Part shown: piece by piece, positions 1 through 64,000 of the stretch
How positions within the stretch are numbered: position 1 is the first letter of the stretch
Layout of the letters: each line of letters opens with the position of its first letter
Notes under the pieces: generated by a model
The model's database searches: none
The model's input: the letters and a program-made list of their open reading frames with translations, nothing else
Told to the model about the DNA's origin: nothing
Made by a program: the position numbers and the translations under genes
Source: Hydractinia symbiolongicarpus
Taxonomy: Eukaryota > Cnidaria > Hydrozoa > Anthoathecata > Hydractiniidae
Length of the DNA stretch: 64,000 bases
Direction of reading: 5' to 3'
Assembly: GCF_029227915.1 (NCBI RefSeq)
Contig: NC_079887.1
Span: 18,227,650-18,291,649, forward strand

Positions 1-130
1 CATATTACAGTCTTTAGAGGCCTCTACACGTAGTTGACGGTGTTGTAAAGCGATGGAGCAATGGAAAACGACTTGGCACGTCGTAGTCTAATGACAGTAG
101 AAGAATAAGATCAATGGTAACCTGAGCAGG

Positions 131-146
131 CACGTGGAACCACGTG
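131..146. repeat. Double E-box dyad of the satellite monomer (example)
   Basis: CACGTGG-AA-CCACGTG: 7-bp inverted arms around AA, holding two CACGTG E-boxes 10 bp apart (start to start). The next copy is at 313-328, one monomer on. Many monomers keep both halves. Others change one half (for example cacgttgaaccacgta or cacgtggaatcacgtg), which keeps a shorter dyad. CACGTG is the core bound by Myc/Max/USF-type bHLH factors; binding here is inference. Confidence 0.8.
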
Positions 147-1010
147 ATTTAAGTCTAAGGCTTTTATTAAGCATCCAAACACCATAATACAGTCTTTAGA
201 GGCCTCTACACGTAGTTGACCGTGTTATAAAGCCATGGCGCAATGGAAAGCGACTTGGCACGTCGTAGTCTAATGACAGTAGAAGGATTAGATCAATGGT
301 AACCTGAGCAGGCACGTGGAACCACGTGATTTAAGTGTAAGGCTTTTATTAAGCATCCAAACACCATATTACAGTCTTTAGAGGTCTGTACACGTAGTTG
401 ACGGTGTTATAAAGCCATGGCGCAATGGAAAACGACTTGGGACGTCTTAATCTGTTGAGAGTGGAAGGATTAGACCAATGGTATCCTGTGCAGGCACGTT
501 GAACCACGTGATTTAAGTGTAAGACTTTTATTAAGCATCAAAACACCGTATTACAGTCTTTAGAGGCCTCTACACGTAGTTGACGGTGTTATAAAGCGAT
601 GACGCAATGGAAAACAACTTGGGACGTCGTAGTCTATAGAGAGTGGAGAGATTAGACCAATGGTAACCTGCGCAGGCACGTGAGTCCACGTGATTTACGT
701 GTAAGGCCTTTATTAGGTGTCAAAAGGCCATATGTGCGGGTAGTTGACTGTGTTTTAAAGACTTGGCGCAATGGAAAACGACTTGGGCCGATTTAATCTA
801 TTGAGAGTGGAAGGATTAGACCAATGGTAACCTGCGCAGGCACGTTGAACCACGTACTTTACCTGTAAGGCTTTTATTGGACATCACAAGGCCATACTAC
901 AGCGTTTAGGGGCCTGTGCGCGTAGTTGACGAAGTTGTAAAGAAATGGCACAATGGAAAACGACTTGGGACGCCGTAGTATAATGAGATTAGAAGGATTA
1001 GATCAATGGT

Positions 1011-1050
1011 AACCTGCGCAGGCACGTGGAATCACGTGCCTGCGCAGGTT
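1011..1050. repeat. Perfect 18-bp inverted repeat inside the satellite
   Basis: Left arm AACCTGCGCAGGCACGTG (1011-1028), loop gaat, right arm CACGTGCCTGCGCAGGTT (1033-1050). The left arm is ordinary monomer sequence. The right arm is its reverse complement and replaces the usual link before the next 'acagtctttagagg'. This looks like a fold-back template switch. Confidence 0.92.
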
Positions 1051-1699
1051 ACAGTCTTTAGAGGCCTCTACACGCAGTTGACGGTGTTATAAAGCCATGG
1101 CGCAATGGAAAACGACTTGGCACGTCGTAGTCTAATGACAGTAGAAGGATTAGATCAATGGTAACCTGAGCAGGCACGTGGAACCACGTGATTTAAGTGT
1201 AAGGCTATTATTAAGCATCCAAACACCATATTACAGTCTTTAGAGGCCTGTACACGTAGTTGACGGTGTTATAAAGCTATGACGCAATGGAAAACGACTT
1301 GGGACGTCGCAGTCTATTGAGAGTGGAAGGATTAGACCAATGATAATCTGCGCAGGCACGTGGAATTACGTGATTTACGTGTAAGGCTTTTGTTAGGCGT
1401 CACAAGGCCATGTTACAGATTTTATAGGCCCGTGCACGTAATTGACGGTGTTGTAAAGACATGGGCTAGGGAAAACGTTTTGGGACGTCGTAGTCCATTG
1501 AGAGCGCAAGGACTAGAGCAATGGTAACTTGCGGAGGCATGTGGAACTACGTTATTGACGTGTAAGGCCTTTATTAGGTGTCAAAACACCATTTTACAGT
1601 CTTCAGAGGCCTGTACACGTAGTTGACGGTGTTATAAAGCCATGGCGCAATGGAAAACGACTTGGCACGTCGTAGTCTAATGACAGTAGAATGATTAGA

Positions 1700-4600
1700 T
1701 CAATGGTAACCTGAGGAGGCACGTGGAACCACGTGATTTAAGTGTGAGGCTTTTATTAAGCATCCAAACACCATGTTACGGTCTTTAGAGGTCTGTACAC
1801 GTAGTTGACGGTGTTATAAAGCCATGGCGCAATGGAAAACGACTTGGGACGTCGTAATCTATTGAGAGTGGAAGGATTAGACCAATGGTAACCTGCGCAG
1901 GCACGTTGAACCACGTACTTTACCTGTAAGGTTTTTATTGGACATTACAAGGCCATACTACAGCGTTAAGAGGACTGTGCGCGTAGTTGACGAAGTTGTA
2001 AAGAAATGGCACAATGGAAAACGACTTGGGACGCCGTAGTCTAATGAGAGTAGAAGGATTAGATGAATGGTAATCGGCTCGGGCAGGTGGAACCACCTGA
2101 TTTATTTGTAAGGCCTTTATTAGGCGTAAAAAGGCCACATTACGGCCTTTAGGGGCCTGAAAGCGTAGTTGACGGTTTTATAAGGCTATCGCGCAATGGA
2201 GAACGCTTTGGAACGTCGTAGTCCATTGCCAGTGGAAGGACTAGGCCAATGGTAACCTGCGCAGGCACGTGGGACCACATGATTTACGTGTAAGGCCATT
2301 AATAGGCGTAAAAAGGCAATATTACGGCCTTTATTGGCCTAAACGCGTAGTTGACGGTTTTATAAAGCCATCGCGCAATGGAAAACAATTTGGGAAGTCG
2401 TAGTCTACCGAGAGTGGAGGGATTAGACCAATGGTAACCTGCGCACGCACGTCGAACCACGTGATTTACGTGTAAGACTTTTCTTACGCATCACAAGGCC
2501 ATATTACAGCGTTTCGAAACTGTGCGCGTAGTTGACGAAGTTGTAAAGAAGTGGCGCAATGGAAAACGACTTGGTACGCCGTAGTCTAATGAGAGTAGAA
2601 GGATTAGATCAATGGTAACCTGCACAGGCACGTGGATTAACGTGATTTAACTGTAAGGCTTTTATTAAGCATCAAAACACCACATTACAGTCTTTAGAGG
2701 CGTCTACACGTAGTTGACGGTGTTATAAAGCCATGGCGCAATGGAAAACGACTTGGCACGTCGTAGTCTAATGACAGTAGAATGATTAGATCAATGGTAA
2801 CCTGAGGAGGCACGTGGAACCACGTGATTTAAGTGTGAGGCTTTTATTAAGCATCCAAACACCATGTTACGGTCTTTAGAGGTCTGTACACGTAGTTGAC
2901 GGTGTTATAAAGCCATGGCGCAATGGAAAACGACTTGGGACGTCGTAATCTATTGAGAGTGGAAGGATTAGACCAATGGCAACCTGCGCAGGCACGTTGA
3001 ACCACGTATTTTACGTGTAAGGTATTTATTGGGCATCACAAGGCCATACTACAGCGTTTAGAGACCTGTTCGCGTAGTTGACGAAGTTGTAAAGAAATGG
3101 CACAATGGAAAACGACTTGGGACGCCGTAGTCTATTGGGAGTAGAAGGATTAGATCAATGATAACCTGCGCAGGCACGTGGAATCACGTGATTTAAGTGT
3201 AAGGCTTTTATTGGACATCACAAGGCCATACTACAGTGTTTAGAGGCCTGTGCGCGTAGTTGACGAAGTTGTAAAGAAATGGCACAATGGAAAACGACTT
3301 GGGACGCCGTAGTCTATTGAGAGTAGAAGGATTAGATCAATGATAACCTGCGCAGGCACGTGGAATCACGTGATTTAAGTGTAAGGCTTTTATTAAGCAT
3401 CAAAACACCATATTACAGTCTTTAGAGGCCTCTACACGTAGTTGACGGTGTTATAAAGCCATGGCGCAATGGAAAACGACTTGGCACGTCGTAGTCTAAT
3501 AAGAGTAGAAGGATTAGATCAATGGTAACCTGAGCAGGCACGTGGAACCACGTGATTTAAGTGTAAGGCTTTTTTTAAGCATCCAAACACCATATTACAG
3601 TCTTTAGAGGTCTGTACACGTGGTTACCGGTGTTATAAAGCCATCACGCAATGGAAAACGACTTGGGACGTCTTAATCTATTGAGAGTGGAAGGATTAGA
3701 CCAATGGTAACCTGCGCAGGCACGTTGAACCACGTACTTTACCTGTAAGGTTTTTATTGGACATCACAAGGCCAAACTACAGCGTTTAGAGGCCTGTGCG
3801 CGTAGTTGACGAAGTTGTAAAGAAATGGCACAATGGAAAACGACTTGGGACGCCGTAGTCTAATGAGAGTAGAAGGATTAGATGAATGGTAATCGGCTCG
3901 GGCAGGTGGAACCACCTGATTTTTTTGTAAGGCCTTTATTAGGCGTAAAAAGGCCACATTACGGCCTTTAGGGGCCTTAAAGCGTAGTTGACGGTTTTAT
4001 AAGGCTATCGCGCAATGGAGAACGCTTTGGAACGTCGTAGTCCATTGCCAGTGAAAGGACTAGGCCAATGGTAACCTGCGCAGGCACGTGGGACCACATG
4101 ATTTACGTGTAAGGCCATTAATAGGCGTAAAAAGGCAAAATTACGGCCTTTATTGGCCTAAACGCGTACTTGACGGTTTTATAAAGCCATCGCGCAATGG
4201 AAAACAATTTGGGAAGTCGTAGTCTACCGAGAGTGGAGGGAGTAGACCAATGGTAACCTGCGCACGCACGTCGAACCACGTGATTTACGTGTAAGACTTT
4301 TCTTACGCATCACAAGGCCATATTACAGCGTTTCGAGCCTGTGCGCGTAGTTGACGAAGTTGTAAAGAGGTGGCGCAATGGAAAACGACTTGGTACGCCG
4401 TAGTCTAATGAGAGTAGAAGGATTAGATAAATGGTAACCTGCACAGGCACGTGGAATCACGTGATTTAACTGTAAGGCTTTTATTAAGCATCCAAACACC
4501 ATATTACAGTCTTTAGAGGCCTCTACACGTAGTTGACGGTGTTATAAAGCCATGGCGCAATGGAAAACGACTTGGCACGTAGTAGTCTAATGACAGTAGA

Positions 4601-5300
4601 AGGATTAAATCAATGGTAACCTGAGCAGGCACGTGGAACCACGTGATTTAAGTGTAAGGCTTTTATTAGGCATCAAAACACCATATTACAGTCTTTAGAG
4701 GCCTCTACACGTATTTGACGGTGTTATAAAGCCATGGCGCAATGGAAAAGGACTTGGGACGTTTTAATCTATTGAGAGTGAAAGGATTAAACCAATGGTA
4801 ACCTGCGCAGGCACGTTGAACTACGTACTTTACCTGCAAGGCTTTTATTGGACATCACAAGGCCATACTACAGCGTTTACAGGCCTGTGCGCGTAGTTGA
4901 CGAAGTTGTAAAGAAATGGCACAATGGAGAACGACTTGGGACGCGGTAGTCTAATGAGAGTAGAAGGATTAGATCAATGGTAACTTGCGCAGGCACGTGG
5001 AATCACGTGATTTAAGTGTAAGGCTTTTATTAAGCATCAAAACACCATATTACAGTCTTTAGAGGCCTCTACACGTAGTTGACAGTGTTATAAAGCCATG
5101 GCGCAATGGAAAACGACTTGGCACGTCGTAGTCTAATGACAGTAGCAGGATTAGATCAATGGTAACCTGAGCAGGCACGTGGAACCACGTGATTTAAGTG
5201 TAAGGCTTTTATTAAGCATCCAAACACCATATTACAGTCTTTAGAGGCCTGTACACGTAGTTGACGGTGCTATAAAGCCATCACGCAATGGAAAACGATT
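1700..5300. repeat. Satellite higher-order repeat, 1,819-bp period
   Basis: The distinctive string 'gatgaatggtaatcggctcg' at 2062 recurs at 3881, 1,819 bp on (ten monomers minus one base). Flanking monomers match as well, including the variant 'gtaagacttttcttacgcat' near 2,474 and 4,292. The outer limits are approximate. Confidence 0.8.
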
Positions 5301-8300
5301 TGGGACGTCTTAATCTATTGAGAGTGGAAGGATTAGACCAATGGTAACCTGTGCAGGCACGTTGAACCACGTGATTTAAGTGTAAGGCTTTTATTAAGCA
5401 TCAAAACACCATATTTCAGTCTTTAGAGGCCTCTACACGTAGTTGACGGTGTTATAAAGCCATGGCGCAATGGAAAACGACTTGGCACGTCGTAGTCTAA
5501 TGACAGTAGAAGGATTAGATCAATGGTAACCTGAGCAGGCACGTGGAACCACGTGATTTAAGTGTAAAGCTTTTATTAAGCATCCAAACACCATATTACA
5601 GTCTTTAGAGGTCTATACACGTAGTTGACGGTGCTATAAAGCCATGGCGCAATGGAAAACGACTTGGGACGTTTTAATCTATTAAGAGTGGAAGGATTAA
5701 ACCAATGGTAACCTGCGCAGGCACGTTGAACCACGTACTTTACCTTTAAGGCTCTTAATGGACATCACAAGGCCATACTACAGCGTTTAGAGGCCTGTGC
5801 GCGTAGTTGACGAAGTTGTAAAGAAATGGCACAATGGAGAACGACTTGGGACGCCGTAGTCTAATGAGAGTAGAAGGATTAGATCAATGGTAACCTGCGC
5901 AGGCACGTGGAATCACGTGATTTAAGTGTAAGGCTTTTATTAAGCATCAAAACACCACATTACAGTCTTTAGAGGCCTCTACACGTAGTTGACAGTGTTA
6001 TAAAGCTATGGCGCAATGGAAAACGACTTGGCACGTCGTAGTCTAATGACAGTAGCAGGATTAGATCAATGGTAACCTGAGCAGGCACGTGGAACCACGT
6101 GATTTAAGTGTAAGGTTTTTATTAAGCATCAAAACACCATATTACAGTCTTTAGAGGCCTCTACACGTAGTTGACGGTGTTATAAAGCGATGGCGCAATG
6201 GAAAACGACTTGGCGCGTCGTAGTCTAATGACAGTAGAAGAATTAGATCAATGGTAACCTGAGCAGGCACGTGGAACCAGGTGATTTAAGTCTAAGGCTT
6301 TTATTAAGGATCCAAACACCATATTACAGTCTTTAGAAGTCTTTACACGTAGTTGACGGTGTTATAAAGCCATGGCGCAATGGAAAACGACTTGGGACGT
6401 TTTAATCTATTGAGAGTGGAAAGATTAAACCAATGGTAACCTGCGCAGGTACGTTGAACTACGTACTTTACCTGCAAGGCTTTTATTGGACATCACAAGG
6501 CCATACTACAGCGTTTACAGGCCTGTGCGCGTAGTTGACGAAGTTGAAAAGAAATGGCACAATGGAAAACGACTTGGGACGCCGTAGTCTAATGAGAGTA
6601 GAAGGATTAGATCAATGGTAACTTGCGCAGGCACGTGGAATCACGTGATTTAAGTGTAAGGCTTTTATTAAGCATCAAAACGTCATATTACAGTCTTTAG
6701 AGGCCTCTACACGTAGTTGACGGTGTTATAAAGCGATGGCGCAATGGAAAACGACTTGGCACGTCGTAGTCTAATGACAGTAGAAGGATTAGGTCAATGG
6801 TAACCTGAGCAGGCACGTGGAACCACGTGATTTAGGTGAAAGGCTTTTATTAAGCATCCAAACACCATATTACAGTCTTTAGAGGCCTCTACACGTAGTT
6901 GACGGTGTTATAAAGCGATGGCGCAATGGAAAACGACTTGGCGCGTCGTAGTCTAATGACAGTAGAAGAATTAGATCAATGGTAACCTGAGCAGGCACGT
7001 GGAACCAGGTGATTTACGTCTAAGGCTTTTATTAAGGATCCAAACACCATATTACAGTCTTTAGAAGTCTTTACACGTAGTTGACGGTGTTATAAAGCCA
7101 TGGCGCAATGGAAAACGACTTGGGACGTTTTAATCTATTGAGAGTGGAAGGATTAAATCAATGGTAACCTGCGCAGGTACGTTGAACTACGTACTTTACC
7201 TGCAAGGCTTTTATTGGACATCACAAGGCCATACTACAGCGTTTACAGGCCTGTGCGCGTAGTTGACGAAGTTGAAAAGAAATGGCACAATGGAAAACGA
7301 CTTGGGACGCCGTAGTCTAATGAGAGTAGAAGGATTAGATCAATGGTAACTTGCGCAGGCACGTGGAATCACGTGATTTAAGTGTAAAGCTTTTATTAAG
7401 CATCACAACGTCATATTACAGTCTTTAGAGGCCTCTACACGTAGTTGACGGTGTTATAAAGCGATGGCGCAATGGAAAACGACTTGGCACGTCGTAGTCT
7501 AATGACAGTAGAAGGATTAGGTCAATGGTAACCTCAGCAGGCACGTGGAACCACGTGATATAAGTGTAAGGCTATTATTAAGCATCCAAACACCATATTA
7601 CAGTCTTTAGAGGTCTGTACACGTAGTTGACGGTGTTTTAAAGCCATCCCGCAATGGAAAACGACTTGGGACGTCTTAATCTATTGAGAGTGGAAGGATT
7701 AGACCAATGGTAACCTGTGCAGGCACGTTGAACCACGTGATTTAAGTGTAAGGCTTTTATTAAGCATCAAAACACCATATTACAGTCTTTAGAGGTCTGT
7801 ACACGTAGTTGACGGTGTTATAAAGCCATGGCGGAATGGAAAACGACTTGGGCCGATTTAATCTATTGAGAGTGGAAGGATTAGACCAATGGTAACCTGC
7901 GCAGGCACGTTGAACCACGTACTTTACCTGTAAGGCTTTTATTAGACATCACAAAGCCATATTACAGCGTTTAGGGGCCTGTGCGCGTAGTTGACGAAGT
8001 TGTAAAGAAATGGCACAAGGGAAAACGCCTTGGGACGCCGTAGTTTAATGAGAGTAGAAGGATTAGATCAATGGTAACCTGCGCAGGCACGTGGAATCAC
8101 GTGATTTAAGTGTAAGGCTTTTATTAAGCATCAAAACACCATATTACAGTCTTTAGAGGCCTCTACACGCAGTTGACGGTGTTATAAAGCCATGGCGCAA
8201 TGGAAAACGACTTGGCACGTCGTAGTCTAATGACAGTAGAAGGATTAGATCAATGGTGACCTGAGCAGGCACGTGGAACCACGTGATATAAGTGTAAGGC

Positions 8301-9250
8301 TATTATTAAGCATCCAAACACCATATTACAGTCTTTAGAGGTCTGTACACGTAGTTGACGGTGTTATAAAGCCATCCCGCAATGGAAAACGACTTGGGAC
8401 GTCTTAATCTATTGAGAGTGGAAGGATTACACCAATGGTAACCTGTGCAGGCACGTTGAACCACGTGATTTAAGTGTAAGGCTTTTATTAAGCATCAAAA
8501 CACCATATTACAGTCTTTAGAGGCCTCTACACGTAGTTGACGGTGTTATAAAGCGATGGCGCAATGGAAAACGACTTGGCGCGTCGTAGTCTAATGACAG
8601 TAGAAGAATTAGATCAATGGTAACCTGAGCAGGCACGTGAAACCAGGTGATTTAAGTCTAAGGCTTTTATTAAGCATCCAAACACCATATTACAGTCTTT
8701 AGAGGTCTGTACACGTAGTTGACGGTGTTATAAAGCCATGGCGCAATGGAAAACGACTTGGGACGTTTTAATCTATTGAGAGTGGAAGGATTAAACCAAT
8801 GGTAACCTGCGCAGGTACGTTGAACTACGTACTTTACCTGCAAGGCTTTTATTGGACATCACAAGGCCATACTACAGCGTTTACAGGCCTGTGCACGTAG
8901 TTGACGAAGTTGTAAAGAAATGGCACAATGGAAAACGACTTGGGACGCCGTAGTCTAATGAGAGTAGAAGGATTAGATCAATGGTAACTTGCGCAGGCAC
9001 GTGGAATCACGTGATTTAAGTGTAAGGCTTTTATTAAGCATCAAAACGTCATATTACAGTCTTTAGAGGCCTCTACACGTAGTTGACGGTGTTATAAAGC
9101 GATGGCGCAATGGAAAACGACTTGGCACGTCGTAGTCTAATGACAGTAGAAGGATTAGGTCAATGGTAACCTGAGCAGGCACGTGGAACCACGTGATTTA
9201 AGTGTAAGGCTATTATTAAGCATCCAAACACCATATTACAGTCTTTAGAG
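4800..9250. repeat. Satellite higher-order repeats of 728 and 1,638 bp
   Basis: The marker 'ctacgtactttacctgcaag' lies at 4821, 6459, 7187 and 8825. Spacings are 1,638, 728 and 1,638 bp, which are exactly 9, 4 and 9 units of 182. A second marker, 'tggcgcgtcg', at 6211, 6939 and 8577 gives the same 728 and 1,638. Groups of four to nine monomers have therefore been copied as blocks. Confidence 0.88.
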
Positions 9251-10799
9251 GTCTGTACACGTAGTTGACGGTGTTATAAAGCCATGGCGCAATGGAAAAC
9301 GACTTGGGACGTTGTAATCTATTGAGTGTGGAAGGATTAGACCAATGGTAATCTGCGCGGGCACGTGCAACCACGTGATTTACGTACATGGCTTTTATAA
9401 GGCATTAAAAGGCCATATTACAGCATTTCGAGCCTGTGCGCGTACTTGACGAAGTTGTAAAGAAATGGCGCAATGGAAAATGGCTTGGGACGCCGTAGTC
9501 TAATTAGAGTAGAAGGATTAGATGAATGGTAATCGGCTCGGGCACGTGGAACCACCTGATTTATTTGTAAGGCCTTTATTAGGCGTAAAAAGGCCACATT
9601 ACGGCCTTTAGGGGCCTGAAAGGGTAGTTGACGGTGTTATAAGGCTATCGCGCAATGGAGAACGCTTCGGGACGTCGTAGTCCATTGCGAGTGGAAAGAC
9701 TAGATAAATGGTAACCTGCGCAGGCACGTGGAACCACATGATTTACGTGTGAGGCCTTTAATAGGCGTAAAAAGGCCGTATTACGGCCTTTAGAGGCCTA
9801 AACGCGTAGTTGACGGTTTTATAAAGCCATTGTGCAATGGAAAACGCCTTGGGACGTCGTACTATCTTGAGAGCGAAAGAACTAAACTAATGGTAACCTG
9901 CGCAGGCACGTGGAACCACGCGATTTACGTGTAAGGCCTTTAATAGGCATCAAAAGGCCATATTACAGCGTTTAGAGGCCTGTGCGCGTAGTTAACTGTG
10001 TTTTAAAGACATGGCGCAATGGTAAACAATTTGGGAATTCGTAGTCTACCGAGAGTGGAGGGATTAGACCAATGGTAGCCTGCGCAGGCACGTCGAACCA
10101 TGTATTTTACGTGTAAGGCTTTTATTGGGCATCACAAGGCCATATTACAGTCTTTAGAGGCCTGTACACGTAGTTGACGGTGTTATAAAGCCATGGCGCA
10201 ATGGAAAACGACTTGGCACGTCGTAGTCTAATGAGAGTAGAAAGATTAGATCAATGGTAACCTGTGCAGGCACGTGGAACCACGTGATTTACGTACAAGG
10301 CTTTTATAAAGCATTAAAAGGCCATATTACAGAATTTCGAGCCTGTGCGCGTAGTTGACGAAGTTGTAAAGAAATGGCGCAATGGAAAATGGCTTGGGAC
10401 GCCGTAGTGTAATGAGGGTAAAAGGATTAGATGAATGGTAATCGGCTCGGGCACGTGGAACCACCTGATTTATTTGTAAGGCCTTTATTAGGCGTAAAAA
10501 GGCCACATTACAGCCTTTAGGGGCCTGAAAGCGTAGTTGACGGTGTTATAAGGCTATCGCGCAATGGAAAACAACTTGGGACGTTTTAATCTATTGAGAG
10601 TGGAAAGATTAGACCAATTGTAACCTGCGCAGGCACGTTGAACCACGTACTTTACCTGTAAGGCTTTTACTGGACATCACAAGGCCATACTACAGCGTTT
10701 AGAGGCCTGTGCGCGTAGTTGACGAAGTTGTAAAGAAATGGCACAATGGAAAACAACTTGGGACGCCGTAGTCTAATGAGAGTAGAAGGATTAGATCAA

Positions 10800-13700
10800 T
10801 GGTCAGGCACGTGGAATCACGTGATTTAAGTGTAAGGCTTTTATTAAGCATCAAAACACCATATTACAGTCTTTAGAGGCCTCTACACGTAGTTGACGGT
10901 GTTATAAAGCCATGGCGCAATGGAAAACGACTTGGCACGTCGTAGTCTAATGACAGTAGAAGGATTAGATCAATGGTAGCCTGAGCAGGCACGTGGAACC
11001 ACGTGATTTAAGTGTAAGGCTTTTATTAAGCATCCAAACACCATCGGTGTTATAAAGCCATGGCGCAATGGAAAACGACTTGGCACGTTTTAATCTATTG
11101 AGAGTGGAAGGATTAGACCAATGGTAACCTACGCAGGCACGTTGAACCACGTACTTTACCTGTAAGGCTTTTATTGGACATCACAAGGCCATACTACAGC
11201 GTTTAGAGGCCTGTGCGCGTAGTTGACGAAGTTGTGAAGAAGTGGCACAATGGAAAACGACTTGGGACGCCGTAGTCTAATGAGAGTAGAAGGATTAGAT
11301 CAATGGTAACCAGCGCAGGCACGTGGAATCACGTGATTTAAGTGTAAGGCTTTTATTAAGCACCAAAACACTATATTACAGTCTTTAGAGGCCTCTACAC
11401 GTAGTTGACGGTGTTATAAAGTCATGGCGCAATGGAAAACGACTTGGCACGTCGTAGTCTAATGACAGTGGAAGGATTGGATCAATGGTAACCTGAGCAG
11501 GCACGTGGAACCACGTGATTTAAGTGTAAGGCTTTTATTAAGCATCAAAACACCATATTACAGTCTTTAGAGGCCTCTACACGTAGTTGACGGTGTTATA
11601 AAGCCATGGCGCAATGGAAAACGACTTGGCACGTCGTAGTCTAATGAGAGTAGAAGGATTAGATCAATTGTAACCTGAGCAGGCACGTGGAACCACGTGA
11701 TTTACGTGTAAGACTTTTATTAGGTATCACAAGGCTATATTACAGCGTTTAGAGGCCTGTGCGCGTAGTTGACGGTGTTGTAAAGACATGGCGCAAGGGA
11801 GAACGACTTGGGACGTCGTAGTCCATTGAGAGTGGAAGGATTAGGCCAATTGTAACCTACGCAGGCACGTGGAAACACGTGATTTACGTACAAGGCTTTT
11901 ATAAGGCATTAAAAGGCTATATTACAGCGTTTCCAGCCTGTGCGCGTAATTGACTGTGTTTTAAAGACATGGCGCAACGGAAAACGAATTGGGAAAACGA
12001 CCTGCGTAGACACGTGGACCAACGTGATTTACGTGTAAGGCTTTTATTGGGCATCACAAGGCCATATTACAGTCTTTAGAGGCCTATTGGAGTAGTTGGC
12101 AGTATTATTATGCCATGCCGCTATGGAAAACGACTTGGGACGTCATAGTACATTGATAGTGAAAGGATTTGACCAATGGTATCCTGCACAGGCAGGTGGA
12201 ATTACGTGATTTATGTGTAAGGCCTTTATTAGGCGTTAAAAGGCAATATTACGGCCTTTAGAGGCCTGAACGCGTACTTGACGAAGTTGTAAAGAAATGG
12301 CACAATGGAAAACGACTTGGGACGCCGTATTCTAATGAGAGTGGAAGGATTAGACCAATGGTAACCTACGCAGGCACGTTGAACCACGTACTTTACCTGT
12401 AAGGCTTTTATTGGACATCACAAGGCCATACTACAGCGTTTAGAGGCCTGTGCTCGTAGTTGACGAAGTTGTAAAGAAGTGGCACAATGGAAAACGACTT
12501 GGGACGCCGTAGTCTAATGAGAGTAGAAGGATTAGATCAATGGTAACCAGCGCAGGCACGTGGAATCACGTGATTTAAGTGTAAGGCTTTTATTAAGCAT
12601 CAAAACACCATATTACAGTCTTTAGAGGCCTCTACACGTAGTTTACGGTGTTATAAAGTCATGGCGCAATGGAAAACGACTTGGCACGTCGTAGTCTAAT
12701 TACAGTGGAAGGATTAGATCAATGGTAACCTGAGCAGGCACGTGGAACCACGTGATTTAAGTGTAAGGCTTTTATTAAGCATCAAAACACCATATTACAG
12801 TCTTTAGAGGCCTCTACACGTAGTTGACGGTGTTAAAAAGCCATGGCGCAATGGAAAACGACTTGGCACGTCGTAGTCTAATGAGAGTAGAAGGATTAGA
12901 TCAATTGTAACCTGAGCAGGCACGTGGAACCACGTGATTTACGTGTAAGACTTTTATTAGGTATCACAAGGCTATATTACAGCGTTTAGAGGCCTGTGCG
13001 CGTAGTTGACGGTGTTGTAAAGACATGGCGCAAGGGAGAACGACTTGGGACGTCGTAGTCCATTGAGAGTGGAAGGATTAGGCCAATTGTAACCTACGCA
13101 GGCACGTGGAAACACGTGATTTACGTACAAGGCTTTTATAAGGCATTAAAAGGCTATATTACAGCGTTTCGAGCCTGTGCGCGTAATTGACTGTGTTTTA
13201 AAGACATGGCGCAACGGAAAACGAATTGGGAAAACGACCTGCGTAGACACGTGGACCAACGTGATTTACGTGTAAGGCTTTTATTGGGCATCACAAGGCC
13301 ATATTACAGTCTTTAGAGGCCTATTGGAGTAGTTGGCAGTATTATTATGCCATGCCGCTATGGAAAACGACTTGGGACGTCATAGTACATTGATAGTGAA
13401 AGGATTTGACCAATGGTATCCTGCACAGGCAGGTGGAATTACGTGATTTATGTGTAAGGCCTTTATTGGGCGTTAAAAGGCAATATTACGGCCTTTAGAG
13501 GCCTGAACGCGTACTTGACGAAGTTGTAAAGAAATGGCACAATGGAAAACGACTTGGGACGCCGTAATCTAATGAGAGTAGAAGGATTAGATCAATGGTA
13601 ACCAGCGCAGGCACGTGGAATCACGTGATTTAAGTGTAAGGCTTTTATTAAGCATCAAAACACCATATTACAGTCTTTAGAGGCCTCTACACGTAGTTGA

Positions 13701-16700
13701 CGGTGTTATAAAGTCATGGCGCAATGGAAAACGACTTGGCACGTCGTAGTCTAATGACAGTAGAAGGATTAGATCAATGGTAACCTGAGCAGGCACGTGG
13801 AACCACGTGATTTAAGTGTAAGGCTTTTATTAAGCATCCAAACACCATCGGTGTTATAAAGCCATGGCGCAATGGAAAACGACTTGGCACGTTTTAATCT
13901 ATTGAGAGTGGAAGGATTAGACCAATGGTAACCTACGCAGGCACGTTGAACCACGTACTTTACCTGTAAGGCTTTTATTGGACATCACAAGGCCATACTA
14001 CAGCGTTTAGAGGCCTGTGCGCGTAGTTGACGAAGTTGTAAAGAAATGGCACAATGGAAAACAACTTGGGACGCCGTAGTCTAATGAGAGTAGAAGGATT
14101 AGATCAATGGTCAGGCACGTGGAATCACGTGATTTAAGTGTAAGGCTTTTATTAAGCATCAAAACACCATATTACAGTCTTTAGAGGCCTCTACACGTAG
14201 TTGACGGTGTTATAAAGCCATGGCGCAATGGAAAACGACTTGGCACGTCGTAGTCTAATGACAGTAGAAGGATTAGATCAATGGTAGCCTGAGCAGGCAC
14301 GTGGAACCACGTGATTTAAGTGTAAGGCTTTTATTAAGCATCCAAACACCATCGGTGTTATAAAGCCATGGCGCAATGGAAAACGACTTGGCACGTTTTA
14401 ATCTATTGAGAGTGGAAGGATTAGACCAATGGTAACCTACGCAGGCACGTTGAACCACGTACTTTACCTGTAAGGCTTTTATTGGACATCACAAGGCCAT
14501 ACTACAGCGTTTAGAGGCCTGTGCGCGTAGTTGACGAAGTTGTGAAGAAGTGGCACAATGGAAAACGACTTGGGACGCCGTAGTCTAATGAGAGTAGAAG
14601 GATTAGATCAATGGTAACCAGCGCAGGCACGTGGAATCACGTGATTTAAGTGTAAGGCTTTTATTAAGCACCAAAACACTATATTACAGTCTTTAGAGGC
14701 CTCTACACGTAGTTGACGGTGTTATAAAGTCATGGCGCAATGGAAAACGACTTGGCACGTCGTACTCTAATGACAGTGGAAGGATTAGATCAATGGTAAC
14801 CTGAGCAGGCACGTGGAACCACGTGATTTAAGTGTAAGGCTTTTATTAAGCATCAAAACACCATATTACAGTCTTTAGAGGCCTCTACACGTAGTTGACG
14901 GTGTTATAAAGCCATGGCGCAATGGAAAACGACTTGGCACGTCGTAGTCTAATGACAGTAGAAGGATTAGATCAATGGTAGCCTGAGCAGGCACGTGGAA
15001 CCACGTGATTTAAGTGTAAGGCTTTTATTAAGCATCCAAACACCATCGGTGTTATAAAGCCATGGCGCAATGGAAAACGACTTGGCACGTTTTAATCTAT
15101 TGAGAGTGGAAGGATTAGACCAATGGTAACCTACGCAGGCACGTTGAACCACGTACTTTACCTGTAAGGCTTTTATTGGACATCACAAGGCCATACTACA
15201 GCGTTTAGAGGCCTGTGCGCGTAGTTGACGAAGTTGTAAAGAAGTGGCACAATGGAAAACGACTTGGGACGCCGTAGTCTAATGAGAGTAGAAGGATTAG
15301 ATCAATGGTAACCAGCGCAGGCACGTGGAATCACGTGATTTAAGTGTAAGGCTTTTATTAAGCATCAAAACACCATATTACAGTCTTTAGAGGCCTCTAC
15401 ACGTAGTTGACGGTGTTATAAAGTCATGGCGCAATGGAAAACGACTTGGCACGTCGTAGTCTAATTACAGTGGAAGGATTAGATCAATGGTAACCTGAGC
15501 AGGCACGTGGAACCACGTGATTTAAGTGTAAGGCTTTTATTAAGCATCAAAACACCATATTACAGTCTTTAGAGGCCTCTACACGTAGTTGACGGTGTTA
15601 TAAAGCCATGGCGCAATGGAAAACGACTTGGCACGTCGTAGTCTAATGAGAGTAGAAGGATTAGATCAATTGTAACATGAGCAGGCACGTGGAACCACGT
15701 GATTTACGTGTAAGACTTTTATTAGGTATCACAAGGCTATATTACAGCGTTTAGAGGCCTGTGCGCGTAGTTGACGGTGTTGTAAAGACATGGCGCAAGG
15801 GAGAACGACTTGGGACGTCGTAGTCCATTGAGAGTGGAAGGATTAGGCCAATTGTAACCTACGCAGGCACGTGGAAACACGTGATTTACGTACAAGGCTT
15901 TTATAAGGCATTAAAAGGCTATATTACAGCGTTTCGAGCCTGTGCGCGTAATTGACTGTGTTTTAAAGACATGGCGCAACGGAAAACGAATTGGGAAAAC
16001 GACCTGCGTAGACACGTGGACCAACGTGATTTACGTGTAAGGCTTTTATTGGGCATCACAAGGCCATATTACAGTCTTTAGAGGCCTATTGGAGTAGTTG
16101 GCAGTATTATTATGCCATGCCGCTATGGAAAACGACTTGGGACGTCATAGTACATTGATAGTGAAAGGATTTGACCAATGGTATCCTGCACAGGCAGGTG
16201 GAATTACGTGATTTATGTGTAAGGCCTTTATTAGGCGTTAAAAGGCAATATTACGGCCTTTAGAGGCCTGAACGCGTACTTGACGAAGTTGTAAAGAAAT
16301 GGCACAATGGAAAACGACTTGGGACGCCGTAATCTAATGAGAGTAGAAGGATTAGATCAATGGTAACCAGCGCAGGCACGTGGAATCACGTGATTTAAGT
16401 GTAAGGCTTTTATTAAGCATCAAAACACCATATTACAGTCTTTAGAGGCCTCTACACGTAGTTGACGGTGTTATAAAGTCATGGCGCAATGGAAAACGAC
16501 TTGGCACGTCGTAGTCTAATGAGAGTAGAAGGATTAGATCAATGGTAACCTGAGCAGGCACGTGGAACCACGTGATTTAAGTGTAAGGCTTTTATTAAGC
16601 ATCCAAACACCATCGGTGTTATAAAGCCATGGCGCAATGGAAAACGACTTGGCACGTTTTAATCTATTGAGAGTGGAAGGATTAGACCAATGGTAACCTA

Positions 16701-18490
16701 CGCAGGCACGTTGAACCACGTACTTTACCTGTAAGGCTTTTATTGGACATCACAAGGCCATACTACAGCGTTTAGAGGCCTGTGCGCGTAGTTGACGAAG
16801 TTGTGAAGAAGTGGCACAATGGAAAACCACTTGGGACGCCGTAGTCTAATGAGAGTAGAAGGATTAGATCAATGGTAACCAGCGCAGGCACGTGGAATCA
16901 CGTGATTTAAGTGTAAGGCTTTTATTAAGCACCAAAACACTATATTACAGTCTTTAGAGGCCTCTACACGTAGTTGACGGTGTTATAAAGTCATGGCGCA
17001 ATGGAAAACGACTTGGCACGTCGTAGTCTAATGACAGTGGAAGGATTAGATCAATGGTAACCTGAGCAGGCACGTGGAATCACGTGATTTAAGTGTAAGG
17101 CTTTTATTAAGCATCAAAACACCATATTACAGTCTTTAGAGGCCTCTACACGTAGTTGACGGTGTTATAAAGCCATGGCGCAATGGAAAACGACTTGGCA
17201 CGTCTAGTCTAATGACAGTAGAAGGATTAGATCAATGGTAGCCTGAGCAGGCACGTGGAACCACGTGATTTAAGTGTAAGGCTTTTATTAAGCATCCAAA
17301 CACCATCGGTGTTATAAAGCCATGGCGCAATGGAAAACGACTTGGCACGTTTTAATCTATTGAGAGTGGAAGGATTAGACCAATGGTAACCTACGCAGGC
17401 ACGTTGAACCACGTACTTTACCTGTAAGGCTTTTATTGGACATCACAAGGCCATACTACAGCGTTTAGAGGCCTGTGCGCGTAGTTGACGAAGTTGTAAA
17501 GAAGTGGCACAATGGAAAACGACTTGGGACGCCGTAGTCTAATGAGAGTAGAAGGATTAGATCAATGGTAACCAGCGCAGGCACGTGGAATCACGTGATT
17601 TAAGTGTAAGGCTTTTATTAAGCATCAAAACACCATATTACAGTCTTTAGAGGCCTCTACACGTAGTTGACGGTGTTATAAAGTCATGGCGCAATGGAAA
17701 ACGACTTGGCACGTCGTAGTCTAATTACAGTGGAAGGATTAGATCAATGGTAACCTGAGCAGGCACGTGGAACCACGTGATTTAAGTGTAAGGCTTTTAT
17801 TAAGCATCAAAACACCATATTACAGTCTTTAGAGGCCTCTACACGTAGTTGACGGTGTTATAAAGCCATGGCGCAATGGAAAACGACTTGGCACGTCGTA
17901 GTCTAATGAGAGTAGAAGGATTAGATCAATTGTAACCTGAGCAGGCACGTGGAACCACGTGATTTACGTGTAAGACTTTTATTAGGTATCACAAGGCTAT
18001 ATTACAGCGTTTAGAGGCCTGTGCGCGTAGTTGACGGTGTTGTAAAGACATGGCGCAAGGGAGAACGACTTGGGACGTCGTAGTCCATTGAGAGTGGAAG
18101 GATTAGGCCAATTGTAACCTACGCAGGCACGTGGAAACACGTGATTTACGTACAAGGCTTTTATAAGGCATTAAAAGGCTATATTACAGCGTTTCGAGCC
18201 TGTGCGCGTAATTGACTGTGTTTTAAAGACATGGCGCAACGGAAAACGAATTGGGAAAACGACCTGCGTAGACACGTGGACCAACGTGATTTACGTGTAA
18301 GGCTTTTATTGGGCATCACAAGGCCATATTACAGTCTTTAGAGGCCTATTGGAGTAGTTGGCAGTATTATTATGCCATGCCGCTATGGAAAACGACTTGG
18401 GACGTCATAGTACATTGATAGTGAAAGGATTTGACCAATGGTATCCTGCACAGGCAGGTGGAATTACGTGATTTATGTGTAAGGCTTTTA
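10800..18490. repeat. Satellite higher-order repeats of about 1.24, 2.77 and 2.26 kb
   Basis: Two markers, 'gtatcacaaggctatattac' (11,723; 12,961; 15,726; 17,986) and 'ctattggagtagttggcagt' (12,083; 13,321; 16,086; 18,346), both give steps of 1,238, 2,765 and 2,260 bp. Over hundreds of bases the copies differ at only a few positions, so the duplications look recent. The 2,765 and 2,260 steps differ by 505 bp, close to a 504-bp three-monomer block (148+182+174) visible between 13,845 and 14,349. Confidence 0.88.
11041..11049. repeat. 34-bp deletion junction marking a short satellite monomer
   Basis: The string 'aaacaccatcggtgttataa' joins two blocks that are normally 34 bp apart, giving a 148-bp monomer. 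The same junction occurs at 11,041, 13,845, 14,349, 15,043, 16,610, 17,303 and 22,076. One deletion has thus been spread by later block duplication, with an isolated copy at 22 kb. Confidence 0.88.
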
Positions 18491-21400
18491 TAAAGCATTA
18501 AAAGGCCATATTACAGCATTTCAAGTCTGTGCGCGTAGTTGACGAAGTTGTAAAGAAATGGCGCAATGGAAAATGGCTTGGGACGCCGTAGTCTAATGAG
18601 ATTAAAAGGATTAGATGAATGGTAATCGGTTCGGGCACGTGGAACCACCTGATTTATTTGTAAGGCCTTTATTAGGCGTGAAAAGGCCACATTACGGCCT
18701 TTAGGGGTCTGAAAGCGTAGTTGACGGTGTTATAAGGCTATCGCGCAATGGAGAACGCTTTGGGACGTCGTAGTCCATTGCGAGTGGAAGGACTAGACCA
18801 ATGGTAACCTGCGCAGGCACGTGGAACTACATGATTTACGTGTATGGCCTTTACTAGGCATCAAAAGGTCATAAAACAGCATTTAGGGGCCTGTGCGTGT
18901 AGTTGACGGTGTTATAAAGCCATGGCGCAATTGAAAACGACTTGGGACGTTTTAATCTATTGAGAGTGGAAGGATTAGACGAATGGTAACCTGCGCAGGC
19001 ACGTTGAACCACGTACTTTACCTGTAAGGCTTTTATTGGACATCACAAGGCCATACTACAGCGTTTAGAGGCCTGTGCGCGAAGTTGACGGTGTTGTAAA
19101 GACATGGCGCAAGGGAAAACGACTTGGGACGCCGTAGTCTAATGAGAGTAGAAGGATTAGATCAATGGTAACCAGCGCAGGCACTTGGAATCACGTGATT
19201 TAAGTGTAAGGCTTTTATTAAGCATCAAAACACCAAATTACAGTCTTTAGAGGCCTGTACACGTAGTTGACGGTGTTGTAAAGACATGGCGCAAGGGAAG
19301 ACGACTTGGGCGTCGTAGTCCATTGAGAATGGAAGGATTAGGCCAATGGTAACCTGCGCAGGCACGTGAAAGGCTTTTATAAAGCATTAAAAGGCCATAT
19401 TACAGCATTTCGAGCCTGTGCGCATAGTTGACGAAGTTGTAAAGAAATGGCGCTATGGAAAATGGCTTGGGACGCCGTAGTCTAATGAGAGTAAAAGGAT
19501 TAGATGAATGGTAATTGGCTCGGGCACGTGGAACCACCTGATTTATTTGTAAGGCTTTTATTAGGCGTAAAAATGCCACATTACGGACTTTAGGGGCCTG
19601 AAAGCGTAGTTGACGGTGTTATAAGGCTATCGCGCAATGGAGAACGCTTTGGGACGTCGTAGTCCATTGCCAGTGGAAGGACTAGACCAATGGTAACCTG
19701 CGCAGGCACGTGGAACTACATGATTTACGTGTAAGGCCTTTAATAGGCGTAAAAAGGCCATATTACGGCCTTTAGAGGCCTAAACGCGTAGTTGACGGTT
19801 ATATAAAGCCATCGCGCAATGGAAAACGCTTGGGACGTCGTAGTATCTTGAGAGCGAAAGAACTAGACTAATGGTAACCTGCGCAGGCATGTGGAACCAC
19901 GCGATTTACGTGTATGGCCTTTACTAGGCATCAAAAGGTCATAAAACAGCATTTAGGGGCCTGTGCGCGTAGTTGACGGTGTTATAAAGCCATGGCGCAA
20001 TGGAAAACGACTTGGGACGTTTTAATCTATTGAGAGTGGAAGGATTAGACCAATGGTAACCTGCGCAGGCACGTTGAACCACGTACTTTACCTGTAAGGC
20101 TTTTATTGGACATCACAAGGCCATACTATAGCGTTTAGAGGCCTGTGCGCGTAGTTGACGGTGTTGTAAAGACATGGCACAAGGGAAAAAGACTTGGGAC
20201 GTCGTAGTCCATTGAGAGTGGAAGGATTCGGACAATGGTAACCTGCGCAGGCACGTGGAACCACGTGATTTACGTACAAGGCTTTTATAAAGCATTAAAA
20301 GGCCATATTACAGCATTTCGAGCCTGTGCGCGTAGTTGACGAAGTTGTAAAGAAATGGCGCAATGGAAAATGGCTTGGGACGCCGTAGTCTAATGAGAGT
20401 GGAAGGATTAGATGAATGGTAGTCGGTTCGGGCACGTGGAACCACCTGATTTATTTGTAAGGCCTTTATTAGGCGTAAAAAAGCCATATTACAGCGTTTA
20501 GAGGCCTGTGCGCGTAGTTAACTGTGTTTTAAAGACATGGCGCCAATTTTGGAAGTCGTAGTCTACCGAGAGTGGAGGGATTAGACCAATGGTAATCTGC
20601 GCAGGCACATTGAACCATGTATTTTACGTGTAAGGCTTTTATTGGGCATCACAAGGCCATATTACAGTCTTTAGAGGCCTGTACACGTAGTTGACGGTGT
20701 TATAAAGCCATGGCGCAATGGAAAACGACTTGGCACGTCGTAGTCTAATGAGAGTAGAAGGATTAGATCAATGGTAAACTGAGCAGGCACGTGGAACCAC
20801 GTGATTTACGTGTAAGACTTTTATTAGGCATCACAAGGCTATATTACAGCGTTTAGAGGCCTGTGCGCGTAGTTGACGGTGTTGTAAAGACATGGCGCAA
20901 GGGAGAACGACTTGGGACGTCGTAGTCCATTGAGAGTGGAAGGATTAGGCCAATTGTAACCTACGCAGGCACGTGGAAACACGTGATTTACGTACAAGGC
21001 TTTTATAAGGCATTAAAAGGCTATATTACAGCGTTTCGAGCCTGTGCGCGTAATTGACTGTGTTTTAAAGACATGGCGCAAAGGAAAACGAATTGGGAAA
21101 ACGACCTGCGTAGACACGTGGAACAACGTGATTTACGTGTAAGTCTTTTATTGGGCATCACAAGCCCATATTACAGTTTTTAGAGGCCTGTTAGAGTAGC
21201 TGACAGTATTATTATGCCATGCCGCTATGGAAAACGACTTGGGACGTCATAGTCTAATGACAGTAGAAGGATTAGATCAATGGTAACCTGAGCAGGCACG
21301 TGGAACCACGTGATTTCAGTGTAAGGCTTTTATTAAGCATCCAAACACCATATTACAGTCTTTAGAGGTGTGTATACGTAGTTGACGGTGTTATAAAGCC

Positions 21401-22732
21401 ATGGCGCAATGGAAAACGACTTGGAACGTTCTAATCTATTGAGAGTGGAAGGATTTGACCAATGGTAACCTGCGCAGGCACGTTGAACCACGTACTTTAC
21501 CTGTAAGGCTTTTATTGGACATCACAAGGCCATACTACAGCGTCTAGAGACCTGTTCGCGTAGTTGACGAAGTTGTAAAGAAATGGCACAATAGAAAACG
21601 ACTTGGGACGCCGTAGTCTAATGAGAGTAGAAGGATTAGATCAATGGTAACCTGCGCAGGCACGTGGAATCACGTGATTTAAGTGTAAGGCTTTTATTAA
21701 GCATCAAAACACCACATTACAGTCTTTAGAGGCCTGTACACGTAGTTGACGGTGTTGTAAAGACATGGCGCAAGGGAAAACGACTTGGGACGTCGTAGTC
21801 CATTGAGAGTGGAAGGATTAGGCCAATGGTAACCTGCACAGGCAGGTGGAATTACGTGATTTATGTGTAAGGCCTTTATTAGGCCTTAAAAGGCAATATT
21901 ACGGCCTTTAGAGGCCTGAACGCGTAGTTGGCGGTGGTAAAAGGCCATCGCGCAATGGAAAACGACTTGAGACGTCGTAGTCCAATGAGAGTAGAAGGAT
22001 TAGATCAATGGTAGCCTGAGCAGGCACGTGGAACCACGTGATTTAAGTGTAAGGCTTTTATTAAGCATCCAAACACCATCGGTGTTATAAAGCCATGGCG
22101 CAATGGAAAACGACTTGGCACGTTTTAATCTATTGAGAGTGGAAGGATTAGACCAATGGTAACCTACGCAGGCACGTTGAACCACGTACTTTACCTGTAA
22201 GGCTTTTATTGGACATCACAAGGCCATACTACAGCGTTTAGAGGCCTGTACATGTAGTTGACTGTGTTATAAAGGCATGACGCAATGGAAAACGACTTTG
22301 AAGGTCGTAGTCTATTGAGATTGGAAGGACTAGACCAATGGTAACCTGCGCAGGCACGTGGAACCACGTGATTTACTTGTATGGCTTTTACTAGGCATCA
22401 AAATGTCATAATACAGCGTTTAGGGGCCTGTGCGCGTAGTTCACGGTGTTAAAAACCATGACGCCATGGAAAACGACTTGGGACGTTGTAGTCTATTGTG
22501 AGTGGAAGGATTAGACCAATGGTAACCTGCGCAGGCACGTGGAATTACGTGATTTATGTGTAAGGCCTTTAGTTGGCGTCAAAAGGCTGTATTACAGCGT
22601 TTCCAGCCTGTGTGCGTAGTTGACGAAGTTGTAAGGAAATGGCGCAATGGAAAACGACTTGGGAAGTCTAGTCTATTGAGAGTAGAGAGATCAGACGAAT
22701 GGTAACCTGCTCAGGCACGTGGAACCACGTGA

Positions 22733-22764
22733 TTTTTCTGTAAGGCAAAGGCCTTACAAAAAAA
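22733..22764. repeat. Fold-back inverted repeat in the satellite
   Basis: TGTAAGGC, spacer aaag, GCCTTACA; the arms extend to about 13 bp with one mismatch. It interrupts the usual 'tgtaaggcctttattaggcg' block and is followed by an odd A-rich stretch (aaaaaaataaaactaaaa). This is a second probable template-switch scar. Confidence 0.7.
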
Positions 22765-22779
22765 TAAAACTAAAAAAAG

Positions 22780-25700
22780 GCAATATTACGGCCTTTAGAG
22801 GCCTAAACGCGTAGTTGACGGTGTTATAAGGCCATAGCGCATTGGAAAACAACTTGAGACGTCGTAGTCTATTGAGAGTGGATGGATTAGACCAATGCTA
22901 AGGGGCGCAGGCACGTTCAACCACGTATTTTACGTGTAAGGCTTTTATTGGGCATCACAAGGCCATATTAAGCGTGTAGAAGCCTGTGAGCGTAGTTCAC
23001 GGTGTTCTAAAGACATGGCGCAAGAGAAAACGACTTGGGACGTCGTAGTCCATTGAGAGCGGAAGGATTTGAGCAATGGTAACTTGCCGAGGCATGTGGA
23101 ACTACGTGATTGACGTGTAAGGCCTTTATTAGGTGTCAAAACACCATATTACAGTCTTTAGAGGACTTTACACGTAGTTGACTGTGTTATAAAGGCATGG
23201 CGCAATGGAAAACGACTTTGGAGGTCGTGGTCTATTGAGAGTGAAAGGACTAGACCAATGGTAACCTGCGCATGGCACGTGGAACCAGGAGATTTACGTG
23301 TAAGGCCCTTACAAGGTGTGAAAAAGCCATATTACGGCCTTTAGAGGCCTGTTAGAGTAGTTGACAGTGTTATTAAGCCATGGCGCAATGGAAAACGACT
23401 TGGAAGGTCGTAGTGCATTGATAGTGAAAGGATTTGTCCAATGGTATCCTGCGCAGGCACATGGAATTACTTGATTTACGTGTAAGGCCTTTATTTGGAG
23501 TCAAAAGGCTATACTAAAGCGTTTCGAGCCTGTGTGCGTAGTTGACGACGTTGTAAAGAAATGGCGCAATGGAAAACGACTTGGGAAGTCTAGTCTATTG
23601 AGAGTAGAAGGATCAGACGAATGGTAACCTGCTCAGGCACGTAGAACCACGTGATTTTATTGTAAGGCCTTTACTAGGCGTAAAAAGTCAATATTACGGC
23701 CTTTAGAGGCCTAAATCCGTAGTTGACGGTGTTATAAGGCCATCGCGCAATGGAAAACGACTTGGGAGTCTAGTCTATTGAGAGTGGAAGGATCAGACCA
23801 ATGGTAACCTGGCCAGGCGCGTGGAATCACTTGATTTAAGTGTAAGGCTTTCATTAAGCAACAAAACACCATATTACAGTCTTTAGAGGCCTAAACGCGT
23901 AGTTGACGGTGTTATAAAGCCATGGCGCAATGGAAAACAACTTGGGACGTCGTAATCCATTGAGAGTGGAAAGATTAGACCAATGCTAAGGGGCGCAGGC
24001 ACGTTCAACCACGTATTTTACGTGTAAGGCTTTTATTGGGCATCACAAGGCCATATTAAGCGTTTAGAAGCCTGTGAGCGTAGTTCACGGTGTTCTAAAG
24101 ACATGGCGCAACAGAAAACGACTTGGGACGTCGTAGTCCATTGAGAGCGGAAGGATTAGAGCAATGGTAACTTGCCGAGGCATGTGGAACTACGTGATTG
24201 ACGTGTAAGGCCTTTATTAGGTGTCAAAACACCATATTACAGTCTTTAGTGGACTTTACACGTAGTTGACTGTGTTATAAAGGCATGGCGCAATGGAAAA
24301 CGGCTTTGGAGGTCGTGGTCTGTTGAGAGTGAAAGGACTAGACCAATGGTAACATGCGCATGGCACGTGGAACCAGGAGATTTACGTGTAAGGCCCTTAC
24401 AAAGTGTGAAAATGCCATATTACGGCCTTTAGAGGCCTGTTAGAGTAGTTGACAGTGTTATTAAGCCATGGCGCAATGGAAAACGACTTGGAACGTCGTA
24501 GTGCATTGATAGTGAAAGGATTTGTCCAATGGTATCCTGCGCAGGCACATTGAATTACTTGATTTATGTGTAAGGCCTTTATTTGGCGTCAAAAGGCTAT
24601 ACTAAAGCGTTTCGAGCCTGTGCACGTAGTTGACGACGTTGTAGAGAAATGGCGCAATGGAAAACGACTTGGGAAGTCTAGTCTATTGAGAGTAGAAGGA
24701 TCAGACGAATGGTAACCTGCTCAGGCACGTAGAACCACGTGATTTTATTGTAAGGCCTTTACTAGGCGTAAAAAGTCAATATTACGGCCTTTAGAGGCCT
24801 AAACCCGTAGTTGACGGTGTTATAAGGCCATCGCGCAATGGAAAACGACTTGGGAGTCTAGTCTATTGAGAGTGGAAGGATCAGACCAATGGTAACCTGG
24901 CCAGGCGCGTGGAATCACTTGATTTAAGTGTAAGGCTTTCATTAAGCAACAAAACACCATATTACAGTCTTTAGAGGCCTAAACGCGTAGTTGACGGTGT
25001 TATAAAGCCATGGCGCAATGGAAAACAACTTGGGACGTCGTAATCCATTGAGAGTGGAAAGATTAGACCAATGCTAAGGGGCGCAGGCACGTTCAACCAC
25101 GTATTTTACGTGTAAGGCTTTTATTGGGCATCACAAGGCCATATTAAGCGTTTAGAAGCCTGTGAGCGTAGTTCACGGTGTTCTAAAGACATGGCGCAAC
25201 AGAAAACGACTTGGGACGTCGTAGTCCATTGAGAGCGGAAGGATTAGAGCAATGGTAACTTGCCGAGGCATGTGGAACTACGTGATTGACGTGTAAGGCC
25301 TTTATTAGGTGTCAAAACACCATATTACAGTCTTTAGTGGACTTTACACGTAGTTGACTGTGTTATAAAGGCATGGCGCAATGGAAAACGGCTTTGGAGG
25401 TCGTGGTCTGTTGAGAGTGAAAGGACTAGACCAATGGTAACATGCGCATGGCACGTGGAACCAGGAGATTTACGTGTAAGGCCCTTACAAAGTGTGAAAA
25501 TGCCATATTACGGCCTTTAGAGGCCTGTTAGAGTAGTTGACAGTGTTATTAAGCCATGGCGCAATGGAAAACGACTTGGAACGTCGTAGTGCATTGATAG
25601 TGAAAGGATTTGTCCAATGGTATCCTGCGCAGGCACATTGAATTACTTGATTTATGTGTAAGGCCTTTATTTGGCGTCAAAAGGCTATACTAAAGCGTTT

Positions 25701-28700
25701 CGAGCCTGTGCACGTAGTTGACGACGTTGTAGAGAAATGGCGCAATGGAAAACGACTTGGGAAGTCTAGTCTATTGAGAGTAGAAGGATCAGACGAATGG
25801 TAACCTGCTCAGGCACGTAGAACCACGTGATTTTATTGTAAGGCCTTTACTAGGCGTAAAAAGGCAATATTACGGCCTTTAGAGGCCTAAACCCGTAGTT
25901 GACGGTGTTATAAGGTCATCGCGCAATGGAAAACGACTTGGGACGTCGTAATCCATTGAGAGTGGAAAGATCAGGCGAATGCTAACCCGCGCAGGCACGT
26001 GGAACCACGTGATTTACGTGTAAGACTTTTATTACGCATCACAAGGCTATGTTTCGGCGTTTAGATGCCTGTGCGCGTATTTGACGGTGCTGTAAAGCCA
26101 TGGCGCAAGGGAAAACCACTTGGGACGTCGTAGTCCATTGAGAGCGAAAGGATTAGATCAATGGTAACCTGCACAGGCACGTGGAACCACGTGATTTACG
26201 TGTAAGGCCTTTAATAGGCGTAAAAAGGCCATATTACGGCCTTTAGAGGTCTAAACGCGTAGTTGACGGTTATATAAATCCATCTCGCAATGGAAAACGC
26301 CTTGGGACGTCGTAGTAGCTTGAGAGCGAAAGAACTAGACTAATGGTAATCGGCTCGGGCACGTGGAACCACCTGATTTATTTGTAAGGCCTTTATTAGG
26401 CGTAAAAAGGCCATATTACAGCGTTTAGAGGTCTGTGCGCGTAGTTAACTGCGTTTTAAAGACATGGCGCAATGGAAAACAATTTGGGAAGTCGTAGTCT
26501 ACCGAGAGTGGAGGGATTAGACCAATGGTAACCTGCCCAGGCACGTTGAACCATGTATTTTACGTGTAAGGCTTTTATTGGGCATCACAAGGCGATATTA
26601 CAGTCTTTAGAGGCCTGTTAGAGTAGTTGACAGTATTATTATGCCATGCCGCAATGGAAAACGACTTGGGACGTCGTAGTACATTGATAGTGAAAGGATT
26701 TGACCAATGGTATCCTGCACAGGCAGGTGGAATTACGTGATTTATGTGTAAGGCCTTTATTTGGCGTCAAAAGGCTGTACTACAGCGTTTCCAGCCTGTG
26801 CGCGTAGTTGACGAAGTTGTAAGGAAATGATTTAATGGAAAACGACTTGGGAAGTCTAGTCTATTGAGAGTAGAGAAATCAGACGAATGGTAACCTGCTC
26901 AGGCACGTGGAGCAACGTCATTTTTTGTAAGGCCTTTATTAGGCGTAAAAAGGCAATATTACGGCCTTTAGAGGCCTAAACGCGTAGTTGACGGTGTTAT
27001 AAGGCCATCGCGCATTGGAAAACAACTTGAGACGTCGTAGTCTATTGAGAGTGGAAGGATTAGACCAATGCTAAGCGACGCAGGCACGTTGAACCACGTA
27101 TTTTACCTTTAAGGCTTTTATAGGGCATCACAAGGCCATATTAAGCGTTTAGAGGCCTGTGAGCGTAGTTGACGGTGTTCTAAAGACATGGCGCAAGAGA
27201 AAACGACTTGGGACGTCGTAGTTCATTGAGAGCGGAAGGAATATATTACAGTCTTTAGAGGACTTTACACGTAGTTTACTGTGTTATAAAGGCATGGCGC
27301 AATGGAAGACGACTTTGGAGGTCGTGTTCTATTGAGAGTGAAAGGACTAGACCAATGGTAACCTGCGCATGGCACGTGGAACCAGGAGATTTACGTGTAA
27401 GGCCCTTACAAGGTGAGAAAATGCCATATTACGGCATTTAGAGGCCTGTTAGAGTAGTTGACAGTGTTATTAAGCCATGGCGCAATGGAAAACGACTTGA
27501 AACGTCGTAGTGCATTGATAGTGAAAGGATTTGTCCAATGGTATCCTGCGCAGGCACATGGAATTACGTGATTTATGTGTAAGGCCTTTATTTGGCGTCA
27601 AAAGGCTATACTACAGCGCTTCGAGCCTGTGCGCGTAGTTGACGAAGTTGTAAAGAAATGGCGCAATGGAAAACGACTTGGGAAGTCTAGTCTATTGAGA
27701 GTAGAAGGATCAGACGAATGGTAACCTGCTCAGGCACGTAGAACCACGTGATTTTATTGTAAGGCCTTTACTAGGCGTAAAAAGTCAATATTACGGCCTT
27801 TAGAGGCCTAAACCCGTAGTTGACGGTGTTATAAGGCCATCGCGCAATGGAAAACGACTTGGGAAGTCTAGTCTATTGAGAGTGGAAGGATCAGACCAAT
27901 GGTAACCTGGCCAGGCGCGTGGAATCACTTGATTTAAGTGTAAGGCTTTCATTAAGCAACAAAACACCATATTACAGTCTTTAGAGGCCTAAACGCGTAG
28001 TTGACGGTGTTATAAAGCCATGGCGCAATGGAAAACAACTTGGGACGTCGTAATCCATTGAGAGTGGAAAGATTAGACCAAAGCTAAGGGGCGCAGGCAC
28101 GTTCAACCACGTATTTTACGTGTAAGGCTTTTATTGGGCATCACAAGGCCATATTAAGCGTTTAGAAGCCTGTGAGCGTAGTTCACGGTGTTCTAAAGAC
28201 ATGGCGCAACAGAAAACGACTTGGGACGTCGTAGTCCATTGAGAGCGGAAGGATTAGAGCAATGGTAACTTGCCGAGGCATGTGGAACTACGTGATTGAC
28301 GTGTAAGGCCTTTATTAGGTGTCAAAACACCATATTACAGTCTTTAGTGGACTTTACACGTAGTTGACTGTGTTATAAAGGCATGGCGCAATGGAAAACG
28401 GCTTTGGAGGTCGTGGTCTGTTATGAGTGAAAGGACTAGACCAATGGTAACATGCGCATGGCACGTGGAACCAGGAGATTTACGTGTAAGGCCCTTACAA
28501 AGTGTGAAAATGCCATATTACGGCCTTTAGAGGCTTGTTAGAGTAGTTGACAGTGTTATTAAGCCATGGCGCAATGGAAAACGACTTGGAACGTCGTAGT
28601 GCATTGATAGTGAAAGGATTTGTCCAATGGTATCCTGCGCAGGCACATTGAATTACTTGATTTATGTGTAAGGCCTTTATTAGGCGTAAAAAGGCAATAT

Positions 28701-29000
28701 TACGGCCTTTAGAAGCCTAAACGCGTAGTTGACGGTGTTATAAGGCTATCGCGCATTGGAAAACAACTTGAGACGTCGTAGTCTATTGAGAGTGGAAGGA
28801 TTAGACCAATGCTAAGCGACGCAGGCACGTTGAACCACGTATTTTACCTTTAAGGCTTTTATTGGGCATCACAAGGCCATATTAAGCGTTTAGAGGCCTG
28901 TGAGCGTAGTTGACGGTGTTCTAAAGACATGGCGCAAAAGAAAACGACTTGGGACGTCGTAGTCCATTGAGAGCGGAAGGAATATATTACAGTCTTTAGA
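22780..29000. repeat. Satellite higher-order repeat, 1,088-bp six-monomer unit
   Basis: The marker 'attaagcg...agaagcctgtgagcgtagttcacgg' begins at 22,971, 24,059 and 25,147, exactly 1,088 bp apart (six monomers of about 181 bp). The copies from about 23.8 to 25.9 kb are almost identical. A further copy of most of the unit lies 3,010 bp downstream (marker at 28,157). Private variants include tagtggacttt, 'ccaggagattt' and 'gcaacagaaaacg'. Confidence 0.88.
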
Positions 29001-30477
29001 GGACTTTACACGTAGTTGACTGTGTTAAAAAGGCATGGCGCAATGGAAAACGACTTTGGAGGTCGTGTTCAATTGAGAGTGAAAGGACTAGACCAATGGT
29101 AACCTGCGCAGGCACGTGGAACCACGTATTTTACGTGTATGGCTTTTATTAGGCATCACAAGGCGTTATTACAGCGTTTGGAGGCCTATGCGCGTAGTTG
29201 ACGAAGTTGTAAAGACATGGCGCAATGGAAAGCGACTTGGGACGTCGAAGTCTAATGAGAGTAGAAGGATTAGCCCAATAGTAACCTGCGCATCGCACGT
29301 GGAACCACGCGATATACGTCTAAGGCCCTTATTAGGTGTCAAAAGGCCATAAAACCACAGTTAGAGTCCTGTAAGCGTAGTTGACGGTGTTGTAAAGACA
29401 TGACGCAATGGAAAACCACTTTGGAGGTCGTAGTCTTTTTAAGTTGGAAGGACTAGACCCATGGTAACCTGCACAGTCACGTGGAACCACGTGATTTATG
29501 TGTAAGGCTTTCATTAGGCATCAAAAGGCCATATTACAGCGTTTAGAGGCCTATGCGCGTAGTTGACGGTGTTGTAAAAACATGGCGCAAAGGAAAAAGA
29601 CTTGGGACTTCGTAGTCTATTGAAAGTAGAAGGATTAGACGAATGGTAATCTCCTCAGGCACGTGGAACTACCTGATTTATTTGTAAAGCCTTTATTAGG
29701 CGTAAAAAGGCCATATTACGGCCTTTAGAGGGCTGAAAGCGTAGTTGACGGTGTTATAAGGCCATCGCGCAATGGAAAACGCTTTGGGACGTCGTAGTCC
29801 ATTGGGAGTGGAAGGACTAGACCAATGGTAACTTGCGCAGGCACGTGGAACCACGTGATTTAAGTGTAAGGCTTATATTAGGCATCAAAACACCATGTTA
29901 CGATCTTCAGAGGCCTGTAAACGTAGTTGACGGTGTTATAAAGCCATGACGCAATGGAAAAGGACTTGGGACGACGCAGTCTATTGAGAGTGGAAGGATT
30001 AGACGAATGGTAATCTGCGCAGGCACGTGGAACTACGTGATTTACGTGTAAGGCTTTTATTAGGCATCACAAGGCCATGTTACAGCTTTTATAGGCCTGT
30101 GCGCGTAGTTTACGGTGTTGTAAAGATAGGGCAAGGAAAAACGTTTTGGGACGTCGTAGTCCATTGAGAGCGGAAGGACTGGAGCAATGGTAACGTGGGG
30201 AGGCATGTGGAACTACGTGATTGACGTGTAAGGCCTTTATTAGGTGTCAAAACACCATATTACAGTCTTTAGAGGCCTGTACACGTAGTTGACGGTGTTA
30301 TAAAGCCATGGTGCAATGGAAAACGACTTGGCACGTCGTAGTCTAATGAGAGTAGAAGGATTAGATCAATGGAAATCTGAGCAGGCACGTGGAACCACGT
30401 GATTTAAGTGTAAGGCTTTTATTAAGCATCAAAACACCATAATACAGTCTTTAGAGGTCTGTACACGTAGTTGGCGG

Positions 30478-30805
30478 TGGTTGGTATTTTATGATGCTAG
30501 CTATAAAACGTGTCTGGCATCAATAGTCTCATCAAAACTGAAAAAAAAAACATGAAAAGACCTTACAGAAACCTTGCTATGATTAACTTATTAAACCATG
30601 CTCTTCTTCAAATGTTTTTTTAAAGATTTATGTTGAATGAAAGAGGAGAATACTAAAAAAAACAGCCATCTTTTTCGTAAACACAATTTCTGTTCTATGC
30701 TAGGAGCTTCATTTAGCGGTACGTATCCTTTGTGAATATCTAATACCGTTTCATATTTAGCGATACCTATATATATAAGCTCATATAGATTTTTTGGCAT
30801 AAGGG

Positions 30806-30836
<31 letters not shown>

Positions 30837-31045
30837 CGTTATTAGCTGCGGGTTATATATTTACACTTTATGTGCGATTTCTATGAAGTACATGCCTAAC
30901 TTTTTTAGTTAAATTTTAGCGTACAGCCACGTCATAAGTATGTGACCCGTGTTTTCCGTGTCGTGGACTCACACTTTTACTCACGCAAGGGAATTAATAT
31001 ATAAGATACATATTGTTATTAACATTTGGTGATAATATGGGATAA
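30478..31045. other. AT-rich flank with no gene recognised
   Basis: The satellite breaks off at 'gttggcggtgg' and unrelated AT-rich DNA begins. It holds an A-run near 30,541 and a (TA)n tract at about 30,808-30,832. A minus-strand open stretch at 30,800-30,591 has protein-like composition (for example KYETVLDIHKGYVPLNEAP), but I recognise no family and see no splice support. Confidence 0.6.
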
Positions 31046-31142
31046 CTAGTTGTTAGCCCGTAGAAAATCCACGGGTTCGCTTGTCGCAGCTAAGCTACCA
31101 TTTTGCATGAGAGACAGACGTATACGGGCATTATAATATAGA
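31046..31142 (-). mobile_element. 97-bp mini-Helitron
   Basis: Read on the minus strand it starts TCTATATTATAATG after an A and ends with a CCCGTGG/CCACGGG-type hairpin, then CTAG followed by T. That is the TC...hairpin...CTRR structure in an A|T target typical of Helitrons. Only about 97 bp lie between the ends, so it is nonautonomous and keeps little beyond its termini. Confidence 0.6.
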
Positions 31143-31143
31143 T

Positions 31144-32440
31144 AGCCGGGAAACCAGGCGTCGATACGCCCGGGTAAGTGACAAGTCAAGGTGTGACCCG
31201 TCGTTGAACACTATGTGGGGCGCTTAATAAGAGCCGTAAACTGTCCCACACGGTCAGGTGGAGCGCTTTAGTACAGGTATGCAGTATGTCGTTAATCGAG
31301 TAAAGCGCACACAACACTATAGTGTTTCGGTTGTAGTGTATTTTTGAAAATATAACTCTACTGCAACTTTAGCCAAAATAAAAACACAATTTACAACTTT
31401 TTGTTGCCCCGTCATAGGAAAAACAATTGGTCAATTTTATTTTATTTTGCGAAATAAGTTTCCGTAAAGGTTAACAAATTAATTGTGACACTGGACTGAG
31501 CGCTTAGTACAGGTAAACCACGGCACATGCGTTTAGGCTTAAGACCCTATTCAAAAAAACTATTGCAGCTTTGGCTTACAAAACACAGGATACACTCTGG
31601 TGAAACACCGAGTTAAGGCACAAGTAGCTGTTACCCAGCATTAAACACCAGATTGAGTGATTAATAAGAACCGTCAACAGTGCCACACATTCAGGTAAAG
31701 CGCTTTAGTACAGCCATATAGTGTGTAGAAAATCAAGTGAAGTGCACACAACTTTATGGTGTTTCCTGTGTAATATACTATTCAAAAAATAACTTTCGAC
31801 AACCTAGATTACAATTCATTGTTACCCCGTCATAGCGAAAGCAGCTGGCCAATTTATTTTTCAGGGAATGTTTCCAGGGAAAAGTTCAAAAAAATGTTAA
31901 GCTGAGCGCTTAGTATAGGTAAACAATGTGTACTTTTTTCTGTAAAATACGTTATCACAACTTCGGTTAAACAGAAACACAGGAAACACCCCGTTGTTAA
32001 CACCGGACTAAGCGCTTAGTACAGGTAGACTGTGTCGCACATGAGTATAGGCGTAACACCATTTTAAAAAAAACTTTATCGCGACTTCCGTTTAAAAAAA
32101 TCAGGAAACCGTCTGTCGTTATCAAGTTCAGTTAAAAAAATATATACTCAGCAATTTTATTTTTCAGCATAAGCTTTCATAGCAGTAATAAAATTGGTAG
32201 CTGCCTAACTGCATTTAGCATAGGAATTAAGAATCGTGTTGCAGCCAAACTGCATTTATAGCTACTTTCACTTTTTAGCCAGAGGTAGCTAAAAGGAGCT
32301 AGCTAGGTAGACCCAACTTTAACATAAAGATAAATAACAATATAACAAACTGAAAAAAAACTTTAAAAGAATAGGAATAAAAATAACAATAGCTATAGCT
32401 AGCTGGCGGCCTCAAAATCTACGTTTTTAGCTAGCTAGCT
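31144..32440. repeat. AT-rich repeat family with 'gagcgcttagtacagg' modules, copy 1
   Basis: Internal modules of a few hundred bases each carry an 'aGCGCTtagtacaggtaaac' motif (near 31,261, 31,497, 31,697, 31,903 and 32,007) and a 'ttacaactttttgttgcccc' motif. The right part has 'gtagctgcctaactgcattt' and 'ccagaggtagcta'. The same order is found inverted at about 42,445-43,150. No coding sequence was recognised. It may itself be a rolling-circle element, because the inverted copy ends in ...GGCTAG|T. Confidence 0.7.
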
Positions 32441-32696
32441 AAACACTCAAAATTGTTTTGTTAAAGATTTATACATGGCTAGAAAACGTCATGTTATACT
32501 CACCTTAACATGTGAAAACACACAGAAACTAAATAATCCTATAGGATACAAAGTACTCAGAAGAAAAAAGGATCAAAAGGAGACATACAAATTTCAAACC
32601 ATCACTTCCAAACCAAAATGACCTTTGTAGGGGTAGCATGTTTCCTCCGTTGGCATGTTGAGGCCGCGAAAAATAGTCTATATTTTGCAAAAGTGA

Positions 32697-35499
32697 CATC
32701 GATAAGGCCCGTGGAAAAATCCACTTAGGCAAAAGGCCAATGAAAAATAGGTTGCTTTAGATGTGTTGCTGACGTCAGTAGTGCATATACAAAAAAAAAT
32801 GTTCTAAAATCTTACATCAAATGTCAAATTGCATTAAATCCTCCACACAAATCTTACACAAAGTAAAAAAGAACAGTTTGCAAGGTGTAAAATATAGTTG
32901 ATAAAAAGTTACAACAACGACACTCACAACATCGACACTCACAACACCAATACTCACAAAACCGACAGTAAGAACACCGACAGTTAGATAATAATAATCT
33001 CAGAAATAACGCATCTCAAATATGTACATCTTAAGTGATTACGTTGAAAACCCTCAGTATTTTATTCTGAAATGTCAAAAAGGAGGCCTGCAAGAGTTAG
33101 CGCAAATCAACAAATATATAAGTCATTTTACACATTTTAAATATTGTCTTTCCCTTAAAAGATTATACAAAAATATGAAAAAGCCATAGTTTCGAAAACA
33201 TCAAATTTAAATCTAGAAAAATCAGTCATTACGGTTGGATACCATCCTCTCCCACAAAAATTTACACAAAATGTAAAAATCAACCAGTTAAGAACACAAA
33301 AATTTTCCTTTTTAGTTCCGTACTGCCCCTTACCAACAATTTTAAACCTAAATGTCAAAAAATCAATGAGCAAAGAATAAACTTGAATCAACAAAGATCA
33401 TTATTTTGGAAACATTGTATATGGTTCGTAAACAAAAGTTTACACAAAATGTAAAACAGATCGGTTTTTGAGAAACACATCTAAATCAACAAAAATAAGT
33501 TCATTCAGCATGTCGTATATTGCCATTACCCATTAATCTTCTACAAAAAGGTTATAAAACACATCAAAATTTAAAAAAATCAGTGTTCAGTGCATACAGT
33601 CCTCGCGTTTAGATTACAAAATATAAAAAACAAAAACAGTTTCAGTCAGAACATTAAGTATATAATTTTTTATTATCAGCAAACATTTATCCCTACAAAA
33701 TTTTGTAAAATTCTCAAGAAAAACAAAAACGTGAAACCATGGAATTTTCTTCCAGCAAAAATTACATCACATACAGTTAGTTCTCCCAAACAATAATTTA
33801 TAATACGAAATATAAAGACAAAGTTGTTTATATAGTCTGAAGATGTACTTAGTGTACAAAAAGCTTAACAAATAAATACTTTTTAACTTTCAAACTCGTT
33901 TTATTTTTTCTTAATTAGTAAAATATGGCTGTTATTTTTACCGATAAAGACATCAGCTTTACAACAGCTTACAGTGAAGTCTGATTCTACAAAGATTTGT
34001 TCTTTCAGTATATATATTGCATGTGGTCTATTTCCACAAAAGTTTACACAAAATTTCAAAAAAACAGCATTTTGCAACACGAACAACATAAACTGACAAC
34101 CATACCATCCTCTCAAAAATGTTTTTAACCCAAAGTCATAAACCCACGTATATATAAATTTCCAATCAAATGTCAAAAACCCTTGTAAAAAAACCTGGCA
34201 TTTTACATGTAGGCTGACAAAAGTTTAACAGGATGAGGAAACAAAACAATAAAAAATAACTTAATACACACACTTTAAATTCTATAAAATTTGTTCCACT
34301 TGTCATATTGTGGTCCCCTTGTAAAGTTTACAGGAAATGTAAAAAAAATTATTCTCTGTGGGCATAAAAATGTGTCACAGTATCCTAAAAGTTCAAGAAA
34401 GATTTTGTAGCTATAGCTTGTTGTTACATCATAATTCGTGTTCAAAAAAGAAGAGAAGTTTGAGTACTAAGGTAGCTATAAATACATAAAAAAAGAGGAA
34501 TAACGACAAAACTCATAGATTAAAGCTAGCTATGGGATGGAGCCTTGAAGCTAACATTAGCTAGCCAGCTAACAAAACAGTACCTAAGACACCCAGTTAA
34601 ATATACTTAAGCTGGGGAGACTTAGCTAAGTCTATAGCTAGCTGTTTATGCTTAGTAAAACATATATAAAGGAAAACAATAGCAATGTAAAAATTATGAC
34701 ATTTGCAGTTAGTTCAACAAACCAAAACTTTCTATTTCGCTGGCACATTTGTTTGGTAGCCAGCTAACAGCTTTATGCAGCATTTTAAATTTTAGGACAA
34801 ATACATTAGTTACGCACCGGGGGATACATTAATTATGCAAAAAACAGTAAATGCTAGCTTTTTTATAAAAAACGCGGTAAAACATAAAACTTAAAGAATT
34901 TGAAGCTTTTAAGTGACTTTTTCCTGGCAAATGCGAGTCTGCCTGACACGTAACTCTAGCGACATAAAAACATAACGTCTAAAAATATCAAACTTCTTAC
35001 TATATGTGAATCCAAATCGACTTTAAACCCAAGCTTTTATTTTCTACTTCTAACTTTTCTTTACTACTTCTAGCTGCACTCTTCACTTTCGAAGTAACTT
35101 CTCGTGGCTTCTAACTTTACTTTTGTACTTCTACTTCTCCACTTTTACTTTTCTTGCTTTTAATATCTGCACTTTTTTGTGACTAAGGGATCGTCGAAAA
35201 TAAGACATTTTTTAACCGCTTCTTCAGTTCGCCTTTTGTGTCGAGAACTTTGTCGAGAAATTTTTATGTTTGTTTGTTTTTACGCTAACGGAACTTTTTA
35301 TTCGAATGCCGTCCCGTTCGAAAGTACGTATTTGAACGAATCATACTGCTTATTTTCTATCACGTGATTTCTAACGGTTGCGAGACAAATGTAAACAAAA
35401 CAAAAAAACTCGAAAAACTCGCGCATTCGGGTGGTAAAAAATATCGTGTTTGCAAAATTGACAGACAGACACACGGAACTGGCTTATTATTATAAGAGA
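32697..35499 (-). mobile_element. Helitron A, nonautonomous, 2.8 kb
   Basis: On the minus strand the 5' end is A|TCTCTTATAATAATAAGCC at 35,499. The 3' end has the GTGGATTTTTCCAC hairpin followed by GGGCCTTATCG near 32,700, but the usual ACTAG is replaced, so the last few bases look lost or mutated. The interior is collinear with Helitron B and with the element at 54,594-57,962. It includes a block of 'cgacactcacaacac' short repeats near 32,920-32,985 and a 'cttctaacttt' repeat near 35,040-35,155. No Rep or helicase coding sequence is present, so it depends on proteins supplied elsewhere. Confidence 0.75.
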
Positions 35500-35500
35500 T

Positions 35501-35617
35501 AGCATGTACCATTGGGCCGTTATAATGCTTTCTTATTATTCTTGGTGTTAAATTATTATATAGATAGCATGTACCATTGGGCCGTTCTAATGCTTTCTTA
35601 TTATTCTTGGTGTTAAA
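35501..35617. repeat. 52-bp direct duplication beside Helitron A
   Basis: The 52 bp at 35,501-35,552 recur at 35,566-35,617 with one mismatch (a/c). The 13-bp spacer 'ttattatatagat' looks like a Helitron 5' terminus. Host flank and Helitron end therefore repeat as a 65-bp unit. Confidence 0.85.
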
Positions 35618-38350
35618 TGAGCTAGCTTTGAATATGATATAAGTAGCTATAGCAAACTAGATGGTTGGCTGATTTGTTCCAAACAAACGTGAAATTTCAA
35701 GCTGTTTACCAAAATTGATGATGTTGCTGGTATATATCTTAGGTCCAGTTATTGAGTGTACTTCATTTTTTAAACAACATCTGTGAAAATAACATTAGCC
35801 ATGCTTACTGACTGTGGTTTTAAAATAGTAGTTGAGTTGACCTTGCCTTAAATTTTTAAATTTTTTTTTCAAGGGAGGGTAGTTTTGGAAGTATTTATAA
35901 CTCACATTTTACACATTTGTGATTTTAGAATTAGGATACTAATTTGACTTGGTGGGAAAAGTTGGACTTTGAAACTTTCTTGGAATGTTCTTGCTTATTT
36001 GTATTAAATTAAAAGCCTCTATCATAGATTGAATTTGGCTAAAAAAATTATCTAAAATTTCAAACTATAAGGTTGACTAAAAGGATGATATCCTAATTTT
36101 TAAATTTTGTATTCAGAGAGTTACCATCTCAGTATTTGTCCAGTGATCTGTCAGAAACAAATATTTCCTTGAATGGATCACTTCAAAAAATTGAAAAATT
36201 TTGTCCGTCGAACTTTAATAATTGAAAACAATTAACTTTAACTTTAAGTGAAAACAATGTGAACTTTTTTTGTGATGTCAAAAACAAAATTTTTGGTTTT
36301 GTATTTTCACTTTAGAAATATTTCATTGAGATTTTTTTCTGCAAATAAACGATTGGAATAATTCTGCAAGATTAATTTTCAAGATTTCAAAAAAGCAAGA
36401 AAACAAAATACATAAGGACCTGGTTTTTAAGAACATTGAGACTGAGATTTTGATAAATATTAGGCACGTTTACAGCAGAAATCCAGAAATTTTTATATAT
36501 TATTTTTTTAAACTTTTTTCCCCTAAAAACCTGAAAAAATGAGGTGCCATTTTTATCAATTCATATTACTTAGAAACTGTAAGTATTAAGGTTAACCATC
36601 ACAATGCTTGATACAAATGTACGATTATTGAAAGTCAGTAAGAGACGGAGTGGTGACAGAGGAAGTGTGACAATTACATGATCACAACAGCCAATACCGA
36701 AAATATTAATTTTAAATATCAGTTTACGCAATAAATGATTCATTGGTAACTCATGCAGCTAAGCTATAGCTCCAACCCTGGAAAAAATACTTGTGAAAAT
36801 GCTATAAGAAAATCCAGCCTTCGAAATCTCTTTACTGTGCCATCCCCTTTCCCCTGAAGTCAATGTTATTTTTCTTTAGGTTTCTGGAATACTTCTGTTA
36901 GCATCTGTCAAGCATATTCAATATTGATTTTTGGGGAATGGGGAGCTCAAAATGATATTTACAATATGTTTTTCCAGGGTTTTAGCTTAGCTGCTGGCTA
37001 CTTTTTGGCTTAGCTATACTAGCAACCTAATTTTAATTTTTTTAACTGATCAGAAGTAATAAGAAGTGCCACTGAGCGTTAGTAAACTGTATATTGAGTT
37101 TTAGTTCTAAATTCACTTGGAAACAGTAAATAAAAATGTATTCACATCATTCCAAAAACGGGGCTAGATTTAACGTGTCTAGGAGGTTTTAGAGGTTTAG
37201 CTAGCTACTTAATATATACCAAAAGATACACCCTTAAAATCTGCAATATTTTAATTTTGTTTTTGTAACAGTACCACTACCAAAACCCTCTTTATAACTG
37301 TGTTAAATACGATTATGTGAAACTGCCAGTTGATACATTTTGTTGATACATTCTTCAAACTTGCATGTAAACAACCAGCATCCCGAAATTTGCTCATAAC
37401 TAATCTCGTTTTCATGTTATTCTGCATTTTGAGTATGTATATTTTGTGGAGCCAAATGGATATGGAAATAGGTCTATTGATATCATGTTAAGTTTTAAAA
37501 GGTGACAGCGCACTCACATGTCAATAAGTTCTCTTTTTGGTCAAACGCAGCAAATTGCCATGCCTAAACTGTCTGAACTTGTCCTGCGTGATTATACCTT
37601 AAGTTCTGTCTCCGTTCTTTTGAAAGTAAAAACAGGATTTCATGTTATTCCATCATAAAGCAAAGTTCAAGTTTTTAGTTTGTTTCGTCTATAAGCAAAA
37701 CGTCAGCCTACTCTAAGCCTGTTGCGTTTTACGCATAAGCATATTCCAGTCTATTTAGAATTTCACGCGCCCAGAAAAAAGTGTTCTGGGAAAGAGATTG
37801 CGAGTTTTATTGTCAGTTTATATCGGGAAATTTGTACTAAATAAGCAATGATCAAAAATTAAAACAAATCCAAAAAAAAAAAAATGAAATAAACGAAGTT
37901 TTTATTTTTATTTCTATCATGTTGAATGCGTTTAAATTTGCAACAGCTTGATTCATGATTTCACATAAAATTTTCATTAAGGGTAAACGCAGTATGGTGC
38001 GTTCGCCAAAAACCAAAATAAGCTGTTCAATGATATGAAAACAAACAGGCAACATGCTTCACAGAATTGCCTACTTGTTGCTTGTTCACTATCTGCATCG
38101 AGAGTTCAAATTATTGTTTTGTTTGATTGGTGTTCATTCGAGGTTGATCATTTCTTGAAACAGATCTGTCCGTTCGAACATTTTTTGCGGTAGCTTTAGA
38201 CGTTGACGACATTGTTTGGGGTCTTCGCATTGATAAAAGCAGTTCTAACAGGGGGGACTCTGGAATGATGCGCGAACATTAAATAAATAATAATCTTGTT
38301 CTTTTGGAGGAAATGAATTGTGTTGAAGTCCGCAAATAAGTTTCTCAATG
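35618..38350. other. Intergenic or 3'-flanking DNA, nothing recognised
   Basis: AT-rich sequence with no recognisable domain, RNA gene or strong repeat. Its right end is downstream of the SMPD4-like gene. A candidate polyadenylation signal for that gene (AATAAA on minus) is at about 37,902, some 450 bp after the stop codon. Confidence 0.5.
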
Positions 38351-38674
38351 TTAAATGGATTTAAACTTGACAGGTGGCACATCAACGTGACGAATAACAC
38401 ATGTAACCATAATTAAAAAGAGTAAAAGTAAACTAAAAATGGATCCGACACCAAAAAGGACTGAGAACAGCAGAAACAAACCTGAGTAAACCATAAAATA
38501 ATATGAACCAGCAAAACGAAGAGAAACGCGTGGTTTTACGGGAGTGTGACTTTGTTTCGGTAAACTTATCGACATATTTGTGTAATGATTAATCTGTGTT
38601 ACTTTCGAAAACTTGCGTAACGTACGTCCAAGTGTATCTTGACGATTAAATAAGCGCTCCAACGATTTGGCAAA
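38351..38674 (-). CDS. SMPD4: SMPD4-like gene, terminal exon
   Basis: 324 bp including the stop; 107 residues starting FAKSLERLFNRQDTLGRTLR and ending VDVPPVKFKSI. The acceptor is attttgtag|TTTGCC. Two adjacent hydrophobic segments just before the end suggest a C-terminal hairpin or tail anchor in the membrane. Confidence 0.8.
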   Translation of the reverse strand, partial: FAKSLERLFNRQDTLGRTLRKFSKVTQINHYTNMSISLPKQSHTPVKPRVSLRFAGSYYFMVYSGLFLLFSVLFGVGSIFSLLLLFLIMVTCVIRHVDVPPVKFKSI

Positions 38675-40828
38675 CTACAAAATAATGAGAAATAAAAAAA
38701 ATAACAGCGTTAATACACAGCCACAACAAAAATTTTTGCTGCATGCTGGTAAAATAAGAATCACGTTAACAACGTCTTTTTCTACGAAAAGTTCTAGCAA
38801 ATTTTTATTAACATCATACATCTACGCTAACAGGATCTACCTCAAAAAATAACATCAACAACACCACTGTAATTAGTAAGTAAGCAAAAAAATGTAGATT
38901 TGACCAATTACTCTAAACCGTTAAAGAAAAACGATATACGAAAAGAAAGAAGTGAAGTCAAGCAATACGTTAGAATAAGTTCTCACCTTTTCGTTAATCT
39001 TTATAGCTGCTTGAAACAGATACCGTACAGCTGTTTCAGACTCGTAACTACGAAGTGGTTGCAACTCTGGATCACCACTATATAACAGATCGAACTTCTG
39101 CAAACCTTGCAAAATCTAGCGAATAATAGAAAATAATACGTGATAAAAAAATGAAAAAAACGAATAAACTATATTGGCAATGTTTCTGCAATAATTCAAT
39201 TTAAGCTGATTTGATAACGATCCGCAAATTTCAAGTCTGTTGTCGTCGCACTGCTTCTTAGCATGTTTTTCGCTCGCAATTCAAACTGAACCTTAGAACC
39301 TTTCCACGAAGCGAATTGTAAATGGCAAATTCGGCGGCGAATTAGCTGAAAAATATCTTTTCCATTTTCACGAGAAACAAAAAACATGTGGCGAATTTAA
39401 ATTTCTAAATGTAATGACTCTTTTGGGTATTATAAACAAGGCAGTTATTTTGAATTCATTCTAAGAATAAATACTGCAAATGCTCTGTGAATGGTTAAAA
39501 GTGTACAGCGAAATATTTCACTGTTAAAAAAAAGTAGAAACTGTTTCTACTTTGCGCTAGTCTAATTATTTTAAAGCAAAATCAAAACAAATAAAACTAT
39601 GCATACTCCGATACATTTCGCCGTCTAATTCGCCGTCTAATTCGCTTCATAAAATCCCCCTTTACACATGCATATATTGTGTGGGCTAATCAGTCTCTGT
39701 TTTTAAGTAATGCTTTATTTGCTGTCTTATTGAACCATTGAATTTTCTTAAAAATGGTAACAGACGCTAAGTCAAACACAGTCCCGTGAAAATTACAATG
39801 CGCACACTTTACTTTAAAAGAAAATCAATGCATATTACTAAAAACAACTTAGTAGCTGTTACGAAGGAATCGATAATTTGGTTACAATTTTTAGATTTTT
39901 CGGGAAATTTTACAGACGTTTGCCCGCCCTGCAAATGATTTTCGCAAGATTTGCATATTCATAAAACCTATAGAGAAAAAAAGGAGCAAAATATTATTTC
40001 ATTTACCTGTATTCTTCCTTTATCAGTGAGTTGTACACCACTACTTGTGACAGCATATTCTGCCCCAAGGCTCGATGTATTATCTTTGCTCCACTCACAT
40101 TTTTTCCTTTCGTCAAAAGGATAAGTAGAAGAAACATCTGTTGGCCCCCGAAGCTAAAACAGGAAGCAATTCAAGCCAACAACATTAAAATCGAAAAATT
40201 GCGTCTCTATAAAAAGTAACTTAAAATTCCATGAAAAGAAAAAATGTAAGCGAAGTTTTATGTTGTAGAAGAATTGTCGACATTAGCGAAAAAACCAAAA
40301 GTTACATATTTAAGTTTAAGGGAATTTCAAAAGCATCAATGCAAGGGTAAAGTAACAGAGTGGAAAAATAAATTTTGAGAATAGAATGCAGTGCAATTTA
40401 AATGGGTGTCCACAATCATTGGCATTACTTCAATAGTATTTACGTATTTGCGAAGTATGTTATGGTTTACAGTTTTTTCCTAATAGGACACTATAGGTAT
40501 GTGGTTGAGAACACAAAAAAATACTAGAAATAAATTTTAAGGGATAATGTTGTTTCAAGATTGGTCGCAATGGTCTGCATTTAAATGTAACTAACGAAAG
40601 AAATGTCACCTGGAAAATAAAACTTAACAACTCTCCGGATTGTTCCAAATATCTGAGAAGTTCTTGTTGTTGGTTTATATGGAAAGATTGAATATTATCT
40701 GTTTCCGAAAGTAGATTCTTAATCTTCTCAAATATGGTTGGGTACTGTGCGTTGTTATTTTTTAGGCTTGAAAGTTTATTTCTTAGATCGTCAACAGTTC
40801 TTGCAATCAGCTCGAATAGTTGTTGTGC
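38351..40828 (-). CDS. SMPD4: SMPD4-like (neutral sphingomyelinase 3) gene, C-terminal four exons
   Basis: The four exons encode 73+49+43+107 = 272 residues ending at a TAA, all joined in phase 0 with AG/GT introns. In order: a helical, Gln/Leu-rich segment; LRGPTDVSSTYPFDERKKC; a segment with FDLLYSGDPELQPLRSYE; then a tail with two hydrophobic stretches, GSYYFMVYSGLFLLFSVLFG and IFSLLLLFLIMVTCVI. From memory, the GDPELQP.RSYE block, the following LF...IN stretch and the membrane tail match the C-terminus of SMPD4, an ER/nuclear-envelope protein reported to hydrolyse sphingomyelin. Animal homologues are roughly 800 residues, so about two thirds of the protein is missing. The first visible exon begins with an acceptor site, so upstream exons must lie at higher coordinates; I did not find them before 50 kb. 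The exons carry no stops or shifts and look functional. The family name is from memory and needs a search. Confidence 0.72.
38987..39115 (-). CDS. SMPD4: SMPD4-like gene, third visible exon
   Basis: 129 bp, 43 residues, including FDLLYSGDPELQPLRSYE, the most recognisable SMPD4 block. The acceptor is cgctag|ATTTTG and the donor GAAAAG|gtgaga, phase 0 at both ends. Upstream intron 891 bp. Confidence 0.8.
40007..40153 (-). CDS. SMPD4: SMPD4-like gene, second visible exon
   Basis: 147 bp, 49 residues, from LRGPTDVSSTYPF to GVQLTDKGRIQ. The acceptor is gttttag|CTTCGG and the donor ATACAG|gtaaat, phase 0 at both ends. Upstream intron 456 bp. Confidence 0.78.
40610..40828 (-). CDS. SMPD4: SMPD4-like gene, first visible exon
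   Basis: 219 bp, 73 residues, from AQQLFELIARTVDDL to GELLSFIFQ. On the minus strand the acceptor is gctttttag|GCACAA and the donor TTCCAG|gtgaca. The exon is open throughout and phase 0 at both ends. Confidence 0.75.
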
Positions 40829-40943
40829 CTAAAAAGCAACATTGAAAGTTTTTAATAATTTTTGCTAAATTTTTTTTTAAATAGCCGTTAAATTGATCAA
40901 CAATGAATAGGGGCTAACACGTTATTATTTCGAGTGCAAGGTT

Positions 40944-41191
40944 TCTATATTAATACCCTTCGTCTGTGAATTATTTTACATTTGCGCTACGGGCAAACGA
41001 AATGTGGTAATTAGAACAGGCAAATTTGTAGAATTAACCACGGGCAACCATTGACTAGTCTCTATTATAATAGGTAGTTTGGCTGTGTGTATAAAATGGT
41101 TGCGCGGCAGCTTTATTTTGGAACCTCCGCAAAGTAAGTAAAGTCTGTAGACGTGCAAACCTGTGGATTTTTTTTACGGAACAAAGACTAA
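40944..41191 (+). mobile_element. Two tandem mini-Helitron remnants
   Basis: Plus-strand copy 1 runs from TCTATATTAATACCC (40,944) to CCACGGGCAACCATTGACTAG (ending 41,058). Copy 2 follows at once with TCTCTATTATAATAGG and ends ...GACTAA at 41,191. Another TCTCTATATTAATAATAACC starts at 41,192. These are the same 5'-TC, hairpin and CTRR-3' signatures as the larger Helitrons, but in the opposite orientation and badly eroded. They lie just upstream of the first visible SMPD4-like exon, probably in its intron. Confidence 0.5.
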
Positions 41192-41436
41192 TCTCTATAT
41201 TAATAATAACCGTTCTACTTTGTCGTCAAAAACCGGGTTGTGCTAACCACGCACTAAATGTTCAAGCTACATATAACAAATGAGACATATTTTCAACGAC
41301 TCTGTTTTGACCACTCGCAAGCAGTTGCGCAATCACAATGCTTCATTTTTAAGAATAGTCAATCCAAATTCTTTACGGCGTCGACATGTGGATGAAGGAA
41401 CATACAACAATTAGAGCAACGATAATAATGGTCATA
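41192..41436. other. Eroded Helitron-like sequence upstream of the SMPD4-like exon
   Basis: Starts with a Helitron-like 5' end at 41,192. The stretch 'gcactaaatgttc ... cgacatgtggatgaaggaac' has a diverged partner at about 42,110-42,240 ('gcactaaatttta ... cgacatgccgacgaaggaac'). The pogo-type MITE sits between the two partners. No coding sequence was recognised. Confidence 0.4.
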
Positions 41437-41851
41437 CAGTTGACTCCCTTTAATTTGAATCTCTATAATTCTCTATAATTCGAACTTTCTACAATTCAAA
41501 TTTCTCTAATTGGAAACTTTCTCTAATTCGAACAGTTTTTCAGTCCCTTCAGCACGATTCTCTCCATAATTCGAATTTATTTATAAATTTATAAATAAAT
41601 TTATAAATATTCAACAGTATTCAGCAGTTTTTCAAATAGAGTTTCTTTTTTGTGTAAACTATGAAAATAAAGATTGAACGAAACCATTATGTTTTCTTGA
41701 TTTTGAAATTAACGTAATTTCTCTCTGTATTCGAATTTTCACTCTCTGAAGCTACAAGTTGGAATTGCAGAGACTTTTTATAATTCGAATCTCTCTATAA
41801 TTCGAACAAAATTTTTTTCTCGTGGGAATTCGAATTAGGGAGAGTCAACTG
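41437..41851. mobile_element. 415-bp pogo/Tc1-mariner-type MITE
   Basis: Starts CAGTTGACTCcCttTAATTtGAA and ends with the inverted partner ...TTCGAATTAGGGAGAGTCAACTG, each flanked by TA (41,435-436 and 41,852-853), the target duplication of the mariner/pogo group. The interior is rich in 'tctctataattcgaac' repeats and encodes no transposase. It lies upstream of the SMPD4-like exon. Confidence 0.85.
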
Positions 41852-41853
41852 TA

Positions 41854-42444
41854 TTTAGTTTGGTGATGTTGACGTTTGGAGATCTCTTATTAACCGTTTC
41901 CCCTTCTAAATACTTTCTATTTATAAATTCGTCACGTTCTTTATGTAAAAATATTAAACGAACTACTTTAAAGATTTTGGCTATAAACAAAACATTGTTA
42001 AACCAACTTAGTAAGGACTTTTTGAGCCTTGAATTATGAGGGAAGGGGCACAAAGTGTTCATAACTTATCACAAAGGCATAGAGACCAAGAGACGCGTCG
42101 TGCCAATGATGCACTAAATTTTATATCTGCACGAAAAATCAAATGCGATATATTTTTACATGTAGCAACCAATCATAACGTCCGATTTTTTCGATAAATT
42201 AATCCGAGATTTGTGTGGCCACGACATGCCGACGAAGGAACGTGTAAAGCAGAACCGTACAGGCCCTTTTGATTTTGAAAATGGTGTGTTCAGTGCTACG
42301 TTTGTAGGTTTCTGTTTGACCTTTTTATCTTCTAAAAGCTTCTTATTTTTGTAATATTTGTCCTGTATGTTGTCACATGTTAAGGTAAATATATTGTCAC
42401 GATTTTTAGCCACATACAAATCTTAAATCACCAATTATAAAATT
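41854..42444. other. AT-rich sequence with no recognised gene
   Basis: Two minus-strand open stretches (42,062-41,835 and 42,419-42,156) have no recognised domain. Part of the region pairs with the diverged copy at about 41,240-41,400, so it is probably old transposon DNA. Confidence 0.4.
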
Positions 42445-43150
42445 TTAAGATTTTGAGGGCGCATCCTAAAGCCAGCTAGCTATTGCTTTTATGGTTTTTA
42501 GTCAGTTTGGTATAAGAGTTTTTTATTCTAGTCAACATTATTTATTTTCATCCTAGGGTTGTTGCAGCTAGCTCTTTATCAGCTACCTCTGGATAAAAGT
42601 GAAAGTAGCCAAATGCAGTTTGGCTACAACAAAATTCTTGATTAACAATTCTTATGCTAAATGCAGGCAGTTAGGTAGCTACACCTTCTATTACTGTCTT
42701 GAAAACTTATTCTACAAAATATAATTGCTGAGTGATCGTACTAAGCGCTCAACCCAGTGTTTAAGACATGCTGTTTCCCGTGTTTATTTAAACCAAGGGG
42801 CGACAAAGTTTTTTGTGGAAAAGTGTATTACGCCTATACAGATGTGTGTGTGTTGCTAAGCGCCCAGCCCGACGTTAAGGACGGGCTGAGCGATAAAGTT
42901 GCGATAAAGTTTTTTTGAAAAGGGTATCACGCTCATACGCATATTAAACATGGTTTACATGTACTGAGTGCTCAGCCCGGTATCATGATTAACTTTTAAA
43001 CTTTCATAAAACTTATTCCCCCAAATAAAATAAAATTAACAGATTGTTTTTGTTACGACAAGGTAACAACGGGTTGTAAAGTGTGTTTTTATTTCTGCTA
43101 AAGTTTTTGCGGATTAGCCCGGCTTTTCGACGTCCCCGGCTAGTAGTATG
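42445..43150. repeat. 'agcgcttagtacagg' repeat family, inverted copy 2
   Basis: Reads as the reverse complement of 31,144-32,440: ccagctagctattg, ctacctctggataaaag, ctaaatgcaggcagttaggtag, then 'gtactaagcgctcaaccc' modules, then 'ggcgacaaagtt' and gggttgtaaagtgtg. It ends with a GC-rich 'agcccggc...ccccggctag'. The relation is clear but diverged. Confidence 0.72.
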
Positions 43151-43504
43151 AGAATAACGTAGCATAACAATTTTAATGCCAATGTCAGCGTTTTTTGTGT
43201 GACGACATCAATAATTTTACAATCATGGACAAAAAGATTACCTAACAAAATCACGTTTGTAATCGTTCTAGACAATATTTTGCTATTCATTTTGTTGTTC
43301 TGTTAGCAGTATAAATGGTTTAAAGACTGCGGATTCTTGCACATAAAATGGATAAGTATTTCAAAATGCGACATATTTTATATATCGTAACAGAACCGTG
43401 AAAATCGCAGGGATCTTATTTGTATGGTGGTTATGAGCAATGTTTAATAACTCGTGACATCATCAACAGATTAGGAGAAATTCTTCTTGAATACGTCAAT
43501 TTGG

Positions 43505-43930
43505 GTTGTGGCTAGCTACGGCTTCCTAAATACTGAAAGTAGCCAAGTACAGTTGGCCGTAACAAACATTATTTCTTATTTATATTAAATGCAGCTAGGT
43601 AGCTACACCTTTCGCTGCCATATAACATGGGCAAAGTTTACTGATTCAATAAAAGGTAGTTTGTGCAAAAAACCTCTCCTGATACTTGGTTAATTTCTGA
43701 TACTTTGGCTGTAAGTGTTCACCCGGATAGCAACATGGCTTACATGTACTAAGTGGTCATCCCTGTGCCACTCACAATTAATTTTTGAACTTTCACGGCG
43801 ACTTGTACCGCAAAACAGAAAATGACATTACGCCTGGAAGGGTCACTCCATACGTGCGACATGGTTTATCTGTACTAGGCATTGAAACCGGTCAGTCTCA
43901 ATTAACTCTTGAACTTACTTGAAGATACAT
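43505..43930. repeat. 'agcgcttagtacagg' repeat family, copy 3 (partial)
   Basis: Same orientation as copy 2: 'gaaagtagccaagtacagtt', 'taaatgcagctaggtagctacacctt', 'acatgtactaagtggtcat' and 'tctgtactaggcattg'. It is shorter and more diverged. The 350 bp between copies 2 and 3 and the 200 bp after copy 3 hold nothing I recognise. Confidence 0.6.
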
Positions 43931-44131
43931 ATAAAAATATTGAGGTAAATTTTTCATGCAAATAATTGTCCCACAATTTATTATATTAATCTCAGAATTT
44001 ATTTCGATCCAAAAATAAAATAATTTAATTTTAAAATATACAGTGTTCACATCAAATCTTCACCCTAAAGTTTACTAAAATAACTTTTACGGATAGAATT
44101 TAGAAAATGTTAAAGCGCAATTATAATTTAA

Positions 44132-46379
44132 CTAGTCGATAAGGCCCGTGGAAAAATCCACTTAGGCAAAAGGTCAATGAAAAAATAGGTTGCTTTATAT
44201 AGATGTTTTGCTGACGTCAGCAGTGCATATACAAAAAAAAAATGTTCTTAAAATCTTACACCAAATCTCAAATGTCAAATCGCATTAAATCCTCCACACA
44301 AATCTTACACAAAATAAAAAAAAACAGCTTGCAAGGTGCAAAATCTAGTTGGTAAAAAGTTACAACAATGACACTCACAACATCAACACTCACAACACCC
44401 ACAAAACCGACAGTAAAACACCGACAGTTACAACACCGACAGTCACAACACGGATAATAACAATGTTAGAAATAACGCATCTCAAATATGTATATCTTAT
44501 AAGTGATTATGTTGAAAACCCTCAGTATTTTATTCTGAAATGTCAAAAAGGAGGCCTGCAAGAGTTAGCACAAATCAACAAAAATAAGTTCTTTACACAT
44601 TTTAAATATTATACAAAAATATGAAAAAGCCATAGTTTGGAAAACATCAAATTTAAATCTATAGAAAAATTTACACAAAATGTAAAAATCAACCAATTCA
44701 GAACAAAAAAAATTATTTTTTAGTATGATGATCCATACTGCCCTTTACCAACAATTTTAAACCTAAATGTCAAAAAATCAATAAGCAAAGAATAAACTTG
44801 AATCAACAAACATTGTATATATACGGTTCATAAACAAAAGTTTACACAAAATGTAAAACAGATCGGTTTTTGAGAAACACATCTAAATCAACAAAAATAA
44901 GTTCATTCAGCATGTCGTATATTGCCATTACCCATTAATCTTCCACAAAAAGGTTATGAAACACATCAAAATTTTTAAAAAAACAGTCATTTCAGTGCAT
45001 ACAGTCCTCGCGTTTAGATTACAAAATATAAAAAACAAAAACAGTTTCAGTCAGAACATTAAGTAATTTTTTTATCATCAGCAAACATTTGGTATAGTAT
45101 ACGAAATATAAAGACAAAGTTGTTTATATAGTCTGAAGATGTACTTAGTGTACGAAAAGCTTAACAAATAATTACTTTTTAACTTTCAAACTCGTTTTAT
45201 CTTTTTCTTAATTAGTAAACTATGGCTGTTATTTTTACCGATAAGGACATCAGCTTTATAACAGCTTACAGTGAAGTTTGATTCTACAAAGATTTGTTCT
45301 TTCAGTATATATATTGCATGTGGTCTATTTCCACAAAAGTTTACACAAAATATCAAAAAACAGCATTTTGCAACACAAACAATATGAACTGACACCCATA
45401 CCATCCTCTCATAAATTAAAATAAAGTCATAAACCCACGTAAATTGCCAATCAAATGTCTACAAAACCCTGTAACAATAACCTGGTATTTTACATGTAGG
45501 CTGACAAAAGTTTAACAGGATGTCAGAAACAAAACAATAAAAATAACTTAACACACACGCTTTAAATTCTGAAAAAAATTATTCCACTTGTCATATTGCT
45601 TGGGTCCCCTTGCTAAGTTTACAGGAAATGTGAAAATAATTATACTCTCAAAAAAATACATCCTACTATCCTGCAAAAGTTCAAGTCTTTGAAAGATTTT
45701 GTAGGTAGCTAGCTAGCTTGTTACATCATAATTCGTGCTCATAAAAGAAGAAAGGTTTGGAAACTAAGGTAGCTAGCTATAGATAATTAAAAAAGAGGAA
45801 TAACAACATAAGTCATAGGTTAGGGCTAGCCATGGGGGGGATGGGAAGAGTAGGATCTGGAGGCTATAACATTAGCTAGCTAACAGTAGCTAAGACACCC
45901 CCAGTTAAATATACTTAAACTGGGAACATTTAGCTAAAACTAAAGCTAGCTATTTATGCTTAGTAAAACACATATAAAGAGAAACAATAGTAATGTAAAA
46001 ATAATAACATTACAGTAAGTTCAACAAACCAAAGTTTTCCGTTTGTTAGTCAGCTAACAGCTTTATGTAGCATTTTGAATTTTTAGGACAAACACATTAG
46101 TTACGCGCCAGGGGATACATTAATTATGCAACAAAAACATAAACAAATATGGTGGCTAGGTTGTTTTTTTAAAAAAGCGGTAAAAGTTAGCCGTTAAATT
46201 TATTTCAGCAAATCAAATTGAGTCGTTTTCATCACGTGACGTAAACAAAGTAAACCCGCTAGCAAAATGGACAAAATTTTTTCGGCAACATCAAAGAGAA
46301 TTTCGGCAACATCAAAGGAAAATGACGATATCAACTTTGCCTGTTACAGACACACGGAACTGGCTTATTATTATAGAGA
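44132..46379 (-). mobile_element. Helitron B, nonautonomous, 2,248 bp
   Basis: Both ends are intact. On the minus strand: A|TCTCTATAATAATAAGCC at 46,379; the GTGGATTTTTCCAC hairpin, GGGCCTTATCGACTAG at 44,132, then T. Removal leaves an A|T host site. The body is collinear with Helitrons A and 54,594-57,962. The 5' end lies directly against the C-terminal end of the Penelope-like element. No Rep/helicase ORF is present; minor open frames shared with the other copies reflect sequence identity, not proven coding. Confidence 0.88.
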
Positions 46380-47965
46380 TAGTCAATATGCGCCTACGGT
46401 ATTCATCTTTGGTATTAAGTCCAGGTTTTATTGGCTTGGTCGCTAGGAATTTAAGAATCAATAATTGTGTTATTGTTCTCGCTGTACTGATAATAGACAC
46501 ATGTTCCATTTTTAGTTTAATATCACATTCCATAGGGTACGAACGGTTTTTGTCGGGTTCGAGTGTTCTTTTAGTCGGGTGATCATATGTCGGTCAGTCT
46601 GACCAACATAGCAAGCTTCGCAACTTGGACAAACAATATAGATACCATACGACGTTTCACTCGTCAACCTTTGCCTTGAGCGATGGAACTGATTTCAGCT
46701 TTCAAATGGTAAATATAACTTTGCTCAGAGCATTCATTCGCTTCAACGAGGAATTTTTCAGAACATTTCCCTCTGTATTGTACAAAAATCATTTTCTCCT
46801 TAACAGGTTCTTTTTCGCCGTCCTTTACATTAGTTCTTTCTAGATTGATAAAGTTGTCGATTTTATTATCGGATCATAAAAATACGGAGGGTACTGATTA
46901 ACCATTCATGGGAATTTTTCCATGAAATACAGTCACTGTGAATTCTGTGGATGAATCCTGAAACAACTGATCTCTTATATCTTTGTGGTGGAAGTACATG
47001 ATAGTTCATCCCCGTTAACCCGGTTGGCTTGAATAACACGTAAATGATATCTTTGTTCTAGTCTGCAGCATCTTCATGACAAGAAATGGAAGTGTCTGGT
47101 CTTTTTTCTTCTTGATAGTAAATTGTAAAGACGGATGTTAATCATTGACTTCGCTCAATTTCATTTCAATTAAATTTCGATTAATGTTCCGCATGATATC
47201 GTCCATATAACGTACGTATAAGGTAACGTTAATCGAACTTACTCATCGAGCCATTTGCAACCATTGGTTGCTGTTGGACTCCCCATGGCGAGGCTGTCGG
47301 TTTGCAAATAATATCAGTTATTTGTCAGCATCAAAACGTTACAACTACAAATTTCATGCTCTTAAATGTTTCTCTATCCACAGGTGGTGTCGGGTATCTT
47401 CCAGAGAACAGAAGATCTGTACAATGACTGATGGCTTCGTTCACCGGTACATTCGTGTACAGAGATTTTACATCAAAGCTAATAATTTCATCGCATTCAC
47501 TTAGTTCGATATTTTTTAAACTATCTGTTATCTGTTTTGATAACGTATCTATGTTGCATTCAGGAACAACTTCTAACCTATCAGCTACTTGACAAGCAAT
47601 TTTGTAAAACGCTGAGCCAGGCATCGATAGTACAGGTCGTGAAGGCACGTTATCCTTGCGAATGTTAGCAAGACCATATTATACCACCGGTACTTGGCTA
47701 CCACGACGTTTCAGTTTTTTGTACAGTTCCTGACTAACTTTTCTTTATTCAATAGCTCTTTCAAAAAAATTACTGATCTTTTCTTCCTCCTTAAGAATTG
47801 GGTGTTTGGCATTTTTTCCTTGGTGGCACATACTTTTCGAATTGCAAAAGTCGAGTATGTATCGCAGTTTATTCTGGTAAGTTTTAGTTCACATTAGACA
47901 AATTCCAATACCTTCATCGAATTGAACGGCTATTAAATCATTTTCCTTCAGATACGTAGATTGAG
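46380..47965 (-). pseudogene. Penelope-like retroelement, RT plus GIY-YIG remains
   Basis: Minus-strand fragments in order: LKENDLIAVQFDEGIGICLM (about 47,955-47,893), an RT N-terminal block; RPVLSMPGSAFYKIA... and ISFDVKSLYTNVPVNEAI (47,640-47,440), RT core; YMDDI (47,209-47,195), the polymerase active-site motif with both Asp present; then GIYIVCPSCEACYVGQT followed by RLKEH (about 46,640-46,560), a GIY-YIG endonuclease start; and a C-terminal PGLNTKDEYRRRI. RT followed by C-terminal GIY-YIG is the Penelope-like order. Several frameshifts and stops separate the pieces, so it is dead. The 5' part is missing. Its 3' end abuts Helitron B at 46,379. Confidence 0.88.
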
Positions 47966-48284
47966 AAAATTGTCAGCGTTAAAAAAAACGGCATGCGCGA
48001 ACAAAACGATAGGTTTGCATCTAGGTCTGCATCGTAAAAGCGGCCGCAGCTATGTACAGGATAGTTTTCCGTAGACAAACCATGTGTGCAGCTTACTACG
48101 TGACATCAAAACTATATTGTTAGACTCAACAGTCGGCAAGGCTTTGCCAAAACGTGCTCTTAAAGGCCAGTGCTTTTTTCAAGGGGAACAGTAACTTTAA
48201 TTCCATAAAAGTCTTACATTTATCTATTGCATCATTTTACTCTTCAAGTAGGTATTAAGAGTAACATTGTCAAAATTATTATTA

Positions 48285-48346
<62 letters not shown>

Positions 48347-48605
48347 GATTCAAACGTAGAAGATTAGGTTTGAGGCGAGCCTTCTCTTTTTGAGAGCTAT
48401 AGAAATAGTCTAGTGTTCTCAAATTTTCCTTAGCTATCTAGCTAGAAACTTCTCCAAATAAACCAAATGATTTTTTTTAACAAGCTAGCTAGGCATACCA
48501 AGCTAACTCTAAATTATCCAAAGAATCACTGGTTACTTTTTATTTCGTGATGTACAGCTAGTATTATAACTTCAGCAAAAAATCTGTATCGGCTACCATA
48601 AAGGA
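47966..48605. other. Spacer with ATT microsatellite
   Basis: A (TTA)n run occupies about 48,276-48,343 and 'gctagctaggc' stretches surround it. No gene recognised. It separates the Penelope-like remains from the Harbinger partner gene. Confidence 0.7.
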
Positions 48606-49641
48606 AATGTCAAGTTGTGGAAATAATAATGACAGTAGTGGTGATGAAGAATCGCAATGACAACCTACTTAGCATCTATTGTGTCCGAGTTTTATAGCTG
48701 CACTGAGAATCAGCTGAATACCATCATCGCTAGTGATGTCCATGATGATTATTTCTCTGCTGGCAAATTTCCACAAAACCCTCTACCACCACCGCAGCAG
48801 ACTGTAGCATAATCGTCAGGCATTAGGGAAGGTCAATAAAAAAAGGCAAAGAAGGAAAAATGGTGGATATGGAACGATGAAATGGCTGAAAAATTGTTTC
48901 AGAATCTACACAAGTACAAAAGTTACGAAGGTCTAGATTTTGAAGCAGATTTTGTGAAGACCGAAATGGCTTATTTGGACTCATTTCGGTCCGAAATAAA
49001 TAAATCATTTTCGATATCAGATTTTTGACCAGAATCCATTCCAAGAACAGGCAAGGATGAAGGAAACATTTACTACAAAAAAGGATAATAAAAGTTAAAC
49101 AAACTAAAACAAGAAGGATATACGCTCGTTAATAACAAGGTCAGGTAGTTAGGACGTGGTTACAAGCAAGCAGTCGATCGGGTTACACATTTAGGATCTG
49201 GGAGATTGATGGCTAACAATTACGAACTACTAGGGAGATATGGGGTGGATGCCCATCCGTTACTACCATACCCACGAATAGGTATCGCTACAAGCAGCAG
49301 AACAAGATGTTGTTAGGTGAAGAGGAGGAATAAGTAGAAACTGTGACCGAAGACTCCGTTCCTAAGGACAGGGGCAAGATATCAAATATGCAAAAGATTT
49401 ATCTGCACACCAACGGGACATGATGCTGGAACTCGAGTTAAAACGGGAAAACATCGAGTCACGAGGATCTCAGCAGCAAAGTGAGGAAGCCATAAAAGGC
49501 ATGACAAAGTCTATGAACTCGATAGAGAATAGCATAAAAGATGGACTTGGGTTGTTAGCAAATGCATTTTTGAAAGCTCAATCTCAGATACAGCCTCCTA
49601 TGTACCCATTTTACAACACCCAAGGTCATAGTGCTTACTAG
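48606..49641 (+). pseudogene. Myb/SANT-like DNA-binding protein, Harbinger-type partner, broken
   Basis: Likely start ATG at 48,606 (MSSCGNNNDSSGDEESQ, then a stop). Other frames carry FYSCTENQLNTIIASDVHDD; KKAKKEKWWIWNDEMAEKLF (from 48,839) followed by LDFEADFVKTEM, the start of a trihelix/SANT-like fold; a basic GYKQAVDR...GSGRLMANNYELL; IWGGCPSVTTIPTNRYR; and a helical tail ending YNTQGHSAY at 49,641. The order (Trp-rich SANT-like start, GSGKL-like block, IWGGCP, coiled tail) fits proteins common in invertebrates and the second gene of Harbinger elements, which helps carry the transposase to DNA. Several frameshifts make it nonfunctional. It converges with a Harbinger transposase on the other strand. 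Confidence 0.68.
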
Positions 49642-49900
49642 TACCAACCAGCATTTATGTCTACCGCGAACACCATATAGTGAAAAATAAATCGAGAAAT
49701 AGTATTTGTATCTATATTTTTTAACGAGTATTTGTATATAGATTTTTTTTTAACCTATGGTTTTACTTTTTTGACGGTACTTTTTTTAAAATCCTATCTT
49801 GTAGAGTTGTTGGGGGTAATTTCGCATCGTGTCAGTACGTACCACAAAGGTAGGTCAAAGCTGATTAAGCGTTTCGAGAATATTTTTTGGCATAAGCTGC
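49642..49900. other. Spacer between convergent Harbinger genes
   Basis: AT-rich, no recognised gene. It may contain the extreme C-terminal codons of the minus-strand transposase, which I cannot delimit. Confidence 0.4.
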
Positions 49901-50090
49901 ATTTGCAGCAAATCAGGATGATCACCTTATTAACTTAACAATAATCACGAAGAACAAAATACCAGTATAATAACTCCAGAGCAAAACCCAAATCACCATC
50001 AACACAGCAATTAAAATTCTTCACCGTATTTTCAATTGATCAAAAGCACATTCAATTTGAAATGTGCACGGCGTAAGTTATCATTAAACA
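49900..50090 (-). pseudogene. Harbinger (PIF) transposase, C-terminal piece
   Basis: Read on minus from the Helitron border: MFNDNLRRAH, then after a small shift IECAFDQLKIR, a stop in place of a likely Trp, and RIL; then a fragment like YFVLRDYC. The pattern FN..LR.AR..IE.AF..LK.RW.IL followed by FVLHN.CE is the C-terminal part of the DDE_4 (HARBI1-type) transposase and includes the final catalytic Glu region. The N-terminal neighbour of this piece is at 57,963-58,135, on the far side of the Helitron block. Confidence 0.78.
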
Positions 50091-50827
50091 CTAGTCGATA
50101 AAGCCTGTGGAAAAATCCACTGAGACACGATAAAAAAAAAAAGCGTTATTTGAATTTTGATGACGTCAGCAACCCATCCACACAAAAAATAATTCAGAAA
50201 CCTGTTTTTACGTTGCCTCTATTGTGTAGAGCTTAAAGCGCCGATCAAGAAAATGTATATGAACATGCGCTTTTGATGAGCGGTTAATGAGATATAAGGG
50301 TTTAAAAATTTTGCTGACGTCAGCAAATAGCCCGTTAAAACCTTAATTCTTTTTTTGAAATTTGTAAGCCTGGTGCCTTCATCGCATAGATCTTGAAACG
50401 CTGATCAAGAAAATGAATAGGATCATGTACTTTTGATAAATGGTTGCAGAGATATTAGGGTTTAAAGATTTTTTGAGGACGTCATCAACCCGTCCATTCC
50501 GAAACGGATTCGGGGACCAAGGTTTGGGAAACTTACCCAAATTGGTCCCAAGTGGTCCCTAGTTACCCACGCGGTGAAAAATCCATGACGCAACCACCTT
50601 GTTTCCAAGTTATTTGGCCTCAAAGTTTTAGGTGAACTATAATGGTTTCATCAATTTAGTATAACATATTGACGTTACAGTAGTGTTATTGACGTCGCGT
50701 CGTAACGTCATAAAATTTAACATTTGAGACACTGTTTTCGGCGACTTTTTAAAAATTTAGGCGACATCAAAGGAAAATGACGATATCCACTATGACCGTC
50801 ACATACACTTCGCATTATTATATAAGA
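50091..50827 (-). mobile_element. Helitron E1, short family, 737 bp
   Basis: 3' end: GTGGATTTTTCCACAGGC hairpin zone then TTTATCGACTAG (minus strand). 5' end: TCTTATATAATAATGCG. The body has 'tgacgtcatcaacccgtcc' and 'ttacccacgcggtgaaaaat' blocks shared with the elements at 50,828, 53,336 and 53,853. Noncoding. Confidence 0.85.
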
Positions 50828-53335
50828 CTAGCCGATAAGGCCCGTGGAAAAATCCACTTAGGCAAGAAAACAATGAAAAATAGGTTGTTTCAGATGTTTT
50901 GTCGACGTCAGCAGTACATATAGAAAAAGATTTGCCGAAAATTTGTTCATTCGTAGCCTCTATTATGTAGAGCTTAAAACGCTAATCAAGAAAATGTATA
51001 TGATCATGCGCTTTTGATGAGCGGTTAATGAGATACTAGCCGAATTCCCGTGGAAGAATCCACTGAATCTCTCATTAAACTGATGTAAGGGATACCATAC
51101 AAAAACATACAACAGTAATTTGAATTTTTAAAACTCACATTTCAACCTCCACCCCGGCTCTTTGTCTCTTTTATAACGGGATGGCAAAAAGAGAAAAAGC
51201 CTTGGGATCGAGGTTGCTCACAATCTGCACTATTCTATGTTTATAAACGCTGAAATAAAAATCTAAAAATATAAGTATGTGCAACAACAAAAAATAATAA
51301 AAAAATAATAATGTCCAAAAATATCAAAGGCGTAAAACAACCGTTACGTAAAAAGCGGAATACGCCAAAACTATATACTTGCTTTGCCGTTCCAGAAGTA
51401 CACCAGGAAAAAAAAGGATACCAAACATCAAAAAAAATCCAACATTTTTTGTTAAGTCATACAAAATCAGCTATTTAGTCTGTTGCATACGGCAAACCTT
51501 TCAAAGTTATACTCAAACTATAATAATTGAAAACACATGAAAAAGAGAAATATAAAAACTTGAATCATTTGGTATATTGTATATCTACAAAAATATTTTA
51601 ATCCAAAATATTAAAAAACAGTTTGCTTTAACAGACCCAAACTTATAATCAAGAAAATCACGCATAAAATCAAAGAAGATAACAATGCAGTGTTTTCGAA
51701 TTTAAGAATCGAATATTATTCAAACGATCGTAACGTAACAGATGTAGACATTGATTTAAGTTTAGGATTTAGGTTTAGGTTTTTTATAACGACATCAACA
51801 CTGAATCACACAGTCTGTAGTATTAAAAACATTAACCACGGAAAAATTACTTTTTACAGTTTATGTAAATTCTTCTCTAGGGTATACACGCTGTTTTTAT
51901 AAGAATAGTGTGTTTTAGTTTCAGCCTTTATGTTCTTAACTTTTTTGACAAATGCTATCCTCATTATTCTCAATGTTCTTAACATGACTATGGTCTGAAA
52001 ATATATAATGCCTTAATAAAATAAAGCATGCTATAAGTTACTATAGCTAGCTAATGGCAATTCTACTACATGTAACGGCCCATTGCTTGGACACAAAAAA
52101 GTTTAGTTCGTTTGATATACAATAAAAAAAGTAAAACTTCTAATCAATTTTGTGCGTCATACAAATGTTCATATTCAAACTATCAAGCTCAGACATATTC
52201 TTCGGATATTCTAAACTTCTCACCCACTTTTCAGAGTATATTCTTACAAAATAAGTGCTTAAAGGAAATATTTTTCGGCTCAAGACACAACAACAAACTT
52301 AATATTTAAAGAAAAAATTTAGCTCTGAAAGAAACGGCTAAAAAATCGTTATACACCCAAATTCAATTCTCTATCAAAATTTTAGAGAACACACCTGCTT
52401 TTCTTTCGCTTTCTCAGTAGTCCAATCGGTTTTTTACTTCGAGAACTAAATTTCGCTTCATCCCAAAGAGAACGAATTGAAAATGTATAGCTACAATTGT
52501 CTGATGCATTTCCAATCAATTCTTTTTGTGATGTTATATCATCGTACGTTTTTCTTCGTTTTAAAAAATATTTCTGACAACAACATTATTAATTTCGTTC
52601 GACAACAACAGTTTGTTTTTTACATTTTAAATTCGAATTACATTACAGCCATATTAGAATGCGATACAATCTCGGTCCCAGAACACAAAAATGTAAAATA
52701 TAGAAAAACATATAAGCTTTAAACTAACCTCATGATGATTAAACATTAGCATGCTTTGTTTGAAGTAACTTTTTTCAGGATTAACATGAAAAACAGACTA
52801 CCTTCATCGCTTCGGTTTTCTTTTTTCAGTTGATAAACAACTTGTTTCCATGAGATACGGCGATACAAATTTAGAAATTTGTATACCTGTTGCCTTCATC
52901 ATCGTATAGATCTTGAAACACTGATCAAGAAAGTGTATAGGATTATGTACTTTTGACAAACGGTTGCAGAGATATTAGGGTTTAAGGCTTTTGATGACGT
53001 CATCAACCCGTCTATTCCGAAACGGATTTGGGGACCCGGGTTTGGGAAAATTACTCAAATTAGTCATAGGTGGTCCTTAGTTACCCACGCGATGAAAAAT
53101 CATTGACGTCACCACCTCGTTTCCAAGTTATTTGGCCTCAAAGTTTTAGGTGCACTGTAATGGCTTCATTAATAATATAAGATATTGACGTTAAAGTAGT
53201 GTTAATGACGTCGCGCCGTAACGTCAGAAAACTTAACATATTAGACATGCATTTTTCGGCAACATCAAAGGAAATAAACACATCCACTTTGCCTGTTACG
53301 GACAGACACACACAGTCTCCGTATTATTATATAAA
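50828..53335 (-). mobile_element. Helitron E2, short family, split by a nested Helitron
   Basis: CTAGCCGATAAGG hairpin end at 50,828; ...gtattattatataaa at 53,335. The family body runs to 'cggttaatgagata' at 51,035, is interrupted by 1,820 bp, and resumes at 52,856. Net length is 688 bp, close to its 737- and 741-bp relatives. Confidence 0.78.
51036..52855 (-). mobile_element. Helitron E3, different family, nested in E2
   Basis: On the minus strand it ends with hairpin GTGGATTCTTCCAC, GGGAATTCGGCTAG, and begins A|TCTCATGGAAACAAG at 52,855. Its interior is unlike the other elements. It has minor open frames such as 52,477-52,722 (+), but none with a recognised domain. Excising it brings 'gagata' to 'tacggcg', resembling the family's uninterrupted 'gagatataagg'. 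It could carry captured DNA; origin unknown. Confidence 0.6.
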
Positions 53336-53852
53336 CTAGTCGATAAAGCCCGTGGAAAAATCCACTTAGACAGGATAACAGAGAAAAACAACCGTCATTT
53401 AAATTTTGATGACGTCTGCAGAGACATGTCAGAACACAAATTTTTTTTTTTTAAAATGTGTATGCCTGTTGCCTTCTGACAAACGGATGCAGAGATATTA
53501 GGGTTTGAAGGTTTTTTTATGACGTCATTAACCCGTCCATTCCGAAACGGATTTGGTGACCCAGGTTTGAAAAACTGACCCAAATTGGTCCCAGGTAGTC
53601 CCTAGTTACCCACGCAGGAGATGACGTCAGTTATGTCCACCTGTTTCCAAGTTATTAAGCCTTAAATTTAAAAGTGCAATGCATTGGCTTCACTAATCTT
53701 AATATACTTTCCTTTGACGTCAATATTGCTTTAACGTCAAAGTTTGCTAATTTAAAGAAGAAATTTATAGGCGATGTTTTTATAGACTTTATCAAAGAAA
53801 TTTTATCCACTTCGCAAAAGTCACAGACAGAAGCTCCGTATTATTATATAGA
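53336..53852 (-). mobile_element. Helitron E5, short family, 517 bp, internally deleted
   Basis: Hairpin end CTAGTCGATAAAGCCC at 53,336; end ...gtattattatataga at 53,852. It has the same blocks as the 741-bp neighbour but lacks about 220 bp of the interior. Confidence 0.85.
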
Positions 53853-54593
53853 CTAGTCGATAAGGCCCGTGGAAAAATCCACTTAGGCAGAAGGACAATG
53901 GAAAAGTAGGTTGTTTTAGATTTTTTGCTGACGTCAGCAGTTCAATTACAAAAATATTTGGCGAAATTTAGTTTATTCGTTGCCTGTACTATGCAGATGT
54001 TAAAACGCTGACCAAGAAAATGTATATGATCATATCTTTTTGATAAGCAGTTAATGAAACATAAGGGTTTTAACATTTTGCTGATGCCAGCAATGGCCAG
54101 TCAAACCCCCCAAATTTTTTTTTAAAAAATTTGTATACCTGCTGCCTTCATTGTATAGGTCTTGAAACGCTTATCAAGAAAATGTATAGGATCGCGTATT
54201 TTTGACAAACGGTTGCAGAGATATTAGAATTTGAAGGTTTTTCGATGACGTCATCAACTCGTCCATTCCGAAACGGATTCTGCGACCCAGGTTTGGGAAA
54301 ATTACCCAAATTGGTCTTAGTTGGTCCCTAGTTACCCACGCGGTGAAAAATCATTGACGTCACTACCTCGTTTCCAAGTTATTTGGCCTCAAAGTTTTAG
54401 GTGCACTGTAATGGCTTCATTAATTTAATATAGGATATTGACGTTAAAGTAGTGTTATTTTCGTCGCGTCGTAACGTCAGAAAATTTAACATATTAAACA
54501 TGCATTTTTCGGCAACATCAAAGGAAAATGAAGACATCCACTTGGCTTGTCACAGACACACAGACAGACACACCTAGCGTATTATTATAGAGA
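53853..54593 (-). mobile_element. Helitron E6, short family, 741 bp
   Basis: Hairpin end CTAGTCGATAAGGCCC at 53,853; end ...gcgtattattatagaga at 54,593. Nearly full-length match to the 737-bp element at 50,091, with TGACGTCA palindromes and the 'ccgaaacggattc' block. Confidence 0.86.
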
Positions 54594-57224
54594 CTAGTTG
54601 ATAAGGCCAGTGGAGAAATCCACTTAGGCAGAAGGACAATGGGAAAATAGGTTCTTTTAGATGTTTTTCTGACGTCAGCAGTGTATATACAAAAAAATGT
54701 TCTTAAAATCTTACACAAAATGTCAAATATCAAATCACATTAAATCCTCCACACAAATCTTACACAAAATAAAAAAGAACAGCTTGCAAGGTGTAAAATC
54801 TAGTTGATAAAAAGTTACAACAACGACACTCACAACATCGACACTCACAACACTAAACTCACAAAACCGACAGTAAGAAGACCGACAGTTACAACACCAA
54901 CAGTCACAACACGGATAATAACAATTTCAAAAATAACGCATCTCAAATATTTACATCTTATAAGTGATTATGTTGAAAACCCTCAGTATTTTATTCTGAA
55001 GTGTCAAAAAGGAGGCCTCCAAGAGTTAGGAAAAATAAGTTTTTTACACATTTTAAATATTGTTTTTCCCTTACGCTTATACAAAAATATGAAAAAGCCG
55101 TAGTTTGGAAAACATAAAATTTAAATCTAGAAAAGTCAGTCATTTTAGTTGCATTACCATCCTCTCCCACAAAAATTTACACAAAATGTAAAAATCAACC
55201 AGTTAAGAACACAAAAATTTTCTCTTTTAGTTCCGCACTGCCCTTTACCAACAATTTTAAACATAATTGTCAAAAAATCAATGAGCAAAGAATAAACTTG
55301 AATCAACAAAGATTATGTGTAGAGCTTGAAACACTAATCAAAATAATGTTAGAATCAAGTACAACACTAACAATAATAATAAAGTCAGAAATAACACATC
55401 TCAAATATTTACTTCGTTGAAAACCTTTAATATTTCAATCAGAAGTGTCAAAAAACTTCAAATTTATATCTGGAAAACATTTATTCAATTACATACTATC
55501 CTGTTTCCCAAAAATATACACAAATTGTAAAAATTAACAGGTTAAGAACACAAAAAAATTTTCCTTTGTATGATGATCTGTAGTTACCTTTACCAACCAT
55601 TTTAAACGTGAAAGTCAAAAATAAATAAGGAGTAAATTTGAATCAACAAAGATATTACTTTTGGAAAACAAAGTGTATATACGGTCCGTCCTCACACAAG
55701 TTAACACAAAATGTAAAACAGATCGGTTTTTAAGGAGCACATCCAAATCAACAAAAATCAGTTCATTTAGCATGTTCTATATTGCTATTGCCCATAAATC
55801 TTCCACAAAAAGGTTATGAAACACATCAAATTATAGAAAAATCAGGCATTTCATAAAATATAAAAAACAAAAAAGTTTTTTCATCATCACCAAACACAGT
55901 TATATATTACCACAATTATAAAATTCTTAACAAAAACGTGAAACCATGGAATTTTCTTCCAGCAAAAATGACATCACATACAGTTTAGTTCTCCCCAACA
56001 AAAGTTTATAATACGAACTATGAAAAAGCCATTAGCTTACACAACAGCCTTTAGTGGAGGCCAATTCTACAAAATTTGTGCTTTCAGTATAGTGCATGTG
56101 GTCTTTTTCCCACAAAAGTTTACAGAAAATTTTAAAAAACAGCAGTTTGCAACACAAACAAAAACACGAACAACCTTCCCGAACCGAACGACCATCCTCT
56201 CATAAATTAAAATAAAGTCAAAAACCCATGTAAATTTCCAATCAAATGTCTAGCTACACCCCCCTGTAAAAATAACCTGGCATTTTACATGTAGGCTGAC
56301 GAAAGTTAAACAGGATGTCAGAAACAAAACAATAAAAAATAACTTAACACACACGCTTTAAATTCTGGAAAAAAAAAATTCCACTTGTCATATTGCACGT
56401 GGTCCCTTTGTAAAGTTTACAGGAAATGCGAAAAGAAATATAAAATACATCTGCAAAAGTTCAAGTCTTTAAAGATTTTGTAGGTAGGTAGCTAGCTAGC
56501 TTGTTACATCATAATTCGTGCTCATAAAAGAAAATAAGTTTGGAAACTAAGGTAGCTAGCTATAGATAATTAAAAAAGAGGAATAACAATATAAGTCATA
56601 GGTTAGAGCTAGCCCATGGAGGACAACATTAGCTAGCTAACAGTAGCTAAGACCCCCAGTTAAATATACTTAAACTGGGAACACTTAGCTAAAACTAAAG
56701 CTAGCTATTTATGCTTAGTAAAACCTCCACCAAGTTACCAAGATTTTCTTATTTCCAAATCTCGTTTAGACATATCGAACCATACGATAATCTCTGAGCC
56801 TCCACAGTGAGCCTTCCTATGCTTGGGTTTTATATTATAGAATTTTTTTTTTTTTTTTTTATATATATATATATATATATATAGTTATCACATTTCAAAA
56901 AAAAAAAAATCCTTATTATGCAATAAGTGCTGGCTGCTACGGTTTCAATGAGCTGTTTATTTCAACACAGCCAACGTTTTATCTCTAACGAAGTCTTTCA
57001 GAGTCGAAGGAGACCTTCCGCCGATATACAACTATAGCCTATGCCTTTCCTCTATTTAATCTATCAACAACCATTTAACAAAACCTAAATCTACAACTCT
57101 TATTGAAACCTAGATCTCCATGCTTCTTGTATCATTTTTGTTCTAAACTTTTTATTCTTATTGTTGTTATTATTATGTTATTATAGGGATAATAACCATT
57201 GTATAATGGAACCCGAATAAATGT

Positions 57225-57260
<36 letters not shown>

Positions 57261-57962
57261 GGAGAAACAATAGTAATGTAACATTACAGTGATCAGTAAG
57301 TTCAACAAACCAAAGTTTTCCGTTTGTTAGTCAGCTAACAGCTTTATGTAGCATTTTGAATTTTAGGACAAACACATTAGTTACGCACCAGGGGATACAT
57401 TAATTATGCAACAAAAACATAAACAAATATGGTGGCTAGGTTTGTTTTTAAAAAAGCGCTAAAATATGAAACTTCAAGAATTTGAGGCTTTTCTTGGAAA
57501 ATGCGAGTCTGCTTGCTCCAGTGACATAAAAACTAAACGTCTAAAAACATCAAAGTTCTTACTATTTGTGATTTCAAATCCACTTCAACCTCTAGCTTCT
57601 ATTTTCTTCTTCTAACTTTACTACTTTACTTCTAGCTCTAGCTACCACTTCTCACTTCATTTCTTGGACTTTTCTTTCTCTGAATTACTTTTTGCAATTT
57701 TTCAAGACGAAGGGGCTGTTTTCTTGTTGTTGCTTTTGTGTCGAGGGTTACCATTTTTCGGGAGTTAGCCGTTAAAATTTTTTCAGCAAATCAAGTTGCT
57801 TCATTTAGATCACGTGATGTAAACAAAGTAAACCCGCTGGCAAAATGGATATAACTTTTTCGGAGACTTCAAAGGAAATTTCGGCTACATCAAAGGAAAA
57901 TAAACACATCCACTTTGCCTGTCACAGACAGACGGACACACTCTCCGTATTATTATAAGAGA
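54594..57962 (-). mobile_element. Helitron E7, long family, 3.4 kb, with an insertion
   Basis: Same family as Helitrons A and B: 'cgacactcacaacac' repeats near 54,820, the 'aaggaggcctccaagagtta' region, a 'gctagctagctt' stretch, 'ggggatacattaattatgca' and 'cttctaacttt' repeats near 57,600. The 3' end is CTAGTTGATAAGGCCAGTGG at 54,594; the 5' end TCTCTTATAATAATACGG at 57,962. A poly(A)-tailed fragment of about 530 bp has landed at 56,725-57,255. No Rep/helicase gene. Confidence 0.86.
56725..57255 (+). mobile_element. Poly(A)-tailed retroposed fragment inside Helitron E7
   Basis: Comparison with Helitron B (45,961 onward, 'tagtaaaacacatataaag') shows extra sequence here. It begins 'ctccaccaagtt', contains a T18 run and an (AT)n tract at 56,843-56,882, and ends AATAAA (57,216), tgtc and A30 (57,226-57,255). 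This is the mark of a retrotransposed RNA: a 5'-truncated LINE tail, a SINE or a processed transcript. No coding domain was recognised, and the target duplication cannot be seen because of the A-run. Confidence 0.75.
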
Positions 57963-58135
57963 TTACTTCTTTTGCATTGTTGCAGGTAGCAAATCCCTTC
58001 ATTACATTGGGAAGTAATGGACATGCAGGATCTCCAATCACCAATGGCGGTACAGGTGTGTAACCAGGTACCAACTCTTGAAAACATAATAGATTACGCT
58101 CGCTGACAAAACTCTTTGCCACTGAACTTTTCAGA
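57963..58135 (-). pseudogene. Harbinger (PIF) transposase, central piece
   Basis: Minus-strand open frame: AKSFVSERNLLCF, then QELVPGYTPVPPLVIGDPAC, PLLPNVMKGFATCNNAKEV up to the Helitron border. The PPL.(L/I)GDPA(Y)PLLP..MK.F block is typical of DDE_4 (HARBI1-type) transposases and contains the second catalytic Asp (GDPA). The piece continues across the Helitron block into MFNDNLRRAH at 50,090. The N-terminal half, with the first Asp, is absent: beyond about 58,135 the sequence becomes a P-element-like fragment on the other strand. Confidence 0.85.
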
Positions 58136-58730
58136 ACAAGAGAGATGTTATACTCCTTGCGGACGAAATAAAAATCTTGGAAGATTTAGTGTTATATAAG
58201 CCCACAGGTGATTTAATTGGATATGTGGATTTAGGTAACACAGAACTAAATTATACTACTTTGAAAAAAAACTATGAATTTGCATCACACGTTTAGTATT
58301 TTAAGTTCCAAGTTACAATCCTATGAAATTCAAACTAGCCAATTTTGCCACTAAAAGTGTCACTTCCACTCAATCCTTCCCCTTACTCTGAAAGGCTTTT
58401 GTTCTTCTTATGGCTGTCAACTCTGACAGAGCTTCAGCAAACCGCACAATCTAATAAATACGTAAAAGCATGAGGCATTTATACCTGTAGATTACGAAGA
58501 GAAAAACATTGTTTATAAAACAAAAAACATATTTTCTTATGATCGTGAATTTTTTTTTATTTGTGATCAGTCGCACTCGGTAACACTGGCAGTAACAACG
58601 TTGCACATTCTGGTTCTAAAGATTTAGAGCTTCGCCTTCAGTTACATCCTAAAATTACTACTGAACACATAAGATTAACACCATTTCAGTATGTATGTCC
58701 GCCTTGCAGCATAAGTTTTAAGTACCACTG
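58136..58730 (+). pseudogene. P-element/THAP9-type transposase fragment, broken
   Basis: Plus-strand pieces in order: LLADEIKILEDLVLYKPTGD, then LIGYVDLGNTELNY; KFKLANFATKSVTSTQSFPL; VNSDRASANRTI, which matches the D-G-A-S-P-N-R catalytic block with G changed to R; VYKTKNIFSYDREFFFICDQ then SH, like the FF.DPPHL.K block; and LHPKITTEHIRLTPFQY. This order fits the RNase-H-like core of P-element/THAP9-type transposases. Several stops and shifts break it, and the THAP domain and C-terminus are not seen. At the left it meets the Harbinger fragment head-on. Confidence 0.72.
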
Positions 58731-59870
58731 TAAGTATTGATCTCAAAGAGTGAGGGCAACCAGAAGCAGCTGGCACTGCGAAGTAGTGTAAAATGTTCCA
58801 CAAAACTTTTTATTGTATAAACAGAAATCATTTTTTTTAACACGAGTATTCTCCGCTTCTGGGAAAAAAATATCCTTATATAATGTTACATAATAATGTT
58901 AATAACATTAAATAATAATGTTATATAAGAGCGACCTGGCACATACCTAGGAGAGAATCTCTTTTCGTTTAAGTCAGCGCCAGGAATATGCTGTGAATGA
59001 CAACTGTGGCTTATTAACTTCCAGATTTGCTGTCATTTTTAAATACTTATTTCCTGCAATTGATCACATGGCAATGCGCATTGTATTGTTGAGACTCCAC
59101 ATAAGCAAAAATGGGAGGACTGCAAGCTTTAACTACATGTGCAATTTAATTAAATTTATTACTTCCTCATATTATTTGCTCATCGAGAACACACATTTTT
59201 TAAGAGTAAAATTAAGAAACAGGTCTCCACAAGATGCAACACTTACCTTATTTTTAGTTGATTGCAAATAAAAACTTGTGTTGTTTTGTGGTCGCATCCA
59301 ATTGGAGATTAGTCCAACTTTAGCCGAATTCTGTTGAAGAAAAGAGGTTTGCGCTATTGATGCATCAATTTCTAAAATAGCGAAAAAAGACGTTTTAATT
59401 ATTATGAAACCATTAGGTTTATGTGAAACCAATGCGGTTCGCCGTCGTGTTTGTGCTACTTGCACATACAATTAATATAGCATATACTCATGGCATAGCC
59501 TTGTTTACATTGATGGTGTTAGGGGGTTAACAGAATACGACCACCATGTTGCCATAGTGAACTCACTATTTATTTCAAATACTATATAATCTTAAGAAAA
59601 CATCCTCTCCCGTGGACAATTCCTGTGACTTTTCCCTTTTTTATCAAACATTGTCCGATCTGAATTTTTTTCCCATATCTCAGATTCTTTATTTTATTAG
59701 GAAATTGAAACTACTGTCATTTCATTGCCCCAATTTCACAATAGTTCTAATTCACTGATCCGAACTTACAGTACTAGAGAAATAAGACTTGGTAGGGTTT
59801 TCATGATCACTTCCAAAAATAAAGGAGGCTTTTGTGACATTTTCAATTTCTGACTTTAAAATAGACTGAA
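58731..59870. other. Spacer; possible isolated exon on minus
   Basis: Mostly AT-rich with no recognised gene. An open minus-strand stretch from 59,471 to about 59,255 (RRRTALVSHKPNGF ... RPQNNTSFYLQSTKNK) ends at a good donor, AATAAG|gtaagtg. I recognise no domain and found no partner exon. Confidence 0.35.
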
Positions 59871-59881
59871 AGTGACAATTT

Positions 59882-60606
59882 TTGACTTACCAAACCTTGG
59901 TTGGTGTTAAACTTAGGACACGTCCTTTAGCTATAAGGCTGTGAAGGAACAATACAAATTGACTTACTCTACTTCATTTTATGCATAGATAATGCAAGTG
60001 ACTTTTTTTGACTTACTTTTGGATTTGACTTACCACATAGCTGTACTAGGATGGGCAATTATAAGACGTTACTTTAGTTTTTTGGGGGAGGAAATGCTGT
60101 CATTTTATCCTGGAAGGGTTAAAGTGAATAGTGAGTGATCATTTTTGACTTACTTTGGTTATATGTGGCAAAACATGACTTACTTTCTATTTTCCATAGC
60201 AGACAAAATACTTGATAGGTTGGTTATATTTTTTCTCGCACACACTTACTTTGTCTACTATTAAAGGCCACCACATAATGCTTTAAAGATACAGGTGACT
60301 TTATTTGACTTACTGTTATTATTTTTGTGGAACATTTTTTGATAATTTTAAACATTTTTAGTGATAAATCAGTGCTAGAACCTTTAATTATTAGTTATAA
60401 AAATAAGTTTTTATGACCAAATACATGTGTCATTTATTGACTTACTCTGTGTGTTTATTTATGATAAGTGACCATGATTTGACTTACTGTTTCATATATC
60501 ATACTATAAGTTAACTTTGAAATGGATCTACTCCATTTTGTTTAACCAAGCAGACTATCATACAGTAATGTTCTGATGACAGAATTTATGTTAAAAGTTG
60601 ACTTAC
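59882..60606 (+). repeat. Clustered TTGACTTAC motifs before the zinc-finger/DDE-like gene
   Basis: Exact TTGACTTAC, usually within TTTGACTTACTTT, begins at 59,882, 59,959, 60,008, 60,025, 60,145, 60,305, 60,437, 60,479 and 60,598, all in one orientation. A near copy is at 60,176. The spacing is irregular (17-160 bp), unlike a simple tandem repeat. Further copies flank the gene's far end. This arrangement resembles subterminal transposase-binding sites. Confidence 0.82.
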
Positions 60607-60685
60607 TTGAAATTTGAAGTCATTGCATTGCTAGAAATAGATTGTTCTGTATTCTAACATTTTATAAATAGAATGTTTAGGTTGT

Positions 60686-63596
60686 TTGATACAAAAGCTG
60701 GTAGAAAAAGTCTGTGATGATGCTAACTTTAGTTTATTGTTTTTAGTAAAAAGTTTAGTAAAAATGAAGTTAAAAACAAATATCTGGTTGTGCAAAAGTC
60801 CAGGCTGTAAAAAACAATTTAAGCACAAACAAAGTCTTCAAAATCACAAGTCAGTTTGTGGTGTAGGTGGCAAAATTAAATGCCCAATTTGTTTGAAATC
60901 ATTTTAAAGAGCATGGTATTTAAAACAGCACCGTTGCAAAGAGAACCAGTTGCCAGATTGTATCCAGTGTGGCAAAAGATTTCTAAAATTGTGGCATTTG
61001 AAGCGTCACATTGCAAGTATACATTCTGGCAAAAAGGAAATCTGAATTGCAATTCCTGCCACAAACAGTTTACAAGGAAAGCCTATTTTAAAGTCCACAG
61101 ATGTAACATGAAACAGAGAAGGAGCATGGATGAAAATAACTTTAGTAGTGAGCTATATGCAGTAGAAAAAGATTTTGAAGAGATGGTTCAATGGAGTCTG
61201 AGTTACGTTACAAATGGAACTGATGAAGAGGACATGTTTGTTCCAAGTATGGCATTCACTGAGGATACTGTTCCAGAAACAGCTCCGAATACCAACATAG
61301 CAAGATACCAAGAACAGGTTTGTTTGCTATTTTTTTGTTACTTGTTTTACGAATGTGTTTGTCAAAAGTTTTATTTAGAATGAGAACCAAGTTCAGGAGT
61401 TTTAGTAAATTACAGTAGACTTGGCTTTTAATTTGGACTTGTGAATGTGTGCAATAAAAAAATTGAAGCTAGAAATGAAACGTTTTTTTATTAGCCCACT
61501 GAAATGCAGCAAACAGACATACATGTGTCGAGTATCAAGGTAGTCAAGAACCAACCGATCAAGAGACAGTCACCAGTTCATCATTGTTAGAGACCCCTAC
61601 AAAGGATGTAATCTCAGCTAAAGCTATGACACCTAACACAAGAAAAAGAAAGTCCAGGTTAGCTGAAGAACTCTCTGAACTTGTAGAAGGTTGGAGTCTT
61701 GGAGAAAAAGGACATATTGCTGATGTCGTTCTCTTATTATTAAATCAACTTGGACTCTCTAATGAATTTTAAAGAAAGTTGGGAACAAACACTTTTTCTA
61801 AGACACGTTGCCGAAAAATGACTTCTTATGCCACTAGGAAAGTTATATGGGACTTTTACTATCAACAGGCTACACCTTCCACCATTACTTCGCGTCCTGC
61901 TAAACTAAAAGTATCTGAGAGAAATAACATTCAAATTGGCTTGAACTTTGTAAGCACAACAACTATCATTTCAAAACGATGTAAACAGTTTTACGAAAAT
62001 AACTGGATGATGTTGCATTCAACATACCAAGAGCTATCCATCAAGTTTAACAGGTCTTACCCTGATCACAAGGTCTCCCTCAAACCCTTTTACATAAGGG
62101 CTGAGACAGAAAAGGACATTGAAATGTGTTGCTGCAAGTTGCACTTGCATGCAAAGTGGGCAATCAAAGGGATCATTGTGTGTGTAGAAAAGCACGGTTT
62201 AGATCTCACATTTTCTATTTACAAATCATTCTTCCAACTCTGGGCTACGGATTGTGGAGATTCAGAAACAACATACATTCCTTGGGCCTGCACCCTAAAT
62301 AAAAAGGATCTTTGTCAACACATTCAAAAGATATGGTGTAACCTTTCTACAAAATTAAAAGTATCATCAAACGAGAACATCCACATTCCTTTCACAACCT
62401 TTGAAAAGGTTGAATATCTTAACAAAAGAAGGGAACCAGCCAAGCATTTAAAAGCAAAAACCAAGGAATCTTCGTTACGCAACATTGTTATGTTTCTTGA
62501 TGCGAATTTAACCAAAATTATAAACCACCGGAACCATTTGAGACACTTCAGGGGTGTTGTTAATATCTTTCGAGAGCATTTTGATGTTCTTTTCGTAGAT
62601 ATTGATATCTCTGAAAACCTCAATTTTCCAGTGAAGTTTGAGCCGTCTATGCACTGGCATCATGAAAGCATCACTGTACATTCTGGTATCACCCATACAT
62701 CTCTGACGACAAAAAAACATGAGCAAAAGTTGGAAAAACAGTCCTAGAACAATTGCTACAAACAATTGAGTCCATTTCAGAAATGTGTGCAATTGAGAGT
62801 GACAACTGCAGTTCTCAGTATAAATCAGCCCAACACTTCGATGATATACAATGCATCGCCAACCAACTAAATATTCCTGTAATACGATAATAATATTTAA
62901 TAATAATATTTTTAGTGTGACTGGACATGGCAAAGGGGAAGTAGATCATGTTGGTGGAATGGCAAAATGTGCTTTAAGAAGATTCATAGGAACTGGGGGC
63001 TTGATTCGTACTGCCAAAGATTGTGTAGACTTCTTTCAAAATAAATTTGCTGACAAAACACACCAAAACGTGATTGTCAAGGAGATTAAAAAGGAGCAGT
63101 TGGAAGAAAGAAGAGCTGAAGCAAGATTGAAGAGATTTCCTACTGTTGAAGGCTCTGATAAATTTTAAGTAATTGTGTTTACTCCCTATACAACATGATT
63201 CAAAGGAGCTACTCAATTGTGCATGTGTGATTTGTGCAAACAAATGTATGGGTCGTGCTCTCTTTTCACAACACATCAACTCCGAACAGCAGATTTAAAG
63301 AAGAACCACCTTAGATCTGAAGTAAAAGTACCATTATCAAACACCAACATGGGAAAAGGGTTAGATGATGACCTGATCCTGCCAGACTCATACTGTGCTT
63401 TTGCTGCTGACGGAGCATCAAATGAAACAGTATGGTTCATTAAAATCAACAAGTCTGTGCAAAACATCCTTTTTCGCGAATCTGTTGTTTACCCTTTTGT
63501 TCAATTTCAGCCTACAAAGAAAGGACTTTTTTGCCAATCAAAGAGTATGTCGAAATCTTGAATTTTATTGAAGGCAATGGACTTTCCTACATTTAA
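60686..63596 (+). pseudogene. Zinc-finger plus DDE-like transposon protein, degenerate
   Basis: N-terminus: MKLKTNIWLCKSPGCKKQF and three more C2H2/C2HC-like fingers (CPICLKSF, stop, RAWYLKQHRC; CIQCGKRFLKLWHLKRH; after a shift CNSCHKQFTRKAYFKVHRC). Next an acidic segment to 61,317, a possible intron (AACAG|gtttg ... ttattag|CCCAC, 61,318-61,499), then 61,584-62,747 open except for one TAA at 61,770: basic KRKSRLAEELSELVEG, a Cys/His stretch (MCCCKLHLHAKWA), FDVLFVDIDISENL, MHWHHESITVHSGI. After a shift: IESDNCSSQYKSAQHF; after an AT-rich insertion: GHGKGEVDHVGG; then CMCDLCKQMYGSCSLF and a tail ending GNGLSYI at 63,596. Asp 62,598 or 62,604, Asp 62,801 and Glu 62,938 could be a DDE triad. 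I recall similar proteins in cnidarians and molluscs but cannot name the superfamily. Stops and shifts mark this copy as dead. Confidence 0.68.
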
Positions 63597-63745
63597 TATA
63601 TGAGATAGTTAATTTGTTCTTTATTAAAGTTTAAGATTCTAGTCTACTCAGGTTTGTAGACTTAATTTGTTCTGTATTTTTAGAGAAGTGATTTGTTTCC
63701 TTTGAAAGTTTTTCATACAGTTACTATTAAAATGATTTTGTTTCA

Positions 63746-63751
63746 AATAAA
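63746..63751 (+). promoter_or_regulatory. Candidate polyadenylation signal
   Basis: AATAAA 150 bp after the last recognisable codon of the zinc-finger/DDE-like gene, in AT-rich sequence. Such a hexamer is also expected by chance here. Confidence 0.4.
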
Positions 63752-63894
63752 TGCAAAATTCAAAATCACTTGTTTACTAGAGAAAAACGTTTGTGTTTTC
63801 AAATATATCTCATCCTTTATATATTTGCACATATGTCAAGGTATAAGGTTTAAGTTTCCATGAATATTTTAAAGAAATATGTAATGTGAATTTT

Positions 63895-63939
63895 TTGACT
63901 TACTTTAAATATACCTAGTCATTTTCTGTTGTAAGTCAA
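63895..63939. repeat. Distal TTGACTTAC motifs, opposed pair
   Basis: One direct copy (63,895-63,903) and one inverted copy (GTAAGTCAA, 63,931-63,939) of the motif clustered upstream of the gene. The inverted copy with its context (reverse complement gtgctattttttgacttac) resembles the leftmost copy (gtgacaatttttgacttac at 59,872). This suggests the two ends of one element; the right terminus lies beyond the window or near 64,000. Confidence 0.65.
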
Positions 63940-64000
63940 AAAATAGCACCTCTATCGCAATTTTCAAGCCATACACCAATTTAAATAGGCTATTTCTACC

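Follow-up and report, generated by a model that had tools for sequence, protein, structure and literature searches.

The window that we analysed, a 64,000-nucleotide stretch of Hydractinia symbiolongicarpus DNA, contains five Helitrons arranged end to end on the minus strand at positions 50,091-57,962, inside a copy of a PIF/Harbinger transposase. In minus-strand reading, with a slash for each border, the upstream outer border is ...GAAGTAA/TCTCTTATAATAATACGG (57,963/57,962) and the downstream one is ...TTATCGACTAG/TGTTTAATGATAAC (50,091/50,090). The four internal junctions (54,594/54,593, 53,853/53,852, 53,336/53,335 and 50,828/50,827) all read CTAG/T, with 0 bases between neighbours. All five members end with CTAG, in agreement with the canonical Helitron 3' terminus CTRR, and harbour a GTGGA...TCCAC hairpin near it (folding z of -2.1 to -3.6). 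Four of them start with the canonical 5' TC, and the member called E2 starts with TT. Alignment with the empty site showed that the block lies between an A and a T and that no target bases were duplicated, as expected of canonical Helitrons. Helentron/Helitron2 elements insert between T and T and have a different terminal structure; this identity was ruled out by the A/T insertion and the TC...CTAG ends. Canonical Helitrons depend on a RepHel protein for mobilisation. Inside the block, every closed stop-to-stop ORF is shorter than 120 residues. The exact outer borders and zero-gap junctions thus confirm the five end-to-end Helitrons proposed in an initial sequence-only reading of this DNA. That reading had TC abutting CTAG at all four junctions, which is correct for the zero gap and for CTAG throughout but not for the 5' end of E2.

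The block is indeed a mixture of two families, as had been noted, with E1 to E4 belonging to one short family and E5 to a long one. E1 (50,091-50,827, minus strand like all members) is a non-autonomous element of 737 bp whose 3' CTAG at 50,091 adjoins the host T. With best relatives at 87-89% identity (best 40 of 4,379 candidates scored), it is the oldest-looking member of the block. E2 (50,828-53,335; 2,508 bp), identified by its match to the profile model of the short family, is interrupted by an insert: model positions 1-460 are found at 52,870-53,331 and positions 519-727 at 50,828-51,036. Its nearest relative in a limited pool is 91% identical. E2 had been taken for a long-family element; this was rejected, its length being owed to the ~1.8 kb insert with the 3' end of another Helitron. 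The insert (51,036-52,869, minus strand) represents a nested Helitron of a different family, with a sixth 3' end, i.e. a hairpin and CTAG, at 51,036-51,039 and relatives of 70-83% identity in L012 and L022; the 5' end of this nested Helitron was not found in the insert. An 8 bp repeat around the insert was not accepted as a target duplication because ~58 model positions of E2 are lost there.

E3 (53,336-53,852) is a shortened element of 517 bp, as determined by comparison with its relatives, which are 97% identical over the first 375-380 bp and at most 89% over the full length (best 40 of 3,737 candidates scored). Judging from these alignments, E3 is probably a mosaic. E4 (53,853-54,593; 741 bp) is part of a young burst, with 39 further near-full-length copies at 96-98% identity (best 40 of 4,004 candidates scored). 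E5 (54,594-57,962), a non-autonomous element of 3,369 bp whose 5' TC adjoins the host A, contains an extra stretch of ~0.5 kb (56,724-57,248) missing from the aligned relatives. It shares 97.8% identity with a C6 copy over 724 bp and is 98-98.6% identical to relatives over parts of its length, with one segment at merely 94% to L038. The window also harbours two solo long-family Helitrons on the minus strand, LF1 (44,132-46,380), a relative of E5 flanked by A and T, and LF2 (32,695-35,499), which has lost its 3' CTAG and is 98.5% identical to a long array member on C3 (L016).

PIF/Harbinger elements have terminal inverted repeats and generate a 3 bp target duplication. The upstream part of the interrupted transposase is located at 57,963-58,260 and the downstream part at 49,900-50,090, both on the minus strand, as established from the joined flanks and from empty copies. 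Without the block, the flanks give a continuous transposase reading, followed by IECAFDQLKIR one frame over. Pfam analysis of the joined 89-residue piece returned no match, and a better-preserved relative on C8 matches the catalytic domain DDE_Tnp_4 (E=3.9e-26). Five other genomic copies are continuous across the A/T point (27 of 27 candidates scored), and their alignment there shows no base lost and none gained. Positions 50,090 and 57,963 are thus flanks of one site, and both the split DDE_4 transposase and the A/T outer target of the sequence-only reading hold. Its proposal that excision restores the frame applies to the pre-insertion site but not to the window copy, which has a frameshift and a stop of its own besides the block. 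The window copy is related to PIF/Harbinger transposases (Pfam DDE_Tnp_4) as the interrupted host sequence; in contrast with them, it is decayed and serves just as an insertion target.

The sequence-only reading was incomplete in that the block is one of many such arrays in the same genome. Among 74 intact 3' ends in 30 sequences, 54 run directly into the 5' end of another Helitron (48 by profile and six by eye), and the other 20 border on host DNA. A second scan of the gaps between a 3' CTAG and the next 5' end gave 0 bp in 50 of 70 cases and >60 bp in the other 20, with no intermediate values. Similarly, 26 of 40 E4-type copies, a score-ranked near-full-length set biased toward intact ones, have a visible Helitron neighbour at most 3 bp away, at exactly 0 bp in 24 of those. 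This frequency compares with ~37 million available AT dinucleotides, a number extrapolated from the window. As the best 40 of ~3,700-4,400 candidates were scored in four of the five DNA searches, copies in arrays may be over-represented.

Neighbours in these arrays are rarely sisters. Only one of 33 adjoining pairs (profile matches at most 16 bp apart, some of them truncated) is mutually nearest in the tree. A one-directional test of 23 successive pairs, not all of them zero-gap, never placed the neighbour first among the relatives; rank 7 was the best it reached. Inside the block, adjacent short-family members share 66-83% identity, whereas E3 and E4 have relatives at 93-97% in other arrays, and all four short-family members have closer kin elsewhere than in the block. 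In addition, L020:4593-5328 and L023:3001-3736 are whole exact units, 99.9% identical, with different neighbours. Tandem replication of one element is thus rejected as the general cause by the nearest-relative and tree analyses, as the sequence-only reading had anticipated. Rolling-circle multimers, in which termination failure turns one Helitron into a head-to-tail concatemer, would yield exact CTAG/TC junctions, and Helraiser circles are described as carrying such a junction (PMC5876387). In one adjoining pair, L033 1291/1869, the two units are indeed each other's nearest relatives, at 96.9%. Nevertheless, with the other 32 pairs not mutually nearest and closer kin of E3 and E4 found in other arrays, this origin is highly improbable. 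The arrays therefore appear to have grown by separate insertions of single elements. Given the exact ends, the empty site, the non-sister neighbours, the single-unit copies elsewhere and the many arrays, we consider, with a probability of about 0.8, that the block arose as a mixed array through successive independent insertions of single Helitrons, each exactly at a resident end.

The sequence-only reading had called for either serial insertion or read-through. Distant neighbours, closer kin elsewhere and single exact units between differing neighbours favour the former, and read-through might account for single cases. In that process, the mobile unit extends from the 5' end of one Helitron to the 3' end of a later one, two or more adjoining elements travel together, and part of the block would have been pre-made. 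Flanking DNA capture is reported for ~12% of Helraiser events (PMC4778049). The upstream neighbours of two E4-type copies, L043 and L051, are 96.4% identical to each other, and on C14 (L046) an E4-type copy is immediately preceded on its 5' side by an E5-type element, which repeats the arrangement of E5 and E4 in the block. However, the divergence between C14 and the block is unequal (the E5-type elements are 93.9% identical over 734 bp, the E4-type ones 97%), the upstream members of L029 and L030 are 97.8% identical but the downstream ones 91.5%, and a near-identical copy sits between differing neighbours, all of which makes read-through an improbable origin of the block. Recombination of a Helitron circle with a homologous resident copy would add a second unit without target choice, making zero-gap junctions automatic, and E3 and some neighbours look mosaic, at 97% in one part and far lower elsewhere. 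Two complementary chimaeras would be expected, but 26 of the 40 E4-type copies, in that set biased toward intact ones, are whole and yet have a close neighbour, and we regard this scenario as unlikely. As for collapsed or misjoined repeats, such sequences are difficult to assemble. A local assembly error is nevertheless disfavoured because exact junctions recur at many independent places; moreover, the members are diverged enough to be told apart and the outer flanks rejoin into a real Harbinger site, so that an artefact is extremely unlikely.

The order of the insertions was assessed from divergence, as the sequence-only reading had suggested. Going from 5' to 3' in the block, each member is at least as far from its nearest relative as the one before: 97.8% and 98-98.6% (parts) for E5, 98% for E4, 97% in part and 89% as a whole for E3, 91% for E2 and 87-89% for E1. 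On sequence identity, this gradient would fit stacking on the 5' end, as predicted, and E1 likely came first, then E2 and E3, then E4/E5. Over the other arrays, the younger-toward-5' order is a trend only. A count by eye gave 19 of 33 pairs in which the terminal branch of the 5' member is the shorter one, and the comparison of 5'-most elements with those having a Helitron upstream gave p=0.13 (13 vs 40). That of upstream and downstream neighbours of E4-type copies gave p=0.051 one-sided (11/13 upstream and 12/12 downstream fetched, of 15 and 14 seen). For both members of the 99.9% pair, the 5' neighbour looks older, with a nearest relative at 97% for L023 and ~96% within the pool for L020. Barring overlooked sources or gene conversion, this pair indicates some insertions at the 3' end or at an internal junction, which speaks against a strict 5' rule.

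Of 21 outer 5' ends, 18 are preceded by a host A. Two of the other three follow a TAG that may derive from a decayed Helitron end. On the T side, 20 host flanks are 90% A+T at positions 2-13, versus 66% at 33,088 background sites. Helitrons' own 5' ends rank in the top 1-8% of background sites by this target profile, a weak one by which the host flanks, each left out in turn, reach the top 8.6% in the median. The A+T-rich T side of the targets, which resembles the element's own 5' terminus, may help end targeting, and A+T-rich sites alone look too common to explain the end preference.

We envisage that a Rep/helicase supplied in trans would nick the ends of resident Helitrons (A/TC on the left, CTAG/T on the right) and that the incoming single-stranded copy would be joined into the nick. 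Insertion at A/TC would move the host A outward, leaving CTAG/TC. More tentatively, at slightly less than even odds, resident ends might be preferred landing sites, the transposase employing the terminal sites that it cleaves also as acceptors, with mixed head-to-tail arrays as the usual state of the family and every insertion keeping or adding landing sites. If ends are acceptors, Helitrons focus their own damage on sites that are already occupied, and composite units arise that could later move together. The choice between multimers and consecutive insertion has so far been argued from few loci; the many arrays with distinguishable members found here turn this question into one of counting.

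Back-to-back Helitrons are already on record in Myotis bats, Drosophila, rice, maize and fungi (PMC5148889). The closest parallel is the maize r1 locus, where two unrelated Helitrons meet at a zero-gap CTAG/TC junction (Du et al. 2008, PMC2267711). Consecutive insertion was proposed there, into an AT made of the host A and the resident T or into a noncanonical GT at the 3' end, the same two options as here; however, r1 comprises two elements at one locus, whereas the present block has five plus a nested one and is accompanied by many arrays. The Helibat/Helraiser elements of Myotis share with ours the TC and CTAG ends, the 3' hairpin, the A/T target, a preference for A+T-rich DNA that is most marked on the side of the 3' flank, and an A+T-rich left end, which is not linked to self-targeting in the accounts of targets and ends given in PMC4778049 and PMC5876387. 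For head-to-tail bat Helitrons, as quoted in PMC2267711, the suggestion was that rolling-circle replication had produced tandem repeats. Finally, Metarhizium acridum has three Helitrons in tandem, for which insertion into a resident 5' end was considered; in contrast with our elements, the tandem Helitrons of Fusarium and Metarhizium belong to non-canonical fungal families, and their description leaves rolling-circle replication possible (PMC5148889).

Five Helitrons lie end to end on the minus strand of the window (C13:18,227,650-18,291,649, in an assembly of 480.9 Mb and 76 contigs). Read on that strand from 57,962 to 50,091, the block comprises E5 (54,594-57,962), E4 (53,853-54,593), E3 (53,336-53,852), E2 (50,828-53,335) and E1 (50,091-50,827). 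All five members have CTAG as their 3' end, with a hairpin just 5' of it, and in E5, E4, E3 and E2 the 5' end of the next member follows directly; at these internal junctions the 5' ends are TC, except that of E2, which is TT. The minus-strand host bases flanking the block are A before and T after. The five fused Helitrons claimed in the sequence-only reading are thus real and their limits correct, with exact CTAG-to-5'-end junctions. Its division into a short and a long family also holds, E5 belonging to the long one, but E2 has to be placed in the short family, whose profile (727 positions) it matches in two pieces 1.8 kb apart. E1 and E4 match this profile over nearly its full length and E3 in a shortened form. 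Within E2, the intervening piece holds a sixth Helitron 3' end; sequences related to this piece occur at two other loci, L012 and L022. Since the first 375-380 bp of E3 have 97% relatives and its best full-length relative reaches 89% (best 40 of 3,737 candidates scored), E3 is probably a mosaic. Solo copies of the long family of E5 are present in the window at 44,132-46,380 and 32,695-35,499. A scan for Helitron 5' ends also showed that TTCCATAGCGGCATGGCATAATAATACTG recurs six times over 14.5 kb on the minus strand (12112, 13349, 16114, 18374, 21216 and 26643), one copy having a single change, pointing to another repeat array.

Joining the flanks of the block yields a continuous DDE-type sequence. 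The search with the joined flanks gave 27 candidates, all scored, and five copies (on C8, C7, C11 and twice on C15) span the insertion junction with 73-83% identity. The empty Harbinger copy predicted from the sequence was therefore found, and the flanks are neighbours in the homologues, with zero bases gained or lost at the insertion point in the alignment. The C8 relative has a single open frame across the junction, with a Pfam DDE_Tnp_4 match (E=3.9e-26). The window copy of the transposase has a one-base shift and a stop of its own.

The block is not unique in this genome. In the window and 29 fetched loci, the profile search gave 78 3' ends, and CTAG is intact in 74. A profile 5' end directly follows in 48/74 and host DNA in 20/74; in the other 6, a Helitron 5' end directly after CTAG was judged by eye. 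Junctions of the kind seen in the block, which the earlier reading proposed to look for elsewhere, recur at many loci. When these sequences were scanned by pattern instead, 70 ends were obtained, with a gap of 0 in 50, nothing within 60 bp in 20 and no intermediate case. Among the E4-type copies, i.e. E4 and its close relatives (best 40 of 4,004 candidates), 26/40 show a Helitron neighbour no more than 3 bp away, 24 of them at exactly 0 (upstream only in 12, downstream only in 11, both in 3, none visible in 14), a lower bound, as E3, the downstream neighbour of E4 itself, escaped the count. Because the loci were reached by similarity searches scoring the best 40 candidates, these array fractions are not an unbiased census.

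Other arrangements were observed. Locus L016 (205-3755) likewise harbours different Helitrons in a row. Its short member shares 99.3% identity with one in L015, the long member after it shares 98.5% with window 32,695-35,499, and an additional 5' end follows. At C4:15823588-15838355, Helitron matches with equal scores are spaced by ~2 to 5.2 kb, which suggests tandem duplication of an entire segment that carries Helitrons. Two arrays with matching sets in opposite orientation, ~6 kb apart (C5:16724192-16725945 and C5:16731555-16733308), look like an inverted duplication, and C2 has a similar pair of match sets at 5.96 and 11.48 Mb.

The block is best explained by single Helitrons having inserted serially at the ends of resident ones. 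Rolling-circle multimers would yield adjoining copies that are each other's closest relatives, as in a pair in L033 (~536-1681; 96.9% identity), a candidate case of true tandem replication; this is the sole mutually nearest pair among 33 with profile matches at most 16 bp apart, a set that includes some truncated pairs and a nested insertion (L030 1415/1861). In the block, neighbours share 83% (E1-E2), 68% (E2-E3) and 66% (E3-E4) identity, and E4 and E5 are of different families, while relatives in other arrays reach 93% for E3 and 96-97% for E4. Moreover, L020:4593-5328 and L023:3001-3736 share 99.9% identity along the entire element, with an exact cut at both ends and different neighbours. 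These data fit one-by-one insertion of single elements. Adjoining pairs could also have moved as one unit by read-through: an E5-type element lies directly upstream of an E4-type copy in L046 (C14:3792411-3793250), the pairing seen in the block, and the upstream neighbours of two E4-type copies on C5 are 96.4% identical to each other. However, the C14 members have diverged unequally from those of the block (93.9% to E5 over 734 bp, 97% for the E4-type copy), which favours separate arrival.

Since the host base next to the outer 5' end is A in 18/21 cases, canonical insertion at A|TC should leave the 5' member youngest, each newcomer being placed 5' of the residents. In the block, the identities to nearest relatives agree with this order: ~98% for E5, 98% for E4, 97 or 89% for E3, 91% for E2 and 87-89% for E1, although E3, E4 and E5 are poorly separated and one segment of E5 is at 94% to L038 (best 40 of 4,004, 3,737 and 4,379 candidates for E4, E3 and E1; E2 compared only with fetched sequences). 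The proposal that divergence would order the insertions thus suits the block, but the signal is weak across other arrays. The 5' member has the shorter terminal branch in 19/33 pairs (tallied by eye), 5'-most elements compared with those having a Helitron upstream gave p=0.13, and upstream compared with downstream neighbours of E4-type copies gave p=0.051 (one-sided; 11 of 15 and 12 of 14 seen). In both arrays of the 99.9% pair the upstream neighbour looks older. Unless source copies were missed or gene conversion acted, this speaks for additional insertion at the 3' end or at an internal junction. We make no claim of a strict insertion direction.

Resident ends are probably targeted by incoming Helitrons. 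The T-side host flanks (n=20) have 90% A+T at positions 2-13, versus 66% at 33,088 background A|T sites, and AATAAT occurs in 7/20, versus 1.0 expected after A+T matching. This layout is shared by the 5' end of the elements themselves (TCTATATAATAATACG and variants), which ranks within the top 1-8% of the background; the leave-one-out median of the host flanks is the top 8.6%, so the target profile is weak. Of the ~37 million AT dinucleotides of the genome (extrapolated from the window), the top 1-8% represents hundreds of thousands of sites or more, far above the few thousand candidate Helitron places at first look (3,737 to 4,379). From this we infer that it is the Helitron end itself that is recognised; in the simplest form, such ends would be sites nicked by the Rep protein.

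Within the literature and terms searched, we recognised no report of comparably extensive mixed Helitron arrays in an animal. Tandem Helitrons in bats, Drosophila, rice, maize and Metarhizium are cited or described in PMC5148889, and the CTAG|TC junction of back-to-back maize Helitrons, with two insertion options, in PMC2267711. For Helraiser, PMC4778049 describes an A+T preference that is strongest on the T side, in agreement with the host flanks found here.
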